Origin: Methylobacter sp.
GTDB lineage: Bacteria; Pseudomonadota; Gammaproteobacteria; Methylococcales; Methylomonadaceae
Direction: 5' to 3'
Length of the DNA stretch: 64,000 nucleotides
Assembly (NCBI GenBank): GCA_030684815.1
Contig: JAUXXQ010000195.1
Location: forward strand, 1-64,000
The notes beneath the pieces are model-generated. The model worked only from the letters and a program-made list of their open reading frames with translations, did not search any database and was not told the origin of the DNA. The translations under genes were made by a program, and so were the position numbers. Positions 1 to 64,000 of this stretch are shown in pieces; position 1 is the first letter of the stretch, and each line of letters begins with the position of its first letter.

Positions 1-20
1 CTATCAACTTAACACGGGAC

Positions 21-104
21 AGACCTTCCAGGTTTTTACTGGAGCCGCTCCCGACGGCTCCAGCACTTCCGCCATCCATGGCAGTCGTAAAACCTGGAAG
101 GTCT
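21..104. repeat. Nested inverted repeat at window start
   Basis: A 16-base arm at 21-36 is the exact reverse complement of 89-104. Inside it lies a second perfect 9-base stem (39-47 with 55-63). The flanking CGGGAC (15-20) is echoed by GTCCCG at 119-124, after a 14-base interruption. No gene is visible here. It could be a folded RNA, a terminator of a gene left of the window, or a REP-like element. The stems are seen directly; the role is unknown. Confidence 0.5.
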
Positions 105-141
105 ACTTCGGCATGCTTGTCCCGCTTTAAATGGGAAGCCA

Positions 142-268
142 CATCCCTTGATGATTACGGTCTGTAAAAAATAGAGTCCACGCTTAACACGAAAGCCACG
201 AAATGTTCGTGTTTTTTTCGTGCTAAGCGTGGACAATTTTTGGTATGCCTTTTTCAGAAAATCGCTTA
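142..268. repeat. Dispersed palindromic repeat, copy A
   Basis: An imperfect palindrome (about 177-236, arms GTCCACGCTTAACACGAAA and TTTCGTGCTAAGCGTGGAC) lies inside a longer segment that recurs at 60814-60930. Shared parts outside the palindrome include CATCCCTTGATGAT before it and ATTTTTGGTAT plus CTTTTTCAG after it. Conservation beyond the stem suggests a small non-autonomous mobile element or a REP/BIME-type repeat rather than an ordinary terminator. Confidence 0.6.
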
Positions 269-415
269 AGTTGGCGCTGCACCCTATACCTGTCCATTTG
301 CCGCTGATGTTGGCGATTAATAATAGCCGCTTACGTAATAATACGTATATTTAAGCAGACATTAATACTTGGGCAATAAACTTCATCCGGCTCATATAGA
401 AAATTTAATCATATA

Positions 416-515
416 TGAAGTGTGTTTCACTTCAAAAAATGCGCAACTTTTTTGTAGCCATATCTGAAGTGTCAGTTTATTCACGTTTTTTGTAATTCCG
501 TCTCATTACACTTCA
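416..515. promoter_or_regulatory. Four TGAAGTG half-sites in two inverted pairs
   Basis: TGAAGTG occurs at 416-422 and 465-471, and its complement CACTTCA at 428-434 and 509-515. The first pair is a tight palindrome with a 5-base spacer. The second is wider, with 9-base arms at 464-472 and 508-516. The region is AT-rich and lies 140-240 bases upstream of the lyase-like gene at 656. This looks like operator sites for a dimeric regulator. No regulator gene is nearby; the role is inferred. Confidence 0.4.
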
Positions 516-655
516 GTCGCGATATATAGAAAATATTTCTTATTGTTGGTGGCTTCGCCTCCTGTAATTATTTTCAATATAACTCAATGCGATATAAAAA
601 AAGAGACAGTGGCAGTCTCGTAAGCTAATGATTTTGTACATTTAAAGGTAATATT

Positions 656-2215
656 GTGTGTAACTTAAAATTAAAATCCAAACCAACCAACGTGGCATTT
701 TTATTTTTGGCCTTATCCGGGCTTGCCGAAGTCCATGCGGCTGACCAGTTGTTTAAGTCTGATTTCAGATCGGACACTGTGCTTTATCCACCACGCATTG
801 CTTACAGCACAGCGGGTTGGCAAGATTTGGCCGGTACCAATTTGTTAACCGGGAAAGTGGGGCCGGTTGCTATCCGTGGGGTGACAGAGTCAGGCTTTGA
901 TATGATTGCCGATACTTCCGTTACTCTTTCAACACTCAGTAACTATATGACCAATGAGATCCAGCAGGTTACCGGGCCTGATGGAAACCAAGTCCATGCC
1001 TTGTTCCAGAACCTGAAAAAAAGCAATGCAGCCGGCCCTACCTGGGGTGCATCTCAAAATTCTTTTATGCTCATGAGAGGAGCGGTTAACTCCGGCGACA
1101 AGACGGACACCGGCGATGTTTACTACAGCTACTGGTTTAAGTTTCAGCCGGATTTGCGTAGTCAATTGGGGACGACAGGGAATGATAACTGGCGGGTGAT
1201 GTCTGAGTGGAAAACCGGCGGGCTGAATAACACTTGGAAAGGCGATTATCGTATCATTACACACGTACTCCAAGACAGCAGCGGACGCCTTTCCTGGAAT
1301 ACGCAAGGGGACAATGTTGCAAACGGGATTTCGACCAAGCAAATTTACTGGCAGGTCACGAATACAACTGTTCCCGTACCTGTTGGCGAGTGGTTCAAAT
1401 ATGAAGTTTTCTGGCATCGGTCAAGCGGCAGCGATGGGCGTTATTGGGCCGCCGTCAATGGACAGGTGATTGCCGATCATAAGGGCTCGAATATGGGTAT
1501 TTACAACCTTCCCATCAACCGGATTATGTTGACGAATGCTTACAGCGGCGGTAAGGCGCCGATCCAGCAATGGCTGACAGGTTTGGAAATTTGGAATGGC
1601 TTCCCGTGCGGCGTGGGCGTATCTTGCTACGGTACTGCGGGTAATACCGGCAGTACCGGCAGCAATACCAATGCGGCCGATACGATAGCCCCTTCGGCTC
1701 CTGCCAGTCTGAGTGCCACTGCCAGTTCCACCACTAAAGTCGAGCTTTCCTGGAATGCAGCTACTGACAATGTGGGTGTTACCGGCTACAAGGTCTATAG
1801 AAACGGCACAGAAATCGGTACCACTGCGGCAGCCCGTTTTACCGATGCCTCGGTTGTTGCCGATACAACTTATAGCTACGCGGTCAAGGCCTACGATGCC
1901 GCCGGCAACCTTTCCGCCTCAAGCAACACGGCTACGGTTAAAACGGCATTGGCTACAGTCAGCATAACCTCCTACTATGCGGGCAGTATCACAGCCAACA
2001 GTGCCAGGATTAACTGGACTACGAACAGCCCTTCTACCGGTGTCGTTTATTACGGAACTAATTCCAATAACCTTAATTTGCGGGCTTGGGCGAACACCTC
2101 GGCTACGAGTCAGTCAGTGCAGCTTACCGGGCTGAACCGTCGCACGACTTATTACTATAGGATTAGTGCCGATAACAAATCGGTTACCGGTAATTTCAGA
2201 ACCCCAAACAGATAA
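656..2215 (+). CDS. Secreted polysaccharide-lyase-like protein with two FnIII domains
   Basis: A 519-residue protein starting at GTG. A signal peptide (hydrophobic run about residues 13-28, cleavage likely after VHA) is followed by a domain (about 30-325) resembling concanavalin-A-fold polysaccharide lyases of the heparin lyase I type; WRVMSEWKTGG and RSSGSDGRYWAAVNGQVI are typical of it. A Gly/Ser/Thr/Asn linker (about 326-342) leads to two fibronectin type III domains (about 345-430 and 433-519). A shorter paralogue without FnIII domains lies inverted at 7200-8324. It is the only gene of the polysaccharide locus on the plus strand. It probably trims or binds the secreted polymer. The lyase assignment rests on general resemblance, and no catalytic residues were identified. 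Confidence 0.6.
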   Translation: MCNLKLKSKPTNVAFLFLALSGLAEVHAADQLFKSDFRSDTVLYPPRIAYSTAGWQDLAGTNLLTGKVGPVAIRGVTESGFDMIADTSVTLSTLSNYMTNEIQQVTGPDGNQVHALFQNLKKSNAAGPTWGASQNSFMLMRGAVNSGDKTDTGDVYYSYWFKFQPDLRSQLGTTGNDNWRVMSEWKTGGLNNTWKGDYRIITHVLQDSSGRLSWNTQGDNVANGISTKQIYWQVTNTTVPVPVGEWFKYEVFWHRSSGSDGRYWAAVNGQVIADHKGSNMGIYNLPINRIMLTNAYSGGKAPIQQWLTGLEIWNGFPCGVGVSCYGTAGNTGSTGSNTNAADTIAPSAPASLSATASSTTKVELSWNAATDNVGVTGYKVYRNGTEIGTTAAARFTDASVVADTTYSYAVKAYDAAGNLSASSNTATVKTALATVSITSYYAGSITANSARINWTTNSPSTGVVYYGTNSNNLNLRAWANTSATSQSVQLTGLNRRTTYYYRISADNKSVTGNFRTPNR

Positions 2216-2272
2216 AGGGGGCACTGTTTGAATCAGGTACCGCAGTATTGTTAAAGGTAGTGTTGTGAATTG

Positions 2273-2312
2273 GGCGATTAGCCTGCTTGAATTGGCAAGC
2301 GGGCTAATCGCC
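2273..2312. terminator. Strong hairpin between convergent genes
   Basis: A 17-base stem (2273-2289 with 2296-2312, one G-U type mismatch) with a 6-base loop lies between the lyase-like gene and the convergent deacetylase gene. No clean T-run follows, so it may be a bidirectional terminator or an mRNA 3' stabiliser. Confidence 0.55.
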
Positions 2313-2358
2313 TTAAACCGGGCAATAATTTTTCCTGCGATGTAACAAACCAGATTTT

Positions 2359-3315
2359 TCATTCGGGGGTCGCCTGGCGATCACCAATCCATTTATCTTT
2401 AATGCGCCGGTAAAAATAGCGTGCCCATTTTTTTTCAGGGTAGGTCATTTTCGGCAAATACCAGTAATACCCCTCGGCAAATGCCAATTTAAGTGCCAGC
2501 GTCGTTACCGAGTCGTTCGCCAGGATTGGGACGCGCCTAAATAAAAACGGATGGTTTTTACGGTTAAACCCGTCCGGACGGATAGTCGTGGTACAGGCCA
2601 ACTGATAGTCGGCATCGTTTAAGGCCGTGATCGAGTCTTCATTATAATGGCCGTAGGGATAGGCAAAAGTGGATATTTTGCCGCCAATGATAGTTTCCAA
2701 AATCTGTCTCGACTGGATCATTTCAGCTTGTTGCTGTTGATACGATAGCTGTCTAAGGTCGGGGTGGGCGCAGGTGTGCGAACCGATTTCCATGCCTGCT
2801 TTTTTCATTTGACGGAGTTGCTCGGCCGTCAGCATTGGCAAAGGCGCTCCCATCATATCGGAGTGTTTGCCAATACAGTCAGTGGTGATAAACCAGGTTG
2901 CCCTCATGTTATTTTCCATTAAAGGCAGGAATGCACCGTCATAATTGTCGGCATAGCCATCGTCAAAGGTCAGGATGACAGTTTTTCTAGGCAATGCAGA
3001 TCCATTATGAAGGTCTCTGAAAAGGGCAGTGTGCCATCCTTGCTTTTTTAAAAAGCACACGTGTTCATTAAATAGGTCGGCACGAATCGAATATATCGAT
3101 GATGGATCATGATTTGGCGTTCCGTGATACATCAATATAAGCGGGCTTCTGGTTTTAGGTGTTAGGAATATAGAATTCAAGGGGAAATCCTCCAAAAAAA
3201 GCCTTAGAATTTGTTTGAAAACTCTGTTATGAGAATCATTGGCGCCATGTATTGTGACTAATTTTCGTATCATCTGTCTGAAATTAGGCGCCCCGGGAGC
3301 TATGTGTCTGCACAC
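2359..3315 (-). CDS. Polysaccharide deacetylase (NodB domain)
   Basis: Carbohydrate esterase family 4-like protein of up to 318 residues. The NodB signatures are clear: TFDDGYADNYD supplies the catalytic Asp and metal Asp, and GSHTCAHPDL carries the metal-binding His pair. It would remove N-acetyl groups from an amino sugar in the exopolysaccharide. No clear signal peptide is seen, so it may act on an intracellular intermediate or leave by another route. The longest frame starts at GTG; an ATG at 3273 is an alternative. A Shine-Dalgarno sequence is weak for both, so the start is uncertain. The gene ends the leftward polysaccharide gene series. Confidence 0.8.
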   Translation of the reverse strand: MCRHIAPGAPNFRQMIRKLVTIHGANDSHNRVFKQILRLFLEDFPLNSIFLTPKTRSPLILMYHGTPNHDPSSIYSIRADLFNEHVCFLKKQGWHTALFRDLHNGSALPRKTVILTFDDGYADNYDGAFLPLMENNMRATWFITTDCIGKHSDMMGAPLPMLTAEQLRQMKKAGMEIGSHTCAHPDLRQLSYQQQQAEMIQSRQILETIIGGKISTFAYPYGHYNEDSITALNDADYQLACTTTIRPDGFNRKNHPFLFRRVPILANDSVTTLALKLAFAEGYYWYLPKMTYPEKKWARYFYRRIKDKWIGDRQATPE

Positions 3316-3339
3316 CTAACAAATAGTCTTTTTTAGGCT

Positions 3340-3400
3340 GCCCACTTAATGCGGGACGGGTCTACGAGGTTTTAAAAACCTTGTGCTCTAACTCTGCCTT
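3340..3400. repeat. Short inverted sequence resembling the window-start repeat
   Basis: ACTTAATGCGGGAC followed by GAGGTTTT and AAAAACCTT forms a small inverted repeat. It resembles the ACTTAACACGGGAC and CAGGTTTTTA stretch at 7-40. It lies between two minus-strand genes. It is probably a degenerate member of the same repeat family; function unknown. Confidence 0.3.
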
Positions 3401-3428
3401 GTTTACAAATGGGATATCGGGTCTTTGC

Positions 3429-4556
3429 TCAGGTTTTATACGCGGCGACTACACGTATCCAGTTTGATGCACTGCCGATGGCGCGCCGCAGAAACCTGAG
3501 CGGGGGGCGTATGCGGGCAAAGGCAGGTGATTCGCGCACGGCTTTCCTGAGTCTTGAATCGGCAATGCTATTGGCGAGCTGGCGTTGTATCCGTATCGCC
3601 TGGGCTTGAGCCGATGAGCCGTATACACCGCCTTCAGCCAGTGCAACACCATCGTTCGCAAACCCCCGTTTGTAGACATCTTCGCCTTTACCGAGGTCTA
3701 TCCGCGTCAGTCCCTGAGTAACGCCCTGTTCACACATTTTGAGCAGAAGCATCTTCCCCGGAGACCAGTCACTGTAAGCCTGACCGTAAACAGGAAACCA
3801 ATAGTGCAGTACATTGCCCGCACGCATACCGAAGTGGGCGGCGATAACTTGGCCGTGATGGGATAGGACGGTAAGCAATCCGCTGAAGCGGGGGGTGCGG
3901 GTGTGATGGATTTTTCCCACCATGTCCCGTGTCCAGTTAAAGTTAAAGTAATCTACCGTTCCGGTTCGTCGGCACTGAGCCGATTTCCACTCGAACACTT
4001 TGCGTAGCGCCTGTCCGTCATCGCAGCAGAGTTCGAAGTCGAATCCGCCGTGCTCGCGCACAAACTTTCTTTGCTTGCGGAAAAGTTCGTGAATATTCCT
4101 GTGCCCATGCTTGCGCATCTCCTCGACATAAGCGTCGAAGCCGTTGTCCAGGGTGATGACATGGGATTTTTCCATGCGCTGGAAATGGGGCTGAAAGGCG
4201 TTTTGGCTGGCGATTAGATGATTGAATTCCCATGTTTTCAGTCCGCAACCGCGCAGAAGTTCCGCTGCCGACCATTCGGCATCGGGTAGCACGATTGCGC
4301 CTTGATAATCGGTCAACAACCCGCCTACCGGTTTGCCGATACCTTGTGCTGTTCGCTGGAAGGGGAAAAAACCGATGATGCGCCCTGCTTCGCGCATGAT
4401 GCCAATGAACACATCGTTGCGCGCCCCGGCAACGGCAAGGGTGTATTCAGGACAGAAGAAAGGGCTTTCCAGCGCCGGGTTGCTGTCTCGAATCGCGTGC
4501 CAGCACTCAATGAGCCCGGTGTCCAACTCGCTGCCGACAATCATTTCCACGGTCAT
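3429..4556 (-). CDS. FemAB/CelD-like GNAT acyltransferase
   Basis: A 375-residue protein resembling the GNAT-fold acyltransferases of the CelD/BcsL and FemAB type found in polysaccharide loci. Family-like features are the C-terminal stretch WSPGKMLLLKMCEQG followed by RIDLGKGEDVYKRGFA, which corresponds to the D-F/L-G-x-G-x-x-x-Y-K segment. It probably transfers an acetyl or other acyl group to a sugar of the polymer or its lipid-linked precursor in the cytoplasm. It starts at ATG and lies between the deacetylase and a GT4 glycosyltransferase on the same strand. The substrate cannot be told from sequence. Confidence 0.7.
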   Translation of the reverse strand: MTVEMIVGSELDTGLIECWHAIRDSNPALESPFFCPEYTLAVAGARNDVFIGIMREAGRIIGFFPFQRTAQGIGKPVGGLLTDYQGAIVLPDAEWSAAELLRGCGLKTWEFNHLIASQNAFQPHFQRMEKSHVITLDNGFDAYVEEMRKHGHRNIHELFRKQRKFVREHGGFDFELCCDDGQALRKVFEWKSAQCRRTGTVDYFNFNWTRDMVGKIHHTRTPRFSGLLTVLSHHGQVIAAHFGMRAGNVLHYWFPVYGQAYSDWSPGKMLLLKMCEQGVTQGLTRIDLGKGEDVYKRGFANDGVALAEGGVYGSSAQAQAIRIQRQLANSIADSRLRKAVRESPAFARIRPPLRFLRRAIGSASNWIRVVAAYKT

Positions 4557-4682
4557 GCCTGATACCTCATTGGGGGGTAGCGTTTTGTCCGCACATCATT
4601 GCCATATTTAAAAAGACTAATGGCTGTCCTGACTATAGTTTTTTTCATAACATGTGCCTTCGGTTATTGGGGTGCGCGACGA

Positions 4683-5885
4683 TTACAGTTGTTCAAATAA
4701 AACCTCATACGCCCTTAATAGCTTCGGGGCTTCATAGCGCCATTCCAGCTCGTTTTCCACCCGACGCCTGCCGTGTTCCCCCATTTTTATACGCAGCTCT
4801 GGGTTATCCAGCAATTCGACGATTTTTTCCGCCATGTCGATGGGGTCGTTTTTGGCGGCATAAAGCGACGCCTCTTCCGCTGAAAAACGGCCTTCCGTCA
4901 GGTCGAACTGAACGATGGCTTTGCCGAGCGCCATATACTCCATGATTTTGTTCATGGTAGATTTGTCGTTCATTTCGTTGGCTATGTCGGGATTGGCACA
5001 GACGTCCGCAGTGTTGAGCATTTCAAGCAGTGCCTGATCCGGCACCCGCCCGGTGAAGGTCACGTAATCGGTGATGTCCAGTTTTACAGCCAGTGCTTTC
5101 ATGTCTTCCAGAGAGGTTCCGCCGCCGACCAGGCCAAAGTGTATGTCTTCACGTCCCAGGCCATACACAATATGGCTGGCCGCCTGCAACAAAAGGTCAA
5201 TGCCTTCTTGTTTGCCCATGACGCCGACATAACCGACCAAGTATGTTCGCCCTTTTTTCAGCGCAGGTACGGGCGGGATGATTTTCAGCCGATCCAGTTT
5301 CGGCCCGCTGCGTACGACAAATACCTTCTCCGGATCCATGTCGCCACGCTCTATTGCGATTTTTTTGTAAGACTCATTGGTGGCGATAGACACATCCGAG
5401 GTCTTGAAGGTCATTCGTTCCAGCCAAACCATCAGCGTCCAGAAAAAATCACGGCGGCCGAATTTTGCCTCATAAAGTTCCGGGTTAATATCGTGGTGGT
5501 CGAACAGAAATTTCGTGCCGAAAAACAGCTTGAAAAATCCGCCGACCAGAAACAGCAAATCCGGTGGGTTGCAGGCATGAACGACGTCGAAACCTTGTTC
5601 TCGGCGCACTTTCCAGGCTAGCCGGAAGGTATGGAATAGTGCCGCCGAATATTCCACGGCATAACCTTTTGCGCCTTCCGCTTCTATCGGTAAATCGTAC
5701 CGGTAGATATGGATGCCGTCGATTTCCTCATAGTGTTGCTCATAGCCCTTGCCGGTAGGGCAGATAATCGAGACCCCATAACCATGAGCCTGTAACGTGG
5801 TGGCTTCCTGCCATACCCGCCGGTCGAACGGCGAGGGCAGGTTTTCGACTAGAATCAGAACGCGCTTACCAGCAGATGCCGTCAT
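4683..5885 (-). CDS. GT4-family glycosyltransferase
   Basis: A GT-B fold glycosyltransferase of about 400 residues. The N-terminal part has the acceptor-side segment RVLILVENLPSPFDRRVW. The C-terminal part has the retaining GT4 nucleotide-sugar site, with MEYMALGKAIVQFDL standing for the E-x7-E region, and VGYVGVMGKQEG before it. It should add one sugar to the lipid-linked repeat unit at the cytoplasmic membrane face. The start at 5885 (ATG) overlaps the algD stop by 20 bases. The longer frame to 5912 would need TTG. The overlap suggests translational coupling with algD. Confidence 0.85.
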   Translation of the reverse strand: MTASAGKRVLILVENLPSPFDRRVWQEATTLQAHGYGVSIICPTGKGYEQHYEEIDGIHIYRYDLPIEAEGAKGYAVEYSAALFHTFRLAWKVRREQGFDVVHACNPPDLLFLVGGFFKLFFGTKFLFDHHDINPELYEAKFGRRDFFWTLMVWLERMTFKTSDVSIATNESYKKIAIERGDMDPEKVFVVRSGPKLDRLKIIPPVPALKKGRTYLVGYVGVMGKQEGIDLLLQAASHIVYGLGREDIHFGLVGGGTSLEDMKALAVKLDITDYVTFTGRVPDQALLEMLNTADVCANPDIANEMNDKSTMNKIMEYMALGKAIVQFDLTEGRFSAEEASLYAAKNDPIDMAEKIVELLDNPELRIKMGEHGRRRVENELEWRYEAPKLLRAYEVLFEQL

Positions 5886-7176
5886 ATTGATCACCACTTT
5901 TATCCTTGACAATACGTATTAGATCCACCGCTATCTGCTCAGGCTTTAGGTTGGAGGGAACTGATTTGAACTCTTCGGAGCCGTTACCGATGACAATGGT
6001 TTCGGCGAAGTCGAGAACCTCTTGCATATTGTCTACCATCAATTTGGAAATATGTGGAATGAGGTTAAGAATGTAATCCCGATTTGCGCCGGTTAGCGCG
6101 GCCAGGTTGACGTTCTTATCATACAATTTAAGTTCGTAACCTTTTCCTATCAGGTATTCAATGACATCGACAACAGGGGATTCGCGCAGATCATCCGTTC
6201 CGGCCTTGAAAGCAAAGCCAAGTATGCCGATTTTGCGCTTGTTCTTGTTCACAATCATATTGATCGCTTTTTCAATCTGGCGCTGGTTTGACGGCATGAT
6301 GGCGTTCAACACAGGTAAGTCCAGATCCAGGCTTTTGCCCTTGTAGTTTAATGCGCGCACATCCTTGGGCAGGCAGGAGCCGCCGAACGCAAAGCCGGGT
6401 TTCATGTAATAAGGGGACAGGTTCAGTTTGGTGTCCTGACAGAAAATGTCCATGACTTTGTGGCCGTCTATGCCTACCGCCTTGCAGATATTGCCGATTT
6501 CGTTGGCGAAGGTCACCTTCAGCGCATGCCAGTTATTATCGGTATATTTCACCATTTCTGCGGTTTCAATATCGGTGCGGATCAGTGGCGCATTCATGTT
6601 TTTGTAAAGCTCCATCAGCATGTCCCCGGCGCGGGAATCGGATTCCCCGATCACCGTTTTGGGCGGGTTGTAGTAATCATAAACGGCGGTGCCTTCACGC
6701 AAAAATTCCGGATTGTTACAAACGCCGAAATCTACCCCGGCCTTTTTGCCCGAGAACGCTTCCAGCGTTGGAATCACCATATTACGCATGGAACCGGGCA
6801 GCATGGTCGAGCGTCCCGCCACCACATGAAAGCTGTTTTTTTCCTTAAGCGCCGAACCGATCTCTTCGCACACACGGCGCACATAAGACAGGTCAAGATT
6901 GCCGTTGAGCTGCGAAGGCGTACCCACACAAATCAGTGAAATATCGGAATTCATCACCGCCTCGCGGACGTCAGTGGTGGCGTGCAAATGCCCATTTTTC
7001 ACTGTACCGGCGATTATATCGCCGATATCTTTTTCTATAATCGGCGTCATCCCCCGGTTAATGAGATCCACCTTAGTCCGGTTAGGATCCAGACCCAATA
7101 CCTGATGGCCATCGCTGGCCAGACAACCGGCCGAAACTGCACCGACATAACCTAAACCGAAAATACTGATTTTCAT
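5866..7176 (-). CDS. algD: GDP-mannose 6-dehydrogenase
   Basis: Oxidises GDP-mannose to GDP-mannuronate with two NAD+ in the cytoplasm. The 436-residue protein aligns along its length with AlgD as I recall it: Rossmann motif GLGYVGAVSAGCLA at the N-terminus, KYTDNNWHALKVTFANEIGN in the central helix, and GFAFGGSCLPKDVRAL with the catalytic Cys. The ending GICW is also that of AlgD. A GGAGG ribosome site lies 5 bases before the ATG. Together with ManC/AlgA at 15110 it supplies GDP-mannuronate, but no alg8, alg44 or alginate epimerase gene is here. The polymer therefore need not be alginate. Confidence 0.9.
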   Translation of the reverse strand: MKISIFGLGYVGAVSAGCLASDGHQVLGLDPNRTKVDLINRGMTPIIEKDIGDIIAGTVKNGHLHATTDVREAVMNSDISLICVGTPSQLNGNLDLSYVRRVCEEIGSALKEKNSFHVVAGRSTMLPGSMRNMVIPTLEAFSGKKAGVDFGVCNNPEFLREGTAVYDYYNPPKTVIGESDSRAGDMLMELYKNMNAPLIRTDIETAEMVKYTDNNWHALKVTFANEIGNICKAVGIDGHKVMDIFCQDTKLNLSPYYMKPGFAFGGSCLPKDVRALNYKGKSLDLDLPVLNAIMPSNQRQIEKAINMIVNKNKRKIGILGFAFKAGTDDLRESPVVDVIEYLIGKGYELKLYDKNVNLAALTGANRDYILNLIPHISKLMVDNMQEVLDFAETIVIGNGSEEFKSVPSNLKPEQIAVDLIRIVKDKSGDQYDGICW

Positions 7177-7199
7177 GTTGCCTCCAAAGATTAGCGAGC

Positions 7200-8324
7200 C
7201 TACGGCTTGCCGGAAAGGGCCGAGGATTCAACGGCCTTGGTCGTGTTGTAGCAAGATAGCCCGACGCCACAGGGGAAGCCATCCCAAATTTCAAGGCCTG
7301 TCAGCCATTGCTGGATCGGCGTTTTGCCCCCGCTGTAGGTATTCGTCAGCATGACCCGGTTGATGGGAAGGTTGTAAATGCCCATATTCGGGCCCTGCTG
7401 GTCGACAATCACCTGTCCATTGACGGCGGCCCAGTAGCGCCCATCGCTGCCGCTTGAACGATGCCAAAAAACTTCATAGTTGAACCATTCGCCAACCGGT
7501 ACAGGAACGCTGGTATTCGTTATCCGCCAGTAAATGTCCCCGGCGGGTATCCCGTTGGCGATATTGTCCCCTTGGGTCTGCCAATAAAGGTGTCTGTTGC
7601 TGTCTTGAAGCACGACAGTGATGATGCGGTAGTCACCCCGCCAAGTATTATTGAGCCCGCCGGTTTTCCACTCAGACATCACCCGCCAGTTATCGTTTAC
7701 TGTGATGCCTAACTGATTGTGCAAGTCCGATTGGAACTTAAACCAGTAGCTGTAATAAACATCACCGGTGTCCGTCTTGTCACCGGAATCAACGGCTTCC
7801 CTTCTCAGCATAAAAGCATTTTGAGATGAACCCCAGGTAGGGCCAGCTGCATTACTTTTTTTCAGGTTTTGGAACAAGGCATAAACCTGGTTGCCATCAG
7901 GGCCGGTAACCTGTTGGATTTCATTGCTCATATGGTTATTGAGTGTTGAAAGTGTCACTGGGATACCGGCAATCATGTCAAAGCCTAATTTGGTTATTGT
8001 CGGTATGGCGATCGTCCCCCATCGGCCGGTTGCCGGATTGATGCCCGCCAAGTCTTGCCAGCCTTCAGTGCTATAAGTAATACGTGGCGGATAGAGCGCA
8101 ATATCGGCGCCCAAATCGGTCTTAAAAATCAGGTTGGCAGCCTGGGTTTTAGGCGCGGTAACGCCGGTGCTTAGGGTTAACAGCATGGCGACGGCTATAC
8201 CCCATTTACATTTTGCGCAGCCTCCCCTAGCAACATACGGAACTGATGCCGTCTGTTTTAGGTAAGGCACCTCAGCTAAATAATGCGTTGCAAACAAACA
8301 CACCGATTTAATTAGTATATTCAT
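7200..8324 (-). CDS. Secreted polysaccharide-lyase-like protein, short paralogue
   Basis: Paralogue of the lyase domain at 656-2215, matching it over about 300 residues with long near-identical stretches (FQNLKKSNAAGPTWG, RSSGSDGRYWAAVNGQVI). It lacks the linker and FnIII domains. The start at ATG 8324 is fixed by an almost perfect Shine-Dalgarno sequence (GGGAGGTGATC, 8327-8337), giving 374 residues. The N-terminus is unusually long: the hydrophobic run (WGIAVAMLLTLSTGVTA) begins only near residue 41, with likely cleavage after TQA. It may act in the periplasm on polymer made by this locus. It sits between algD and the heparinase-like gene. Confidence 0.6.
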   Translation of the reverse strand: MNILIKSVCLFATHYLAEVPYLKQTASVPYVARGGCAKCKWGIAVAMLLTLSTGVTAPKTQAANLIFKTDLGADIALYPPRITYSTEGWQDLAGINPATGRWGTIAIPTITKLGFDMIAGIPVTLSTLNNHMSNEIQQVTGPDGNQVYALFQNLKKSNAAGPTWGSSQNAFMLRREAVDSGDKTDTGDVYYSYWFKFQSDLHNQLGITVNDNWRVMSEWKTGGLNNTWRGDYRIITVVLQDSNRHLYWQTQGDNIANGIPAGDIYWRITNTSVPVPVGEWFNYEVFWHRSSGSDGRYWAAVNGQVIVDQQGPNMGIYNLPINRVMLTNTYSGGKTPIQQWLTGLEIWDGFPCGVGLSCYNTTKAVESSALSGKP

Positions 8325-8357
8325 ACGATCACCTCCCATTACTGAAGAATTGCAGTA

Positions 8358-8387
8358 GTGTTAAACAGTGTTAAACAGTGTTAAACA
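8358..8387. repeat. Three tandem 10-base repeats
   Basis: GTGTTAAACA is repeated three times head to tail just upstream of the minus-strand lyase-like gene, between its ribosome site and the preceding stop. The 10-base period is close to one DNA turn, so it may be a stacked protein-binding site or a slippage-prone tract. Its role is unknown. Confidence 0.5.
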
Positions 8388-8414
8388 AGCCGTGCTATAA
8401 ATGTCCAGCAGGAC

Positions 8415-10394
8415 TCACCGCAACATAATTTGGATTTTTGTTTCAAGTTTGCACGAACCCTCTATTTCGCCCGACCACACCACTACGGTTGTGGGTGATT
8501 TGTTGTCGAAGTTCCGGGAAACCCATCCCAAAGGCGGCTCCTCTTCACCACGTGCCAAGCACGGTAAAAATCTGTTATCTCCCAATGCCAGCGTTGCTTT
8601 GCCCTTTGCCCGTGCAACCTCAACGCCGACGTTCAACAGCGATACCTCAGCCTCTTCATGACAATGCCAATGAATCTCCACCCGATGCCTTTTTTTGCAT
8701 TCCAAGGTATCCAGCACGCTAAGGGTTCCGGCAGCCTTGTCAAAAACGACCTCGCGCCGGTGCCGCAGCGGATCTGCCAGACGCAGATAGCCATCATGGC
8801 TGCCTGCCACCCGTTCCTGAGGCACATCCAGTTCACAGGTTTCAAACTGTGTTGCCGCGTGTTTTACCCACATGAAATTGCCGCCCATCACCGATTGGTC
8901 AAGCCCATCCACGCAAACCGTGTTATGGGCGCGGGTTGAGCGGAAATAGTCGCGCCATTGTTTGCCGGTATGGTAGGCATAGGTGCCGGGATCGATTAAC
9001 AGCTCTTCACCCGCAACCGAAAGGGTAAAAGCCAATGCATCGGCATGGCCGTGGGCCGCAATCGAGAGGTAGCCCAATGGCGCACAATCCATGACCACAC
9101 GGATTTCTTCCGGCAAGCCGAAATGGTCGCCAAGCACAGCGTATCCGCCCTGCGGGAAATACCGGCGCGGGCTTTCAACGGCCGGGGCAATTAAGGCATC
9201 AAACCGCCTGGCCGCCTCATTGCCCAATAACCAACGGCTTTTATCATCGAACCGCCCCGCTTTGGCCTTAAAATCCTCGCGGCTGAATAAGGCCGCGCCT
9301 GTCGCCAGTAATGATTGGTAAGCATTAAATTCCGGTTCCCGGCTAAAACGCACCATGACCGCATCATCCGAATCGCCGATCATTGGCATGTTTCCGCCTG
9401 CATCCATCAGACCGGCAATAAATTCCAACATTACCTCCAGGCGTTGCCAAAATGCTTGGTCAAACTCGATGCCATTGGCGCGGCACAGCAAACCGCTCAA
9501 CAGCATCATGTCCGCCACTTCGTGTTGATACCATAACGCCTGTTCGCGGTTCACACCGTCGATAAAATTCTGTTTCAGTGCTTCGTTTTCAAATTCCTGT
9601 TGTGCCCGTTGTCGCCAGCCTGCACTTTCCGGCCATAAGGGCCAGGCCAGCGCACCCGTCAGCAAGCCCATGTATTCGCCCAGCAAATGATTGTTGGCGG
9701 AGGAAAACCGGGATAAGTGACCGGCAATGAAATGGCAGTGCCGGTAAATCATTTCCAGCCAACGGTGCTTGAAGGCCTGTCCGGCATCGCCTTCAAACAG
9801 GGCCGAAGCGTCGCCACCCAGCAAATGCCAGGCGAAAGACCAATTCACCAGCCTTACCGCATGTTCCAGGGAGCTGATCCAATTGGCGCCTAACGGATAA
9901 GGGCATTGTTCAAACCACGAATCCAGCAATAGCCGGCTCCCTTCGCTGTATTTCGCTTCTCCAGTCAGATGCCAGGCTTGTGCCAGCGTCACCAGTTCGT
10001 TATGCCGGTTGGGCTCCCATAAATACTTGATGTCGCCGACGGTCTGTTCATCCCGGTAGTCCAGCGTTTTGCCGAAACTCAGCGGGGCTTGGATGCCTGT
10101 TTTGGGGTCATGGTTCCACTGTGGCGGAAAGCCCAATTCAACATTGTGCAGGGCGAACACATCGTAGCGGCCGGCCAACACCCGGTCTGCCGCTTCACGG
10201 TACAAAGCCGTATCAAAGTCATGTGCGGGTTCGTTTAGCCACGGCCTTCCCGTTTCACCAACAGGCAGTGTCGGCTGTGCCAAACCGATGCCGTGTTTTT
10301 CTTTTTGCGCCTGTATATCCTGCCGCACGCGATAAAGGATTTCCGCTAAGCCCATGGTGCGCAGCCGGTTTATCTTCCATAGCAGGTTGCTCAT
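8415..10394 (-). CDS. Heparinase II/III-family protein (alginate-lyase-like)
   Basis: A 659-residue protein with an N-terminal alpha/alpha-toroid (heparinase II/III N-type; NWISSLEHAVRLVNWSFAW near residues 190-210) and a C-terminal heparinase II/III domain. The motifs AHGHADALAFTL, LLIDPGTYAYHTG and RDYFRSTRAHNTVCVDG are typical of the family, including the conserved His and Tyr used for beta-elimination of uronic-acid polymers. No signal peptide is evident. The ATG at 10394 overlaps the upstream stop as ATGA, which fixes the start and indicates coupling. Such proteins are common in exopolysaccharide loci. Cutting a mannuronate-containing chain would fit AlgD, but the substrate is inferred. 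Confidence 0.8.
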   Translation of the reverse strand: MSNLLWKINRLRTMGLAEILYRVRQDIQAQKEKHGIGLAQPTLPVGETGRPWLNEPAHDFDTALYREAADRVLAGRYDVFALHNVELGFPPQWNHDPKTGIQAPLSFGKTLDYRDEQTVGDIKYLWEPNRHNELVTLAQAWHLTGEAKYSEGSRLLLDSWFEQCPYPLGANWISSLEHAVRLVNWSFAWHLLGGDASALFEGDAGQAFKHRWLEMIYRHCHFIAGHLSRFSSANNHLLGEYMGLLTGALAWPLWPESAGWRQRAQQEFENEALKQNFIDGVNREQALWYQHEVADMMLLSGLLCRANGIEFDQAFWQRLEVMLEFIAGLMDAGGNMPMIGDSDDAVMVRFSREPEFNAYQSLLATGAALFSREDFKAKAGRFDDKSRWLLGNEAARRFDALIAPAVESPRRYFPQGGYAVLGDHFGLPEEIRVVMDCAPLGYLSIAAHGHADALAFTLSVAGEELLIDPGTYAYHTGKQWRDYFRSTRAHNTVCVDGLDQSVMGGNFMWVKHAATQFETCELDVPQERVAGSHDGYLRLADPLRHRREVVFDKAAGTLSVLDTLECKKRHRVEIHWHCHEEAEVSLLNVGVEVARAKGKATLALGDNRFLPCLARGEEEPPLGWVSRNFDNKSPTTVVVWSGEIEGSCKLETKIQIMLR

Positions 10395-10771
10395 CTCCGT
10401 CGCTCCCATTTGTCCTGCAGCCATGGCAAAATCAGCCACAGGGTTGTCATGATCGCCATCACATCAACCGTAAAATCTCCGATACTTGCCGAACGCCCCG
10501 GTAAAAACAGTTGCCTCATTTCATCGAAGGCCGCGAAAGCAAGCATCAAAAAAAGCACGGGATAGCGCCGTTTGACACCCACCGACAATCCGAAACTCAA
10601 GGTGAGGCTGACAAAAATCAAGCTATGCGCCACCTTGTCCCAAGGTTCATGCACCAGCCCCACGGCTTCCGGTTGACCATTGAACCAGGTCAGCAAAGTC
10701 ATCAGCGAGATGCCGAGTATCAACCACGGCCAGGCTATCTGATTGTTTTCGTTTCTCTTTTCGGTAATCAA
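10391..10771 (-). CDS. VanZ-like membrane protein
   Basis: A small membrane protein with several transmembrane helices. The VanZ-type signatures are DKVAHSLIF and DEMRQLFLPGRSASIGDFTVD. VanZ-like proteins are frequent in polysaccharide clusters and their biochemical role is unsettled. The longest frame begins at GTG 10852, but a good ribosome site (AGGAGG, complement of 10776-10781) sits 4 bases before a TTG at 10771, giving 126 residues, the usual length. Its stop overlaps the heparinase-like ATG (ATGA). Confidence 0.7.
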   Translation of the reverse strand: MITEKRNENNQIAWPWLILGISLMTLLTWFNGQPEAVGLVHEPWDKVAHSLIFVSLTLSFGLSVGVKRRYPVLFLMLAFAAFDEMRQLFLPGRSASIGDFTVDVMAIMTTLWLILPWLQDKWERRR

Positions 10772-10902
10772 AATGCCTCCTAAGTTAAAAATGCCCTGAA
10801 ATAGGTGCAAGATTCGAGACGTCCGGTGTACAGCCCGTTTTTTATGAAACACTACTCTTATGTCAATATCTTCGGATACTACATAAGTTATCTATAAGCT
10901 CT

Positions 10903-11646
10903 TCACTGAGTCTCGCCCTGCGCTTTAATAGCAATTAAAGATTTCCGGAACCCAAGTTGTTTTTCCCATAAAATCTGGGCATCGGAAAAATAACTTCGCA
11001 TCTCACTTTCTGTTGGAAGATAAAAATCAGGAATTGTTTGTTTAATCCAGAACTTGTTAGCAAATCTTATAAAGTTAATCTGTAAACTACGGGGCAATTG
11101 AGCAATAAAGGGTAGCCATGTATGTGTTTCAATAGGAAAATCACGATAAGGCACCTGTATGTAATAAGCCTTTCCCAGCCTTCTTATTTCGTCAGCAAAG
11201 TCTTTCTGGTGCGCTATAGACATTTCCCTGAAAATAGTTCCGGAGCGAATATCCCACATTTGGGATTTCGGCACCGTGACATGTTCAAGTACAGATGAGC
11301 AAAACACCACATCAAAATATCCACTTGGATATGGCAACATCCCGTCTTCAGGAATAAGAACCGGTATGAAACCATGACGCTCGTGAGCTAACTCGATGGC
11401 CTGTTCATCAATGTCAGCAACAAAGACGTTACTTCGCTCAATAGACGTGTCCTGAATTAATGCGTTTACATGGCTGCCGTCCCACCCACCAAGATCTAGT
11501 AGCCTTGTTTCCGGGTCAAGCGGAAAATGTTGTTTAAATAGTTGTATTCTTTTGTACCTTGATTTCTCTCTCATTGAGGCTATAACCTCAGATAATCCAA
11601 GGCTCCTCCTTTCGATAAGCGCACTGGATTTTCTCTTGCTCTTCAT
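10903..11646 (-). CDS. SAM-dependent methyltransferase (class I)
   Basis: A 247-residue protein with a class I methyltransferase core: motif I is LLDLGGWDGSHVNAL, the acidic ribose-binding end of strand 2 is VFVADID, and FDVVFCSSVLEHV is motif IV. It might methylate a sugar of the repeat unit or lipid carrier; the substrate is unknown. Start ATG has GGGGAG close upstream. The gene looks more AT-rich than its neighbours, which may indicate separate acquisition. It lies between asnB and the VanZ-like gene. Confidence 0.75.
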   Translation of the reverse strand: MKSKRKSSALIERRSLGLSEVIASMREKSRYKRIQLFKQHFPLDPETRLLDLGGWDGSHVNALIQDTSIERSNVFVADIDEQAIELAHERHGFIPVLIPEDGMLPYPSGYFDVVFCSSVLEHVTVPKSQMWDIRSGTIFREMSIAHQKDFADEIRRLGKAYYIQVPYRDFPIETHTWLPFIAQLPRSLQINFIRFANKFWIKQTIPDFYLPTESEMRSYFSDAQILWEKQLGFRKSLIAIKAQGETQ

Positions 11647-11656
11647 CTCATCTCCC

Positions 11657-13525
11657 CTAAAAATAACACCGGTGCCACACTTCCAAATTCAATAGACACC
11701 ACAGTACTTTCTCATGATTTTTATGCCCTTTTGTATGCTCTTCCAGCAGCTTTAGCAGGGCAGGGCGATGGTAATAAACCGCCGTGTGCGATTCCGGGGC
11801 AGCCAAATGATCGTATAGGTAATCCCGCATCCCGACGCGAAACCACTGGTTTACCGGCACCCGGAACCCGACTTTGGGCCGTTTCAGTATTTCAGCGGGC
11901 AACAGGCGTTTCATTGCTTCCCGCAGTATCCATTTACTTGTCTTGCCGCGTAACCGGTAGGTATCCGGCAAACCGGACACCAGAGCCGCCAATTCGTGAT
12001 CCATAAAGGGCATGCGGGCTTCCAGCGAGGCCGCCATCGTCATGCGGTCGCCACGTTCCAACAGGTTGTCCGGTAACCAGCTGGTTTGGTCGAAGTAAAG
12101 GATACGGCGCAGCGGCGAATTGTCGGCGGTGGTGTCGAACTGCACACCATCGGCTGTATTCGTTGTCGGTAAAAACGCCGCCAAGTGTTTTCGTTCCTGA
12201 GGGGAAAGGGCGCCGAACCAACGCGGCATCCGCTCTTCGAAACAATCCAGCCCCAGATTGACGAGAGCCGTCCTGGCGCGGCTAAAACGGTACGGCAGCG
12301 CTGCGGTTAATGGCTCGATTAATCCATGGCGTATGATCTTGGGCAACAGCTGATAGGGCTGTGCGTAATGCTCGAAAATATGTTTCGGGTAGCCCCCCAG
12401 AAATTCATCCGACCCTTCACCGGTGAGCACCATCTTCACCGTTTTGCGCGCTTCTTGTGCCAGTAAATAAATCGGGATATCGGAAGGTTCCGCGACCGGG
12501 GCATCCCGGAAACGTACCAACGCGGCTAAATGCTGCATCAGATGTTGTTGCGAAACTGTCAACTCGTGATGGTCGGTTTTAAACTGTTCGGCAATAGTCC
12601 TGGCATAACCCAGTTCGCTATAAGCCGATTCGGAAAAACCCACGGAAAAGGTTTTTACAGGCGTCGATGAATGGCGCGACATCAGCCCCACTATTGCCGA
12701 TGAATCGATGCCGCCGGACAGAAATGCGCCAAAAGGCACATCCGAAACCATCCTGATCGACACCGATTCATCGAGCTTTTCCAGAAACGCGCCAACCGGA
12801 TCGCTTGGCATTGCCGTTTCCTGAAACGGCAGTTGGTCTGGCGGCTGGTAATAACGTCTTTCTATCATTGTGCCTTTTTCCCATACCGCCAAACTGCCGG
12901 GCATCAATTTCCTGATGCCTGAAAACAAGGTGGCGGGCGCGGGTACATAGCGATAGGCCAGATAATCCCATACCGCTGTCATATCCACGTGCGCCGATTG
13001 TCCCGGAAAAGCAAGCAGTGACTTAATTTCCGAAGCGAACAGCAGGTTGCCGTCCGATTCCGTCAGAAACAGGGGTTTCTTGCCAAAGCGGTCGCGAGCC
13101 AGTAATAGGCGCTGCTTCGGCGCATCCCAGATAGCGAAGGCGAACATGCCGCGAAAGCGCATCACGCAATCGTCACCCCATTGTTCGTAGGCATGGACAA
13201 TGGTTTCGGTATCGGAATGGGTGGCGAAACGATGCCCATTCGCCTCCAGTTCAGTGCGCAAAGCCTGGAAGTTATAAACTTCGCCGTTGAAGACAATTTG
13301 AACCGAACCGTCCTCATTGCCTAATGGCTGATGACCGGCGGCAAGGTCGATGATGGACAGCCGACGGTGCGCCAATCCGACCCGATGTGTGCCTGCCCGG
13401 GTGGCGGTTTCGAAAAAACCCTCGTCATCAGGGCCGCGATGAACCATTGCGGCAGCCATGGCACGCAACGCAGTGGCCAGGTCAACATGAGTTTGGGCTG
13501 AAATGTAGCCTGCAATGCCGCACAT
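11657..13525 (-). CDS. asnB: Asparagine synthase-like glutamine amidotransferase
   Basis: A 622-residue AsnB-family enzyme. The N-terminal Ntn glutaminase domain begins with Met-Cys2 (MCGIAGYIS), the Cys being the nucleophile after Met removal. The synthetase domain has the ATP pyrophosphatase loop SGGIDSSA near residue 270 and LTGEGSDEFLGGYPKH after it. It uses glutamine ammonia to amidate a carboxylate. In exopolysaccharide loci, including exosortase/PEP-CTERM ones, such enzymes are thought to amidate a uronic acid or a polymer component rather than to make free asparagine. It is tightly packed with the GT4 gene upstream (2 bases) and the methyltransferase downstream (10 bases). Confidence 0.85.
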   Translation of the reverse strand: MCGIAGYISAQTHVDLATALRAMAAAMVHRGPDDEGFFETATRAGTHRVGLAHRRLSIIDLAAGHQPLGNEDGSVQIVFNGEVYNFQALRTELEANGHRFATHSDTETIVHAYEQWGDDCVMRFRGMFAFAIWDAPKQRLLLARDRFGKKPLFLTESDGNLLFASEIKSLLAFPGQSAHVDMTAVWDYLAYRYVPAPATLFSGIRKLMPGSLAVWEKGTMIERRYYQPPDQLPFQETAMPSDPVGAFLEKLDESVSIRMVSDVPFGAFLSGGIDSSAIVGLMSRHSSTPVKTFSVGFSESAYSELGYARTIAEQFKTDHHELTVSQQHLMQHLAALVRFRDAPVAEPSDIPIYLLAQEARKTVKMVLTGEGSDEFLGGYPKHIFEHYAQPYQLLPKIIRHGLIEPLTAALPYRFSRARTALVNLGLDCFEERMPRWFGALSPQERKHLAAFLPTTNTADGVQFDTTADNSPLRRILYFDQTSWLPDNLLERGDRMTMAASLEARMPFMDHELAALVSGLPDTYRLRGKTSKWILREAMKRLLPAEILKRPKVGFRVPVNQWFRVGMRDYLYDHLAAPESHTAVYYHRPALLKLLEEHTKGHKNHEKVLWCLLNLEVWHRCYF

Positions 13526-13527
13526 AA

Positions 13528-14616
13528 TTATCCTTTTGCGCCTAATGATTCGTAGACACGGGCGAAATCATTCGCCAGGCGTTCCACCGTGTAGTGTTCC
13601 AACACCCGTTTTTGTCCGGCCTCGGCCATATCGGCAAGTGTTCTTCTGTCGTCATCCAGTCTGGCAATAGCGCCGGCCAAACCTGCTGCGTCCTGGGCGT
13701 CGACGAACAGCCCATGCACCCCGTCCTGCATCACATCAGGAATTGCCCCTGTTTTTGTGGTAATGGGTACGGCGCCGGCCGCCATCGCTTCCAATAAAGC
13801 GTAGGGCAATCCTTCCCGATGGTAGGTAGGGAAGGCAAAGATATGACCGGCATGCCATAGACGGTTCTTGTCCGCACCGAACACCGATCCTCTGAAACTC
13901 ACCTGTTTATCCAGGCCCAATTCATGCACTCTGGCCTGGAGGCGTTCTTCGTCCGGGCCGCTGCCGGCTACGGTCAGGTGCAGCTCGCGGCCTTGCCCGG
14001 CCAATAAGGCCAGGGCTTCGACGGTTTCAAAAATACCTTTGTTCGCTACGATCCGTCCAAGATAGACCAAATGAAGGGCCCCGGCTTGTCTGTCGGCGGG
14101 CAGTTCGGTAACGGCGGCATCAATGGCATTGGCAATCACTTCCAGGCGCTGCCCCGGCAAGAAACAACGGTACGCCTTGAGTTCCATCTGGGCCAGCAAT
14201 ACCACGATGTCGGACTGCTTCAACACCCAGCGTAAAAGGCCGGTCAACAACTTGTTATCGGCAAAAAATTCCTCGGGTAATGCACCGCCATGAACCTGGT
14301 ACACCACTTTCCGCTCCAATAGGCGTGCAATCAGCAGGTAAGCAATGTCCCGCCAATAGCTTTTAGGTTCCAGTGAGGTGTTCAAATGCACTATTGCCGG
14401 GCGATGCCGTAGCAGGAGTGCAAGAAATGCCACGGGACTGAACGCGAACCGGACGAGTTTTTGAAGGTTATTTTCCTTGCGCCCTTCGCTACCGACCTGG
14501 AAATGAAATAACTTGAACCGGCCACTCAGTTCCGAACCGAACAACTGATTCAGGTGGGTGCTCACACCACTGACTGCGTTCATCGCCGTACCCAGTAATA
14601 ATACTTTTTGTCTCAT
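13528..14616 (-). CDS. GT4-family glycosyltransferase
   Basis: A GT-B glycosyltransferase of about 362 residues. Visible are VLLLGTAMNAVSGVSTHL at the N-terminus, LHLVYLGRIVANKGIFETVE at the donor domain start, and EGLPYALLEAMAAGAVPI, the E-x7-E donor motif. It should transfer a sugar to the growing repeat unit at the inner membrane. ATG 14616 is chosen because the Rossmann strand starts there; the longer frame to 14679 has an unrelated N-terminus and no ribosome site. It is the first gene of the leftward group asnB, methyltransferase, VanZ and heparinase. Confidence 0.85.
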   Translation of the reverse strand: MRQKVLLLGTAMNAVSGVSTHLNQLFGSELSGRFKLFHFQVGSEGRKENNLQKLVRFAFSPVAFLALLLRHRPAIVHLNTSLEPKSYWRDIAYLLIARLLERKVVYQVHGGALPEEFFADNKLLTGLLRWVLKQSDIVVLLAQMELKAYRCFLPGQRLEVIANAIDAAVTELPADRQAGALHLVYLGRIVANKGIFETVEALALLAGQGRELHLTVAGSGPDEERLQARVHELGLDKQVSFRGSVFGADKNRLWHAGHIFAFPTYHREGLPYALLEAMAAGAVPITTKTGAIPDVMQDGVHGLFVDAQDAAGLAGAIARLDDDRRTLADMAEAGQKRVLEHYTVERLANDFARVYESLGAKG

Positions 14617-15109
14617 TCGCGTGTGATCCTGAAATGGTTGCAATTCATCAATCGCTTGAGGATAGATCCCGGCATACATGTAAATTTGCCTGTGTGCGTT
14701 ATTTAATTTTTATTCCCAGTCACCCGCTCCTATGGTTTTCGGGTTGGCCAACCGTCTAGCGCTTTAGGTTGGCCGCCGCGCATATAGTTAAGGCTGATTA
14801 ATCCGACCGCGAAAAGTTCAATTTTTTTGTCCGCTAAGGGATGGCCACGCCCATTGTGATTTCCCTGGCGTCGACTTATCCGGCAATGGCGTGTTTTTTA
14901 TTATTGAAATAGATCCCCTTAATAAATTGCCAGGTATTGAAAAAGTGTCTTTAGGATAGGGCGTTTAAGTTTCCCGATCAATAAGTACCATTACCTAGCA
15001 GATAGGTTAAGTTATAGGGGTGTTAACTTTTTTTTTAGGGATGTTGCAGTATGGAAAAATTATTCGTTCATTACTTGCGATAAAAGGGCGATACCGTCAT
15101 GTTCGGCGC
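14617..15109. other. 490-base gap without a gene
   Basis: No convincing coding frame is present. A perfect 12-base palindrome GGTTGGCCAACC lies at 14742-14753 and its half GGTTGGCC recurs at 14767-14774. The right half is AT-rich. This is the probable promoter region for the leftward gene group that starts with the GT4 gene at 14616 and may be the border between two transcription units. I could not identify a clear sigma-70 promoter. Confidence 0.4.
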
Positions 15110-16561
15110 TTACTCGTTACGGCCATAGTTATCTTGATAACGGACAATGTCATCCTCGCTTAAATAAGCGCCAGACTGGACTTCAATCATTTCCAGCGTG
15201 AGTTTGCCCGGATTTTCCAGCCGATGAATCGTGCCTAATGGAATAAAAGTCGACTGGTTTTCGCTGACAAGAAAAACCTCTTCGCCGCGTGTTACGCGTG
15301 CCGTACCGCGCACCACAACCCAATGTTCGGCCCGGTGATGATGCCGTTGCAGTGAGAGTGAAGCGCCGGGGTTCACCATAATGCGTTTAACCTGGAAGCG
15401 GTCGCCGTCATCAATGCAGTCATACCAGCCCCAGGGGCGATTAATTTTGCGGTGTGCGTTTGTTTCGGTGCGCCCGGCCGCTTTAATTTGCAGAACGACT
15501 TCCTTGATTTTTTGGATATGGGCTTTGTCGGCAACCAGGATGGCGTCAGGTGTTTCCACGATAATCATATTGCTCAAACCAACACAGGTGACCAGGCGCT
15601 TGGTGCTTAACATCAGCGTGTCGTGGGTATCAACGGCGATGACATCGCCCATCAAGACATTGCCCTGCGGATCTTTTTCGCCAATTTCCCAAAGGGCATT
15701 CCACGCCCCTACGTCAGACCAATTGGCGGCAAGCGGCACGACTACCACATCGCAACTGTCCGACTGTGCCGATGCCAGTTTTTCTATCACTGCATAATCT
15801 ATCGACTCGGCTGAACAAGCGATAAAATGATGCGGGTCGGGGCGGATAAAGTCATTATCCTGGGTGCGATGGTTAAATGCCCGCAGGGTGGATGCGGCAA
15901 TGTCCGATCGGCATTGCTGGATTTTATTGAGCCATACCGAAGCCTTTATGGCAAAAATCCCACCGTTCCATAGAAAGTCGCCGCTGGCCAGGTATTGCTC
16001 GGCAGTGGCTTGATTGGGCTTTTCAACAAACTGTGCAACTTGAAAGGCCTGGTTGTTCACGCGTTGGCCAAGGCGGATATAGCCATAGCCGGTTTCGGGT
16101 GTTGTCGGCTGGATGCCGAAGGTCACCAGTTTGTCGGTATCGGCCAATTCAAGGCCTTGGCGAACCGCGCTCCGAAAGGTGGGTTCATCTTGAATGATAT
16201 GGTCGGCAGGCATCACGACCATAATCGCATCGGGGTCATCCACCTGCGCCGCTAAGGCGGCGAGCGTGAGCGCCGGAGCCGTGTTACGGCCGCAGGGTTC
16301 CAATATCAGCGGGAAATTTTCGATGCCAATTTGGCGCATTTGCTCGGCCAGCAGAAAGCGGTACTCCTCACCGCCGACCAGAATAGGCGGCAATAGCGTT
16401 TCGCCGTCCATTAAAATCAGGCCATTAAGCCGTAAGGCCGTTGTCTGCAGCATGGAGTATTCGCCAAATAGTTTCAACAGCTGCTTGGGATAGTGTTCGC
16501 GTGACAGGGGCCAAAGGCGGGTGCCGGAGCCGCCTGAGAGAATAACCGGGATAATGTTCAT
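15110..16561 (-). CDS. algA: Mannose-1-phosphate guanylyltransferase / mannose-6-phosphate isomerase
   Basis: A bifunctional type II enzyme (also called ManC or XanB) of 483 residues. The N-terminal pyrophosphorylase has GGSGTRLWPLSREHYPKQ at residues 10-27 and the FVEKP segment. The C-terminal cupin isomerase has RPWGWYDCIDDGDRFQVK, QRHHHRAEHWVVVRGTA and the ending RYQDNYGR. It makes GDP-mannose from fructose 6-phosphate-derived mannose phosphates, which AlgD at 5866 can oxidise. No separate phosphomannomutase is in the window. It lies downstream of the GT2 gene on the same strand, 85 bases away. Confidence 0.92.
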   Translation of the reverse strand: MNIIPVILSGGSGTRLWPLSREHYPKQLLKLFGEYSMLQTTALRLNGLILMDGETLLPPILVGGEEYRFLLAEQMRQIGIENFPLILEPCGRNTAPALTLAALAAQVDDPDAIMVVMPADHIIQDEPTFRSAVRQGLELADTDKLVTFGIQPTTPETGYGYIRLGQRVNNQAFQVAQFVEKPNQATAEQYLASGDFLWNGGIFAIKASVWLNKIQQCRSDIAASTLRAFNHRTQDNDFIRPDPHHFIACSAESIDYAVIEKLASAQSDSCDVVVVPLAANWSDVGAWNALWEIGEKDPQGNVLMGDVIAVDTHDTLMLSTKRLVTCVGLSNMIIVETPDAILVADKAHIQKIKEVVLQIKAAGRTETNAHRKINRPWGWYDCIDDGDRFQVKRIMVNPGASLSLQRHHHRAEHWVVVRGTARVTRGEEVFLVSENQSTFIPLGTIHRLENPGKLTLEMIEVQSGAYLSEDDIVRYQDNYGRNE

Positions 16562-16600
16562 CTGTGTTCTCCTTAATGTATCGTTAAATCACGGGTCGGG

Positions 16601-16649
16601 TAATGGGGGGCGGCAGACAGGCTGCTTGGGTGACCCCCATCCCCCATTA
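16601..16649. repeat. Inverted repeat spanning the end of the GT2 gene
   Basis: TAATGGGGG (16601-16609) pairs with CCCCCATTA (16641-16649), with a 31-base loop. It overlaps the GT2 stop and the gap before algA. It could attenuate transcription into algA. There is no T-run, so this is tentative. Confidence 0.3.
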
Positions 16650-17654
16650 TTGAATTTCATTTGCAGAAATGAGCCTGCGAGGGTCTGTGGTTTTGTTAAG
16701 GAATCCGGGGACGGCGGCAATAAAATATAAATGCCAGGCGGCAATGGCGAGTGCCGCATCGGCTGCGTCACGTTTTTTCTTCCATAACAATAGAAATGCC
16801 GCCCCCCAAAGTAATGGCATTGATATGAGCAAGGCTGTGTGTGGCCCAACGCCGGTACGGGTCTGCAATCCTGACAAGAAAATGGCCATAAGATAAAGTG
16901 CCGGTGCGGCAAAAACGAACCAGGCATGGCGAATGCTTGCCCACCACCAAGGCCTCCCCAGGGCCTGGCGCAGGAATACCCCATACGCCTGCATACGTCC
17001 GTTGCGCCATAGGCGGCGCATCATCTCAAGTGACGATTCATTATGGCCGGTGTGCCGGGCGGCCGGTACAGGTAGCCGTACCAGACGCCATCCGGCCGTT
17101 AACAAACGCATGCCTAAATCGACTTCTTCGCAGGCTTTTAGTCCGCGATTAGCCAAATAATCGACGGAAGCTATCGCGTCGCGCCGGAACAATCCCCCGC
17201 CGCCTAAGTGATCAACAAATACGGCACTGTTGATGGCGGCGTAGTGCTCGGTGCGGCGTTTGTCCGCAGGGGTGATTTTTTGGGTGTCGATAATCAGTCC
17301 GCCGACACCTGCAACGGACGGGTTGGCTTCCAGATAGTCAAGCGCATGTGCGATAAAGCCCGGCTGCAATTCCATGTCGGCATCAAGCAGATACAGATAT
17401 TCGCCTCGCGCATACTGGTAACCTAACTGGGTAGCCGCGCCGCAATTACAGTCGCCGACATCCTCGAACTGTACAATACGAATGGGAAAATTGCGTGCAA
17501 TTGCCACGGTACGGTCTGTGGATAATGAGTCAACAAGGATAACCTCTCCCGCTAATGACTTTATTTCACCTAGGGCTGCTGTCAGGCAACGCGCAATCTT
17601 TTCTTCTTCATTAAGCGCCTTGATCAGGATACTGACACGGACAGTGGCGGTCAT
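16647..17654 (-). CDS. Family 2 glycosyltransferase with C-terminal membrane helices
   Basis: A GT-A fold enzyme of about 335 residues. It has VSILIKALNEEEKIARCL at the N-terminus, VDSLSTDRT, and LDADMELQPGF carrying the D-x-D metal site. The C-terminal third has two to three transmembrane segments. It would add a sugar to the lipid-linked unit. ATG 17654 is preferred (GGGGGC upstream; the family core starts there) over TTG 17723. Only one base separates this ATG from the stop of a small upstream frame that begins inside the hexamer repeat. Confidence 0.85.
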   Translation of the reverse strand: MTATVRVSILIKALNEEEKIARCLTAALGEIKSLAGEVILVDSLSTDRTVAIARNFPIRIVQFEDVGDCNCGAATQLGYQYARGEYLYLLDADMELQPGFIAHALDYLEANPSVAGVGGLIIDTQKITPADKRRTEHYAAINSAVFVDHLGGGGLFRRDAIASVDYLANRGLKACEEVDLGMRLLTAGWRLVRLPVPAARHTGHNESSLEMMRRLWRNGRMQAYGVFLRQALGRPWWWASIRHAWFVFAAPALYLMAIFLSGLQTRTGVGPHTALLISMPLLWGAAFLLLWKKKRDAADAALAIAAWHLYFIAAVPGFLNKTTDPRRLISANEIQ

Positions 17655-17655
17655 G

Positions 17656-17820
17656 TCATAGCCCCCGGCCATTAGTGGCAGGCAAGGCTTCAATAAAGAA
17701 AGCGGCCTTATCTTTTTTCTCAAAAAACGGCGGCAGGTGCATAACCATCACCATCACCATCACCATCACCATCACCATCACCATCACCATCACCATCACC
17801 ATCACCATCACCATCACCAT
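17656..17820 (-). CDS. Possible 54-residue Met-Val repeat peptide
   Basis: On the minus strand the hexamer array reads ATGGTG, giving 13 Met-Val pairs and then a 28-residue tail (MHLPPFFEKKDKAAFFIEAL and more) ending at TGA 17658-17656. Its first ATG (17820) overlaps the flippase stop in ATGGTGA. Its stop lies one base before the GT2 ATG (TGACATG). It thus joins the two genes as a possible translation-coupling frame. Its length would change with repeat number while the frame stays open. No homology is recognised, and it may simply be a by-product of the repeat. Confidence 0.35.
   Translation of the reverse strand: MVMVMVMVMVMVMVMVMVMVMVMVMVMHLPPFFEKKDKAAFFIEALPATNGRGL
17745..17820. repeat. 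Hexanucleotide tandem array (CACCAT)n
   Basis: 76 bases of perfect CCATCA/CACCAT units, about 12.7 copies. The array includes the last Trp codon and stop of the flippase gene and lies upstream of the GT2 gene in the same direction. Perfect short tandem arrays change copy number by slippage. A 6-base unit keeps the frame but alters spacing. It is a candidate for variable expression of the downstream genes. Confidence 0.95.
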
Positions 17821-19364
17821 ACGAACACCCGCCGGTTGGCCAGTGTGTTGATTCGGCTTCGCTCTACCGAAGCGAAGGGCTTAACCCACCAAGCAAACAA
17901 AAGATAGACGGATACGGTGAGCAGGCACTGCAACATCAAGGCTATCCAGGGTATCTTGGCTATTTCCCAGAGGTCGGCAATATCGTTTAAAGGTAGCCAT
18001 ACCGCAGCGCTGTAGGCAACCAGCGTACTAACCGTGAGCTTTGATAAACCCGCCCAGTCGATTTTGTATTTTATTCTTTTGGATAAGTTGGCAACAACAA
18101 TGATGTTGAACAATAAATGGCCCAGGCCAATTGCGCCGATCGGCATCCACACGCTTTTGCCCCAATCGAACAAAAACCAGCAGGGCAGTATCAATAGGCC
18201 GCTGGTAGCCGCCCAGACACACAGGTTTGCATGCCCTGATATTACGGCAACAGATTCGATTAATACACGTTGGCTTAACGGTATCAGGGCGACCATGAAA
18301 CCTAGCAATAGCCAGCCGCTGTTGGTGAACCTTCCGCCTGACAGCAGGCTCACTAAGGGGTCTCCTGCCAAGGCGGATAAGGCGACTAAGGGCATGAGGG
18401 TGAATAAGCTGAGTTTGCCTGCCAAATTGGCATTGCGGTTCAGTTCGGCCGGGCCGCCGCCGCTGACGAAACTGGCCACCAGTTTAGGCATAATAATGCT
18501 GAGCATTAATGTGGAGGGCAGGTAGCGCCCGGCCTGCTCCTGTAAGTTGCGCAGAAAGCCGAACAAGGCCGCCGCTTCCAATCCCACGGTATATTGGATA
18601 AGGGTGGTAAATACCTGCGGGCTGTAAGTCAGGGTCAGCAAATGGTTGAGGTACATGCGTATGGCGACACGCCATTGGGCCGATAGCGGGGGCGGGAGCC
18701 AGTTCAGTTGCCCGGTTCCTGCATAGAGGCTGTTCAGGTGCCTCCGCAGTAAGCCGAACGCCAATATCAGGCCTAACATTGACGCGGCCAATTCCATCCA
18801 GACTATTGGCAGCAGGGTACTAAGGCCGAGGTGATCAAGGCCGGCAATTAAGCTGAGAAAGCATGACTGGCGAAGAATCATGCTCCAGCGCGCCGCGCCT
18901 TGCAGCATCAAAGGCACCAATAGAGCCTCACGCAGGAAGCGGCCTAACCCTTCTATCAGTAGAACCCCCAAATAGACTAAGGTCGGTGTGTAAAAGCGTG
19001 TCAACTCGGCCCACGTCAAATAGTTATCAAGCAGGGCGAAAAGTAAAGCGATAAAGGTTAGCAAGGCCAGCGCTTGCCAAAGCAATAGCTGATAGCAGAG
19101 CTTGGCTAGCGCGCGCCCGGGCGCATGGAGCCTGTATTCCGGAAGGTAGCGCCCCGATAGCCATGACAGTCCTATCCCGGCCAAGGCGATGCCCAGTTCC
19201 ATTTCCGCCACCAAGGTGACGTAAACGCCATATTCATCTACCTTTAGCAGGCGCACCAACCAGAGCAAGATAAGAAAGGTGAGCAGAGCCGAGGCCGCTT
19301 TGCCGGTCAAAAATTGCCAGGCATTACGACGCAAATGTTTGCCGGAGTAAGGGTTGGTGTTCAT
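17814..19364 (-). CDS. Polysaccharide flippase (Wzx-like)
   Basis: A 516-residue polytopic membrane protein of the MOP/polysaccharide transporter type with about 12-14 hydrophobic segments. The N-terminal part (NAWQFLTGKAASALLTFLIL, then LLKVDEYGVYVTL) is characteristic. It should move undecaprenyl-linked repeat units across the inner membrane. The ATG overlaps the stop of the Wzy-like gene as ATGA. The C-terminal Trp and stop codon are made by the hexamer array, so copy-number change would not alter the protein. Confidence 0.85.
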   Translation of the reverse strand: MNTNPYSGKHLRRNAWQFLTGKAASALLTFLILLWLVRLLKVDEYGVYVTLVAEMELGIALAGIGLSWLSGRYLPEYRLHAPGRALAKLCYQLLLWQALALLTFIALLFALLDNYLTWAELTRFYTPTLVYLGVLLIEGLGRFLREALLVPLMLQGAARWSMILRQSCFLSLIAGLDHLGLSTLLPIVWMELAASMLGLILAFGLLRRHLNSLYAGTGQLNWLPPPLSAQWRVAIRMYLNHLLTLTYSPQVFTTLIQYTVGLEAAALFGFLRNLQEQAGRYLPSTLMLSIIMPKLVASFVSGGGPAELNRNANLAGKLSLFTLMPLVALSALAGDPLVSLLSGGRFTNSGWLLLGFMVALIPLSQRVLIESVAVISGHANLCVWAATSGLLILPCWFLFDWGKSVWMPIGAIGLGHLLFNIIVVANLSKRIKYKIDWAGLSKLTVSTLVAYSAAVWLPLNDIADLWEIAKIPWIALMLQCLLTVSVYLLFAWWVKPFASVERSRINTLANRRVFVW

Positions 19365-20863
19365 GGGTTAGCTCCATCATTTGCCCTATATTGACGGTAC
19401 AGCCATGCCAAATGGCCTAAGGCAAAGAGAATTAAAACCTGGAAAGACAACACATGCAGCAAGGCATTGCGGTAGAACAAATGGAACACCAGCAACGCAA
19501 TGGTGACCTGGATACCCAGTCCGTCTGCCCGCACCGCTGGATCCCGCGCCTTTTTGTACAACAGCCCCGCTGTAATCCAGGCGCTCATTAAAATGGCCAA
19601 AAATATCGCGCAGCCGAAAACACCGATTTCCCATAAAAATTGCGATGCATCAGTGAGGCCAATGCCGTATTTTGGAAATTTGGCGGCAATGTGGCCTGGC
19701 GTAAGCAAGCTTAATTCTTCTGCACTGCCTATGCCATTGCCGAATACGGGTGATATCGGATTTTCCAACCCTTGTTGTTTTGCCCAGAAAGTAAGCGCAG
19801 TTTTGCGGTTAAGGAAACGGCCGCCATAGCCTTGTTCTTTTAAATTGTATTCAATCGCTTCTGTCGTTAGCTGGTCGACTGTTTTGCCGGTAATAGTGGT
19901 GCAGGCTAAGACGACACCTACAATAACGGCAGCAATAACAGGGCTGATCATTATGATCCTTAGCGGTTTGGCCAGGATGTCTTGCCTGAAGACAATAATG
20001 AACATTATCGGAAGTTGAATGATGACTGCTTTTGTTTCCCCCATTAATAAAGGGGCTGTAACGATAGGGATTAATACAGCAAGTTTCCCCGTACTTAATG
20101 CTCCCATTTTCCAGTATGCAAAAAGAAAACCCATGATGGCGATTAAGAAAAAAGCCATTTCCGCACTGGCTCCGCCATTCATAATGCCCGTGCCTAATGT
20201 GCCGCCAACCGCATCAATAGGAATTATGTCGGGTAGCAGGGTGGCTAAGGCCTCGCGCTTCGGTACAATCACCATAAGCTCGTAGATCACCGCCGGTAGT
20301 TGCATGATCGCGACAAATACAAGGAACTTACGCCAGCGTTGGATTGTCCGGTCATCGAACAATAACCATGAAAATGCGAAGAGTAAGCCATAAACATGGG
20401 AATATTTCTTCAAGGCAGCAAAAAACTGCCCCATTGTTTGCCATTGAAGTAAGCTTAACGCAATGATATAAAACAAAAAAACAATGGCCAGCCAAACAAA
20501 ATCAGGCGTGTCGCGTACATAATGCGGGGTGCTGACGGCTTTAAAAAAAGAACGAGTCATAAGGATGAAGCCAAGCAGCGAGATGCCCCATCCCAGTTTC
20601 CCTGCTTGACTATCATCGATCCAAATAGGCAGCATCCCATCAACCAGTAGGCCGAAAATAAGGATAAGCCAGATATTCCAGTTTGGTTTGCCCAGAAGTA
20701 GCCCCCCAATCATCAGGCCGACGCCCAGGCTAATAACGGTGGGGTTGGCTGTGGAAGCCGCTAATCCAAGGCAAACAGCCAGCAGGGAGCTGCCCAGAAA
20801 AACCAGGAATTTGCCTGGATTCAGTAAATCAGAAGTGTTGTCAGTTGAGGTAATGGATAACAT
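19361..20863 (-). CDS. O-antigen ligase/polymerase-like membrane protein (Wzy-like)
   Basis: About 500 residues with ten or more transmembrane helices and a large periplasmic loop (about residues 325-380), the usual form of Wzy polymerases and WaaL ligases. Motifs are poorly conserved in this family. The call rests on topology, the loop and its position directly before the flippase. It probably polymerises repeat units in the periplasm. ATG 20863 has GGAG 9 bases upstream; the longer frame to 20890 is less likely. Confidence 0.75.
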   Translation of the reverse strand: MLSITSTDNTSDLLNPGKFLVFLGSSLLAVCLGLAASTANPTVISLGVGLMIGGLLLGKPNWNIWLILIFGLLVDGMLPIWIDDSQAGKLGWGISLLGFILMTRSFFKAVSTPHYVRDTPDFVWLAIVFLFYIIALSLLQWQTMGQFFAALKKYSHVYGLLFAFSWLLFDDRTIQRWRKFLVFVAIMQLPAVIYELMVIVPKREALATLLPDIIPIDAVGGTLGTGIMNGGASAEMAFFLIAIMGFLFAYWKMGALSTGKLAVLIPIVTAPLLMGETKAVIIQLPIMFIIVFRQDILAKPLRIIMISPVIAAVIVGVVLACTTITGKTVDQLTTEAIEYNLKEQGYGGRFLNRKTALTFWAKQQGLENPISPVFGNGIGSAEELSLLTPGHIAAKFPKYGIGLTDASQFLWEIGVFGCAIFLAILMSAWITAGLLYKKARDPAVRADGLGIQVTIALLVFHLFYRNALLHVLSFQVLILFALGHLAWLYRQYRANDGANP

Positions 20864-20911
20864 TTTCGTCTTCTCCAGGCATCGCCGCATGGTTGTTAAT
20901 TTTCATCATGT

Positions 20912-22204
20912 TTAAAAAACCATCTGTAAATTAAGCCCGGCCGACTGGGTTTCGTAAGAGGCGATCGGGTAGTTGGAATCGCGCTTTTCGTAGTTCAGCA
21001 CCAAGCCGATGCTGATGCTGTCGATGGGGCGGTACAGCACATTCAAGCCGACCATGCCGACTTTATCTTTTTGTTGTTCAAAACCTTGGCTGTTATTGCT
21101 TCCGCCCAGATAATTTTGCTCCTGGTAGGATACCGGCAGTTCCAGGGTGATTTTGGGGCTGGTTTGCCAGCGGAGGTTAAACCATACGCCTTGAGTCAGT
21201 AAGAAGCTGGCAAACAGGTTGTCGGCCAAGGTGATTTCCCGCCTGCCCGACAGCTCCAACAGGAGTTTGTCGCTGGTCTGCCAGTGGAGATTAAGCCGTG
21301 CGACAATGTCGGAAAAATCAAGCGCGCTGAAATTGTCAAAGTTCTGCTGGGTGTAGCCGACCAAGCCGTCAATGCGGGTTTTGCTGCTGGCGCGCCAATC
21401 CCAGGTAACGGCATAATTCATGCGTGTGTAGCCGGTATCGCGGCTGCCGTCCGTGCTTAATGGGCGTTGCGGATAGCTGCCGTCGGTGGCGATGACCCTA
21501 AGCCCTAAGGTGCTTTCGGTGGGGCTTAGATATTGCAGGTTGAGTTCGGCATTATCTTCGGTGTTGTTGCTGACTTGTCGGCTGTCGCCATCGAACTTGT
21601 TTTTTGTCCTGAATACGCCCAGCGTGATTTTGCCGTTAGGGTGGAACAGGTAGCCGCCGTTGGCAAAATAACGCTGGTTGTTTTGCAGGTTGTCGAACAG
21701 GCCGCCCAGTTGGGCGAAACTGCCCAGCATTTGCGTGTTGGCGTAACCGATTTCGCCATTAAAGTTGTTGCCCAACTGCCAGTTCCATTGCGCTTGCGTG
21801 TCCCAGCCGGTGTAATCCAGGTTAGTGAAGTTTTGGAACCAGTTTTGGTTGACATTGGCGTTGATGATGAAATGTTGCCTGCTGATGTTCCAATCCATGT
21901 CAAATCCCGCTGACAGTTGTTTGACGAAATCGTCTTTGCTGTTTTTGCCGGTCAGCTGTGCCGAATCCATGTCGTCAGAAAGGCGTAAAAAATTGCTGTC
22001 GTATAGCATGTTGAAGGCAGCATAGGGTTTGACGGTGTCGCCGGGTAAGGCAATACTTTTACCCGGCATTCCGCCGCCTAGCAGTAACATAAAGCAGGGC
22101 AGTAAGTATTTGCTTTTAGGCTTGCCGCAATGCGCTGCCCTTATCTGCACTGTTGCCGATAAGGGGCGGTTAAGGCGAATGGCTGTGTTTTTTGTCATGG
22201 TCAT
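20912..22204 (-). CDS. epsL: Outer-membrane beta-barrel exopolysaccharide protein (EpsL-like)
   Basis: A 430-residue protein with a signal-like N-terminus and alternating aromatic/polar strands throughout, ending in Phe (NLQMVF), as in outer-membrane barrels. The segment YAAFNMLYDSNFLRLSDD resembles EpsL of the Methylobacillus methanolan-type locus. It may form the secretion pore or anchor for the polymer in the outer membrane. It follows epsG by 7 bases. The gene name is by resemblance and synteny. Confidence 0.7.
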   Translation of the reverse strand: MTMTKNTAIRLNRPLSATVQIRAAHCGKPKSKYLLPCFMLLLGGGMPGKSIALPGDTVKPYAAFNMLYDSNFLRLSDDMDSAQLTGKNSKDDFVKQLSAGFDMDWNISRQHFIINANVNQNWFQNFTNLDYTGWDTQAQWNWQLGNNFNGEIGYANTQMLGSFAQLGGLFDNLQNNQRYFANGGYLFHPNGKITLGVFRTKNKFDGDSRQVSNNTEDNAELNLQYLSPTESTLGLRVIATDGSYPQRPLSTDGSRDTGYTRMNYAVTWDWRASSKTRIDGLVGYTQQNFDNFSALDFSDIVARLNLHWQTSDKLLLELSGRREITLADNLFASFLLTQGVWFNLRWQTSPKITLELPVSYQEQNYLGGSNNSQGFEQQKDKVGMVGLNVLYRPIDSISIGLVLNYEKRDSNYPIASYETQSAGLNLQMVF

Positions 22205-22211
22205 TTCGCGC

Positions 22212-23084
22212 TCAAAAGCCGTTTAATACGGCACCGAGGCAGGGGTTGCCGCTGTCGTGCAACAGGTCTTTTAATGCTTGTAAATCATTTAGCCGGGTTT
22301 GGTGCTGGCGTGCAACTAGCAGGGCGCCGCCGCACTGCGCGGTGATAATTTGCGCATCGATGCCTTGGGCTGCTGAAGGGGTGTCGATCAGGATGACGTC
22401 GAATTGCGGCTGTAATTGTTTCAGGCAGGTTTTTAAGCCCCGGCTGATTAATTCGACCGGGTTAGGCGGCAGTGTGCCGGCGGGCAACACCGATAAATCC
22501 CGAAATGCCGGAATGCGTGTGACGGCGGTCAGGTCGGCGCGGTCAGCCAAGATGTCCGACAGGCCGTAAGCGCCCTGTATTTTGAACAAGCCCTGTTGCC
22601 GCGATTGACGCAAATCGGCATCGATTAATAGGGTGCGTTCACCGAGTTGCGAGAACACAATCGCCAGGTTCGCTGCGACGTGGCTGCGGCCGTCGCCGCG
22701 ACTGGGGCTAACGATGGCCAGCGCCTTGTGGGCATCGATAAACCAACGCAGCATGAGTTGCCCCCTTACTGCGCGCAGTGCTTCCACTTGCGGGCTAAAA
22801 GGGTGGTAGGCGGCAACCAGTTCCTGGCTGAAATCATGGTCGCTGCTGACCAGAAAAGGGAAATTAAATTGCTGCGACAGGGCTTTTTGTATGTCCTCAT
22901 CGTTGATTAAGCCCAAGGCTTTAGCGGCTTCGCCAAAGCGCAGGCCTTTTTGTTTTTGCAGGGCGATGATGGCTTCGGCATCAGTGATGCTGATTTTTCC
23001 GGCATCAAGGAACAGGGCGCCCATGGATGTCGGGTTTTCTGTTTTGGTTATTTTGTTGTTGAGTAGCGATTCCACGGCGTACAT
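22212..23084 (-). CDS. epsG: EpsG-type tyrosine-kinase-like ATPase
   Basis: A 290-residue protein. An N-terminal helical segment (about 35-80, LRFGEAAKALGLINDEDIQ) is followed by a BY-kinase/MinD-like domain. The P-loop reads SPSRGDGRSHVAANLA, with Arg where Lys is usual. Walker A' is LLIDADLRQSRQQG and Walker B is DVILIDTPSA. It works with the chain-length protein EpsF to control polymer length. There is no C-terminal Tyr cluster: the protein ends at GAVLNGF, so autophosphorylation there is doubtful. It lies between epsF and epsL. Confidence 0.8.
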   Translation of the reverse strand: MYAVESLLNNKITKTENPTSMGALFLDAGKISITDAEAIIALQKQKGLRFGEAAKALGLINDEDIQKALSQQFNFPFLVSSDHDFSQELVAAYHPFSPQVEALRAVRGQLMLRWFIDAHKALAIVSPSRGDGRSHVAANLAIVFSQLGERTLLIDADLRQSRQQGLFKIQGAYGLSDILADRADLTAVTRIPAFRDLSVLPAGTLPPNPVELISRGLKTCLKQLQPQFDVILIDTPSAAQGIDAQIITAQCGGALLVARQHQTRLNDLQALKDLLHDSGNPCLGAVLNGF

Positions 23085-23142
23085 TAGGCATTACCTCGGT
23101 TGTCATTTATGGTTAAGGATGGTTTTAGCTTACCTAAGCCGG

Positions 23143-24549
23143 TTAATTTTCCTGCCCCAGATAAAACAGCCGGGTTATGCGTTTGGATTTGGTCGGTGCG
23201 GCAACGACGGCGAAAACAGGAATGGCCAATAATTCCGAAACATCGAAAGCAGAGCGTACCCGGCGATCCATCAATTCGGCTAATAAGGCCGCGCCTACGC
23301 CCAGCATAGTGCCAAGGAAGACCGACAAAACCAGGTTCAACAGCAGTTTCGGTTGGGCGTGTTTTTGCGGCGGGATGGCGGGGTTAAGGATGGACATATT
23401 GGTTTGGTTCATTTCGCTTTCCATGCGTGTTTGTACGGCACGCTGCATAGTGGCATCGTATACCCGCTGTGCATTTTCCACTTCGCGGTTAAGCACGGCG
23501 ATTTCGTCATGCTGTTGTTTTAGACTCAATACTTTGGCTTTTTGTTCGGCCAGGGCGTCGGCCAATAGTCTGTCAAGCTGGTTGGCCGATGCGGCGTCGC
23601 TGCCGATGCTGCTGAGCACCAAGTTGGTTTCGGACTGTATTTTTTGTTGCAGGCTGTTCATTTCGGCTTGCGCTTGCCGGTATTGCGGGTGATTGACGTC
23701 AATGCGCCTGGACAGTTCGGCAAAACCGGCCTCTGCGCGAGCCAGTTCTGTTTTGAGTGACTGGATTAGCGGGTTGTTTAACACTTCGGGTAGCGACTTG
23801 GATGAGCCGCCGCGTTTAACAGTGCTGCTCAGTAAATCCTTTCGTGATTGCAATGCGTGGGTGCGCGCCTGGTTTTCCACTAATTGGCGGGATAAATCAG
23901 CTAGACGTGAGTTTTCCAGGTCAAGGCGGTCATTGGTGGCCACGATGCCGTGCTGTTGCTGATAGCTGGACAACACCGACTGCGCATTTTCCAGACGCTC
24001 GCGCAAGGCGGCCAATTGCGTGTCGAACCAGTCGGCGTTCAATTTGGCCGGTTGTGCGCGCAATTCGATGGTGGTTTGTATGTAGGCATCGGCAAAGGCA
24101 TTGGCGATATCGGCGGCCACTTGCGGGTCGTCAAAAGTAAAGTCGACCTGCATCACGCTGCTTTCGCGGGAAGGCCGGATATCCAATTCTTTTAATAACA
24201 TCTCGGCAATCCAATCCCTGATGTCGCCATTGACTTTGGCTTTGATAAAGTCTTCCCGCAGACCTGGGTTTTCGTTGAGCTTTAGCTTGTCCACGACTTT
24301 ACGGGCTACATGGTGGCTGCCGATCATCTCAACCTGTGTCGCCATATAACCCGGCAATAGTTGCACCGGTAAGTTCATCCCGGTCACCGGGTCAATACTA
24401 CGTTGTTCGGCGACGATAGAGGTGGTGGCCAGGTATTGTTTCGGCAGCAACAAACTCACGACTAGCGTGGTGAGGACGGTCACTATCAGTGCCCACAGGG
24501 CAACCCCTTTACGCGACCAGATAATGTTGATAAATTGATAAAAGTTCAT
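23143..24549 (-). CDS. epsF: Chain-length determinant protein (EpsF/Wzz)
   Basis: A 468-residue polysaccharide co-polymerase. A transmembrane segment near residues 17-36 (ALWALIVTVLTTLVVSLLL) and one near 405-425 flank a long periplasmic coiled coil (about 150-390). The proline-rich ILNPAIPPQKHAQPK before the second helix is typical of Wzz proteins. Together with EpsG it should set polymer length at the inner membrane. It is transcribed after epsE and before epsG. Confidence 0.85.
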   Translation of the reverse strand: MNFYQFINIIWSRKGVALWALIVTVLTTLVVSLLLPKQYLATTSIVAEQRSIDPVTGMNLPVQLLPGYMATQVEMIGSHHVARKVVDKLKLNENPGLREDFIKAKVNGDIRDWIAEMLLKELDIRPSRESSVMQVDFTFDDPQVAADIANAFADAYIQTTIELRAQPAKLNADWFDTQLAALRERLENAQSVLSSYQQQHGIVATNDRLDLENSRLADLSRQLVENQARTHALQSRKDLLSSTVKRGGSSKSLPEVLNNPLIQSLKTELARAEAGFAELSRRIDVNHPQYRQAQAEMNSLQQKIQSETNLVLSSIGSDAASANQLDRLLADALAEQKAKVLSLKQQHDEIAVLNREVENAQRVYDATMQRAVQTRMESEMNQTNMSILNPAIPPQKHAQPKLLLNLVLSVFLGTMLGVGAALLAELMDRRVRSAFDVSELLAIPVFAVVAAPTKSKRITRLFYLGQEN

Positions 24550-24605
24550 GGCGTTCCTTTTTGGTAGGGCTCAAATCTAGGTCGTTGCTATGCTTCGGAG
24601 TCCGC

Positions 24606-25391
24606 TTAAAACCAGCGTTCGCCGACATAAATGACATCGTCTTTTAATACCGGGTCGTTAAGCCCCGCATCAATTTCCTCCAACACGCCGTCTTTGTTTT
24701 TGCGTTTAATGACGATGCCGTTTTCAGTGCCGCGCAAAGTCAGGCCGCCGCCGATGGGCAAGGCTTTGGCCACCGAAATGTTGGGTTCAATGCGGTAACC
24801 GCCCGGTTGCTGCACTTCACCATAGATATAAAACTGGGGGGCTTTGGGGATGTAGACAACGTCGCCTTTACGCATTTTGAAGGGCGTACTGCCGCCGTCT
24901 TCCAGATAAGTGCTTAAATCCAGTGCCTGCCGTTGTGGCTTGCCGTTGACGGTGCGGGTGACGATGCCTTTGTTGTCGCCTAATTCGTTAATGCCGCCAG
25001 CCATGGCGATCAAGTCGACGATGGAGCTATTGGAATCCAGAGGATAACGCCCCGGATTGTTGACGTAACCTAAGACCGAAACCTGTTGGCTAACATGCTC
25101 GAGTACGGTGACACTGACTTGGGCGTCGTGAATGAAACCGCCTTTGATTAAGCGCACGGCAATGGTTTCTTCCAGTTCCATACTCGATTTTCCGTTGACC
25201 GGCACTTTGCCGATCAGCGGAAAGGTAATCTGGCCATCGGCAGACACGCGGGTTTCCGTCCTTAAGTCCTCATAACCGTATACAGAGATGCGCAACACAT
25301 CATCCGGGCCGATGTTATAAGCGGCATGGCTTTGTTGAAAGGGCAGCAGCAGTAAAGCGGCGAGTAATAGGGTGCATTTATTAGTAGGCAT
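24606..25391 (-). CDS. epsE: Polysaccharide export protein (Wza/EpsE-like)
   Basis: A 261-residue periplasmic/outer-membrane exporter. A signal peptide (CTLLLAALLLLPFQQSHA) is followed by the poly-export domain (YNIGPDDVLRISVYGYED) and an SLBB-type domain (VSVLGYVNNPGRYPL; FYIYGEVQQPGGYRI). The ATG at 25391 overlaps the stop of epsB by 11 bases and gives a good signal peptide. The longer frame to 25520 would lie inside epsB and is rejected. No lipobox Cys is seen after the signal, unlike classical Wza. Confidence 0.85.
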   Translation of the reverse strand: MPTNKCTLLLAALLLLPFQQSHAAYNIGPDDVLRISVYGYEDLRTETRVSADGQITFPLIGKVPVNGKSSMELEETIAVRLIKGGFIHDAQVSVTVLEHVSQQVSVLGYVNNPGRYPLDSNSSIVDLIAMAGGINELGDNKGIVTRTVNGKPQRQALDLSTYLEDGGSTPFKMRKGDVVYIPKAPQFYIYGEVQQPGGYRIEPNISVAKALPIGGGLTLRGTENGIVIKRKNKDGVLEEIDAGLNDPVLKDDVIYVGERWF

Positions 25392-26559
25392 TTTGATCCT
25401 CAACGACGACGGCAATGGTTTTAAAAATAATGGATAGGTCGAGCCATAATGACCAGTTGCGCAGGTAATCCAGATCGTAATCAATCCGGCGCTGCATTTT
25501 GTCCACGGTGTCGGTTTCACCGCGAAATCCGTTGACTTGCGCCCAACCGGTAATGCCGGGTTTTACTTTGTGCCGGATCATGTAGCCTTTGATCAGGCTG
25601 CGGTACATTTCGTTATGGCTGATGGCATGGGGCCTTGGGCCGACAATGCTCATGCGCCCTTGTAAGACATTGATAAACTGCGGCAATTCATCCAGAGAAG
25701 TGCGGCGCAGGAAACCGCCGAAGCGGGTAATTCTGGGGTCGCTGCGGGTTGCTTGGTTAACGCATTCGCCATCTTCCATCACCGACATGCTGCGGAATTT
25801 ATAAACGATAATTTCTTGGCCGTTTAAGCCGTAACGGCGTTGTTTAAACAGCACGGGGCCGGGCGAACTGAGTTTGACGCCAGCGGCAATCAGCAGCATG
25901 AGCGGCGTAATGGGGAGTAAAATCAACAGCGACAACAGTACGTCGCTGATGCGCTTAATGGTGTCGTTGATGCCGATAAACGGGGTTTCGCATACGGCGA
26001 TGATAGGAATGCCGTTGATGCTGCTGAAGCTGGCTTGAATCAAGTTAAACGACAGGATGTCCGGGACGAAATAAACCGATGCGGTGGTGTCGTGTAGCCC
26101 ATCCAATAATGCCAGAATGCGCGGCTGTGCGGACATGGGTAGGGCGATGTAAATATGTTGGATATTATGGGTTTTGACAAATTCAGCGGCTGCGGCTATG
26201 CCGCCCAATAAATTTTCCGGTTGTGTGTTTTCCGATAGGCGGCCGGGCCAGCGGTCATCGAAAAAACCGATGAAGCCCACGCCTAATAACGGGTTGTGCT
26301 TGAATTGCTGGGTCAGTTTGCGGCTTAAATCGCTCAGTCCGACAATAACGGCTTTGGTGATTTTGTTTTTGGCAGACGACCAACGCGGTGGCAAAAAGCG
26401 GGTTGTTTTTTTTTGCCGAAAGGTTTTTTTGCCAAAAGCCATACCATCACTTGGATAATTTAAAGGCCATGCCGTGTTCTCATTACCGATGCGAAATTGA
26501 TCTGCATTGGCAGGTACGAGAGAGTTTACCGATGACAAACCCGTTTTGAGCAATTTCAT
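25381..26559 (-). CDS. epsB: Undecaprenyl-phosphate sugar phosphotransferase lacking the N-terminal membrane domain
   Basis: The initiating sugar-phosphate transferase of the locus, 392 residues. A CoA-binding-3-like Rossmann region (about 68-190, KAVIVGLSDLSRKL) is followed by the bacterial sugar transferase domain: membrane helix 205-227, SSPGPVLFKQRRYGLNG, KFRSM, then SLDELPQFINVLQGRMSIVG and KPGITGWAQVNG. WcaJ/EpsB enzymes usually have four to five N-terminal transmembrane helices; here residues 1-65 are polar with none. The start has AGGAG 6 bases before the ATG, and no lost helices are coded upstream. The first gene of the leftward eps unit. Confidence 0.85.
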   Translation of the reverse strand: MKLLKTGLSSVNSLVPANADQFRIGNENTAWPLNYPSDGMAFGKKTFRQKKTTRFLPPRWSSAKNKITKAVIVGLSDLSRKLTQQFKHNPLLGVGFIGFFDDRWPGRLSENTQPENLLGGIAAAAEFVKTHNIQHIYIALPMSAQPRILALLDGLHDTTASVYFVPDILSFNLIQASFSSINGIPIIAVCETPFIGINDTIKRISDVLLSLLILLPITPLMLLIAAGVKLSSPGPVLFKQRRYGLNGQEIIVYKFRSMSVMEDGECVNQATRSDPRITRFGGFLRRTSLDELPQFINVLQGRMSIVGPRPHAISHNEMYRSLIKGYMIRHKVKPGITGWAQVNGFRGETDTVDKMQRRIDYDLDYLRNWSLWLDLSIIFKTIAVVVEDQNAY

Positions 26560-26910
26560 GATGAACTCCTAAAAGATCCTGAAAAATGAGTTCCGCATCA
26601 GCCGAATAATTATGGTCTTAGGCGCTAATCTAAGCCGATAGGGCGTGGTCGGATATTGATGCGGCTAATTTTTCATTCTAAAAAATCAATTGAAAAACTT
26701 AAGAACAACTTCAGAGTAAAGGAAACCCCTTGTTGGAACAATTGGTAGGAATACGTATCTGAGGCGAAAGGCGAGGGGTGGAAGGCCGTGTAATTCGGCA
26801 GGCTGATTTTTTCGTCTTGTGCCTGTTTTTAGACGTGTCCCTGCGGTTGTACGAATAGATGTCATCTGTCACAATAACGCCCACATTGTGACTCATAAAA
26901 GGACAGCTCC
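26560..26910. promoter_or_regulatory. Divergent regulatory region epsB / fhcB
   Basis: A 351-base gap between the leftward eps genes and rightward fhc genes, so it must hold both promoters. CCGCATCA (26592-26599) and TGATGCGG (26658-26665) form a wide inverted repeat upstream of epsB. GTCACAAT (26868-26875) and ATTGTGAC (26885-26892) form a hairpin 18 bases before the fhcB ATG. A ribosome site (AAGGACAG) precedes fhcB. I could not fix a clear -10/-35 pair. Confidence 0.5.
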
Positions 26911-28170
26911 ATGGCTGAGATTACTGAAGTACCTAGCCCTTTTTGCGGCATTGGCACGGATGACCTGACTATTCAGGTCGACGGGGTAGCGCTTAAAGTG
27001 GTTAAAAATGGCTGCGCGGTGAATACGCCTGCTTTTGAACAGGCGATTACCGATACCAGCCCCAGAGTTGAGGGCAAGGAAGTTAGTCTGGCGGTGGCGG
27101 TGGCGAAAGCGGCGGCGTTGTTAAAAAATACCAACCAGCCGGTGATTGGCGGTTGCGCAACCGATGTCAACGGAATGCGGGCGTTGCTGGCTTTGGCGGA
27201 TCGTAGTGGTGCGGTGGTTGATAATATGAATTTTACCAGCGCACGTAATAATTTTCTGGCGTTGCAGGATTCCGGTTGGATGACTACCACGCTGGCCGAA
27301 GTCAAAAACCGTTGCGATCTGTTGCTGGTGGTTGGCGTCGATTTGGAAGCGTCCTCGCCGCGCTTTTTTGAGCGTTATCTATGGAATGAAGAATCGATGT
27401 TTCTGGATGATACGGGTAAGCGTGAAGTTATTTATTTAGGCCAAGCGCCTTCGGGCAATGCTTCGACTTCTCCGAATGGCCAAAAAGCGTCGGTTTTTGA
27501 ATGCGCCAATGAAGACTTGCCCGAGGTGGTTGCGGTATTACGGGCATTGGTTAAAGGCAATCCGGTTCGCGTTGATTCAGTCGGTGGCATTGCAGTCGCT
27601 GACTTACAGGCAATTGCCGACAAATTACTGGCAGCAAGTTATAGCGTAGTGACCTGGGCGGCTGGCGTGTTGGCTTATAGCCATGCTGAACTGACGGTGC
27701 AGACACTTTCAGAAATGATCAAAGATATTAACAACCGCGATACCCGCAGTTCCGGTTTGCCGTTGGGCGGCAAAGAAGGCGATCAAACCGCTAACCAGGT
27801 TTGCGGTTGGACTACCGGTTATCCTGCGCGCACCCGTTTTTCCAGCGGCTATCCTGAATATGACCCATATTTGAATGATAGCAATACCTTGCTGGCTAAT
27901 GGCGAGGCTGATGCTTTGCTGTGGGTGCAGGCATTTAATACTGACGCGGTACCGCCTGCAACCAACTTGCCGACGATTGTCGTGGGTCGTTCTGGGATGG
28001 CTTTTGCCAAAGAGCCGGAGGTGTTTATTCCGGTCGGTACGCCGGGCATTGACCATGTGGGTCATACTCACCGGATGGATAGCGTGGTTGCGATACGGTT
28101 AAAAAAATTGCGCGAATCCGGCTTGCCCAGCACGGCCGACGTGCTCAATGCCATTGAACAAGCTTTGTAG
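26911..28170 (+). CDS. fhcB: Formyltransferase/hydrolase complex subunit B
   Basis: A 419-residue homologue of formylmethanofuran dehydrogenase subunit B. In methylotrophs the Fhc complex moves the formyl group from tetrahydromethanopterin to a methanofuran analogue and hydrolyses it to formate. Unlike the archaeal FwdB, bacterial FhcB is reported not to serve as a molybdopterin redox enzyme, and no CxxC iron-sulfur cluster motif is seen in this protein. Recognisable parts are PVIGGCATDVNGMRALLALA and DLLLVVGVDLEASSPRFFER. It is the first gene of the cluster, 8 bases before fhcA. Confidence 0.9.
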   Translation: MAEITEVPSPFCGIGTDDLTIQVDGVALKVVKNGCAVNTPAFEQAITDTSPRVEGKEVSLAVAVAKAAALLKNTNQPVIGGCATDVNGMRALLALADRSGAVVDNMNFTSARNNFLALQDSGWMTTTLAEVKNRCDLLLVVGVDLEASSPRFFERYLWNEESMFLDDTGKREVIYLGQAPSGNASTSPNGQKASVFECANEDLPEVVAVLRALVKGNPVRVDSVGGIAVADLQAIADKLLAASYSVVTWAAGVLAYSHAELTVQTLSEMIKDINNRDTRSSGLPLGGKEGDQTANQVCGWTTGYPARTRFSSGYPEYDPYLNDSNTLLANGEADALLWVQAFNTDAVPPATNLPTIVVGRSGMAFAKEPEVFIPVGTPGIDHVGHTHRMDSVVAIRLKKLRESGLPSTADVLNAIEQAL

Positions 28171-28178
28171 GTAGAAAT

Positions 28179-29846
28179 ATGTTGATTAAATTAACAGGCG
28201 GGGCGGTTTATGATCCTGCCAGCGGCATTGATGGCGCAAAACAGGATATTTATATTCAGCACGGGCGCATTATCGATAAGCCGACCGGCGATTTTAAAGT
28301 CGATAAAGAATACGATTTGAAAGGCAAGATAGTGATGTCCGGCGCGATTGATATGCACACGCATATCGGCGGCGGCAAAGGTAACATTGCCCGTATCTTG
28401 TTGCCGGAAGATCACCGCGCCGATCCGGTTGCGCGCACTGATATTACCCGTTCCGGCTGCGGCCATGCGATGCCGAGTACCTTTGTGACCGGCTACCGTT
28501 ATGCCGAAATGGGTTATACCGCCGGTTTTGAGCCTGCGGTATTGCCGGTTAACGCACGGCAGGCGCACATGGAAATGGCCGATATTCCCATTTTGGATAA
28601 GGGCGGTTATGTCATGCTCGGTAGCGATGATTATTTGCTGAGGATGTTGACCGCCAAAAAAGACCAGAAAGCGATTAACGATTATGTCGCGTTTACCATG
28701 CAGGCGGCTAAAGCCATCGGCGTTAAAGTGGTTAATCCCGGCGGCATTAGTGCGTTCAAATTTAACCAGCGTAAACTGGATTTGGATGAGCAAAACAGCC
28801 ATTACGGGGTGACGCCGCGTGAGATATTGCAGGTATTGGCGACTGCGGTTAAAGAGCTGGGGGTTGCCCATCCGTTGCACGTTCATGGTTGCAACTTAGG
28901 CGTGCCCGGTAACGTGGACACTACGCTGGACACAATTCAAGGCATAGGCGGCTTGCCGATGCATTTGACCCACATTCAGTTCCACAGTTACGGTACCGAA
29001 GGCGATTTTAAGTTTTCCTCGGGCGCCGCGCAAATTGCCGAGGCTATCAATAAGCACAAAAACATCACTATCGACGTCGGGCAGATTCTGTTCGGACAAA
29101 CTGTCACGGCATCCGGCGACACTATGCGTCAACATGCTAACCACAAACATGCCAGCCCGAACAAATGGGTGACCATGGATATCGAATGCGATTCCGGTTG
29201 TGGTGTAGTGCCGTTCAAATACAAAGACAAGAATTTTGTCAATGCGTTGCAATGGGCGATTGGTCTGGAAACTTTCCTGCTGGTTGATGACCCTTGGCGC
29301 ATTTTTCTGACCACCGATCATCCGAATGGCGCGCCGTTCACCAGTTATCCGCATTTGATCCGTTTGCTGATGGACAGAAGTTTTCGTAATGACATGTTGG
29401 CGACGCTTCATCCCGAAGCGCAAAAAATGACCACACTGGCATCGATTGAGCGTGAATACAGTTTGCAGGAGATTGCTATCATGACCCGCGCCGGCGCAGC
29501 CAGATTAATCGGCCTGCATGATCGTGGCGGTTTAAGTGCCGGCAACTGGGCGGACATTACTGTTTATACCGATAACGCCGACCGGCAAAAGATGTTTGAA
29601 AAGCCGGATTATGTGTTTAAAGACGGCGAACTGGTGGTGGTTGACGGCAAAGTGGTTCATACCACATGGGGTACGACCCATGTGGTTAAACCGGACTTTG
29701 ATGCGTCGGTGGAAAAAGATTTACAGCGCTATTTTGACCGCTTCCTGACCATGAAATTGGGTAACTTTACTATCAGCGATGACGAGATTACTGAAGACGG
29801 GCGCGGCAGTTTGACGGTGCATCCGTTGAAAGGGAATGTGGCGTGA
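28179..29846 (+). CDS. fhcA: Formyltransferase/hydrolase complex subunit A (formylmethanofuran hydrolase)
   Basis: A 555-residue zinc amidohydrolase homologous to formylmethanofuran dehydrogenase subunit A. The metal-binding signature GAIDMHTHIGGGKGN lies near residue 55. PLHVHGCNLGVPGN and MHLTHIQFHSYG carry further conserved His residues, and the Asp of FLTTDHPNGAPFT belongs to the site. It releases formate from formyl-methanofuran in formaldehyde oxidation. The usual neighbours fhcD and fhcC are separated from it here by about 1.2 kb of small genes. Confidence 0.92.
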   Translation: MLIKLTGGAVYDPASGIDGAKQDIYIQHGRIIDKPTGDFKVDKEYDLKGKIVMSGAIDMHTHIGGGKGNIARILLPEDHRADPVARTDITRSGCGHAMPSTFVTGYRYAEMGYTAGFEPAVLPVNARQAHMEMADIPILDKGGYVMLGSDDYLLRMLTAKKDQKAINDYVAFTMQAAKAIGVKVVNPGGISAFKFNQRKLDLDEQNSHYGVTPREILQVLATAVKELGVAHPLHVHGCNLGVPGNVDTTLDTIQGIGGLPMHLTHIQFHSYGTEGDFKFSSGAAQIAEAINKHKNITIDVGQILFGQTVTASGDTMRQHANHKHASPNKWVTMDIECDSGCGVVPFKYKDKNFVNALQWAIGLETFLLVDDPWRIFLTTDHPNGAPFTSYPHLIRLLMDRSFRNDMLATLHPEAQKMTTLASIEREYSLQEIAIMTRAGAARLIGLHDRGGLSAGNWADITVYTDNADRQKMFEKPDYVFKDGELVVVDGKVVHTTWGTTHVVKPDFDASVEKDLQRYFDRFLTMKLGNFTISDDEITEDGRGSLTVHPLKGNVA

Positions 29847-29859
29847 TAGGCGTTGAATA

Positions 29860-30156
29860 ATGACGACATTGGCTTTTGATACCTATGCGTATATTCGTAA
29901 GCTGAAAGCTTCGGGCGTAACCGAGGAGCAAGCGTGTGCGCAAGTGGAAGCATTGAGTTTGGCTTTTGAACAGTTTCAATCTGAGTTGCATTTGTCGGAG
30001 TCTGCTACCAAGCAGGATGTTCGAGAGTCTGAATTAAAGCTGGAGTTAAAAATTGCCGAAACTAAAGTCGATTTGATACGCTGGATTGTTGGTGCCGGAT
30101 TTTTACAAATGGCTTTAATTGCGGCATTGCTAATTAAGTTGAGCGCTGGAATATAG
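29860..30156 (+). CDS. DUF1640-like coiled-coil membrane protein
   Basis: A 98-residue protein. The N-terminal half (FDTYAYIRKLKASGVTEEQA) and the charged helix LKLELKIAETKVDLIRW followed by one C-terminal transmembrane segment (VGAGFLQMALIAALLIKL) match the DUF1640/CCDC90-type small proteins. Function unknown. It starts 14 bases after fhcA. It is often found near toxin-antitoxin and other accessory genes, and it begins the inserted stretch inside the fhc cluster. Confidence 0.65.
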   Translation: MTTLAFDTYAYIRKLKASGVTEEQACAQVEALSLAFEQFQSELHLSESATKQDVRESELKLELKIAETKVDLIRWIVGAGFLQMALIAALLIKLSAGI

Positions 30157-30187
30157 TGCGGTCGGCAATTAATAACAGGGTTTAGCC

Positions 30188-30409
30188 ATGCAGCAAACCA
30201 TTACTATCAATGACACCTTATTAAAAAATGCTTCGCAATGTGTCGGCGTTGATGATTTTAATGAAATAATTAACATTGCCTTGCATGAGTTAATTCAAAA
30301 TCATCAAACCGTTGATAAACGTCGTCAGCCGCCTGTATCCATTGCAGGTAAGGGAAAAATAATCGGCGATTTAATAGAGTCCTGTTTTGCCTGTGAGGAT
30401 TATGAATAG
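30188..30409 (+). CDS. VapB-type antitoxin, orphan
   Basis: A 73-residue protein with a short ribbon-helix-helix-like N-terminus (QTITINDTLLKNA) and the C-terminal pattern PPVSIAGKGKIIGDLIES common to VapB-family antitoxins whose tail fills the VapC active site. No PIN-domain vapC follows: the 74 bases to the next gene contain no long frame. It therefore looks like a remnant, or acts on a toxin elsewhere. Confidence 0.6.
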   Translation: MQQTITINDTLLKNASQCVGVDDFNEIINIALHELIQNHQTVDKRRQPPVSIAGKGKIIGDLIESCFACEDYE

Positions 30410-30483
30410 TTGAAAGAGTTTTTGATGGTAAGAATTTATTACGAATAATTGGCTGACATAAATAATACATCGGGAAAAATAAC

Positions 30484-30732
30484 ATGCCTACTACCCTTTT
30501 TGCAGAAACAGCGGCCAGTCTCTCTGAGCTAAGAAATGACCCGATTGCAACTGTTGCTGCGGGTGATGGTTTTCCGGTGGCAATTCTTGATCATGATGAA
30601 CCGGCTTTTTATTGTATCCCGGTCAAGGCTTATGAAATGCTGATGGACAAGCTGGAAGATGTTGAATTAGCTGCTATTGTTGAATCAAGAAAGTTACAGG
30701 CTGAAATCGACGTGGCTTGGGATGACCTTTAA
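30484..30732 (+). CDS. Phd/YefM-RelB-like antitoxin
   Basis: An 82-residue antitoxin. The N-terminus (AETAASLSELRNDPIATVA, then FPVAILDHDEPAFYCIP) is that of the Phd/YefM/StbD group, which binds its own promoter and neutralises a RelE/StbE-type toxin. Its stop overlaps the ATG of the broken toxin gene by 11 bases, the usual coupled order. It appears intact although the toxin is interrupted. Confidence 0.75.
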   Translation: MPTTLFAETAASLSELRNDPIATVAAGDGFPVAILDHDEPAFYCIPVKAYEMLMDKLEDVELAAIVESRKLQAEIDVAWDDL

Positions 30733-31006
30733 GCTGCGTTTTAAAGAGTAGGCGCTCCAAGAATGGCATGGTCTCGATCATACTATTCGTGAACAATTCG
30801 CTAAAAAATTACGCGCATTAAAGGACAGTCCGCGTGTTAAAAGCGCTGCTCTTAACGGCATGAAAGACTGTTATAAAATAAAACTTCGCAAGGCCGGTTA
30901 TAGGCTCGTTTATGAAGTGCGTGACCAAGAGCTGGTGATATTGGTTGTCGCCGTGGGTAAGCGAGAGCGGAATGCGGTATACAAAATGGCAGTAAAGCGG
31001 CTGTAA
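30722..31006 (+). pseudogene. RelE/StbE-type toxin broken by an amber codon
   Basis: Reading from ATG 30722 gives MTFKLRFKE, then TAG at 30749-30751, then an open frame of 84 codons to TAA at 31004. The downstream part is a good RelE/StbE toxin: TIREQFAKKLRALKDSPRV, CYKIKLRKAGYRLVYEV and LVVAVGKRERNAVYKMA. No ATG occurs after the stop until codon 49, past the start of the fold. The toxin is therefore probably inactive. A sequencing error or suppression cannot be excluded from sequence alone. Confidence 0.8.
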
Positions 31007-31058
31007 GCTAATCTACAAATTCCAGCACCAGAAAAATATTAACAATGAGCATAACAAT

Positions 31059-31955
31059 ATGATTATTAACGGTGTAACCATAGACGCGACCTTTGCCGAA
31101 GCGTTTCCGATGAAAGCGACTCGCGCTATCATCACCGCGCAAAACGAAAAATGGGCGATGATTTCGGCGCAAGCCATGACCGGTTTTGCCACGTCGGTGA
31201 TTGCCTGCGGTTGTGAAGCGGGGATTGAGCGGGTGCTTGACCCTTCCGAAACGCCGGATGGCCGTCCCGGTGTGTCCATCATGATTTTTGCGATGGGCGG
31301 CAAAGGTTTGGCGAAACAGCTGGAAACTCGGGCAGGGCAGTGTGTATTGACCTCGCCGACCTCAGCTTTGTTTGCCGGGATTGATGGCGGTACGCGTATC
31401 GCCTTGGGTAAAAATCTGCGTTATTTCGGCGACGGTTTTCAGGTGGCTAAATTGATTGACGGCAAGCGTTACTGGCGTATTCCGGTGATGGATGGCGAGT
31501 TTCTGGCTGAAGCTACCACGGGGCAGGTCGAAGCTATTGGCGGCGGCAATTTTTTGGTGTTGGCCGAGTCGCAACCGCAAGCGTTGGCGGCGTGCGAAGC
31601 GGCGATTGAAGAAATGCGCAAAATTCCCAATGTGATTATGCCATTTCCCGGCGGCGTGGTGCGTTCCGGCTCTAAAGTCGGTTCAAAATATGCCGCTTTA
31701 GGCGCGTCAACCAATGATGCTTTTTGTCCGACCTTAAAAGGCATGACCAAAACCGATCTGTCGCCGGAGATTGAATCGGTCATGGAAATCGTCATCGACG
31801 GTTTAACTAAAGAAGACATCGATAAATCTATGCGTGTCGGCATTCAGGCGGTTTGTGACTTAGGCGCAGCTAACGGCATCAAACGCATCAGTGCGGGTAA
31901 TTATGGCGGTAAACTGGGGCCGTTCCACTTTCACTTACAGGAGATTATGGCATGA
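31059..31955 (+). CDS. fhcD: Formylmethanofuran-tetrahydromethanopterin N-formyltransferase
   Basis: A 298-residue homologue of archaeal Ftr. It transfers the formyl group between tetrahydromethanopterin and the methanofuran analogue within the Fhc complex. Recognisable are MIINGVTIDATFAEAFPMKA at the N-terminus, PFPGGVVRSGSKVGSKY in the second half and FHFHLQEI at the end. It overlaps fhcC by 4 bases (ATGA), so the two are coupled. The small-gene insertion ends about 50 bases upstream, so it may need its own ribosome site or promoter. Confidence 0.92.
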   Translation: MIINGVTIDATFAEAFPMKATRAIITAQNEKWAMISAQAMTGFATSVIACGCEAGIERVLDPSETPDGRPGVSIMIFAMGGKGLAKQLETRAGQCVLTSPTSALFAGIDGGTRIALGKNLRYFGDGFQVAKLIDGKRYWRIPVMDGEFLAEATTGQVEAIGGGNFLVLAESQPQALAACEAAIEEMRKIPNVIMPFPGGVVRSGSKVGSKYAALGASTNDAFCPTLKGMTKTDLSPEIESVMEIVIDGLTKEDIDKSMRVGIQAVCDLGAANGIKRISAGNYGGKLGPFHFHLQEIMA

Positions 31956-32767
31956 GCGCGTTAACCTTTACGCTGAAACAGCGGCCCGATCAGCGCGTGG
32001 ATATGTCGCCGTTGGTTTGCCAAAAATTGGCGGGGCTGGAGTTTGCAGATATTGCCGCGATTACTTTGCAAAATGGCAAACGTAAAATTCGTGTCGATGA
32101 ATTATTTAATGTCGCCGGTTCCGATACGCAAAATATAGTGATAAAAAACAGTTTTAATAAACTCGATTTTATCGGCAAAGAACTGGATGGCGGCTGCATT
32201 ACGGTTGAAGGCGATGCCGGTGCTTATCTGGGCTTGGGCATGAAATCCGGTGAAATTGAGGTGTCGGGTGATGTCGGCCTTTATGCTGCTTGTGAAATGA
32301 AAAAGGGCTTGCTGAAAGTTAATGGTAATGCCGGGGACTTTTTGGGTGCGGCTTTGCCCGGCAACAAAATGGGTATGAAGGGCGGCACTATTCTGGTTAA
32401 AGGCAATGTCGGCGAGCGCGCTGGCGACCACATGCGGCGCGGCAATATTTTGATTGAGGGCAATGCGGGCGATTATTGCGGTTCCAGAATGACTGCTGGC
32501 ACTATTGCGGTGATGGGGCAAACCGGCCGCTATTTGGGTTTTGCGATGCGCCGGGGTACCTTGTTGTTATGGAACCAACCGCAGCCAACGGCGCGGTTTA
32601 ATGACTGTGGCGCGCACACGCTGGCGTTTTTGCCGATTTTGTTCGCCTCGTTTAAAAAGCTAAATTCCAAGTTTGCCGATAGCTCGGCGGCGTTTAACCG
32701 GGTGCAACGTTACGCCGGGGATATGTCCGAAATGGGGCGCGGCGAAGTGCTGGTTAAACTAGGCTGA
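31952..32767 (+). CDS. fhcC: Formyltransferase/hydrolase complex subunit C
   Basis: A 271-residue protein homologous to formylmethanofuran dehydrogenase subunit C and to the C-terminal beta-helix of glutamate synthase. It is built of repeating strands such as VEGDAGAYLGLGMKSGEIEV, VNGNAGDFLGAALPG and IEGNAGDYCGSRMTAG, giving a right-handed helix. It is a structural subunit of the Fhc complex. A strong terminator follows 20 bases after its stop. Confidence 0.92.
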   Translation: MSALTFTLKQRPDQRVDMSPLVCQKLAGLEFADIAAITLQNGKRKIRVDELFNVAGSDTQNIVIKNSFNKLDFIGKELDGGCITVEGDAGAYLGLGMKSGEIEVSGDVGLYAACEMKKGLLKVNGNAGDFLGAALPGNKMGMKGGTILVKGNVGERAGDHMRRGNILIEGNAGDYCGSRMTAGTIAVMGQTGRYLGFAMRRGTLLLWNQPQPTARFNDCGAHTLAFLPILFASFKKLNSKFADSSAAFNRVQRYAGDMSEMGRGEVLVKLG

Positions 32768-32786
32768 AAAAATTGTCACTGTCGCA

Positions 32787-32817
32787 TAAAAAAGCCCCGC
32801 TAAACCGGGGCTTTTTT
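32787..32817. terminator. Bidirectional terminator fhcC / fae
   Basis: AAAAAAGCCCCG, CTAAA loop, CGGGGCTTTTTT. GC-rich stem with A-run on one side and T-run on the other, between two convergent genes, so it can stop transcription both ways. Confidence 0.9.
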
Positions 32818-32822
32818 ATGGG

Positions 32823-33377
32823 CTAAATTTTTCCGTCTAAACCCATTTGGAAGTATTTGTGGGTGATTTTGTCCTGGTTTTCCAGTAGCCAGTCGATGTC
32901 CGGCGTGTTAGTCATGGCTTTGTGGATTGCCAACGCCATGGCTTTGCGGTGTATGTCGAAGAGCGCTTGATGATCCAGATTGTCATCTGTCGCAACGCTC
33001 GGGTTTAGCCAGACTGAGCAGATAATACCCAGGTCATTGGCTTTTTCTTTGGGGATGTCGCCAGCGCGCACGGCATCCAGTACGCCGTTGGCAATGGCCG
33101 CTTGTACTGTGCCCATCAAAATGTTCGTGTAACGGCTGTTGTTTACCGTTACTTTGCTGACCATCAGCGTGACCGGGCGCACCTGAATGTCGGTGTTTAA
33201 AATGGCAAAAACTTTAGAATGGCCTTTGGCTTGATTGCCGGTTAGTGTTGCCAAGGCAGTGCCGACAGGGCCGTCCAATTCGCCGATAATGATTTCAGGT
33301 TCAGCGGCAGTGCCAGTGCCAGCAGGGCCGCCGGCAACCAGTGCTTCGCCGGTGCGGAATATGATTCTTTCGCTCAT
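32823..33377 (-). CDS. Formaldehyde-activating enzyme homologue without the usual catalytic His
   Basis: A 184-residue Fae-family protein. GEALV at the N-terminus, TLMVSKVTVNNSRY and PKEKANDLGIICSVW are family segments. Fae condenses formaldehyde with tetrahydromethanopterin and uses a His located in a segment like AHIDLIIG. Here the same place reads AEPEIIIG, so the His is Glu, and about eight extra residues precede it. The C-terminus is longer than in classical Fae. It is therefore a paralogue that may be inactive, regulatory or of changed specificity. It is convergent with fhcC and divergent from the radical SAM gene. Confidence 0.8.
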   Translation of the reverse strand: MSERIIFRTGEALVAGGPAGTGTAAEPEIIIGELDGPVGTALATLTGNQAKGHSKVFAILNTDIQVRPVTLMVSKVTVNNSRYTNILMGTVQAAIANGVLDAVRAGDIPKEKANDLGIICSVWLNPSVATDDNLDHQALFDIHRKAMALAIHKAMTNTPDIDWLLENQDKITHKYFQMGLDGKI

Positions 33378-33451
33378 AAGATTAAAACTCCGAATTTTAA
33401 ATAAAGAAAACCGTAGAATAACATGATTTGGCTTATTTCTTGGCAGGGCTT

Positions 33452-34306
33452 ATGGTTTCAACATTGACAGTAAACAATCATGACCGTGATGTTGCCGGGC
33501 TAAAATATGTTTATCCGGTCATTTCCCGGCGTGCAGGGGGATTGTCTATCGGCATTAATTTTAATGTCAATAATGCCTGTAACTGGCGCTGCATTTATTG
33601 TCAAGTGCCGGATTTAACAATCGGCGCGGCGCCGGATTTGGATTTTCAGTTATTGGAAGAGGAATTAAGGTTTTTTTTAAATGATGTGCTGCATGGCGAT
33701 TTTTATCAGCGTTTTCAGGTTGATGAAGATAAAAGGATGATTAAGGATATTGCCATGTCCGGCAATGGCGAGCCGACTAGCGTAAAAGATTTTGATCGGG
33801 CTGTGGCTTTAATTGGCAAGGTGGCGACAGAGGCGGGCGTTTTGCCGCAGAGCCATTTTGTGCTGATTACCAATGGCAGTTTGTTGCATCGGCCTGGTGT
33901 CCAAAATGGACTGAAAAAGTTAAAGGAATATGGCGGTGAAGTCTGGTTTAAGTTCGATAGCGCGACCGATGAAGGCAGGGCTTTGATTAATAATGCCGGG
34001 CAAAGCTGCCGGGCTAGCGTGGATAATTTGTTGCTGGCTGCAAAGCTGTGTCCAACCAAGTTGCAGACGTGTTTGTTGGATTATGATAAGCGTGGCTTGC
34101 CAGAGCCCGAAAAACATGCGTTTCTTGAATTACTGAAGGGTATTAAAGTAAAAGCTTGTGTGTTGGAGGGGGTGATGTTGTATACGCTTGCAAGGCCATC
34201 CCTCCAGCCGGAATCCATGCGGCTGGAGAAGTTGTCTGTGGGGGAGCTGAATGCATTTGCCGATGAAATCAGGCTGTTGGGTTTCGAGGTGTGGGTAAGT
34301 GCTTAG
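33452..34306 (+). CDS. Radical SAM protein (COG0731-like)
   Basis: A 284-residue radical SAM enzyme. The cluster motif NACNWRCIYCQVPDL (CxxxCxxC) is near residue 40, followed by MSGNGEPTSVKDF, the usual GGE-like segment, and FVLITNGSLL. It looks like the archaeal-type Fe-S oxidoreductases related to TYW1. Its position beside fae and the fhc genes suggests a role in methanopterin or methanofuran cofactor synthesis, which is inference. ATG 33452 has AGGG upstream. A TTG start at 33428 would be eight residues longer. Confidence 0.7.
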   Translation: MVSTLTVNNHDRDVAGLKYVYPVISRRAGGLSIGINFNVNNACNWRCIYCQVPDLTIGAAPDLDFQLLEEELRFFLNDVLHGDFYQRFQVDEDKRMIKDIAMSGNGEPTSVKDFDRAVALIGKVATEAGVLPQSHFVLITNGSLLHRPGVQNGLKKLKEYGGEVWFKFDSATDEGRALINNAGQSCRASVDNLLLAAKLCPTKLQTCLLDYDKRGLPEPEKHAFLELLKGIKVKACVLEGVMLYTLARPSLQPESMRLEKLSVGELNAFADEIRLLGFEVWVSA

Positions 34307-34307
34307 T

Positions 34308-34559
34308 TTAGGCTTTGATGTCAAGCAGGGAACCAATGGACTCTTTATCGGCTTGAAGCAGTTTAACTGCGGCGGAGGTTTCCAGTTCGGCCTCTTTTAA
34401 GCTGAGTACAGGTTTGATGATGTCGCCCGAATTGAACTCTGAGCTGCCGACTTCATTGTTTTGCATCGGTAGTTTTGCGATGACTTGAGCCGCATCGGCG
34501 GATTTATTTTGAGTGACGTTAATTAGATTAACTGCACTGGCTGTTGGTGAAATGTTCAT
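34308..34559 (-). CDS. Small protein of unknown function, motility-protein-like
   Basis: An 83-residue protein with no signal peptide or membrane segment. The C-terminal half (SLKEAELETSAAVKLLQADK then SLLDIKA) recalls the small putative motility proteins of the YjfB type, which end in a similar amphipathic helix. There are no flagellar genes in the window, so this is only a resemblance. It is convergent with the radical SAM gene, with stops about 2 bases apart. Confidence 0.5.
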   Translation of the reverse strand: MNISPTASAVNLINVTQNKSADAAQVIAKLPMQNNEVGSSEFNSGDIIKPVLSLKEAELETSAAVKLLQADKESIGSLLDIKA

Positions 34560-34723
34560 TTCCTACCCCTTTCTAATGTGAATTGGCTTCGTCTTAATAT
34601 TACATCTATATAGGTAATATGCAAAGGTTGAAATGCTAACTTTAGGGTGAAAGTGTGGGCATCAGGGCATTTTTTTTAGCGGCAAACCGCTATATGGGTT
34701 TGTGAGTTTTTTAAATTTATTGC

Positions 34724-34753
34724 TTGTTGTATTTGCATAATTACAGATATAAT
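34724..34753 (+). promoter_or_regulatory. Sigma-70 promoter of tRNA-Leu
   Basis: TTGTTG (34724-34729), 18-base spacer, TATAAT (34748-34753), 18 bases before the tRNA 5' end. A small hairpin (34677-34692) lies upstream. Confidence 0.65.
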
Positions 34754-34771
34754 TGCAGGTTCATTCAAAGT

Positions 34772-34856
34772 GCGAATGTGGCGAAATTGGTAGACGCGCT
34801 GGTTTTAGGTACCAGTTGGTTACCCAGTGGGAGTTCGAGTCTCCCCATTCGCACCA
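34772..34856 (+). tRNA. tRNA-Leu (UAG anticodon)
   Basis: 85 bases including an encoded CCA. The acceptor stem GCGAATG pairs with CATTCGC. The long variable arm of class II tRNAs, the D-loop GAAATTGGTAGACGCG and the T-loop GTTCGAGTC are present. The anticodon loop reads TTTTAGG, anticodon TAG, reading CUA and related Leu codons. It lies just upstream of tig. Confidence 0.93.
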
Positions 34857-34958
34857 CCCAATCATGTAGCCAGTGATTAATCGCTGGCTCTTCATATCTT
34901 ATGAAGCCGTTTACCGGTATCTTAAAAAAATCTTTTTTAAATTGTGTGAGGTAAAGAA

Positions 34959-36254
34959 ATGCAAGTTTCTGTCGAGAAGACATCAGAATTAAGCAGAAAA
35001 ATGACCGTTAGCGTGCCTGAAGATGTCATTCAGGAAAAAATGGCTGCACGTTTAAAGTCGTTAGCCCGCGAGGTTAAAATTGATGGTTTTCGTCCGGGTA
35101 AAGTGCCTCAGCATGTGGTTAAGAAAATGTACGGGGAAAGGGTTCGTGGCGAAATTGCTGGGGATTTGATCCAGTCTACTTATTATGAAGCGTTGAAGGA
35201 TCATGATTTGAAGCCTGTCAGTTATCCGCACATTCTTCCCTTAGATGAAGCGGAAGGTTTTAAATATACCGCTGAATTTGAAGTCTATCCTGAGATTTCA
35301 CTGGAAGGCCTTGGGCAAATTCAGGTGGCTCGTCCTACCGCGAGCGTTCAGGATGTCGATATTGAAGACATGGTCGAAAAACTAAGGGTGCAAAAGAAAA
35401 GCTGGGCCGTCGTTGAGCGTGCAGCGCAGGAGCATGATCGCATAACCATCGGTTTTTCAGGTGTTTGTGAAGGTGAAAACTTCACTAATGGCAAAGTAGA
35501 CAGCTATCCGGTTGAAATTGGTGCCAAACAAATGATTCCTGGATTTGAAGAAAGTTTGCTAGGGCTTAAAGCCGGTGACAATAAGACGTTTGAGCTGTCT
35601 TTTCCTGAAGTCTACGGTAATGAAAAATTGGCGGGTAAAGTTGCTGAGTTCAATGTCGATGTCATTAGTGTTGAAGAAGGGGCGTTGCCGGCAATCGATG
35701 ACGAATTCATTAAAGCCTATGGCGTTGAAGGTTCGGTAGATGCTTTTCGCGAAGACATCCGGGCTAATTTGGCGGGCGAGCTGGAGCAGGCATTACGTGG
35801 CAAGTTAAAAAATGCAGTGCTGAAAGCGTTGTATGAGAAAATCCAGATTACAGTCCCCAATGCGCTGGTTGATCTGGAAGTCGAAAATATGATGAAGCCC
35901 TACATTGAAACGGCTAAAAGGCAAAAAGTAAAATTGGATGATTTGAAGTTGCCTAGAGATGAGTTTGAAGAGCAAGCAAGGCGTCGGATTGCGCTGGGCT
36001 TAATTCTGGGTGAAATTATTGATAAAAACAATATTAGGCTGGATGATGACAAAGTGCGCTCTACTATTGAGGACATGGCAAGAAGTTACGAGCGTCCTCA
36101 AGAAGTTATTGACTGGTATTATTCCGATAAGAGCCGGTTGAACGATGTCCGGCAGATGGTGTTGGAAAATCAGGCCGTCGACTGGATCGTTGCACAGGCT
36201 AAAGTAACTGATGAGGCTATCAGTTTTACTGATGCCATGAGCAAACAAGCGTAA
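34959..36254 (+). CDS. tig: Trigger factor
   Basis: A 431-residue ribosome-bound chaperone and peptidyl-prolyl isomerase. The N-terminal ribosome-binding domain holds the signature [13 protein letters not shown] (canonically GFRxGKxP) near residue 45. The FKBP-type domain follows (about 150-245, [17 protein letters not shown]), then the helical C-terminal arms. It heads the tig-clpP-clpX-lon-hup-ppiD order known from gammaproteobacteria, with GAGGT before the ATG. Confidence 0.95.
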
Positions 36255-36264
36255 AGGGGCTTAT

Positions 36265-36912
36265 ATGTATAATCAGCACTTAAAAAATCAAATGGCAGGC
36301 CTTGAAGCAGCGGGTGGGTTGGTGCCTATTGTTATCGAGCAAACGGCTCGGGGCGAGCGTTCTTTTGATATTTACTCAAGGTTATTAAAGGAACGGGTTA
36401 TTTTTCTAGTGGGGCAGGTTGAAGATTACATGGCTAATCTGGTTGTCGCCCAGTTATTGTTCCTGGAATCGGAAAATCCTGATAAAGACATTCATTTATA
36501 TATTAATTCGCCCGGCGGTTCAGTGACGGCCGGTATGTCGATTTACGATACGATGCAGTTCATTAAGCCTGATGTCAGCACTATGTGTATTGGTCAGGCA
36601 GCCAGTATGGGCGCTTTGCTGTTGACCGGTGGCGCAAAAGGCAAGCGTTACTGTTTGCCCCACTCAAGAATGATGATTCATCAGCCTTTGGGCGGTTTTC
36701 AGGGGCAGGCTTCTGATTTCGATATTCATGCCAGAGAAATATTGTCAATCAGGGAAAAGTTAAACCAGATTCTTGCCGATCATACCGGCCAGCCGATAGA
36801 AAAGGTTCGTCTGGACACCGACAGGGATAATTTTTTAAGCTCTGCTGACGCGGTTAGTTACGGCCTAATTGATCAGGTGTTGTCGAGCCGGGCAGCGATT
36901 GCTGCTAAATAA
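36265..36912 (+). CDS. clpP: ATP-dependent Clp protease proteolytic subunit
   Basis: A 215-residue serine protease that forms the barrel used by ClpX and ClpA. The catalytic Ser is in [11 protein letters not shown], the His in [10 protein letters not shown], and the Asp further on in the RDNFLS-containing helix region. The sequence before MVPIV-type strands includes a short propeptide. It starts 10 bases after tig with AAGGGG as ribosome site and is followed after 88 bases by clpX. Confidence 0.95.
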
Positions 36913-37000
36913 CGGTTGGTATTTTTTTGTATTTCGAACTATTCTTTGCTTTTATTAAAAGCAAAAACATCATCTCTGGATGTTTGCGGGAGTCCAATTT

Positions 37001-38272
37001 ATGAGTAATGACAAAAAAAGCAAAGATGAGGATAAGTTACTTTATTGCTCTTTTTGCGGTAAAAGTCAGCATGAAGTTAGAAAGCTTATTGCAGGGCCGT
37101 CGGTTTATGTCTGTGATGAATGTGTAGAGCTTTGCAATGACATCATAAAAGACGAATTACAGGATGATTCTTCTTTTAGCGGCGGCGAATTGCCTAAGCC
37201 AAAGCAGATAAAAGAAGAGCTTGATGGCTATGTGATCGGGCAGGAAAATGCGAAAAAGATTTTGGCGGTGGCTGTTTATAATCATTATAAACGTCTGCGC
37301 AACAAGACTAAAAAAGACTCGATTGAATTGGCAAAAAGCAATATTTTGTTGATTGGGCCTACCGGTTCAGGGAAAACTTTGTTGGCTGAGACTTTGGCCC
37401 GTTTGCTGGATGTGCCCTTTACTATTGCTGATGCGACCACGTTGACAGAAGCCGGTTACGTGGGGGAGGATGTAGAAAATATCATCCAAAAAATCCTGCA
37501 AAAATGCGATTATGATGTTGAAAAGGCTGAAACCGGTATCGTCTACATCGATGAAATTGATAAGATTTCCCGAAAATCCGATAACCCGTCCATTACCCGC
37601 GATGTTTCTGGCGAAGGTGTTCAGCAAGCGCTGTTGAAGCTGATTGAAGGCACGATTGCTTCGGTTCCGCCTCAAGGTGGGCGCAAGCATCCACAACAGG
37701 AGTTTTTGCAGGTTAATACCGCTAATATTCTATTTATTGTAGGGGGTGCTTTTGCCGGTTTGGATCGGGTTATTAAGGATAGGTCGGAAAAAGGCGGCAT
37801 AGGTTTTTCCGCTGAAATAAAAACCAAAGACGAGTCTAAAAATATTGGTCAGTTGTTTGCCGAGGTTGAAGCGGAAGATTTGATCAAATATGGCTTGATT
37901 CCTGAGTTTGTTGGTCGTCTTCCTGTTGTTGCTACCTTGGAAGAGCTGGATGAGGCTGCGTTGGTGCAGATATTGACTGAGCCTAAAAATGCGCTGGTCA
38001 AGCAATATCAACATTTGTTCGAGATGGAAGGTGCTGATCTAGAGTTTCGTGATGACTCGCTGGTTGCAATCGCCCGCAAGGCGATGGAAAGAAAAACCGG
38101 CGCTAGAGGTCTCAGGACAATTGTTGAGAATGTTTTGCTAAACACTATGTATGAATTGCCGTCTGCGGATAACATTTGCAAGGTTGTTGTGGATGGCGGC
38201 GTCATTTTGGGCGAATCAGAGCCGCTTTTGGTTTATGAAACCGAAAAGAAAAAGGCAGCGTCTGAGTCTTAA
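37001..38272 (+). CDS. clpX: Clp protease ATP-binding subunit ClpX
   Basis: A 423-residue AAA+ unfoldase. The N-terminal zinc-binding domain has [11 protein letters not shown] and VCDECVELC. The Walker A is [12 protein letters not shown] and the Walker [11 protein letters not shown]. The IGF-type loop that docks on ClpP reads VGGAF here with the IGF motif altered to IGFSAE later. ATG 37001 is the standard family start; an upstream in-frame start would add seven residues. A terminator follows. Confidence 0.95.
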
Positions 38273-38295
38273 AGCATATTCAACTTATGGATGAT

Positions 38296-38333
38296 AAAAA
38301 AGGAGCTTTTTGTTGTTAAAGCTCCTTTTTTTT
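38296..38333 (+). terminator. Rho-independent terminator after clpX
   Basis: AAAGGAGCTTT pairs with AAAGCTCCTTT around a short loop, followed by a run of T. It separates the clpX unit from lon. Confidence 0.85.
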
Positions 38334-38376
38334 GCGTTGTAGATAAGCAAAAAACTCATTTTGACTACAGGCCATC

Positions 38377-38404
38377 CTTGCTATTTTAACTAATGCCCCC
38401 ATAA
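38377..38404 (+). promoter_or_regulatory. Heat-shock (sigma-32) type promoter of lon
   Basis: CTTGCTA (38377-38383), 13-base spacer, CCCCATAA (38397-38404). This matches the sigma-32 pattern CTTGAAA with a 13-15-base gap and CCCCATnT. It lies 34 bases before the lon ATG and just after the clpX terminator, as expected for a heat-shock protease gene. Confidence 0.65.
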
Positions 38405-38438
38405 CCTTTTTTTCAGAAAATTGTTAAAGGTTCCATTT

Positions 38439-40871
38439 ATGGAAACGCAAAAAATGACAGAGTTACAACAAATAAATATGCTGGTTCCGGTTTTGCCGCT
38501 TAGGGATGTTGTCGTTTATCCGCACATGGTCATTCCCTTGTTTGTCGGTAGGGAAAAATCGATTGACGCGTTAGATGCGGCGATGAAAGACAATAAACAA
38601 ATTTTGCTGGTCGCGCAAAAAGAAGCCGAAGTGGACGAGCCGGAGCTTGTTGATCTTTATGAGATCGGTACGCTGGCTAATATCTTGCAAATGTTGAAAT
38701 TGCCTGATGGCACCGTCAAGGTGCTGGTTGAAGGTATTGAGCGCAGTAAGGTTCTGCATTACAAAGAAACCGATGATTACTTTTCGGCGATGGTGACAGA
38801 AATTTATGATGTGCTAAAGCTAACCGAGCAAGAGCAGGATGTGTTGCAGCGGACAGTGATTAGTTCGTTTGATCAATACGTTAAATTGAACAACAGGATT
38901 CCGCCGGAAGTCTTGAATGCATTGTCCGGGATTGATGACCCAGGCCGACTTGCCGATACCATGGCCGCTCACATGACCTTAAAGGTCAGTGAAAAGCAGG
39001 TTATCCTTGAAACCGCCGACATTGAACAACGGCTTGAAAGCCTAATGACTTTAATGGAAGGCGAGGTTGATTTGCTGGAGATGGAGAAAAGAATCCGTGT
39101 CCGTGTCAAACAGCAAATGGAGAAAAATCAGAGGGAATACTATCTGAATGAGCAGATGAAAGCGATTCAAAAAGAGTTGGGCGACTTGGATGAAGCGCCC
39201 AATGAGATTGATGAATTGGCGAAAAAGATCGAAAACGCCGAGATGTCCAAGGAAGCTAAAGCCAAGGCCGATGCAGAGCTGAACAAGCTTAAGCAAATGT
39301 CGCCGATGTCCGCCGAGGCGACGGTGGTGCGCAATTATATTGAATGGATGGTTAATGTGCCGTGGAAGAAAAAAACCAAAGTACGGCATGATTTAAAAGT
39401 CGCCGAGCAGGTTTTGGAGGCAGAACATTATGGCTTGGAAAAGGTTAAGGAGCGCATTCTTGAATATTTGGCCGTTCAGCAGCGGGTGAAGCAACTGAAA
39501 GGGCCTATTTTGTGTTTGGTAGGGCCTCCAGGGGTGGGTAAAACTTCGTTGGGCGAGTCCATTGCCAGAGCCACTAACCGAAAATATGTGCGTATGGCGT
39601 TGGGTGGTGTGCGTGATGAGGCGGAAATTCGCGGGCATCGCCGAACTTATATCGGCTCCATGCCGGGTAAGATTTTGCAGAATCTGTCTAAAGTAAAAAC
39701 GCGCAACCCGATGTTTTTGCTTGATGAGATCGACAAAATGGCGGCCGATTTTCGCGGCGATCCGGCGTCGGCCTTGTTGGAAGTGCTGGATCCCGAACAG
39801 AACCATACTTTTTCAGACCATTATCTGGAAGTGGATTTTGATTTGTCCGATGTGATGTTTGTCGCAACGGCCAACACGATGAATATTCCGCCGGCATTGC
39901 TCGACAGGATGGAAGTCATACGCATTGCCGGTTATACCGAGGATGAGAAGATCAATATTGCCAGCCGCTATTTGATTCCTAAGCAGGTTAAGAATAACGG
40001 GCTTAAAGAACGGGAAATCCAGATTGCCGAAGAGGCGGTCAGGGATATTATTCGTTATTACTCCCGGGAAGCCGGTGTCAGAAGCCTTGAGCGGGAAATT
40101 TCAAAAATCTGCCGTAAAGTGGTCAAGGATTTATTGTTAAAGCCAAGAAAAACCAGAGTCGTGGTTAATGCTGATAATTTGGCTGACTATCTGGGGGTTA
40201 AGCGTTTTCATTACGGTCTTGCTGAAGAAAATGACCAGGTTGGCCAAGTTACCGGTTTGGCCTGGACGGAAGTGGGCGGTGAGTTGTTGACTATTGAAAC
40301 TGCAGTCATTCCGGGTAAGGGCAAGCATTCGGCGACAGGTAAGCTGGGTGAGGTCATGAAGGAATCGATAGAAGCGGCGATGACGGTGGTTAGGAGTCGG
40401 TCGGAGATTCTGGGTATTGATAATGAGCTGTTTCAGAATAATGATATACACATCCATGTACCGGAAGGTGCGACGCCTAAGGACGGCCCGAGTGCCGGCG
40501 TGGGTATGTGTACAGCCATTATTTCAGCTTTGACCAAGATACCGGTGCGCGCTTGCGTAGCGATGACAGGTGAGATTACTTTGCGCGGCGAGGTGCTGGC
40601 CATCGGGGGCTTAAAAGAAAAGCTGCTGGCGGCACACCGTGGCGGTATCACAACGGTTTTAATTCCTGCTGAAAATGAAAAGGATTTGGTGGAAATTCCG
40701 GAAAATATCAAAAAAAATCTGGAGATCAAGCCTGTTCATTGGATAGATGAGGTGCTGGAGGTTGCTTTGCAGTATATGCCTACCCCTGTTGAGAAAATGG
40801 ATGTTGATGGGCAAGGGAAAAATGAAGCGGATAGCGTTAAAAGAATAAAGCAGGGCTTGACGGCACATTAA
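38439..40871 (+). CDS. lon: ATP-dependent Lon protease
   Basis: An 810-residue cytoplasmic AAA+ serine protease. It comprises the N-terminal substrate domain ([20 protein letters not shown]), an AAA+ module with Walker [16 protein letters not shown] and Walker [10 protein letters not shown], and the C-terminal protease with the catalytic Ser in [12 protein letters not shown] and its Lys about 43 residues later ([14 protein letters not shown]). ATG 38439 with AAAGG upstream is preferred to the TTG at 38421. A sigma-32-like promoter precedes it. Confidence 0.95.
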
Positions 40872-40938
40872 TTAGTTTGCAGTTTGTTGGAAAAGTCCGC
40901 AAAACCGCAAAAATCATGGCCTCCGGGGTGGTTAATGC

Positions 40939-40967
40939 TTGACACTGTGTAAGCGCAGTTGTTATAA
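40939..40967 (+). promoter_or_regulatory. Sigma-70 promoter of hup
   Basis: TTGACA (40939-40944), 17-base spacer, TTATAA (40962-40967). The ATG of hup follows about 100 bases later, leaving a leader of roughly 90 bases. Confidence 0.75.
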
Positions 40968-41066
40968 ATACCAGCGTTTTTTGTGTCTCTGAAGACGGGG
41001 CGTTAAGAATTGCCATGATGGTTTTCTAGAATATAACTTTAAAAAATGATTTCCTAAGGGGGAATA

Positions 41067-41339
41067 ATGAATAAATCAGAACTTATTGATGCAATAGCAG
41101 AATCTGCTGAATTAACCAAAGCGGATGCAGGGCGCGCTTTGGATGGCTTTATTGGGGCAGTTACAAAAGCATTAAGCAGCGGCGATTCAGTTGCTTTGGT
41201 TGGCTTTGGAACTTACGCAGTCAAGGAGAGAGCGGAGCGCAAAGGCCGTAATCCACAGACTGGGGCTGAGATTACTATCAAAGCAGCAAAAATTCCTTCA
41301 TTTAAAGCTGGCAAATCTTTAAAAGATGCTGTAAACTAG
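41067..41339 (+). CDS. hupB: DNA-binding protein HU
   Basis: A 90-residue nucleoid protein that bends DNA as a dimer. It starts [20 protein letters not shown] and has the HU arm region [38 protein letters not shown]. Length and position after lon are those of hupB in gammaproteobacteria. AAGGGGG lies before the ATG. Two tRNA genes follow after 13 bases, perhaps on the same transcript. Confidence 0.95.
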
Positions 41340-41352
41340 CATTTCTTTAGTC

Positions 41353-41428
41353 GGGTGCTTAGCTCAGCTGGGAGAGCATCGCCCTTACAAGGCGAGGGTC
41401 GGGGGTTCGAACCCCTCAGCACCCACCA
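41353..41428 (+). tRNA. tRNA-Val (UAC anticodon)
   Basis: 76 bases with encoded CCA. Acceptor stem GGGTGCT pairs with AGCACCC. The D-loop AGCTCAGCTGGGAGAG and T-arm GGGGGTTCGAACCCCTC are canonical. The anticodon loop CTTACAA gives TAC. Confidence 0.95.
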
Positions 41429-41434
41429 GACTTT

Positions 41435-41511
41435 GGAGTGGTAGTTCAGTTGGTTAGAATACCGGCCTGTCACGCCGGTGGTCGCGGGTTCGAGCCCCGT
41501 CCACTCCGCCA
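41435..41511 (+). tRNA. tRNA-Asp (GUC anticodon)
   Basis: 77 bases with encoded CCA, 6 bases after tRNA-Val. Acceptor stem GGAGTGG pairs with CCACTCC. The anticodon loop CTGTCAC gives GTC, and the T-arm is CGCGGGTTCGAGCCCCG. A terminator follows directly. Confidence 0.95.
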
Positions 41512-41516
41512 AACAT

Positions 41517-41555
41517 AAAAAAGCCCCGGATCCATTGGTTCGGGGCTTTTTTTTT
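41517..41555 (+). terminator. Terminator after the tRNA pair
   Basis: AAAAAAGCCCCG and CGGGGCTTTTTTTTT arms around a 12-base loop, ending the hup-tRNA unit before ppiD. Confidence 0.9.
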
Positions 41556-41605
41556 GATTAAACTTTTTTAATTAAACCCACGTTGTTTCTTTAGGGCAGG
41601 GCATT

Positions 41606-43468
41606 ATGCTGACAAAAATTAGAGAAAAAGCACAAGGTGCTTTTGCATGGGGTATTTTGATAGTCATTTGTGTGCCTTTTGCTTTATGGGGTATTCAGAA
41701 CTATTTGGATACCGGAAAAGAAGCGCCGGTCGCTTCGGTAGGCGATCGGGATTTTTTTCAGCGCGATGTAAATCAGGCTTATGAACAATATAGCCAGAAC
41801 CTGCAAGGAATGATGATTGATGAGCAAAGCATAAAAGCGCAAGCGCTGGAGAAGCTGATCAAGGATGAGGTTTTATTACAGTATGTACGCGCTAAAGGCT
41901 TGAATGCTACTGATGACAGTGTGCGCGAATTTATACAGTCTTTGCCCTATTTTCAGGTAGACGGCAAGTTTGATGAGCAGCGCTATAAAACTATGCTCAA
42001 TTTACAAAAAATGTCTTCAGGTGAATTTGTCAGCAGAATCAAGAATGCACTGATTATGGAGCAGTTTCAGCGTACGATTATAGAGAGCAGTTTTGCAACC
42101 GAATATGATGTTGAAAGCTTTTTTAAAATCCAGAATCAGCAGCGTGATGTCGAGTATGTCACTGTTGCGGTGCAGAAATTAGCTGAGCAGCCCAAGGAAG
42201 AGGAGATAACGGCCTATTATCAGCAGTATCAGGATTTATTTCAGACACCTGAACAGGCTTCTGTCGAGTACATAGAATTGTCGCTTGAAGCCATGGGCAA
42301 GACCATAGCGGTCGACGATGAAAAGCTGAAAGCATTTTATGAAGAGCAAAAAGACCAATACACCACGGCAGAACGGAGAAAAATCAGCCATATCTTGTTT
42401 GCAATTAATGACAAGGTTGATGAAAAAACGGCTCTGGAAAAAGCATTAAAAGCGCAACAAGAATTGGCTGGCAAAAACTTCGAGACGGTTGCTGCGGAAA
42501 TGTCCGATGATAAGTTGACCGCCAAGACCGGTGGGGATTTAGGCCTGTTTAATGTCGGTGTCATGGAGAAGGCGTTTGAAGATGCGGCCAGCGCTTTAAA
42601 CTTGGGCGAGGTTTCAACGCCGGTCAAATCGGCTTTTGGTTATCATTTGATTAAAGTGACTGAGTTGGTGCCTGGAGAAGTCAAATCATTCGACTCCGTT
42701 AAAAACGAACTGACCACGGCTTATCAGAAAGCGCAGGCAGAAAATGCGTTTTATGAAGCGGGTGAAACGCTGACCGAAATGAGCTATGAAAATCCCGATA
42801 ACCTGAAAACGGTAGCCGATGCTTTAGGTGTCGACATTAAGAAAACCGACTTGTTCACCAAAGATAAAGGCGAAGGCATTGCCGCCGAGCAAAAAATTCG
42901 TAGTGCCGCCTTTGCTGAAGAAGTTTTGAAAGGTAACAATAGTACGCCGATAGAACTGGGCACCGATCGTTTGGTGGTTTTACGCTTGCTGGAACACAAA
43001 GCGGCGGCGGCGCGGGATATAAAAGAGGTTAAGCAAGACATCATCAATATATTGCTGACTGATAAAGCCAGGCAGCAGGCTGTTGAAAAAGCGCAGCACA
43101 TTAAGGCTAGGTTGCAGGCGGGCGAGTCAATACAAACGGTTGCAGCAGAAAATAAGTTACCAGTAAAGGCCGTTAGCGGACTGACGCGCAGCAAAGATGA
43201 TGTGCCACTGCCGTTGAGCGAGGCGATTTTTAAGGCGGCCAAACCGGTTGGCGGCAAGCCAACGGTTTTTATTGCCGGATTGCCTGAAGGCGAGCAAGCG
43301 GTTGCGAGTCTGTCGAAAGTGACGGAAGGGGTCATGACTGAGGAGGATAAGAAACAGTTGGCGTTGGCAACCAGGAACATTGCCAAAGCGTTTGGCCAGA
43401 CTGAATTTAATGCCTTGCTAAATAGTTTGCAGGCAGAGGCTGATATATCGGTGAGGGTGCCTAAATAA
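41606..43468 (+). CDS. ppiD: Periplasmic folding chaperone PpiD
   Basis: A 620-residue inner-membrane anchored chaperone with a SurA-like N-domain. The signal anchor (AFAWGILIVICVPFALWGI, about residues 13-31) places the rest in the periplasm. A parvulin-type domain lies near residues 258-355 (RRKISHILFAI, TGGDLGLFNVGVMEKAFEDA, KSAFGYHLIKV). It helps outer-membrane and exported proteins fold. The position after hup matches E. coli. A terminator shared with the convergent fabI follows. Confidence 0.92.
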   Translation: MLTKIREKAQGAFAWGILIVICVPFALWGIQNYLDTGKEAPVASVGDRDFFQRDVNQAYEQYSQNLQGMMIDEQSIKAQALEKLIKDEVLLQYVRAKGLNATDDSVREFIQSLPYFQVDGKFDEQRYKTMLNLQKMSSGEFVSRIKNALIMEQFQRTIIESSFATEYDVESFFKIQNQQRDVEYVTVAVQKLAEQPKEEEITAYYQQYQDLFQTPEQASVEYIELSLEAMGKTIAVDDEKLKAFYEEQKDQYTTAERRKISHILFAINDKVDEKTALEKALKAQQELAGKNFETVAAEMSDDKLTAKTGGDLGLFNVGVMEKAFEDAASALNLGEVSTPVKSAFGYHLIKVTELVPGEVKSFDSVKNELTTAYQKAQAENAFYEAGETLTEMSYENPDNLKTVADALGVDIKKTDLFTKDKGEGIAAEQKIRSAAFAEEVLKGNNSTPIELGTDRLVVLRLLEHKAAAARDIKEVKQDIINILLTDKARQQAVEKAQHIKARLQAGESIQTVAAENKLPVKAVSGLTRSKDDVPLPLSEAIFKAAKPVGGKPTVFIAGLPEGEQAVASLSKVTEGVMTEEDKKQLALATRNIAKAFGQTEFNALLNSLQAEADISVRVPK

Positions 43469-43484
43469 CGGTCAGGCCTGAAAT

Positions 43485-43514
43485 AAAAAAGGGAGCTTTA
43501 AGCTCCCTTTTTTT
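43485..43514. terminator. Bidirectional terminator ppiD / fabI
   Basis: AAAAAAGGGAGCTTTAAGCTCCCTTTTTT, a compact stem with A-run and T-run between convergent genes. Confidence 0.9.
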
Positions 43515-43530
43515 GTGCCGTATTTCTGCG

Positions 43531-44313
43531 TTATGAGGCAGCCAATCCTGCGATATTGTAGCCGCAATCGACAAAAGTGATTTCGCCGGTAATGCCCGAA
43601 GCCAGGTCGGAGCACATAAAAGCCGCCGCATTGCCGACTTCTTCAATGGTGACGTTTTTCTTTAGCGGTGCGGTGTCGGCGGCTTTGCCGAGCATTGATT
43701 TAAAATCATTGATGCCGGATGCGGCCAGTGTCCTGATGGGGCCTGCCGAAATCGCATTTACGCGCGTGCCTTCCGCGCCCAGTGCCACCGCCATGTAGCG
43801 GACATTGGCTTCCAAGCTGGCCTTGGCGACACCCATGACATTGTAGTTAGGGATTGCGCGGTCGGCACCTAAATAAGTCAGGGTTAACAAAGATCCGTTA
43901 CGGCCCTGCATCATCGCACGCCCGGCCTTTGCCAGGGCGGTGAAGCTGTAGGAGCTGATGTCATGGGCAATCTGAAAGTTTTCGCGGGTGGTGACATCGA
44001 CATAATCGCCATTCAGCGCATCGCGGGGGGCGTAAGCGACGGAATGCACGATACAATCCAGGCCGTCCCAGTGTTCGCCCAGCTTGTTGAATACCGTGTC
44101 GATATGCTCATCAATACTGACATCGCATTCAATGGTAATATTGGAATTGCATTTTTCAGCCATTTCCTCGACGCGGCTTTGCAGCTTTTCATTTTGAAAG
44201 GTAAAGGCCAGTTCAGCGCCTTCGCGGTGCATGGCTTGGGCAATGCCCCATGCAATTGAACGGTTGCTGGCTAAACCTACAATCAAGACTCGTTTGCCTT
44301 GCATAAAACCCAT
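43531..44313 (-). CDS. fabI: Enoyl-[acyl-carrier-protein] reductase (NADH)
   Basis: A 260-residue short-chain dehydrogenase that reduces enoyl-ACP in fatty acid elongation. NADH-binding segment [20 protein letters not shown] near the start; catalytic pair in [17 protein letters not shown] (Tyr-x6-Lys). The second of two close ATGs (44313) is chosen: GGGGAG then lies 6 bases upstream, whereas it would touch the ATG at 44319. Divergent from the peptide transporter. Confidence 0.94.
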
Positions 44314-44435
44314 TATCATCTCCCCATGTTTTTGTTGTTACAATAGAGTTTCAAGTATCTATGAGCCTTTTATTGATGTCCAGTCTTTTGTCACGGCAAT
44401 TGCTCCCGCTCCTGCATCTATATTCACGGTGTTGC

Positions 44436-46583
44436 ATGAAAATGCTGCGCTGCAACGTACGCTTGCCCGTGCTGATGTTGCTTGCCGCGTTTTTGAGCGC
44501 GTGCGAGGTGTCCGGGCTTAATAATCCTTATGGCGACGAGGACGAAAAGCTATCGGTTTTATACCAATCCTTTTCGGAACGGCCCAAGCATTTGGATCCG
44601 GCAGTGGCCTACAGCTCGAACGAATATACTTTTATCTCGCAGGTTTACGAGCCGCCGTTTCAGTACCATTATCTGAAACGGCCATATCAATTGGAACCGT
44701 TAACGGCAACCCGGATGCCTGATATTGTCTATCTGGATCAGGACGGCGAGAAGCTGGGAGCCGATGCAAATGATAGCGCTATTGCCTTTACCGATTATTT
44801 GATAGAGATTAGGCCGAATATCCAATACCAGCCGCATCCGGCATTGGCAAAAAATGCGCAGGGCGATTATCAATATCATCGTTTAACCGCAGGACAAATC
44901 GGGTCGTCGGCAACATTGGCCGATTTTAATGCGACCGGATCGCGTGAGCTGGTGGCTGAGGATTATGTTTATCAGATCAAACGTCTGGCGCATCCGAAAA
45001 TCCAGTCGCCGATTGCTGAAATGATGAAAAATTATATTGTCGGCTTTGACGAGTTTGCAAAACAGCTCGGCGACAAGCCGAAAGTTGAGATTAAAGATCG
45101 CCCGCTGGCAGGTGCGGAAGTGGTCAGCCGTTACCAATATCGCATCAGGATCAAGGGTAAATATCCGCAATTTATTTTCTGGCTGGCGATGCCGTTTTTT
45201 TCGCCGATGCCCTGGGAAGCCGACGCCTTTTATGAGCAGCCGGGCCTGGCGGACAAAAATATAACGCTTGATTGGTTTCCCATCGGCACAGGGCCTTATT
45301 GGCTGGCTGAGAATAATCCGAACCGGCGCATGACCCTGGTTAAAAATCCGTTGTTTCATGGTGAGGCCTATCCGACTGAAGGCGAGCCTGAAGACAAGCA
45401 AAATGGCTTGCTCGATGACGCAGGCAAGGCATTGCCTTTCATTGATAAAATGGTTTTCATGCTGGAAAAGGAAACGATTCCTTACTGGAGCAAATTTTTA
45501 CAAGGTTATTACGATGCATCGGGCATCGCCTCGGACAGTTTCGACCAGGCCATACAGTTTACCGGCAGTGGCGGTGTGGCCTTGACTGATGCCATGCGGG
45601 AAAAAGGCATACAGCTGCAAACGTCGGTGGCAATCTCCAGTTTTTATATGGGTTTTAACATGCTGGATGCAACTGTAGGCGGCAGTTCCGAGCAAGCCAG
45701 GAAATTGCGCCAAGCCATTGCCATTGCCGTTGATTATGAAGAATATATCTCAATTTTCAGGAATGGCCGGGGCATTGCCGCACAGGGCGTGTTGCCGCCC
45801 GGCATTTATGGCTTTACCGGGGATAAGGAAGGCATCAACCCTTATGTTTACGATGGGCTTGGCGACACCCTGCAGCGTAAAAAAATAGACGCCGCCAAAC
45901 AATTGATGAGCGAAGCGGGCTATGCCAACGGCAGAGATCCAAAAACCGGATCCGCCTTAATCCTGTATTTCGACACCACTGCCGTTGGCGTTGATGACCG
46001 CCCGACCATGAACTGGTACCGCAAGCAATTCGACAAGCTGGGCATTAACCTGGTCATCAGGGCGACCGATTACAACCGCTTCCAGCAAAAAATGCGGGGC
46101 GGCAATGCGCAGATTTTCGTTTGGGGCTGGAATGCCGATTATCCTGACCCCGAAAACTTCTTTTTCCTGCTTTACGGGAAGAACTCGAAAGTGCAGCACG
46201 GCGGCGAGAATGCGGCCAATTATCAGAATGCCGAATTCGACCGCTTGTTTGAACAAATGCGCAATATGGAGAATAGCGAGCAGCGCTACCGGATTATTCA
46301 ACAGATGCAGGCGCTGGTGCGCCATGATGCGCCTTGGGTTTTCGGTTTTCATCCGAAGAACTTTTCGTTATTTCATGGCTGGTATAAAAACCTAAAGCCT
46401 AATTTAATGGCCAATAACACACTTAAATACCAGCGCATCGATACCGCCGCCAGAGCCGAAAAAAGGCAAGTCTGGAATAAGCCGGTGTTTTGGCCGTTAA
46501 TTCTAGGCGGCGTGTTTTTTGTGCTGATGTTGATTCCGGCGATTAACGCCTATCGACGCCGCGTTAGGGAAACCATCCAATGA
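44436..46583 (+). CDS. yejA: ABC transporter substrate-binding lipoprotein (YejA-like)
   Basis: A 715-residue extracytoplasmic solute-binding protein of family 5 (peptide type). The ATG at 44436 gives a lipoprotein signal (PVLMLLAAFLSACEVSG) with the lipobox Cys at about residue 23; a longer frame to 44361 would bury it. DYNRFQQKMRGGNAQIFVWGWNADYPDPENF is the family's ligand domain, quoted here only by its positions around residues 545-575. A C-terminal hydrophobic segment (WPLILGGVFFVLMLIPAI) is unusual and may anchor the protein a second time. It overlaps the permease gene by 4 bases. Confidence 0.8.
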   Translation: MKMLRCNVRLPVLMLLAAFLSACEVSGLNNPYGDEDEKLSVLYQSFSERPKHLDPAVAYSSNEYTFISQVYEPPFQYHYLKRPYQLEPLTATRMPDIVYLDQDGEKLGADANDSAIAFTDYLIEIRPNIQYQPHPALAKNAQGDYQYHRLTAGQIGSSATLADFNATGSRELVAEDYVYQIKRLAHPKIQSPIAEMMKNYIVGFDEFAKQLGDKPKVEIKDRPLAGAEVVSRYQYRIRIKGKYPQFIFWLAMPFFSPMPWEADAFYEQPGLADKNITLDWFPIGTGPYWLAENNPNRRMTLVKNPLFHGEAYPTEGEPEDKQNGLLDDAGKALPFIDKMVFMLEKETIPYWSKFLQGYYDASGIASDSFDQAIQFTGSGGVALTDAMREKGIQLQTSVAISSFYMGFNMLDATVGGSSEQARKLRQAIAIAVDYEEYISIFRNGRGIAAQGVLPPGIYGFTGDKEGINPYVYDGLGDTLQRKKIDAAKQLMSEAGYANGRDPKTGSALILYFDTTAVGVDDRPTMNWYRKQFDKLGINLVIRATDYNRFQQKMRGGNAQIFVWGWNADYPDPENFFFLLYGKNSKVQHGGENAANYQNAEFDRLFEQMRNMENSEQRYRIIQQMQALVRHDAPWVFGFHPKNFSLFHGWYKNLKPNLMANNTLKYQRIDTAARAEKRQVWNKPVFWPLILGGVFFVLMLIPAINAYRRRVRETIQ

Positions 46584-47557
46584 TCCACTATATTATCCGT
46601 CGGTTTTTATATGCCTTCCCCTTGTTGATGGGGGTGAACATTTTGACTTTCGTGCTGTTTTTCATCATCAACAGCCCTGACGATATGGCGCGTATGCAAC
46701 TGGGACAAAAGCACGTCACCGAACAAGCGGTGGAAAACTGGAAACAGCAGCGCGGTTATGATTTGCCCTTGTTATGGAATGCCGATGCGCCGCAGCAGGA
46801 AAAAATAACCCAAACCATTTTTTACCAGAAATCGGTGGGCTTGTTTTTGTTCCGTTTTGGCGTTTCCGATAGCGGCCGGAATATCGGTGCCGATATTCAA
46901 GAGCGCATGTGGCCAAGTCTTGCGGTGGCAGTGCCGACCTTAATCGTCGGTTTGCTGGTGAATATCTGCTTTGCCCTGATGATGGTGTTGTTCCGCAACA
47001 GTTACCTTGAGCATACGGGCATCGTGTTATGTGTGATTTTAATGTCGGTTTCCTCGCTGTTTTATATCATCGGCGGCCAGTTTTTTATCGCCAAATTATT
47101 AAGGCTGGTGCCCATTTCCGGTTATGACGACGGCATCTCGGCGATCAAATTCCTGATCTTGCCGGTGCTGATCGGCGTATTTTCAGGCATAGGCTCAGGC
47201 GTGCGCTGGTACCGAACCTTGTTTCTCGAAGAAGTCGAAAAAGATTATGTGCGCACTGCGCGGGCAAAAGGCCTGAGCGAAACCCAAACCTTGTTCCGTC
47301 ATGTGTTGCGTAATGCCATGATTCCGATATTGACCGGCGTGGTCGTGGTGTTGCCGCTGTTATTTATGGGCAGCCTGATTATGGAATCTTTTTTCAGTAT
47401 CCCCGGTTTGGGCAGTTACACCATCGACGCGATTAACAGCCAGGATTTTGCCATTGTGCGCGCCATGGTTTTCCTGGGTTCGGTGCTTTATGTGATCGGC
47501 CTGCTGTTAACGGATATTTCCTACACCCTCGTCGATCCCAGAGTAAGGTTATCCTGA
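46580..47557 (+). CDS. yejB: Peptide ABC transporter permease (YejB-like)
   Basis: A 325-residue inner-membrane permease with about six helices. The N-terminus (HYIIRRFLYAFPLLMGVNIL) and the EAA loop (DYVRTARAKGLSETQTLFRH) are those of DppB/OppB/YejB proteins. It pairs with the next permease to form the channel for oligopeptides or microcin-C-like compounds. The start overlaps yejA as ATGA; its stop shares a base with the next ATG (TGATG). Confidence 0.85.
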   Translation: MIHYIIRRFLYAFPLLMGVNILTFVLFFIINSPDDMARMQLGQKHVTEQAVENWKQQRGYDLPLLWNADAPQQEKITQTIFYQKSVGLFLFRFGVSDSGRNIGADIQERMWPSLAVAVPTLIVGLLVNICFALMMVLFRNSYLEHTGIVLCVILMSVSSLFYIIGGQFFIAKLLRLVPISGYDDGISAIKFLILPVLIGVFSGIGSGVRWYRTLFLEEVEKDYVRTARAKGLSETQTLFRHVLRNAMIPILTGVVVVLPLLFMGSLIMESFFSIPGLGSYTIDAINSQDFAIVRAMVFLGSVLYVIGLLLTDISYTLVDPRVRLS

Positions 47558-48900
47558 TGGTTATTTTATGGACTGACGCGCTGATTTTTATCCTGATGGC
47601 GATTATCGTGGGCTTGGCGTTTTATATGCGCAGCCAGGAACACATTAAACGCCCGTTGAAACAAATAGGCCGTAGCCGGATTGGCATGGTGTCGCTGGTG
47701 GTGCTGGTGTTTTTTGTGCTGATTGGTTTGCTGGATTCGGTGCATTTCAAAGCCGGAGGCAATAAGACGAATGAAATCGTAAGTTTGCTTGATTACTGGG
47801 CGACGCCGCTGCGCGAGCGCGGCGAAAAAACCTATTCCGCGCCTTTTGCGGTCACGCTTTACAGCAAGGAGATGATGACACTGGCCGATGGCAGTACGCA
47901 CTGGGATTATCCGCGCCTGGAATTTGGCGGCAGTCATCTGGATGACCCTGAAAACCAGCGTCTTGACGATATTTTACAAAAAGGGCTGTACGGTTTTGCC
48001 CAAGGTGCCGGGTTGGTGGCTTTTTTTATGTTCCTGTCATGGGGAATGCTGGCAGAGCAGCACAAGCGCCTGATCCGAAGTCCGGCCGCAACAGCGGTCT
48101 GGGCGGTGGCGTTCGTCATCGTCTCGGTCAGTTACGCACTGGTCTACTTATCCGGCTATTATCACGTCCTCGGCACCGATAAAGTCGGCGAAGATGTCTT
48201 TTATCAAGCGGTGAAAAGCATCCGCACCGGCTTGGTCATCGGCACTTTGACAACGCTGATTATGTTGCCGATGGCGGTTGTCTTCGGCATCCTGGCCGGT
48301 TTTTTTCGCGGCTGGGTGGACGATGTTATCCAATATGTCTACACCACGCTCAACTCCATTCCCGGCGTGTTGCTGATAGCCGCCTCCATCCTGATGGTGC
48401 AGGTGTACATGGCCAACCATGAAGAAAATTTCACCAGCGTGGTTGTCCGCGCCGATATGCGGCTGTTGTTTTTGTGTCTGATTCTGGGGGTAACCAGCTG
48501 GACAGGCTTATGCCGCTTGCTTAGGGCGGAAACCCTCAAGCTCAGGGAAATGGAATATGTCCAGGCCGCACGGGCACTGGGTGTCAAGCAAGGCACGATT
48601 TTATTGCGTCATATCCTGCCCAATGTCATGCATATCGTGTTGATTTCCGTAGTGCTGGATTTCAGCTCGCTGGTGCTGGCCGAAGCAGTGTTGTCCTACA
48701 TCAATATCGGTGTCGACCCGACCACCTACAGCTGGGGCAATATGATTAACGGTGCCCGGCTGGAAATGGCGCGTGAGCCGATAGTCTGGTGGTCGCTGAC
48801 GGCCGCCTTTGTGTTCATGTTCGCGTTAGTGCTAGCGGCCAATTTGTTTGCCGACGTAGTGCAGGCGGCGTTTGACCCAAGGCGGGCAGGCAATGACTAA
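47557..48900 (+). CDS. yejE: Peptide ABC transporter permease (YejE-like)
   Basis: A 447-residue permease of the DppC/YejE type. It has an N-terminal helix, a long periplasmic insertion (about residues 60-140), then the core helices with the EAA-loop (YVQAARALGVKQGTILLRH). The insertion resembles the longer form of YejE. Its stop lies inside the next start region (8-base overlap with the ATP-binding gene). Confidence 0.85.
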   Translation: MVILWTDALIFILMAIIVGLAFYMRSQEHIKRPLKQIGRSRIGMVSLVVLVFFVLIGLLDSVHFKAGGNKTNEIVSLLDYWATPLRERGEKTYSAPFAVTLYSKEMMTLADGSTHWDYPRLEFGGSHLDDPENQRLDDILQKGLYGFAQGAGLVAFFMFLSWGMLAEQHKRLIRSPAATAVWAVAFVIVSVSYALVYLSGYYHVLGTDKVGEDVFYQAVKSIRTGLVIGTLTTLIMLPMAVVFGILAGFFRGWVDDVIQYVYTTLNSIPGVLLIAASILMVQVYMANHEENFTSVVVRADMRLLFLCLILGVTSWTGLCRLLRAETLKLREMEYVQAARALGVKQGTILLRHILPNVMHIVLISVVLDFSSLVLAEAVLSYINIGVDPTTYSWGNMINGARLEMAREPIVWWSLTAAFVFMFALVLAANLFADVVQAAFDPRRAGND

Positions 48901-50500
48901 TCCTCTGTTGGCGGTTGAGCGCCTTAGCGTCACTTTTAATCACCGGCACACAGTTGTTGATGAGGTTAGTTTTGTGATTTATCCGGGCGAAACCTTTGCC
49001 CTGGTCGGTGAATCGGGTTCGGGAAAATCCATCACGGCATTGTCAGTGTTGAGGTTGTTGCCCAACAATGCCCGCCTCAGCGCCGACAACATCAGCTTGA
49101 ATGGCGATAATTTATTAAGCCGGTCTGAATCTGATTTGTGCCGGATTCGCGGCAGCCGCATCGGCTTGGTTTTTCAAGACCCGATGTCATCGCTGAATCC
49201 GGTGATGACCATAGGCAGCCAGATTGAAGAGGTCATCAATGTTCATTTTCAGCTGCCTAAACAAGCCGTCAAACAACGTGTGCTGGAATTGTTGCGGCAG
49301 GTTGAAATACCCGAGCCGCAGCTGCGCATGAAAGACTATCCGCATCAGCTGTCCGGCGGGCAGCGGCAGCGGGTGATGATTGCGATCGCCTTGGCGGGCA
49401 GGCCGGATTTGTTGATTGCCGATGAGCCGACCACGTCGCTGGATGTCACCATACAGGCGCAAATACTGGCATTGCTGAAAACTATCCAGCAGCAGACCGG
49501 CATGGCCTTGTGGCTGATCAGCCATGATTTGGCGCTGGTGTCGACAATGGCCGACCGCGTTGCAGTGATGCAGCAGGGCAAAATTGTTGAGACTGGAAAG
49601 ACGGCGGATTTTTTTAGCAATCCCCAACATCCTTATACGCGCAAGTTATTGCAGGCTCTGCCGTCAATGGACAGTTGTTTGGCACACGCTGTAGAAGAAA
49701 AACCGCCGTTGCTTTGTGTCCGCGATTTTTCGTGTCATTATCCGATACGCAAAGGCATTTTCAAACGCATTGTCGGTTATGTCCGGGCGGTCGATGGCGT
49801 GAGTTTTGACATCCAGCAGGGGAAAACGCTGGCTCTGGTGGGCGAATCCGGTTGCGGCAAAACGACGCTGGGCAAGAGCCTGTTGAATTTGATACCTGCC
49901 AGCGGCGGGCAGGTCAAAATCAATGGTGTTGATTTAAGCCAGTTGAGCGGTGAGCCATTAAGGCAGCAACGCGCCAATATACAGATTGTTTTTCAGGATC
50001 CTTTTTCGTCAATGAATCCGAGGATGCTGGTGGGCGATATTATTGCCGAAGGCCTCAGTGCCTTGCATCCCGGCATTGGTTTGGATGAGCGTAAGGCCCG
50101 GGTTCGGCAACTGTTGCAGCAGGTTGATTTGCCCGAAGATTCGGCGCAACGTTACCCGCATGAATTTTCCGGCGGTCAGCGGCAACGTATTTGTATCGCC
50201 CGTGCTTTGGCGGTTGAACCTAAACTGATAGTCTGCGACGAACCGACCAGCGCGCTGGATGTGTCGGTGCAGGCGCAAATTATCCAATTACTGAAAACCT
50301 TGCAGCAGGAAAAGGGCGTCAGCTATTTGTTTATCACCCACGACCTTGCCGTGGTGGCGGAAATAGCCGACGATGTTGCGGTGATGTATCAAGGTAAAAT
50401 TATAGAGCAGGGCCGTGTTGAACAAGTGTTGACCCGCCCTGAACAGGCTTACACAAAAAAACTGCTGGCGGCGGTGCCGGTGTTGAAAAGCGATAATTGA
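48893..50500 (+). CDS. yejF: Peptide ABC transporter ATP-binding protein, double (YejF-like)
   Basis: A 535-residue fused ABC ATPase. The first nucleotide-binding domain has Walker A GESGSGKSIT and signature LSGGQRQRV. The second has GESGCGKTTLGKS and FSGGQRQRI. Each has an oligopeptide-type D-loop (DEPTTSLDV and DEPTSALDV). It powers the two permeases upstream. ATG 48893 is used; a frame from 48872 would lie inside yejE. The gene ends the four-gene coupled unit; dhaL follows 48 bases later. Confidence 0.88.
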   Translation: MTNPLLAVERLSVTFNHRHTVVDEVSFVIYPGETFALVGESGSGKSITALSVLRLLPNNARLSADNISLNGDNLLSRSESDLCRIRGSRIGLVFQDPMSSLNPVMTIGSQIEEVINVHFQLPKQAVKQRVLELLRQVEIPEPQLRMKDYPHQLSGGQRQRVMIAIALAGRPDLLIADEPTTSLDVTIQAQILALLKTIQQQTGMALWLISHDLALVSTMADRVAVMQQGKIVETGKTADFFSNPQHPYTRKLLQALPSMDSCLAHAVEEKPPLLCVRDFSCHYPIRKGIFKRIVGYVRAVDGVSFDIQQGKTLALVGESGCGKTTLGKSLLNLIPASGGQVKINGVDLSQLSGEPLRQQRANIQIVFQDPFSSMNPRMLVGDIIAEGLSALHPGIGLDERKARVRQLLQQVDLPEDSAQRYPHEFSGGQRQRICIARALAVEPKLIVCDEPTSALDVSVQAQIIQLLKTLQQEKGVSYLFITHDLAVVAEIADDVAVMYQGKIIEQGRVEQVLTRPEQAYTKKLLAAVPVLKSDN

Positions 50501-50548
50501 TGCAGGCCGATAAAACACATACCGTTACTTTTTGAACAGGAGAATATC

Positions 50549-51196
50549 ATGCAATTTATTCCCGCATTATTACCGCGTCTGATTCAGGCGATTAATGACG
50601 TCATCGAAGCCAATGCCGACGAAGTGACGGCGCTGGATCAGGCGATTGGCGACGGCGACCATGTGACTAATTTGCAGCGCGGCCTCAAGGCATTGACGGC
50701 TCAAAGCGATGAATTGGCCGGGCTTGATTGGGTGGCCGCATGGCAGAAAATCGGCATGACCTTAATGACCGCAGTGGGCGGCGCATCAGGATCGTTATAT
50801 GGCACCTTGTTTGTGGCAATGAGCAAGGCGGCGCGGGATAAGGCATTGAACCTGCCCGCTGTTGCCGAGATATTCAGCAGCGGCGTGGAAGCAGTAAAGC
50901 TGCGCGGCAAGGCCGATGCAGGCGAGAAAACCATGCTCGATGTGCTGATTCCGGTAGCGGCCTATTTGCGGCAGGCGGCAACGGATGCCGTGGCATTGCC
51001 TGAGGTTCTGGACAATGTCGCCCGAACCGCGATAGCGGGTATGGAGTCGACGAAGGACATGGTTGCCACCAAAGGCCGCGCGTCTTTTTTGGAAGAGCGC
51101 AGCCGGGGGCATATTGACGCAGGCGCTAAAACCAGCCAGTTAATGATTTGCGCGCTGGTTGAGGTCTTGGTGGCGCAATTAACAGCCCCAACGTAA
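50549..51196 (+). CDS. dhaL: Dihydroxyacetone kinase subunit DhaL
   Basis: A 215-residue nucleotide-binding subunit. The Mg-ADP site is the Asp cluster in DQAIGDGDHVTNLQRG near residue 30. GGASGSLYGTLFVAM and DAGEKTMLDVL follow. It gives a phosphoryl group to dihydroxyacetone held by DhaK. GGAG precedes the ATG. Its last 18 bases overlap the convergent dhaK gene. No DhaM is in the window, so the phosphoryl donor (PTS or ATP) is not evident. Confidence 0.88.
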   Translation: MQFIPALLPRLIQAINDVIEANADEVTALDQAIGDGDHVTNLQRGLKALTAQSDELAGLDWVAAWQKIGMTLMTAVGGASGSLYGTLFVAMSKAARDKALNLPAVAEIFSSGVEAVKLRGKADAGEKTMLDVLIPVAAYLRQAATDAVALPEVLDNVARTAIAGMESTKDMVATKGRASFLEERSRGHIDAGAKTSQLMICALVEVLVAQLTAPT

Positions 51197-52168
51197 AGCC
51201 GCAGTGTGAACGGGCGCGTCCCACAGGCGCAGCAGTTCATCATCAAACAGGCTCAGCGTGATTGAGCAACCGGCCATATCCAGCGACGTGGTGTAATTGC
51301 CGACCAGTGAGCGGCAGATAGTAATGCCGCGCTGTTCCCAAAATTGGGCTGCCAGCCCGTAAATCAGATGCAGCTCCAGCAAAGGTGTCGCGCCAAAACC
51401 GTTGACATGCAATAGCGCCGATTGGCCGGGTTGCGGTTTTAAATCCTCATCGATGGCATTGGCCAGGTAATCGACAATCTCGCTGGCGCTGCCCATGGCA
51501 ATGCGCTCACGCCCGCGTTCGCCATGAATGCCCACGCCCATTTCAATTTCATTGTCGCCGATGTCGAAGGTAGGCTTGCCCAAGGCGGGCACAGTGCAAC
51601 TGCTCAAGGCCACGCCCATGGAAGCCGTGGCTCGGTTGACCCGCTCGCCCAAGGCTTTGCAGCCCGCCAAATCTGTGCCATTTTCTGCCGCCGCGCCGAC
51701 GATTTTTTCAACAATGAGTGTCCCGGCAACGCCGCGCCGTCCGGTGCTGTGGCTTTTGGGAAAGGAAACGTCATCGCTAACCAGTAGGCTTTCATTCGGA
51801 CAATCGAGCATTTCGGCGGCGATTTCAAAATTCATCACATCGCCCGCATAGTTTTTGACGATGAATAAAACCCCGCCGCCATTTTCCACCGCCTGTGCCG
51901 CCGCCAGCATTTGGTCGGGGGTAGGGGACGTGAATACTTGCCCGGGGCAGGCGGCATCTAACATACCCGAACCGACAAAGCCGCTATGCAAGGGTTCGTG
52001 TCCTGAGCCGCCGCCGGAAATCAGCGCCACTTTGCCGGGTGCTGTGGGTTTTATGCGCCTGATGAAGTGCGGCTGGGTGTTGAATTGAATAATGTCGGCA
52101 TGGGCTTTGGCAAATCCGCCGAGGCTTTCGTCAAGTAAGGTATCGGTATTATTGATGAATTTTTTCAT
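51179..52168 (-). CDS. dhaK: Dihydroxyacetone kinase subunit DhaK
   Basis: A 329-residue substrate-binding subunit. GGGSGHEPLHSGFVGSGML is the N-terminal glycine-rich site. GVGIHGERG has the His that forms a hemiaminal with dihydroxyacetone. It would phosphorylate dihydroxyacetone to DHAP. It lies opposite dhaL with overlapping 3' ends. DhaK and DhaL are normally encoded on the same strand. Confidence 0.88.
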   Translation of the reverse strand: MKKFINNTDTLLDESLGGFAKAHADIIQFNTQPHFIRRIKPTAPGKVALISGGGSGHEPLHSGFVGSGMLDAACPGQVFTSPTPDQMLAAAQAVENGGGVLFIVKNYAGDVMNFEIAAEMLDCPNESLLVSDDVSFPKSHSTGRRGVAGTLIVEKIVGAAAENGTDLAGCKALGERVNRATASMGVALSSCTVPALGKPTFDIGDNEIEMGVGIHGERGRERIAMGSASEIVDYLANAIDEDLKPQPGQSALLHVNGFGATPLLELHLIYGLAAQFWEQRGITICRSLVGNYTTSLDMAGCSITLSLFDDELLRLWDAPVHTAALRWGC

Positions 52169-52202
52169 GGCGGCGGCTCCGGGGTGTGGTGGACAGCAAT
52201 GT

Positions 52203-53036
52203 TTAGTCGAGCTTGTTTAAAGCTTCGGTTATCGCGCTAATATCCGGCATGACCCAGGTGGGCCGATAGTCGGTCGTTTCAAAGTCTTTTTCGCTGGATA
52301 CGCCGGTTAGCACCATCAGGCTGCGTATGCCGGTGCGAACGGCGCCTAAAATGTCGGTTTCAAGCCTGTCGCCGATGGCTACCGTGTGTGCAGGGTCAAT
52401 ATTTAGTAATGCGAGAGCCTGCTGGTAAATGATCGGCTCAGGTTTGCCGATAATAGTCGGTTCAACGCCGGTAGCCGCTTGCAATGCAGCTAGGATGGCG
52501 CCATTGCCGTGAGTGATGCCGCGTTCGGTTGGCAGTGTGGTGTCAGCATTGGTGCCAATGAATTTAGCGCCGGCGCGAATGTTTAGCGTAGCGGTGGCCA
52601 GTTTATCCCAGGACAAAGTCCTGTCCATGCCGCAGACGACAACATCAGCGCCCTTGTTGGGGTTGTCTTGGTCATCATTCAGTTCGTAGAGTTCGGTCAA
52701 GGTAAATCCGCGCTCAATTAAGGGTTCTCTGGCGCCATCCTCACCGATTACGAAGACCCGCGTTTCCATTGGCCGGTAATGTTCGCCCAGATACAGGGCC
52801 GTCGCCATGCTGGAAGTCAAAATTTCATCGCGGCTCACCTGTACGCCCATCTGTGCCAATTTGACGACATATTGCTCTTGCGTCAGTCTGGCGTTGTTGG
52901 TTGCCAGAATAAAAGGCAGTTGTCGATTGCGTAAAGTTTGAAAAAAATCAATCAAGCCCGGCATCGGTTGGTCGCCGTGCCATAAGACGCCATCCATGTC
53001 GATGATGAGTGCATTTATATTGGTAAAAGGTTCCAT
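52203..53036 (-). CDS. HAD-IIA phosphatase (NagD / phosphoglycolate phosphatase-like)
   Basis: A 277-residue haloacid dehalogenase phosphatase of subclass IIA. Motif I is LIIDMDGVLWHG, motif II is ILATNN, the Lys is in IGKPEPIIY, and motif III is AIGDRLETDILG. It may remove phosphate from a sugar or phosphoglycolate. ATG 53036 is chosen because the domain starts there; the frame to 53069 has no ribosome site advantage. It starts a leftward unit with dhaK. Confidence 0.8.
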   Translation of the reverse strand: MEPFTNINALIIDMDGVLWHGDQPMPGLIDFFQTLRNRQLPFILATNNARLTQEQYVVKLAQMGVQVSRDEILTSSMATALYLGEHYRPMETRVFVIGEDGAREPLIERGFTLTELYELNDDQDNPNKGADVVVCGMDRTLSWDKLATATLNIRAGAKFIGTNADTTLPTERGITHGNGAILAALQAATGVEPTIIGKPEPIIYQQALALLNIDPAHTVAIGDRLETDILGAVRTGIRSLMVLTGVSSEKDFETTDYRPTWVMPDISAITEALNKLD

Positions 53037-53366
53037 TAGCTTGTTTCTCTCTATATTTGGGGCTGCCATTATAATTTACATCGAGTGTAAGGCGAACATT
53101 CTATTGCCTTTTCTAAGTGACTGGGTTACTTGCACGCATATTATGGCAAATTAAGTTGAACCTAATATTTGATAGGCAGAGGGTTTCAGGTGATTGTGTG
53201 TTTTTTGTTTTTAGGGAAAAAAACTGGCCAATCAGTTGCTATTCATGTGCTGGCGCAGAACATTGGGCATTGACATCAGTCCCCTTTCTACTTTAAAGTT
53301 GCGTTCGCATAAAGAGTAAGTAACCAAAATTATAATTATTACTATTAACCCATCGGAGCACGCATC
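53037..53366 (+). promoter_or_regulatory. Promoter region of the RuMP genes
   Basis: A 330-base gap between the HAD gene (leftward) and hps. TTGACA (53270-53275), 16-base spacer, TTTAAA (53292-53297) is the best sigma-70 candidate for hps. An ATG follows about 70 bases on with CGGAG as ribosome site. No clear operator was found. Confidence 0.55.
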
Positions 53367-54008
53367 ATGGCAAAACCATTAATACAAATGGCATTAGATT
53401 CATTGGATTTCGACCAAACAGTCGCACTGGCTACTTTAGTAGCACCGCATGTCGACATTTTTGAAATCGGAACTCCATGCATTAAACACAATGGCGTTAA
53501 CCTGGTTAAAGAGCTAAGAGCAAGATTTCCAGATAAATTACTGTTAGTCGACCTTAAAACAATGGACGCAGGTGAGTACGAAGCCACTCCTTTTTACGCA
53601 GCAGGCGCTGATATTTGTACGGTTCTGGGTGTATCCGGCCTGGCAACTTGTATCGGTGTTATCAAAGCAGCTAACGCACACGGTGCAGAAGCTCAAATCG
53701 ATTTGATCAACGTTGAAAACAAAGTAGCTTGCGCTAGAGCAACTGCTGAAGCGGGCGCTCACATCATGGGTATCCACACAGGTCTTGACGCTCAAGCAGC
53801 AGGTCATACACCGTTTGCTGACTTGACTGACATTGCATCATTAGGCTTGCCAGTCAGAATTTCAGTCGCGGGCGGCATTAACGCATCAACCGTACAAGAC
53901 GTAGTCAGAGCCGGTGCAAACATTATCGTCGTTGGCGCTGCCATTTACGGTGCAGCTTCACCTGCTGATGCAGCACGTGAAATTCGCGAATTGGTTGACG
54001 CGGTATAA
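53367..54008 (+). CDS. hps: 3-hexulose-6-phosphate synthase
   Basis: A 213-residue (beta/alpha)8 enzyme of the orotidine-decarboxylase fold (also hxlA, rmpA). It joins formaldehyde to ribulose 5-phosphate, the entry reaction of the RuMP cycle. Key residues are in DLKTMDAGEYEA (Asp, Lys, Asp), IHTGLDAQAAG and SVAGGINASTV. Codons are enriched in GCA/GCT and CGT-type choices compared with the polysaccharide genes, consistent with high expression. phi starts 2 bases after its stop. Confidence 0.95.
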   Translation: MAKPLIQMALDSLDFDQTVALATLVAPHVDIFEIGTPCIKHNGVNLVKELRARFPDKLLLVDLKTMDAGEYEATPFYAAGADICTVLGVSGLATCIGVIKAANAHGAEAQIDLINVENKVACARATAEAGAHIMGIHTGLDAQAAGHTPFADLTDIASLGLPVRISVAGGINASTVQDVVRAGANIIVVGAAIYGAASPADAAREIRELVDAV

Positions 54009-54010
54009 TC

Positions 54011-54544
54011 ATGCATCAGCAACTTATCATAGAAAAGATTTCAGGTGTTCTTGAAGCTACAGATGATTCGTACGATGTAAAGTTGACCCAACTGCTTGAT
54101 AACGCTAAACGTATATTTATCGCTGGCGCCGGGCGTTCCAAGTTGGTTGGTAATTTTTTTGCAATGCGGCTGGTTCACGGTGGCTACGATGTCAGCGTCG
54201 TAGGTGAAATTGTGACGCCGAGTATTAAAAACGGTGACTTATTGATCATTATTTCCGGTTCCGGAGAAACTGAGCAATTAATAGCATTCACTAAAAGTGC
54301 AAAAAAAATAGGTGCTAACATCGTTTTGATTTCTGCAAAAAGTAGCTCAACTATTGGCGACTTAGCGGACGCGGTATTTCAAATCGGTAGCGCCGAACAA
54401 TATGGTAAGGTTTTAGGTATGCCTATGGGAACCGTGTTTGAGCTATCTACCTTGTTATTTTTGGAAGCAACCATTTCCCATATTATTCATGAGAAAGGTA
54501 TTCCTGAAGAAATAATGCGAGAAAGACACGCTAATTTAGAATAG
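54011..54544 (+). CDS. phi: 6-phospho-3-hexuloisomerase
   Basis: A 177-residue SIS-domain enzyme (hxlB, rmpB) that turns hexulose 6-phosphate into fructose 6-phosphate. IAGAGRSKLVGNFFAMRL at residues 37-54 and ISGSGETEQLIAFT are the SIS phosphosugar site. The C-terminal IPEEIMRERHANLE is characteristic. It overlaps no gene and has only a weak ribosome site, so it is likely coupled to hps, which lies 2 bases upstream. Confidence 0.95.
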   Translation: MHQQLIIEKISGVLEATDDSYDVKLTQLLDNAKRIFIAGAGRSKLVGNFFAMRLVHGGYDVSVVGEIVTPSIKNGDLLIIISGSGETEQLIAFTKSAKKIGANIVLISAKSSSTIGDLADAVFQIGSAEQYGKVLGMPMGTVFELSTLLFLEATISHIIHEKGIPEEIMRERHANLE

Positions 54545-54552
54545 CGGCACCG

Positions 54553-54578
54553 GAACGAGTGGCTATGCCCACTCGTTC
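54553..54578. terminator. Hairpin between phi and tkt
   Basis: GAACGAGTGG pairs exactly with CCACTCGTTC around a 6-base loop. There is no T-run. It may weaken read-through or protect the hps-phi mRNA 3' end. Confidence 0.5.
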
Positions 54579-54679
54579 TAATCCTTCCAGGACAAAACGC
54601 CGAAAGAACATTTCGTGACGAGTCGATCAGGCTGAAAAGTCACCCTTTAGTAATCTATATAATAATTAAGGAGAACAAT

Positions 54680-56665
54680 ATGACTTCGCGTCGAGAATTA
54701 GCGAACGCCATACGCGCTTTGAGCATGGATGCCGTGCAGAAAGCAAACTCTGGGCATCCAGGCGCACCTATGGGCATGGCGGACATTGCTGAGGTGCTGT
54801 GGAATGATCATCTGAACCACAACCCGTCAAATCCGAAATGGTCGGATCGTGACCGCTTTGTTCTTTCTAACGGCCACGGCTCAATGCTGATTTATTCATT
54901 ATTGCATTTGAGCGGTTATGATTTGCCTATGAGCGAATTAGCCTCATTCCGTCAATTACATTCAAAATGTGCAGGCCATCCTGAATACGGTTATGCGCCT
55001 GGCATCGAAACAACCACTGGCCCATTAGGTCAGGGCATTGCCAACGGCGTTGGTTTTGCAATGGCTGAAAAATTGCTTGCAGAGCAATTTAACCGCCCAA
55101 ACCATAAAATTGTTGACCATCATACTTATGTATTTATGGGTGACGGCTGCTTAATGGAAGGCATTTCCCACGAAGCCTGTGCCTTAGCCGGTACTTGGGG
55201 CTTGGGTAAGTTGATTGCTTTTTGGGATGATAACGGCATTTCTATCGATGGCCATATTGAAGGCTGGTACACCGATGACACGGTAAAACGTTTTGAAGCT
55301 TACGGCTGGCACGTTTTATCGGTAGATGGGCACAATCCTGATGAAATTAACAAAGCCATTAGCCTGGCTAAAGACATGACTAATGCGCCGACTTTAATTT
55401 GCTGCAAAACCACGATTGGTTTTGGATCGCCAAATAAAGCAGGTACACATGAATGTCATGGCGCTGCTTTGGGTCAACCTGAAATTAACCTGACTAAAGC
55501 CGCTTTAGGCTGGGATCACGAAGCCTTTATTATCCCAGAAAATGTTTACGCAGGTTGGGACGCTAAAGCAAAAGGCGCAAAGACTGAGGCAGCATGGGAT
55601 GCTAAATTTGCCGCTTATGCAGCAGAATATCCAGAATTGGCCGCAGAATTCAAGCGCCGTATGGCGGGTGAATTGCCGGCTAACTGGGCGGCTGCAGCTG
55701 ACGCATTAATCGCTGAGACTAATGCAAAAGCAGAAAATCTGGCGACACGTCAATCTTCACAAAAAGTGATTGGTGGATTAGCGCCTACATTACCTGAGTT
55801 TTTGGGGGGGTCTGCTGATTTGACCGGTTCTAACTTGACCAGCTGCAGCAGCTTTAAGCATGTCAGCGGTAAAGAACCCGGAAATTACATTTCCTACGGT
55901 GTGCGTGAATTTGGTATGTACACTATCATGAATGGTATGGCGTTACATGGCGGCTTATTGCCTTTCGGCGGAACATTCCACATGTTCTCTGATTATGCGA
56001 AAAGTGCTTTGCGTATGTCGGCATTGATGAAAATTCGCACCATTGCTGTGTTGACGCATGACTCTATCGGTCAAGGCGAAGACGGGCCGACGCATCAGCC
56101 GATTGAGAACACTTCGGCAATGCGCTACATCCCGAACATGGATGTTTGGCGTCCTGCTGATACTACAGAAACAGCTGTTTCTTGGGTGATGGCGGTTGAA
56201 CGTACAACTGGCCCTACCAGCTTGGTGTTAAGCCGTCAAGGCTTGCCGTTCATTGCGCGCACTGATGCTCAAATTGCAGCTATCCGTAAAGGCGCTTACG
56301 TTATTTCTGAATCAGCGGGCAATGCTCAAGTTATTCTCATTGCAACCGGTTCGGAAGTTGATTTGGCGCTAAAGTCACAAGCGGCTTTAGCGGAAAAAGG
56401 CATTCAAGCACGCGTTGTTTCAATGCCATCAACTAATGTATTCGACCGTCAAGATCAAGCTTATAAAGACAGCGTATTAACACCTGGTATCAAACGTGTT
56501 GCGATTGAAGCCGGTATTACCGACTTTTGGCGTAAGTATGTTGGCTTGGAAGGCGCGGTTGTCGGTATTGATACTTTTGGCGAATCTGCACCTGGCGGCG
56601 TATTGATGACGCACTTCGGCTTTACTGTTGAAAACGTTGTCAAAAACGTAGAAGCGGTACTTTAA
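54680..56665 (+). CDS. tkt: Transketolase
   Basis: A 661-residue thiamine diphosphate enzyme that regenerates pentose phosphates for the RuMP cycle. N-terminal SGHPGAPMG; cofactor motif [18 protein letters not shown] to NNG-type end (DDNGISIDG); central GPTHQPIE with the conserved His; C-terminal ligand-binding [18 protein letters not shown] lies before the ATG. It is 135 bases after phi. Confidence 0.95.
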
Positions 56666-56682
56666 TTTTAAAGGTCATATTT

Positions 56683-56748
56683 GCGTTAGCGGCATGATTA
56701 AAACTATTGGCTGAGTATGCTCCGTTGATAAATCATGGCTGCTAACGC
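56683..56748. repeat. Inverted repeat between tkt and the first repeat-protein gene
   Basis: The arm at 56683-56699 pairs with 56731-56748 (GCGTTAGC with GCTAACGC, then nearly all of the inner ten bases with a one-base bulge). It could be a long-loop hairpin that separates expression of tkt from the repeat-protein genes or binds a regulator. Confidence 0.45.
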
Positions 56749-56790
56749 CGGTATGGCTACTCTAAAAAACGCATAGAGGGGGATTCACAC

Positions 56791-57483
56791 GTGAAAATAA
56801 ATAATTTGACGAATGGTTTAGTTGCTGCGCTGTTAATGGCAAGTCCCATAGCAGGGGCGGAGACAGAGTATCCGGCAGCGGATTTCAAGCCAAAAGTAAT
56901 TTATCAAGATGCTGAATACAGTAGCCAAAATAAGCCTGCGCCAGCAACATCGGCCAAGCAAGAAACATCTGTTGAAGTAGATTCAAATTACCCTGCGGCG
57001 AATTTTGAGCCAAAGGTTTTATACAAAGACGCAGAGTATAAACCTAGCAAATCTACAGAAACTGCATCGACGTCCCAGCGCACAAGTGGTGCATCTGCAA
57101 ACAATGAAGTCGCAGCAAGTGGAGCAGAAAAAGCGCCGGAAGAATCAATGCTGACCTACTTATTAGGCTTGGCTGTTTTTGCTGTTGCAGGTTTCATTTT
57201 CTTAGGTAAGCGTGGTGCGCCAAAAGCCAAAGTTAGCGATGCCCCGGTATATTCCGGTCATGTTAGCGGGCTTTCCGGTGTCGCACGCTACATGAGAAAA
57301 CATAATATGGCTGCGGTAACCGGTGTCGCCAGATACTTGGAAAGCCAGGTTGTACCTGAAAAAAAATCGGCTGCGGCTGTTAGCAGCGTTGAAAAGTACC
57401 TTGAAAAACAGGCTGTATCGGAACAAGAAAAAGCAGCGCAAGCACGGACTGGAGTTGAAAAGTACATGCGTAACCGGGGGTGA
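56791..57483 (+). CDS. Membrane-anchored SGVxKY repeat protein
   Basis: A 230-residue protein of unknown family. A signal peptide (about 1-23, cut after AGA) is followed by two 16-residue repeats (28-43 and 68-83: PAADFKPKVIYQDAEY and PAANFEPKVLYKDAEY), a Ser/Thr/Ala-rich linker (86-118) and one membrane helix (121-138) with KRGAPKAK after it. The tail has four copies of an 11-residue motif at about 161, 176, 197 and 219 (LSGVARYMRKH, VTGVARYLESQ). By the positive-inside rule the tail is cytoplasmic. It starts at GTG with GAGGGGG upstream. The next gene, 3 bases on, has 15 more copies. Confidence 0.85.
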   Translation: MKINNLTNGLVAALLMASPIAGAETEYPAADFKPKVIYQDAEYSSQNKPAPATSAKQETSVEVDSNYPAANFEPKVLYKDAEYKPSKSTETASTSQRTSGASANNEVAASGAEKAPEESMLTYLLGLAVFAVAGFIFLGKRGAPKAKVSDAPVYSGHVSGLSGVARYMRKHNMAAVTGVARYLESQVVPEKKSAAAVSSVEKYLEKQAVSEQEKAAQARTGVEKYMRNRG

Positions 57484-57486
57484 TAA

Positions 57487-58680
57487 GTGGCTCAAAATCA
57501 CTTGATCAATTTAATATCCGGCCTGTTTGGATTCAAGGAAGAAGTTAAGGTTCAGGCCGTTCCTCGTGTGTATGCCACTGATTCTGCCGGTCTTACTGGC
57601 GTTGCCAGGTATTTGAAAGGGCAGGAAGTTCCGCCGGTGTTGAGCGGTGTTGCGAAGTACTTGAAAAATTTGGAAGAGTTGTCGGCAGCAGCAAATGAAG
57701 CTGCTGAGGCCTTTTTGGACGATTCAGCGCAAGAATTGGCTGCGGATCAGCCCATTGATCAACTGGAAGAGTCAATTGAACAAGCATCAGTTGAAGCTAA
57801 TATTGAGCATAACCCTGAAGATCAGCAAGAACCCGTATTGCGGACTAGCCGTGTAGCTAAATACCTGGAAAAACTGGATCATATTCCGGTAAGTAGTGTT
57901 GCCAAATATATGGCAAGACAGGCGATTTCTGCGAAAAATGCACCGAAAATAAGCGGTGTTGCCAAATATATGGCAAAGCATGCTGATGTTGTAAGGCCGA
58001 AAGCACCTGCCGTTAGCGGTGTTAGCAAGTACGTGGAAAAACAAGCGCAGTCACCTGTTGTAAGCGGTGTTTCCAAGTATTTAATTAAGCAGACAATATC
58101 AACTAGAAATACAGCAGCGGTAACCGGTGTTGCCAAATATCTTGAGGATGAATCTATTGCCGAGAGAAAAGCAGCCGCAGCCGCTATTGTTGCCAAGTAT
58201 TTAGAACAGCAGCAGCTGTTTGTGAAAGAACAAGAACAAGAAAAAGAAAAGGCAGCGCAATTGGCAATAGCCCGCGAAATAGAAAAGGCAGAGCAAAGAG
58301 CTATTGCAGCATCGGCGGCAACTGGAGTGGCTAGATATTTGGAAGAACAGGCTATTTTGGCGAAAGAAAAACCACCCGTCAGTGGCGTTACCAAGTATGT
58401 GGCAAGACAAATTGTATCCAGAAAAGATGCGCCGGTTCTAAGCGGCGTTGAGAAATACATAGCAAAGCAATCTACACAGGTAAAAGAAAAGCCGATTGTT
58501 AGTGGCGTGGCAAAATACGTCGAAAGAGAAGCGGCGACTGCGAAAAAAACACCAAAAGCTAAAGTTAGCGGAGTTAGCAAATACATGGAAAAACAGGCAG
58601 TATTGCCAGCGGTAAGTGGTGTTTCTAAGTATGTGAGGAAGCAAATTGTTTCTGCAAAAGTAAATGCGGAAAAAGCGTGA
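57487..58680 (+). CDS. Soluble 15-copy SGVxKY repeat protein
   Basis: A 397-residue protein of unknown family without signal peptide or membrane helix. Fifteen motifs of the form (S/T)GV-x-(K/R)Y-(L/M/V/I)-x-(K/R)-Q are spaced mostly 15-16 or 20-22 residues, at about 37, 53, 121, 136, 156, 177, 193, 213, 233, 279, 299, 319, 339, 361 and 376. The linkers are rich in Ala, Lys, Glu and Pro; 61-118 is acidic and 245-272 a charged helix. It starts at GTG, 3 bases after the membrane-anchored partner, with GGGGGTGAT as ribosome site inside the earlier gene. Multivalent repeats next to tkt and tal suggest a scaffold role; this is inference. Confidence 0.85.
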   Translation: MAQNHLINLISGLFGFKEEVKVQAVPRVYATDSAGLTGVARYLKGQEVPPVLSGVAKYLKNLEELSAAANEAAEAFLDDSAQELAADQPIDQLEESIEQASVEANIEHNPEDQQEPVLRTSRVAKYLEKLDHIPVSSVAKYMARQAISAKNAPKISGVAKYMAKHADVVRPKAPAVSGVSKYVEKQAQSPVVSGVSKYLIKQTISTRNTAAVTGVAKYLEDESIAERKAAAAAIVAKYLEQQQLFVKEQEQEKEKAAQLAIAREIEKAEQRAIAASAATGVARYLEEQAILAKEKPPVSGVTKYVARQIVSRKDAPVLSGVEKYIAKQSTQVKEKPIVSGVAKYVEREAATAKKTPKAKVSGVSKYMEKQAVLPAVSGVSKYVRKQIVSAKVNAEKA

Positions 58681-59047
58681 TTCTGTGATTAAAACGTGTT
58701 AGATGCCTTTTCTAATTAAAATACTGGTTAAGGCACGCTGAACGGTAGCTGTTGATATGCAATCTAAAGGTTATCATTCACTAAGTCTGTCTGAGATAAA
58801 GGCTTAGTGCTATCGTTAACCCGTCTTCAAAGCAGCTTTGAAGTTCTGAAAAAATAAGCTATTAAAAGCGCCAGCTTTTGTCTCATTGGTAGGAACTGTA
58901 TTGTGCTCTTGATGGATTATCAAGATTGCTCGCGGTGTATCTACCTTTTCAATTATATTGGATGTTACGCGCTATATCTGGAAGTATTTAGACATAGCGT
59001 GTACGTCTGGATGTTTTTAAATTTTTAAAATATACAAGGAGCCTCTA
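58681..59047. promoter_or_regulatory. Gap before tal with several hairpins
   Basis: A 367-base gap without a gene. CACTAAG/CTTAGTG (58789-58809) and the palindrome CTTCAAAGC-A-GCTTTGAAG (58825-58843) lie after the repeat-protein gene. Nearer tal, ACGCGCTAT and ATAGCGTGT form a wide inverted repeat, and GGATGTT occurs twice. A good ribosome site (AAGGAG) precedes the tal ATG. tal probably has its own promoter here; I could not fix it. Confidence 0.45.
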
Positions 59048-60034
59048 ATGGCTAAGACTTTGCTTGAACAATTAAGAGAAATGACTGTAGTTGTAGCTGA
59101 TACGGGTGATATTCAAGCTATTGAAACCTTTAAGCCGCGTGATGCAACGACTAACCCTTCGTTAATTACCGCTGCCGCACAAATGCCGCAATATCAAGGC
59201 ATCGTTGATGATACGTTGAAAGGTGCCAGAGCGACTTTAGGTAAAGATGCCTCTGCGGCGCAAGTGGCTACCCTTGCTTTTGAGCGTTTGGCGGTTTCTT
59301 TTGGACATAAGATTCTCGATGTTATCCCTGGACGGGTTTCTACTGAAGTGGATGCGCGCCTTTCATTTGACACCGATGCCAGCGTCCGTGTAGGCCGTGA
59401 GCTGATTGCGATGTATGAAGAGCAGGGCGTTTCGCGTGAGCGTGTTTTAATCAAAATCGCTGCGACTTGGGAAGGTATACAAGCTGCTGCTGTACTTGAA
59501 AAAGAAGGTATTCACTGTAACCTTACCTTACTATTCGGCCTGCACCAGGCAATCGCCTGTGCCGAGAATGGCATTACCCTGATTTCACCTTTCGTTGGCC
59601 GCATTCTGGATTGGTACAAAAAAGATACCGGTCGTGATTCTTATGAACCCGCTGAAGATCCAGGTGTACTGTCTGTAACAGAAATTTATAACTATTACAA
59701 AAAATTCGGCTATAAAACGGAAGTTATGGGTGCTAGCTTCCGTAATGTGGGCGAGATAGTTGAATTGGCGGGTTGCGATTTGTTGACTATTGCGCCATCT
59801 TTGTTGGCTGAGCTTCAGTCTACCGAAGGTGAACTGGTACACAAATTGGATCCAGCAAAATCAGCGGGCGCTGCCATTGAAAAAATAACCATTGATAAAG
59901 CGACTTTTGATCGTATGCATGCTGAAAACCGCATGGCTTCTGAAAAACTGGCAGAAGGTATTGATGGCTTCACCAAAGCGTTAGAGTCATTAGAAGAAAT
60001 TCTTGCGGCGCGTTTGGCAACGTTGGAAGGATAA
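59048..60034 (+). CDS. tal: Transaldolase
   Basis: A 328-residue class I aldolase-type enzyme that exchanges dihydroxyacetone units between sugar phosphates, serving the transaldolase variant of the RuMP cycle. [20 protein letters not shown] with TNPSL near the start and the Schiff-base Lys in [13 protein letters not shown] are diagnostic. [17 protein letters not shown] and [15 protein letters not shown] complete the barrel. The length is near that of E. coli TalB. Confidence 0.95.
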
Positions 60035-60086
60035 GGCCAAATTTCACGCTGCCGGGCAATTTGCCGGATGGCGTAATAAGGTTTTG

Positions 60087-60129
60087 ATGCCCCTGTTAAT
60101 CGGTGATTTACCAAAATTAATAGGGGCAT
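60087..60129 (+). terminator. Hairpin downstream of tal
   Basis: ATGCCCCTGTTAAT pairs with ATTAATAGGGGCAT (one mismatch) around a 15-base loop, about 50 bases after the tal stop. Probable terminator or mRNA end. Confidence 0.5.
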
Positions 60130-60250
60130 ATTTGTAATAGGGGGATTATTTTGGGTTGAGCCCAATTCCACACAATGCGTTAGTTTCGTAGAATCACCTC
60201 AATGCGAAAAATAACTAAATAACCAATGAGGTGGATTTTGGGAACATATC

Positions 60251-60769
60251 ATGAATAATCTTACAGCGCTTTCTGTCAGTATTGCAGTCCTTGCCGGACT
60301 TGCCACATTTTTGGCGGTTGGCCCTCTTAGCGGGCTCTTTTTTATATGGGCCGCAACTATTGCCTGGGCAGCATTCTTTTTTCTCGGTGCCAGTCAGGAA
60401 GCATTAAAAAATACCATTGTCTGTGGTATTTTTGGTGTCTTTATGGCTTGGTTAGCAGCTATTCAACTGACTAATATCCCATCTACAGCGATTTTGGGCT
60501 TCCCTTTTTGGGCGGCGGTGACTGTGGTTTGTTCGGTTCTGGTTATGTGTCTGGCGGCAAATATTCCGGCGCTGGCAACCATACCGGCTAGTGTATTGGG
60601 TTACTCGTCTGTATTTGCCTATTTGTTACAAACTCCCGATAAATTAACCAAAGATATTTTGTTAGGGGTTTCTTTGGATAATCCTTTAATAGTCATATCT
60701 ATTTCCATTGCTGTGGGCACATACTTTGGTCTATGGTCAGCCCAGCTCAGTGCAAAGCTGACTAAATAG
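60251..60769 (+). CDS. DUF1097 inner-membrane protein
   Basis: A 172-residue protein with about five transmembrane helices, related to the DUF1097 family (E. coli YcdZ). LTALSVSIAVLAGLATFLA and WAATIAWAAFFFLGASQEA are family-like. Function unknown. It lies after tal with a 216-base gap, so it is probably not in the same transcript. Confidence 0.75.
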   Translation: MNNLTALSVSIAVLAGLATFLAVGPLSGLFFIWAATIAWAAFFFLGASQEALKNTIVCGIFGVFMAWLAAIQLTNIPSTAILGFPFWAAVTVVCSVLVMCLAANIPALATIPASVLGYSSVFAYLLQTPDKLTKDILLGVSLDNPLIVISISIAVGTYFGLWSAQLSAKLTK

Positions 60770-60813
60770 AACGCAGTATAGTCATCGGGTCTTAGACGAT
60801 TTCCGAGAAATAG

Positions 60814-60930
60814 CATCCCTTGATGATCATTGCATGTAAAAAATAAAGTTCACGCTTAACACGAAAATTTCGTGGATTTTGTGTTAAGCGTGGATAATTT
60901 TTGGTATTTCTTTTTCAGGAAATAGCCTAA
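60814..60930. repeat. Dispersed palindromic repeat, copy B
   Basis: Matches the element at 142-268: CATCCCTTGATGAT, GTAAAAAATA, CACGCTTAACACGAAA, then the inverted partner TGTTAAGCGTGGATA, ATTTTTGGTAT and CTTTTTCAGG. It lies between the DUF1097 gene and the convergent oxidoreductase gene. Confidence 0.6.
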
Positions 60931-60972
60931 TTGCTCTTCGTGTTTCCGTGACAAATGTTCTCCGCTCACCTC

Positions 60973-62067
60973 TTATTTAGCCGAATATTTCGGGTAATCG
61001 GTATAGCCTTTTTCATCGCCACCATAAAAAGTCGTCTGATCGGGCGTATTTAGCGGCCAATTTTTGGCAAACCGTTCCGGCAAATCGGGATTGGCGATAA
61101 ACAGCTTGCCGAATGCCACCATGTCCGCATATTCCTGTCCAATGGCGCTGTTGCCGCCGTCCAGATCATAACCGTTATTGGCCATATAAAGGCCGGTAAA
61201 GCAGCTTCTTAATGCCTGATAATCCACGCGCCGTTCGCCAGTCACCATATCGCCTTCCAGCACATGCAGATACGCCAGCGGATAATCGGATAATTTTTGC
61301 GCGACGGCGTTAAAGGTCTGTTGCGGTTGGCTGTCTTCCATATCGTTAAAACTGTTTTCCGGCGACAGCCGCACCCCGACGCAATGACTGCCCCAAACGG
61401 CAATGGCGGCTTCAACCACCTCAAGCAACAGGCGCATCCGCTTGGCAATATTGCCGCCGTAGCCGTCTTCGCGCCGGTTGCTGCCGTCCCGTAAAAACTG
61501 ATCCAGCAGATAACCGTTGGCCGCATGAATCTCCACGCCATCAAAACCGGCGGCTTTGGCATTTTGCGCCGCCGTTGCATAATCGGCGACAAGTGCTGGC
61601 AGTTCCTCAAGCGCCAGTGCATGAGGCGTTTCAAAATCCTGTAAACCGTCATAAGTCATCGCTTGACCGGCGGCCTTCAGCGCAGACGGCGCCACCGGCA
61701 ATACCCCGCCGGGTTGCAGTGATGAATGGGAAATCCTGCCTGTATGCCAAAGCTGGATAAAAATCCGCCCGCCTTCGTCGTGGACGGCATCGGTGACTTG
61801 CTGCCAACCGTTAATCTGTGCCGCAGAATGGATGCCCGGCGTACGCGGATAGCCAACGCCGGTTGCCGAAATTTGGCTGCCTTCGCTAATAATCAAGCCG
61901 GCGCTGGCGCGTTGCCGGTAATAATCCACGTTCATATCCTGCGGCACATTACCCTCGTCCGCCCGGTTGCGCGTTAACGGCGCCATAATGATGCGGTTTG
62001 CCAAGGTCAGTTCGCCCAGCTGTATGGGCGAAAAAAGGTTGTTTTTGTCACTGCTTGTTAATGCCAT
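60973..62067 (-). CDS. Alkene reductase (Old Yellow Enzyme family)
   Basis: A 364-residue FMN (beta/alpha)8 oxidoreductase like NemA. FSPIQLGELTLANRIIMAPL at the N-terminus, QLWHTGRISH, and FDGVEIHAANGYLLDQFLRD with the His-Asn pair that binds the activated alkene. It reduces activated C=C bonds or nitro compounds with NAD(P)H. GGAG precedes the ATG. Divergent from leuC and unrelated to neighbouring pathways. Confidence 0.88.
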   Translation of the reverse strand: MALTSSDKNNLFSPIQLGELTLANRIIMAPLTRNRADEGNVPQDMNVDYYRQRASAGLIISEGSQISATGVGYPRTPGIHSAAQINGWQQVTDAVHDEGGRIFIQLWHTGRISHSSLQPGGVLPVAPSALKAAGQAMTYDGLQDFETPHALALEELPALVADYATAAQNAKAAGFDGVEIHAANGYLLDQFLRDGSNRREDGYGGNIAKRMRLLLEVVEAAIAVWGSHCVGVRLSPENSFNDMEDSQPQQTFNAVAQKLSDYPLAYLHVLEGDMVTGERRVDYQALRSCFTGLYMANNGYDLDGGNSAIGQEYADMVAFGKLFIANPDLPERFAKNWPLNTPDQTTFYGGDEKGYTDYPKYSAK

Positions 62068-62199
62068 GATGCGGCTCCTAACGTTGATGAGGGGGGATTT
62101 AAAACTTTTCGTGGGCTCTGTTTTTCCTGATGCCGTTATAGTTTACCCCGACATCCGCGCTGTTCGCAGGTTTCATGGTTTGTGGACGTTTTTACCAAA

Positions 62200-62229
62200 T
62201 TGCAAACTAGCGCTCTTTTAGAGGATAAT
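62200..62229 (+). promoter_or_regulatory. Sigma-70 promoter of leuCD
   Basis: TTGCAA (62200-62205), 18-base spacer, GATAAT (62224-62229), about 95 bases before the leuC ATG. A short hairpin GCATAGCC/GGCTATGC (62240-62255) followed by TTTT lies in the leader. No Leu-rich leader peptide separate from leuC was found. Confidence 0.5.
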
Positions 62230-62324
62230 GCCCAGCTACGCATAGCCTGGCTATGCTTTTGATTGACCTTGTAACCACGCCATTCGCTCATTATCGAGCC
62301 ACTATGCACGCTTTGGAATACGCT

Positions 62325-63722
62325 ATGAAAAAGACTATGTACGAAAAAATCTGGGACAGCCACCTGGTCGTTGATGTAGCCGGACAGGCACCTTTGCTTT
62401 ATGTTGACCGGCATTTGATGCATGAAGTCACCAGTCCGCAGGCTTTTGAAGGTCTGCGTTTATCCGGCCGCAAAGTGCGCAATCCACATAGCATTCTTGC
62501 TACCATGGATCATTGCGTGCCCACCAAAAACCGCGATTTGCCGATTGCCGATCCGATTGCTAAAAAGCAAATCGAAACCATGGCGGAAAACTGCCGCGAG
62601 AACGGCTTGAATCTGTACGACATGAAAAACCCCAATAACGGCGTGATTCATGTGGTCGTGCCTGAACACGGCTTCGTCCATCCGGGCATGGTCGTGGTCT
62701 GCGGCGATAGCCATACCGCAACGCACGGCGCATTCGGCGCACTGGCTTTCGGTATCGGCACCTCCGAGGTCGAGCACGTTATGGCGACGCAAACCTTGCC
62801 GCAAAAGAAATCCAAAACCATGCAAATCATCGTCAATGGTGAGCTGTCTAAATACGCCTCCGCCAAAGATATTGCCCTGGCGATTACCGGCAAAATCGGC
62901 ACCGCAGGCGGCACCGGCTACGTGATTGAATACACGGGTTCGGCGATTCGGGAACTGTCGATGGAAGGCCGCATGACGCTGTGCAACATGGCGATTGAAG
63001 CGGGCGCCAGAGCCGGCTTGATCGCCCCCGATGAAAAAACCTACGACTACCTGAAAGGCCGCGAATTTGCGCCATCCGGTCAATATTGGGAGCAGGCTTT
63101 AGCGTATTGGAAAAGCCTGCCCAGCGATGAGGGTGCGGTATTCGATGCCACCGTCACCTTAGACGCCGCCGACATTGCGCCGCAAGTATCGTGGGGCACT
63201 TCGCCCGAACAAGTGACCGGCGTTGATGGCGTAGTGCCCGCACCGGAAAGTTTCAGCGACGAGATCAAACGTCAAGCCTGTGAAAACGCCCTGGCTTATA
63301 TGGGCTTAACGCCGAACACCAAAATCACCGATATTGCCATCGATTACGTGTTTATCGGCTCTTGCACCAACGGCCGCATCGAAGATTTTCGCATTGCCGC
63401 CGAAGTGGCTAAAGGCACCCATGTTGCCCCCGGCGTCACCGCGATTGCCGTGCCCGGCTCCTATCACGTCAAGCAACAAGCCGAACAAGAAGGCCTGGAC
63501 AAAATCTTTACCGATGCCGGTTGGGAATGGCGCGAACCCGGATGCTCCATGTGTCTGGCGATGAATGGCGATGAATTGACCAAAGGCCAACGCAGCGCCT
63601 CAACCTCAAACCGCAATTTTGAAGGCCGCCAAGGTAAAGGCGGACGCACCCATTTGGTATCGCCCGCCATGGCAGCGGCCGCCGCAGCGGCAGGCCATTT
63701 TGTCGATATTCGCAACCTATAA
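62325..63722 (+). CDS. leuC: 3-isopropylmalate dehydratase large subunit
   Basis: A 465-residue aconitase-family enzyme of leucine synthesis. [19 protein letters not shown] near the start, [19 protein letters not shown], and the 4Fe-4S ligands in IGSCTNGR and [13 protein letters not shown] 62325 matches the usual length; the frame also runs back to 62253 but that would add an untypical N-terminus. The small subunit gene follows after 14 bases. Confidence 0.95.
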
Positions 63723-63736
63723 AATCGGAAAGAATT

Positions 63737-64000
63737 ATGGAACCGTACAAAAAACACGAAAGCATTGCCGCCTTAATGAACCGCAGCAATGTCGATACCG
63801 ACCAGATTATCCCCAAGCAATTCCTGAAAAAAGTCGAACGCAGCGGCTTTGGCCAACACTTGTTTCACGATTGGCGTTTTAACGATGACGGCAGCGACAA
63901 CGCCGAATTTGAATTGAACAAACCGGCGTTTAAAGGTGCCAAAATTTTGGTTGCCGGTGACAACTTCGGTTGCGGCTCATCCCGCGAACATGCGCCCTGG
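63737..64000 (+). CDS. leuD: 3-isopropylmalate dehydratase small subunit (partial)
   Basis: The first 88 residues of LeuD, cut by the window end. [20 protein letters not shown] and [18 protein letters not shown] are the swivel-domain signatures that line the active site. It forms the working enzyme with LeuC. Confidence 0.93.

Follow-up and report, generated by a model that had tools for sequence, protein, structure and literature searches.

A putative multivalent docking scaffold encoded among the RuMP pathway genes of gammaproteobacterial methanotrophs

The window, i.e. the whole stretch of 64,000 nt of Methylobacter sp. DNA that was analysed, shows on its plus strand the gene order hps-phi-tkt-P1-P2-tal (Table 1). 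P1 and P2 are adjacent open reading frames, both with GTG starts, which carry 4 and 15 copies, respectively, of one short motif. The first-pass annotation had described such a pair at this place, and both the open reading frames and the copy numbers are confirmed: in 20,000 composition-preserving shuffles the mean was 0.003 motifs, with a maximum of 2 for P1 and 1 for P2. The counts also support its description of the proteins as multivalent. Only 3 nt separate the P1 stop from the P2 start, and a gap of the same length is found in 59 of the 70 relatives compared.

Table 1. Positions of genes and predicted features in the window.
Feature	Position	Strand	Basis
hps, 3-hexulose-6-phosphate synthase, proposed main client	53367..54008	+	PF00215 OMPdecase/HUMPS family; constant motif-gene neighbour
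phi, 6-phospho-3-hexuloisomerase	54011..54544	+	PF01380 SIS domain
tkt, transketolase	54680..56665	+	PF00456
P1, membrane-anchored motif protein (predicted), 230 aa, GTG start	56791..57483	+	
P1 signal peptide, aa 1–23, predicted cleavage after AGA	56791..56859	+	sequence
P1 periplasmic repeat 1 (predicted), YPAADFKPKVIYQDAEY, aa 27–43	56869..56919	+	alignment A4
P1 periplasmic repeat 2 (predicted), YPAANFEPKVLYKDAEY, aa 67–83	56989..57039	+	alignment A4
P1 transmembrane helix (predicted), aa 120–138, then GKRGAPKAK	57148..57204	+	hydropathy, positive-inside charge
P1 cytoplasmic tail (predicted), 4 motif copies	57274..57480	+	
P2, multivalent motif protein, 397 aa, 15 copies, GTG start	57487..58680	+	
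P2 conserved hydrophobic/amphipathic N-terminus, aa 1–20	57487..57546	+	
P2 first motif array, aa 37, 53, 121, 136, 156, 177, 193	57595..58125	+	
P2 long charged helix (predicted), aa 214–278	58126..58320	+	AlphaFold, pLDDT ~90 over much
P2 second motif array, aa 279, 299, 319, 339, 361, 377	58321..58647	+	
tal, transaldolase	59048..60034	+	PF00923

The motif consensus drawn from 78 P1 and 71 P2 relatives reads hydrophobic-[ST]-G-V-x-[KR]-Y-[LMVI]-x-[KR]-Q. The search pattern itself imposes V and Y; preferences at positions that it leaves free are observations. Comparisons with congeners give a dN/dS of 0.11–0.21 for the two genes, which by this measure are translated and constrained. In most of these comparisons the dN of the motif is several-fold lower than that of the linkers, with similar dS. 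Docking helices that recur along a flexible chain would look like this, although docking itself is inferred.

P1 is predicted to consist of a signal peptide, two periplasmic YPAA[DN]F repeats, one transmembrane helix and a cytoplasmic tail with motif copies at amino acid positions 162, 177, 198 and 220. An AxA-like cleavage site is present in 73 of 78 P1 relatives, and the AlphaFold model places a helix at positions 5–17. In alignment A4 the first periplasmic repeat has invariant Y27, P28, A29, D31, F32 and P34, and the second invariant P68, A69, F72, P74, Y78, D80 and Y83. All 78 relatives display a strong hydrophobic segment (modelled as a helix at positions 118–140 in P1) and 77 carry four motif copies. 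The mean net charge of the relatives is −1.5 before this segment and +3.2 after it, and is higher after it in 77 of 78. Under the positive-inside rule, this predicts a cytoplasmic location for the motif tail and a periplasmic one for the YPAADF repeats, in agreement with the membrane-anchored protein with a cytoplasmic repeat tail of the first-pass annotation; tethering to the membrane is well supported at the level of predicted topology. The two YPAADF repeats are absent from that description. The model of P1 is of low confidence (pTM 0.17) and shows no globular fold.

The YPAADF repeat is also found apart from the motif. Small secreted proteins that consist of two YPAANFQPKVIY repeats, which match the periplasmic part of P1, are encoded downstream of an NMT1-type ABC importer (binding protein, permease, ATPase), e.g. 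at G000:C5:41946-42170 (L133:8818-9150) and in L134, L135 and L136. Loci L103, L137 and L139 contain a second RuMP cluster that lacks phi, hps-tkt-YPAA-P2, in which YPAA denotes a YPAA-only protein of ~95 aa; the two halves of P1, periplasmic and motif-bearing, appear here as separate genes. Because secreted proteins with YPAADF only exist both behind the importer and between tkt and P2, the repeat probably has a partner of its own.

P2 starts with a conserved hydrophobic/amphipathic N-terminus (NLISGLFGFK in the window, e.g. SGLFFPAVAGLFFFMKRP in relatives), followed by a motif array, a long charged helix and a second motif array. Fifteen motifs are counted under the relaxed pattern xxVx[KR]Y, 13 of which conform to the strict [ST][GS]Vx[KR]Y; among relatives the number ranges from 6 to 18. 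The spacing clusters at 15/16 and 20, and the first array shows spacings of 15, 16, 20 and 21 plus one gap of 68. The long charged helix overlaps motif copies at positions 213 and 233 and is, judging from the model, a possible coiled coil. In the AlphaFold model, which is of low confidence (pTM 0.24) and without a globular fold, a helix begins at 14 of the 15 motifs. As helices start at the motifs, the S/T residue would be a helix cap. P2 had been labelled soluble, but the conserved hydrophobic N-terminus makes this label unsafe; P2 is not plainly soluble and may contact the membrane by way of this segment.

Searches of Pfam, NCBIfam, PHROGs and a plasmid collection gave no credible relative, and P2 showed no match to PDB sequences at E up to 1. 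The first-pass annotation knew of no named family for the two proteins, and none emerged from these searches. P2 yields a score of 27.6 for U1snRNP70_N (PF12220), above the cut-off of 23, but in the repeat region only; this was rejected as a chance match of charged helices. P1, which bears the same repeats, scores 12. The P2 match is probably spurious and may mislabel such proteins in databases. SpoIIID and Zein matches were judged to be composition matches. The lack of a globular fold and of a family match would suit low-complexity proteins with a structural or regulatory role other than docking, e.g. in stress or aggregation, that ride in the operon. However, residue-level constraint is concentrated in the motif, and the proteins are kept across approximately 30 genera and a second family and are absent together with a different Hps lineage (see below), which makes such a role highly improbable.

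P1 matches are present in 149 of 151 Methylomonadaceae genomes (in 127 of 127 good ones and in all 29 genera) and P2 matches in 132 of the 151; the family name rests on named database loci. When the regions are read, hps-phi-tkt-P1-(P2)-tal recurs in nearly all sampled genera. A database scan gave 79 named loci, including Methylobacter, Methylovulum, Crenothrix and Methylotuvimicrobium. In all 79, P1/P2 adjoin tkt, tal or both, and among complete arrangements that of the window is the commonest. Where P2 is found apart from P1 and the contig shows its neighbours, it is mostly with another hps cluster: P2-hps-phi-tkt in L072 and L097, hps-phi-tkt-P2 twice in L101, hps-tkt-YPAA-P2 in L103 and L137, and hps-phi-P2 in L107. 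L101 is from Methylotuvimicrobium buryatense and has hps-phi-tkt three times in tandem; P2 accompanies two of the copies and P1-tal the other. Natural fusions between the motif and an enzyme were not seen in the regions read across Methylomonadaceae genera.

A conserved place in the operon is not in itself proof of physical contact. In Methylomonadaceae the pair lies directly between tkt and tal, and in the Methylophilaceae-like clusters described below the motif gene is situated between an hps and tal; the motif might then dock on transaldolase, transketolase or several RuMP enzymes instead of Hps, such that the sugar-rearrangement half of the pathway is organised. In Methylococcaceae, however, P1 (motif form ETGVAKYLKNL) is beside hps-phi, usually just upstream, even where tkt/tal are apart or on the other strand. 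Over the methanotroph loci as a whole, Hps is thus the most constant companion. In addition, no tkt relative was found in 13 Methylophilaceae-like clusters.

Genomes without the motif also bear on the question. Five Methylococcaceae/f6 genomes (G171, G177, G186, G191 and G155) have an hps but no motif protein nearby, and their Hps forms a separate clade (support 0.89), unlike the motif-linked Hps. Thus motif and Hps lineage go together, but the co-variation may reflect only one or two events. The readable f6 P1 relatives retain the YPAA repeats and the transmembrane segment, with a tail that has no motif. Three charged Hps residues, E70, K100 and E108, are conserved with the motif and variable without it in a few, related sequences, and are a weak lead to motif-linked positions. 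Tal lost no conserved positions in the motif-less genomes (two sequences only). Docking on Tkt, Tal or several RuMP enzymes is therefore unlikely, and Hps, perhaps with Phi, appears the most likely partner from these comparisons.

Order families f7 and f8 have pmoA-like genes in most tested genomes, no good hps and no P1. The reading that P1 simply tracks pMMO was rejected, as the pmoA-positive, hps-negative genomes tested are without P1. The same genomes bear on the suggestion that P1 and P2 mainly organise the intracytoplasmic membrane stacks of type I methanotrophs, with P1 spanning the membrane, P2 bridging sheets by means of a common adaptor and the RuMP genes as co-regulated neighbours only. 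P1, as a predicted membrane protein whose periplasmic part is repeated, was found within the methanotroph order only, and P2 has its hydrophobic N-terminus, as such an organiser might. Yet gene position follows hps, and Methylophilaceae-like genomes, which have no pMMO and are not known to form such stacks, retain a P2-like gene with the motif among their hps genes. A main role in the stacks is quite unlikely.

In a class-wide sample of 274 genomes, motif proteins were found in 5 of 5 genomes with hps, presence of which was scored over a cut-off that five genomes pass, and in 0 of 269 others. Occurrence in non-methylotrophs, which the first-pass annotation had regarded as adverse to its proposal, was thus not seen among the hps-less genomes of this sample. 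Weak matches in G286, G342, G351, G390 and G459 show no repeated motif in the stretches read. Two of the five hps-bearing genomes are in family f10, which is taken as Methylophilaceae from gene content, not by name. Fifty-one of 57 f10 genomes match the motif search; regexes built on the Methylococcales motif miss a few short motif genes, which were found on re-reading. All 13 f10 clusters read show hps-[motif]-tal-hps-phi, with a motif protein of ~60–190 aa that carries 2–7 copies (forms TGVERYI and TSVERYI) and an N-terminus of similar hydrophobic style to that of P2. P1 and pMMO were not found in the f10 genomes tested. A reading of the motif as restricted to methanotrophs was rejected, because the hps loci of G250 and G407 hold a P2-like gene missed by the P1 search. 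Linkage of the motif to hps therefore extends across two bacterial families. The association with RuMP genes, guessed initially from one locus, holds across approximately 30 methanotroph genera and the second family and is strongly supported by the comparative data.

A location mainly away from RuMP genes, which the first-pass annotation would have counted against its proposal, was not observed. The motif is not exclusive to proteins of the RuMP clusters, since it also occurs in a Pil-Chp chemosensory kinase. In six Methylophilaceae-like loci (L313:4672-10581, L326:5742-11459, L315, L317, L321 and L330), a ChpA/PilL-type hybrid kinase of 1,800–2,000 aa with Hpt, HATPase_c, CheW and receiver domains has 4–8 motif copies of similar spacing between its Hpt domains. 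The gene follows pilG-, pilH-, pilI- and pilJ-like genes, away from RuMP genes, and a matching frame of such size is found in ~25 genomes. The kinase may dock on the RuMP enzyme that P1 and P2 would bind, which would link motility to C1 flux, or the partner may be a different protein. The former needs only a single partner for every motif protein and agrees with motif arrays being confined to hps genomes. It is conceivable, though rather doubtful, that one docking motif, borne by a multivalent chain, by a membrane protein with a further periplasmic docking repeat and by a chemosensory kinase of methanol users, organises the RuMP entry enzyme at the membrane and couples its state to surface motility. 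The kinase could also mean that what the motif binds is a spatial hub of general use, e.g. a cell-pole or chemosensory protein that positions P2 and ChpA, with metabolic cargo. But the window's own genome has motif arrays in P1 and P2 only, the hps-less genomes of the class, where Pil-Chp is presumably common, have none, and P2 has no other domain to carry cargo; a hub of this kind is improbable.

We consider it probable that P1 and P2 together act as a multivalent scaffold on which the enzyme of the RuMP entry step, Hps, and perhaps also Phi, would dock, with P1 as the membrane tether. A scaffold function is predicted, and likely. Every copy of the motif would form a short helix, capped at its N-terminus, and all copies would dock on a shared oligomeric partner, which is most likely Hps. 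The many weak helices of P2, on a flexible chain split by the long charged helix, would cross-link the oligomeric enzyme into a network, and the motif tail of P1 would tie this network to the inner or intracytoplasmic membrane. The periplasmic YPAADF repeats would dock on something outside. Free formaldehyde is toxic, and in these bacteria is made outside the cytoplasm and used inside; with such a scaffold it would be captured close to the membrane that it has to cross. Older methanotroph biochemistry described a particulate hexulose-phosphate synthase, which is not used as evidence here.

In outline P1 and P2 would work like multivalent linker scaffolds, but they were found to be members of none. 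EPYC1, the Rubisco linker of the algal pyrenoid, is a disordered chain with repeated short helices on an oligomeric carbon-fixing enzyme. P2 resembles it as a chain, predicted to be disordered, whose recurring short helices would all bind a single oligomeric enzyme, and its 15 helix-motif copies are evenly spaced (mostly 15/16/20). However, no sequence relation was found, enzyme and pathway are different, docking by P1/P2 is predicted, and the motif of P2 is shared here with another protein that is anchored in the membrane. CsoS2, the alpha-carboxysome scaffold, likewise has multivalent short repeats encoded beside genes of the enzymes presumed to be served; but the Pfam and NCBIfam searches gave no CsoS2 family match for P1 or P2, and the neighbours read (hps, phi, tkt, tal) include no shell or Rubisco genes. 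Another natural tie of Hps to Phi is seen in the hps-phi fusion-length proteins of L176, L180 and L184 (389–427 aa), but there the tie is a covalent fusion, and no motif protein was found in the ~20 kb around these copies. Engineered Mdh-Hps-Phi assemblies (Price 2016 and others) raise flux and improve methanol conversion, with a reported benefit in vitro (PMC8879981). They have the purpose proposed here, Hps/Phi near formaldehyde, but are artificial, and the available text of the same review names no natural scaffold. In a CRISPRi screen in Methylococcus, repression of the RuMP operons lowers fitness, and the text does not single out P1 (PMC13108547).

If the proposal is true, C1 assimilation would have a natural scaffold not described before, which nearly all of the examined gammaproteobacterial methanotrophs with the RuMP pathway possess and of which Methylophilaceae-like methylotrophs have a shorter version. 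The hand-over of formaldehyde to Hps would become directly testable, which would be useful to engineers of methane and methanol use, and the motif could serve as a small portable tag that recruits the bound enzyme.

Several neighbouring genes recur with the cluster. In the window, dhaL, dhaK and a HAD hydrolase gene adjoin hps (50549–53069), and the trio adjoins the hps cluster in 13 of 13 Methylophilaceae-like and ~8–10 Methylomonadaceae loci. These shared neighbours suggest a common ancestral or transferred C1 cluster; since dhaKL/HAD are common to both, the Methylococcales and Methylophilaceae-like clusters may come from one transfer and not be two independent associations. A DUF1097 membrane protein gene follows tal (60251–60769) and is retained in several Methylobacter loci. 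A leuC-like gene is situated near the RuMP cluster (62253–63722), as it is in 12 of 13 Methylophilaceae-like loci.
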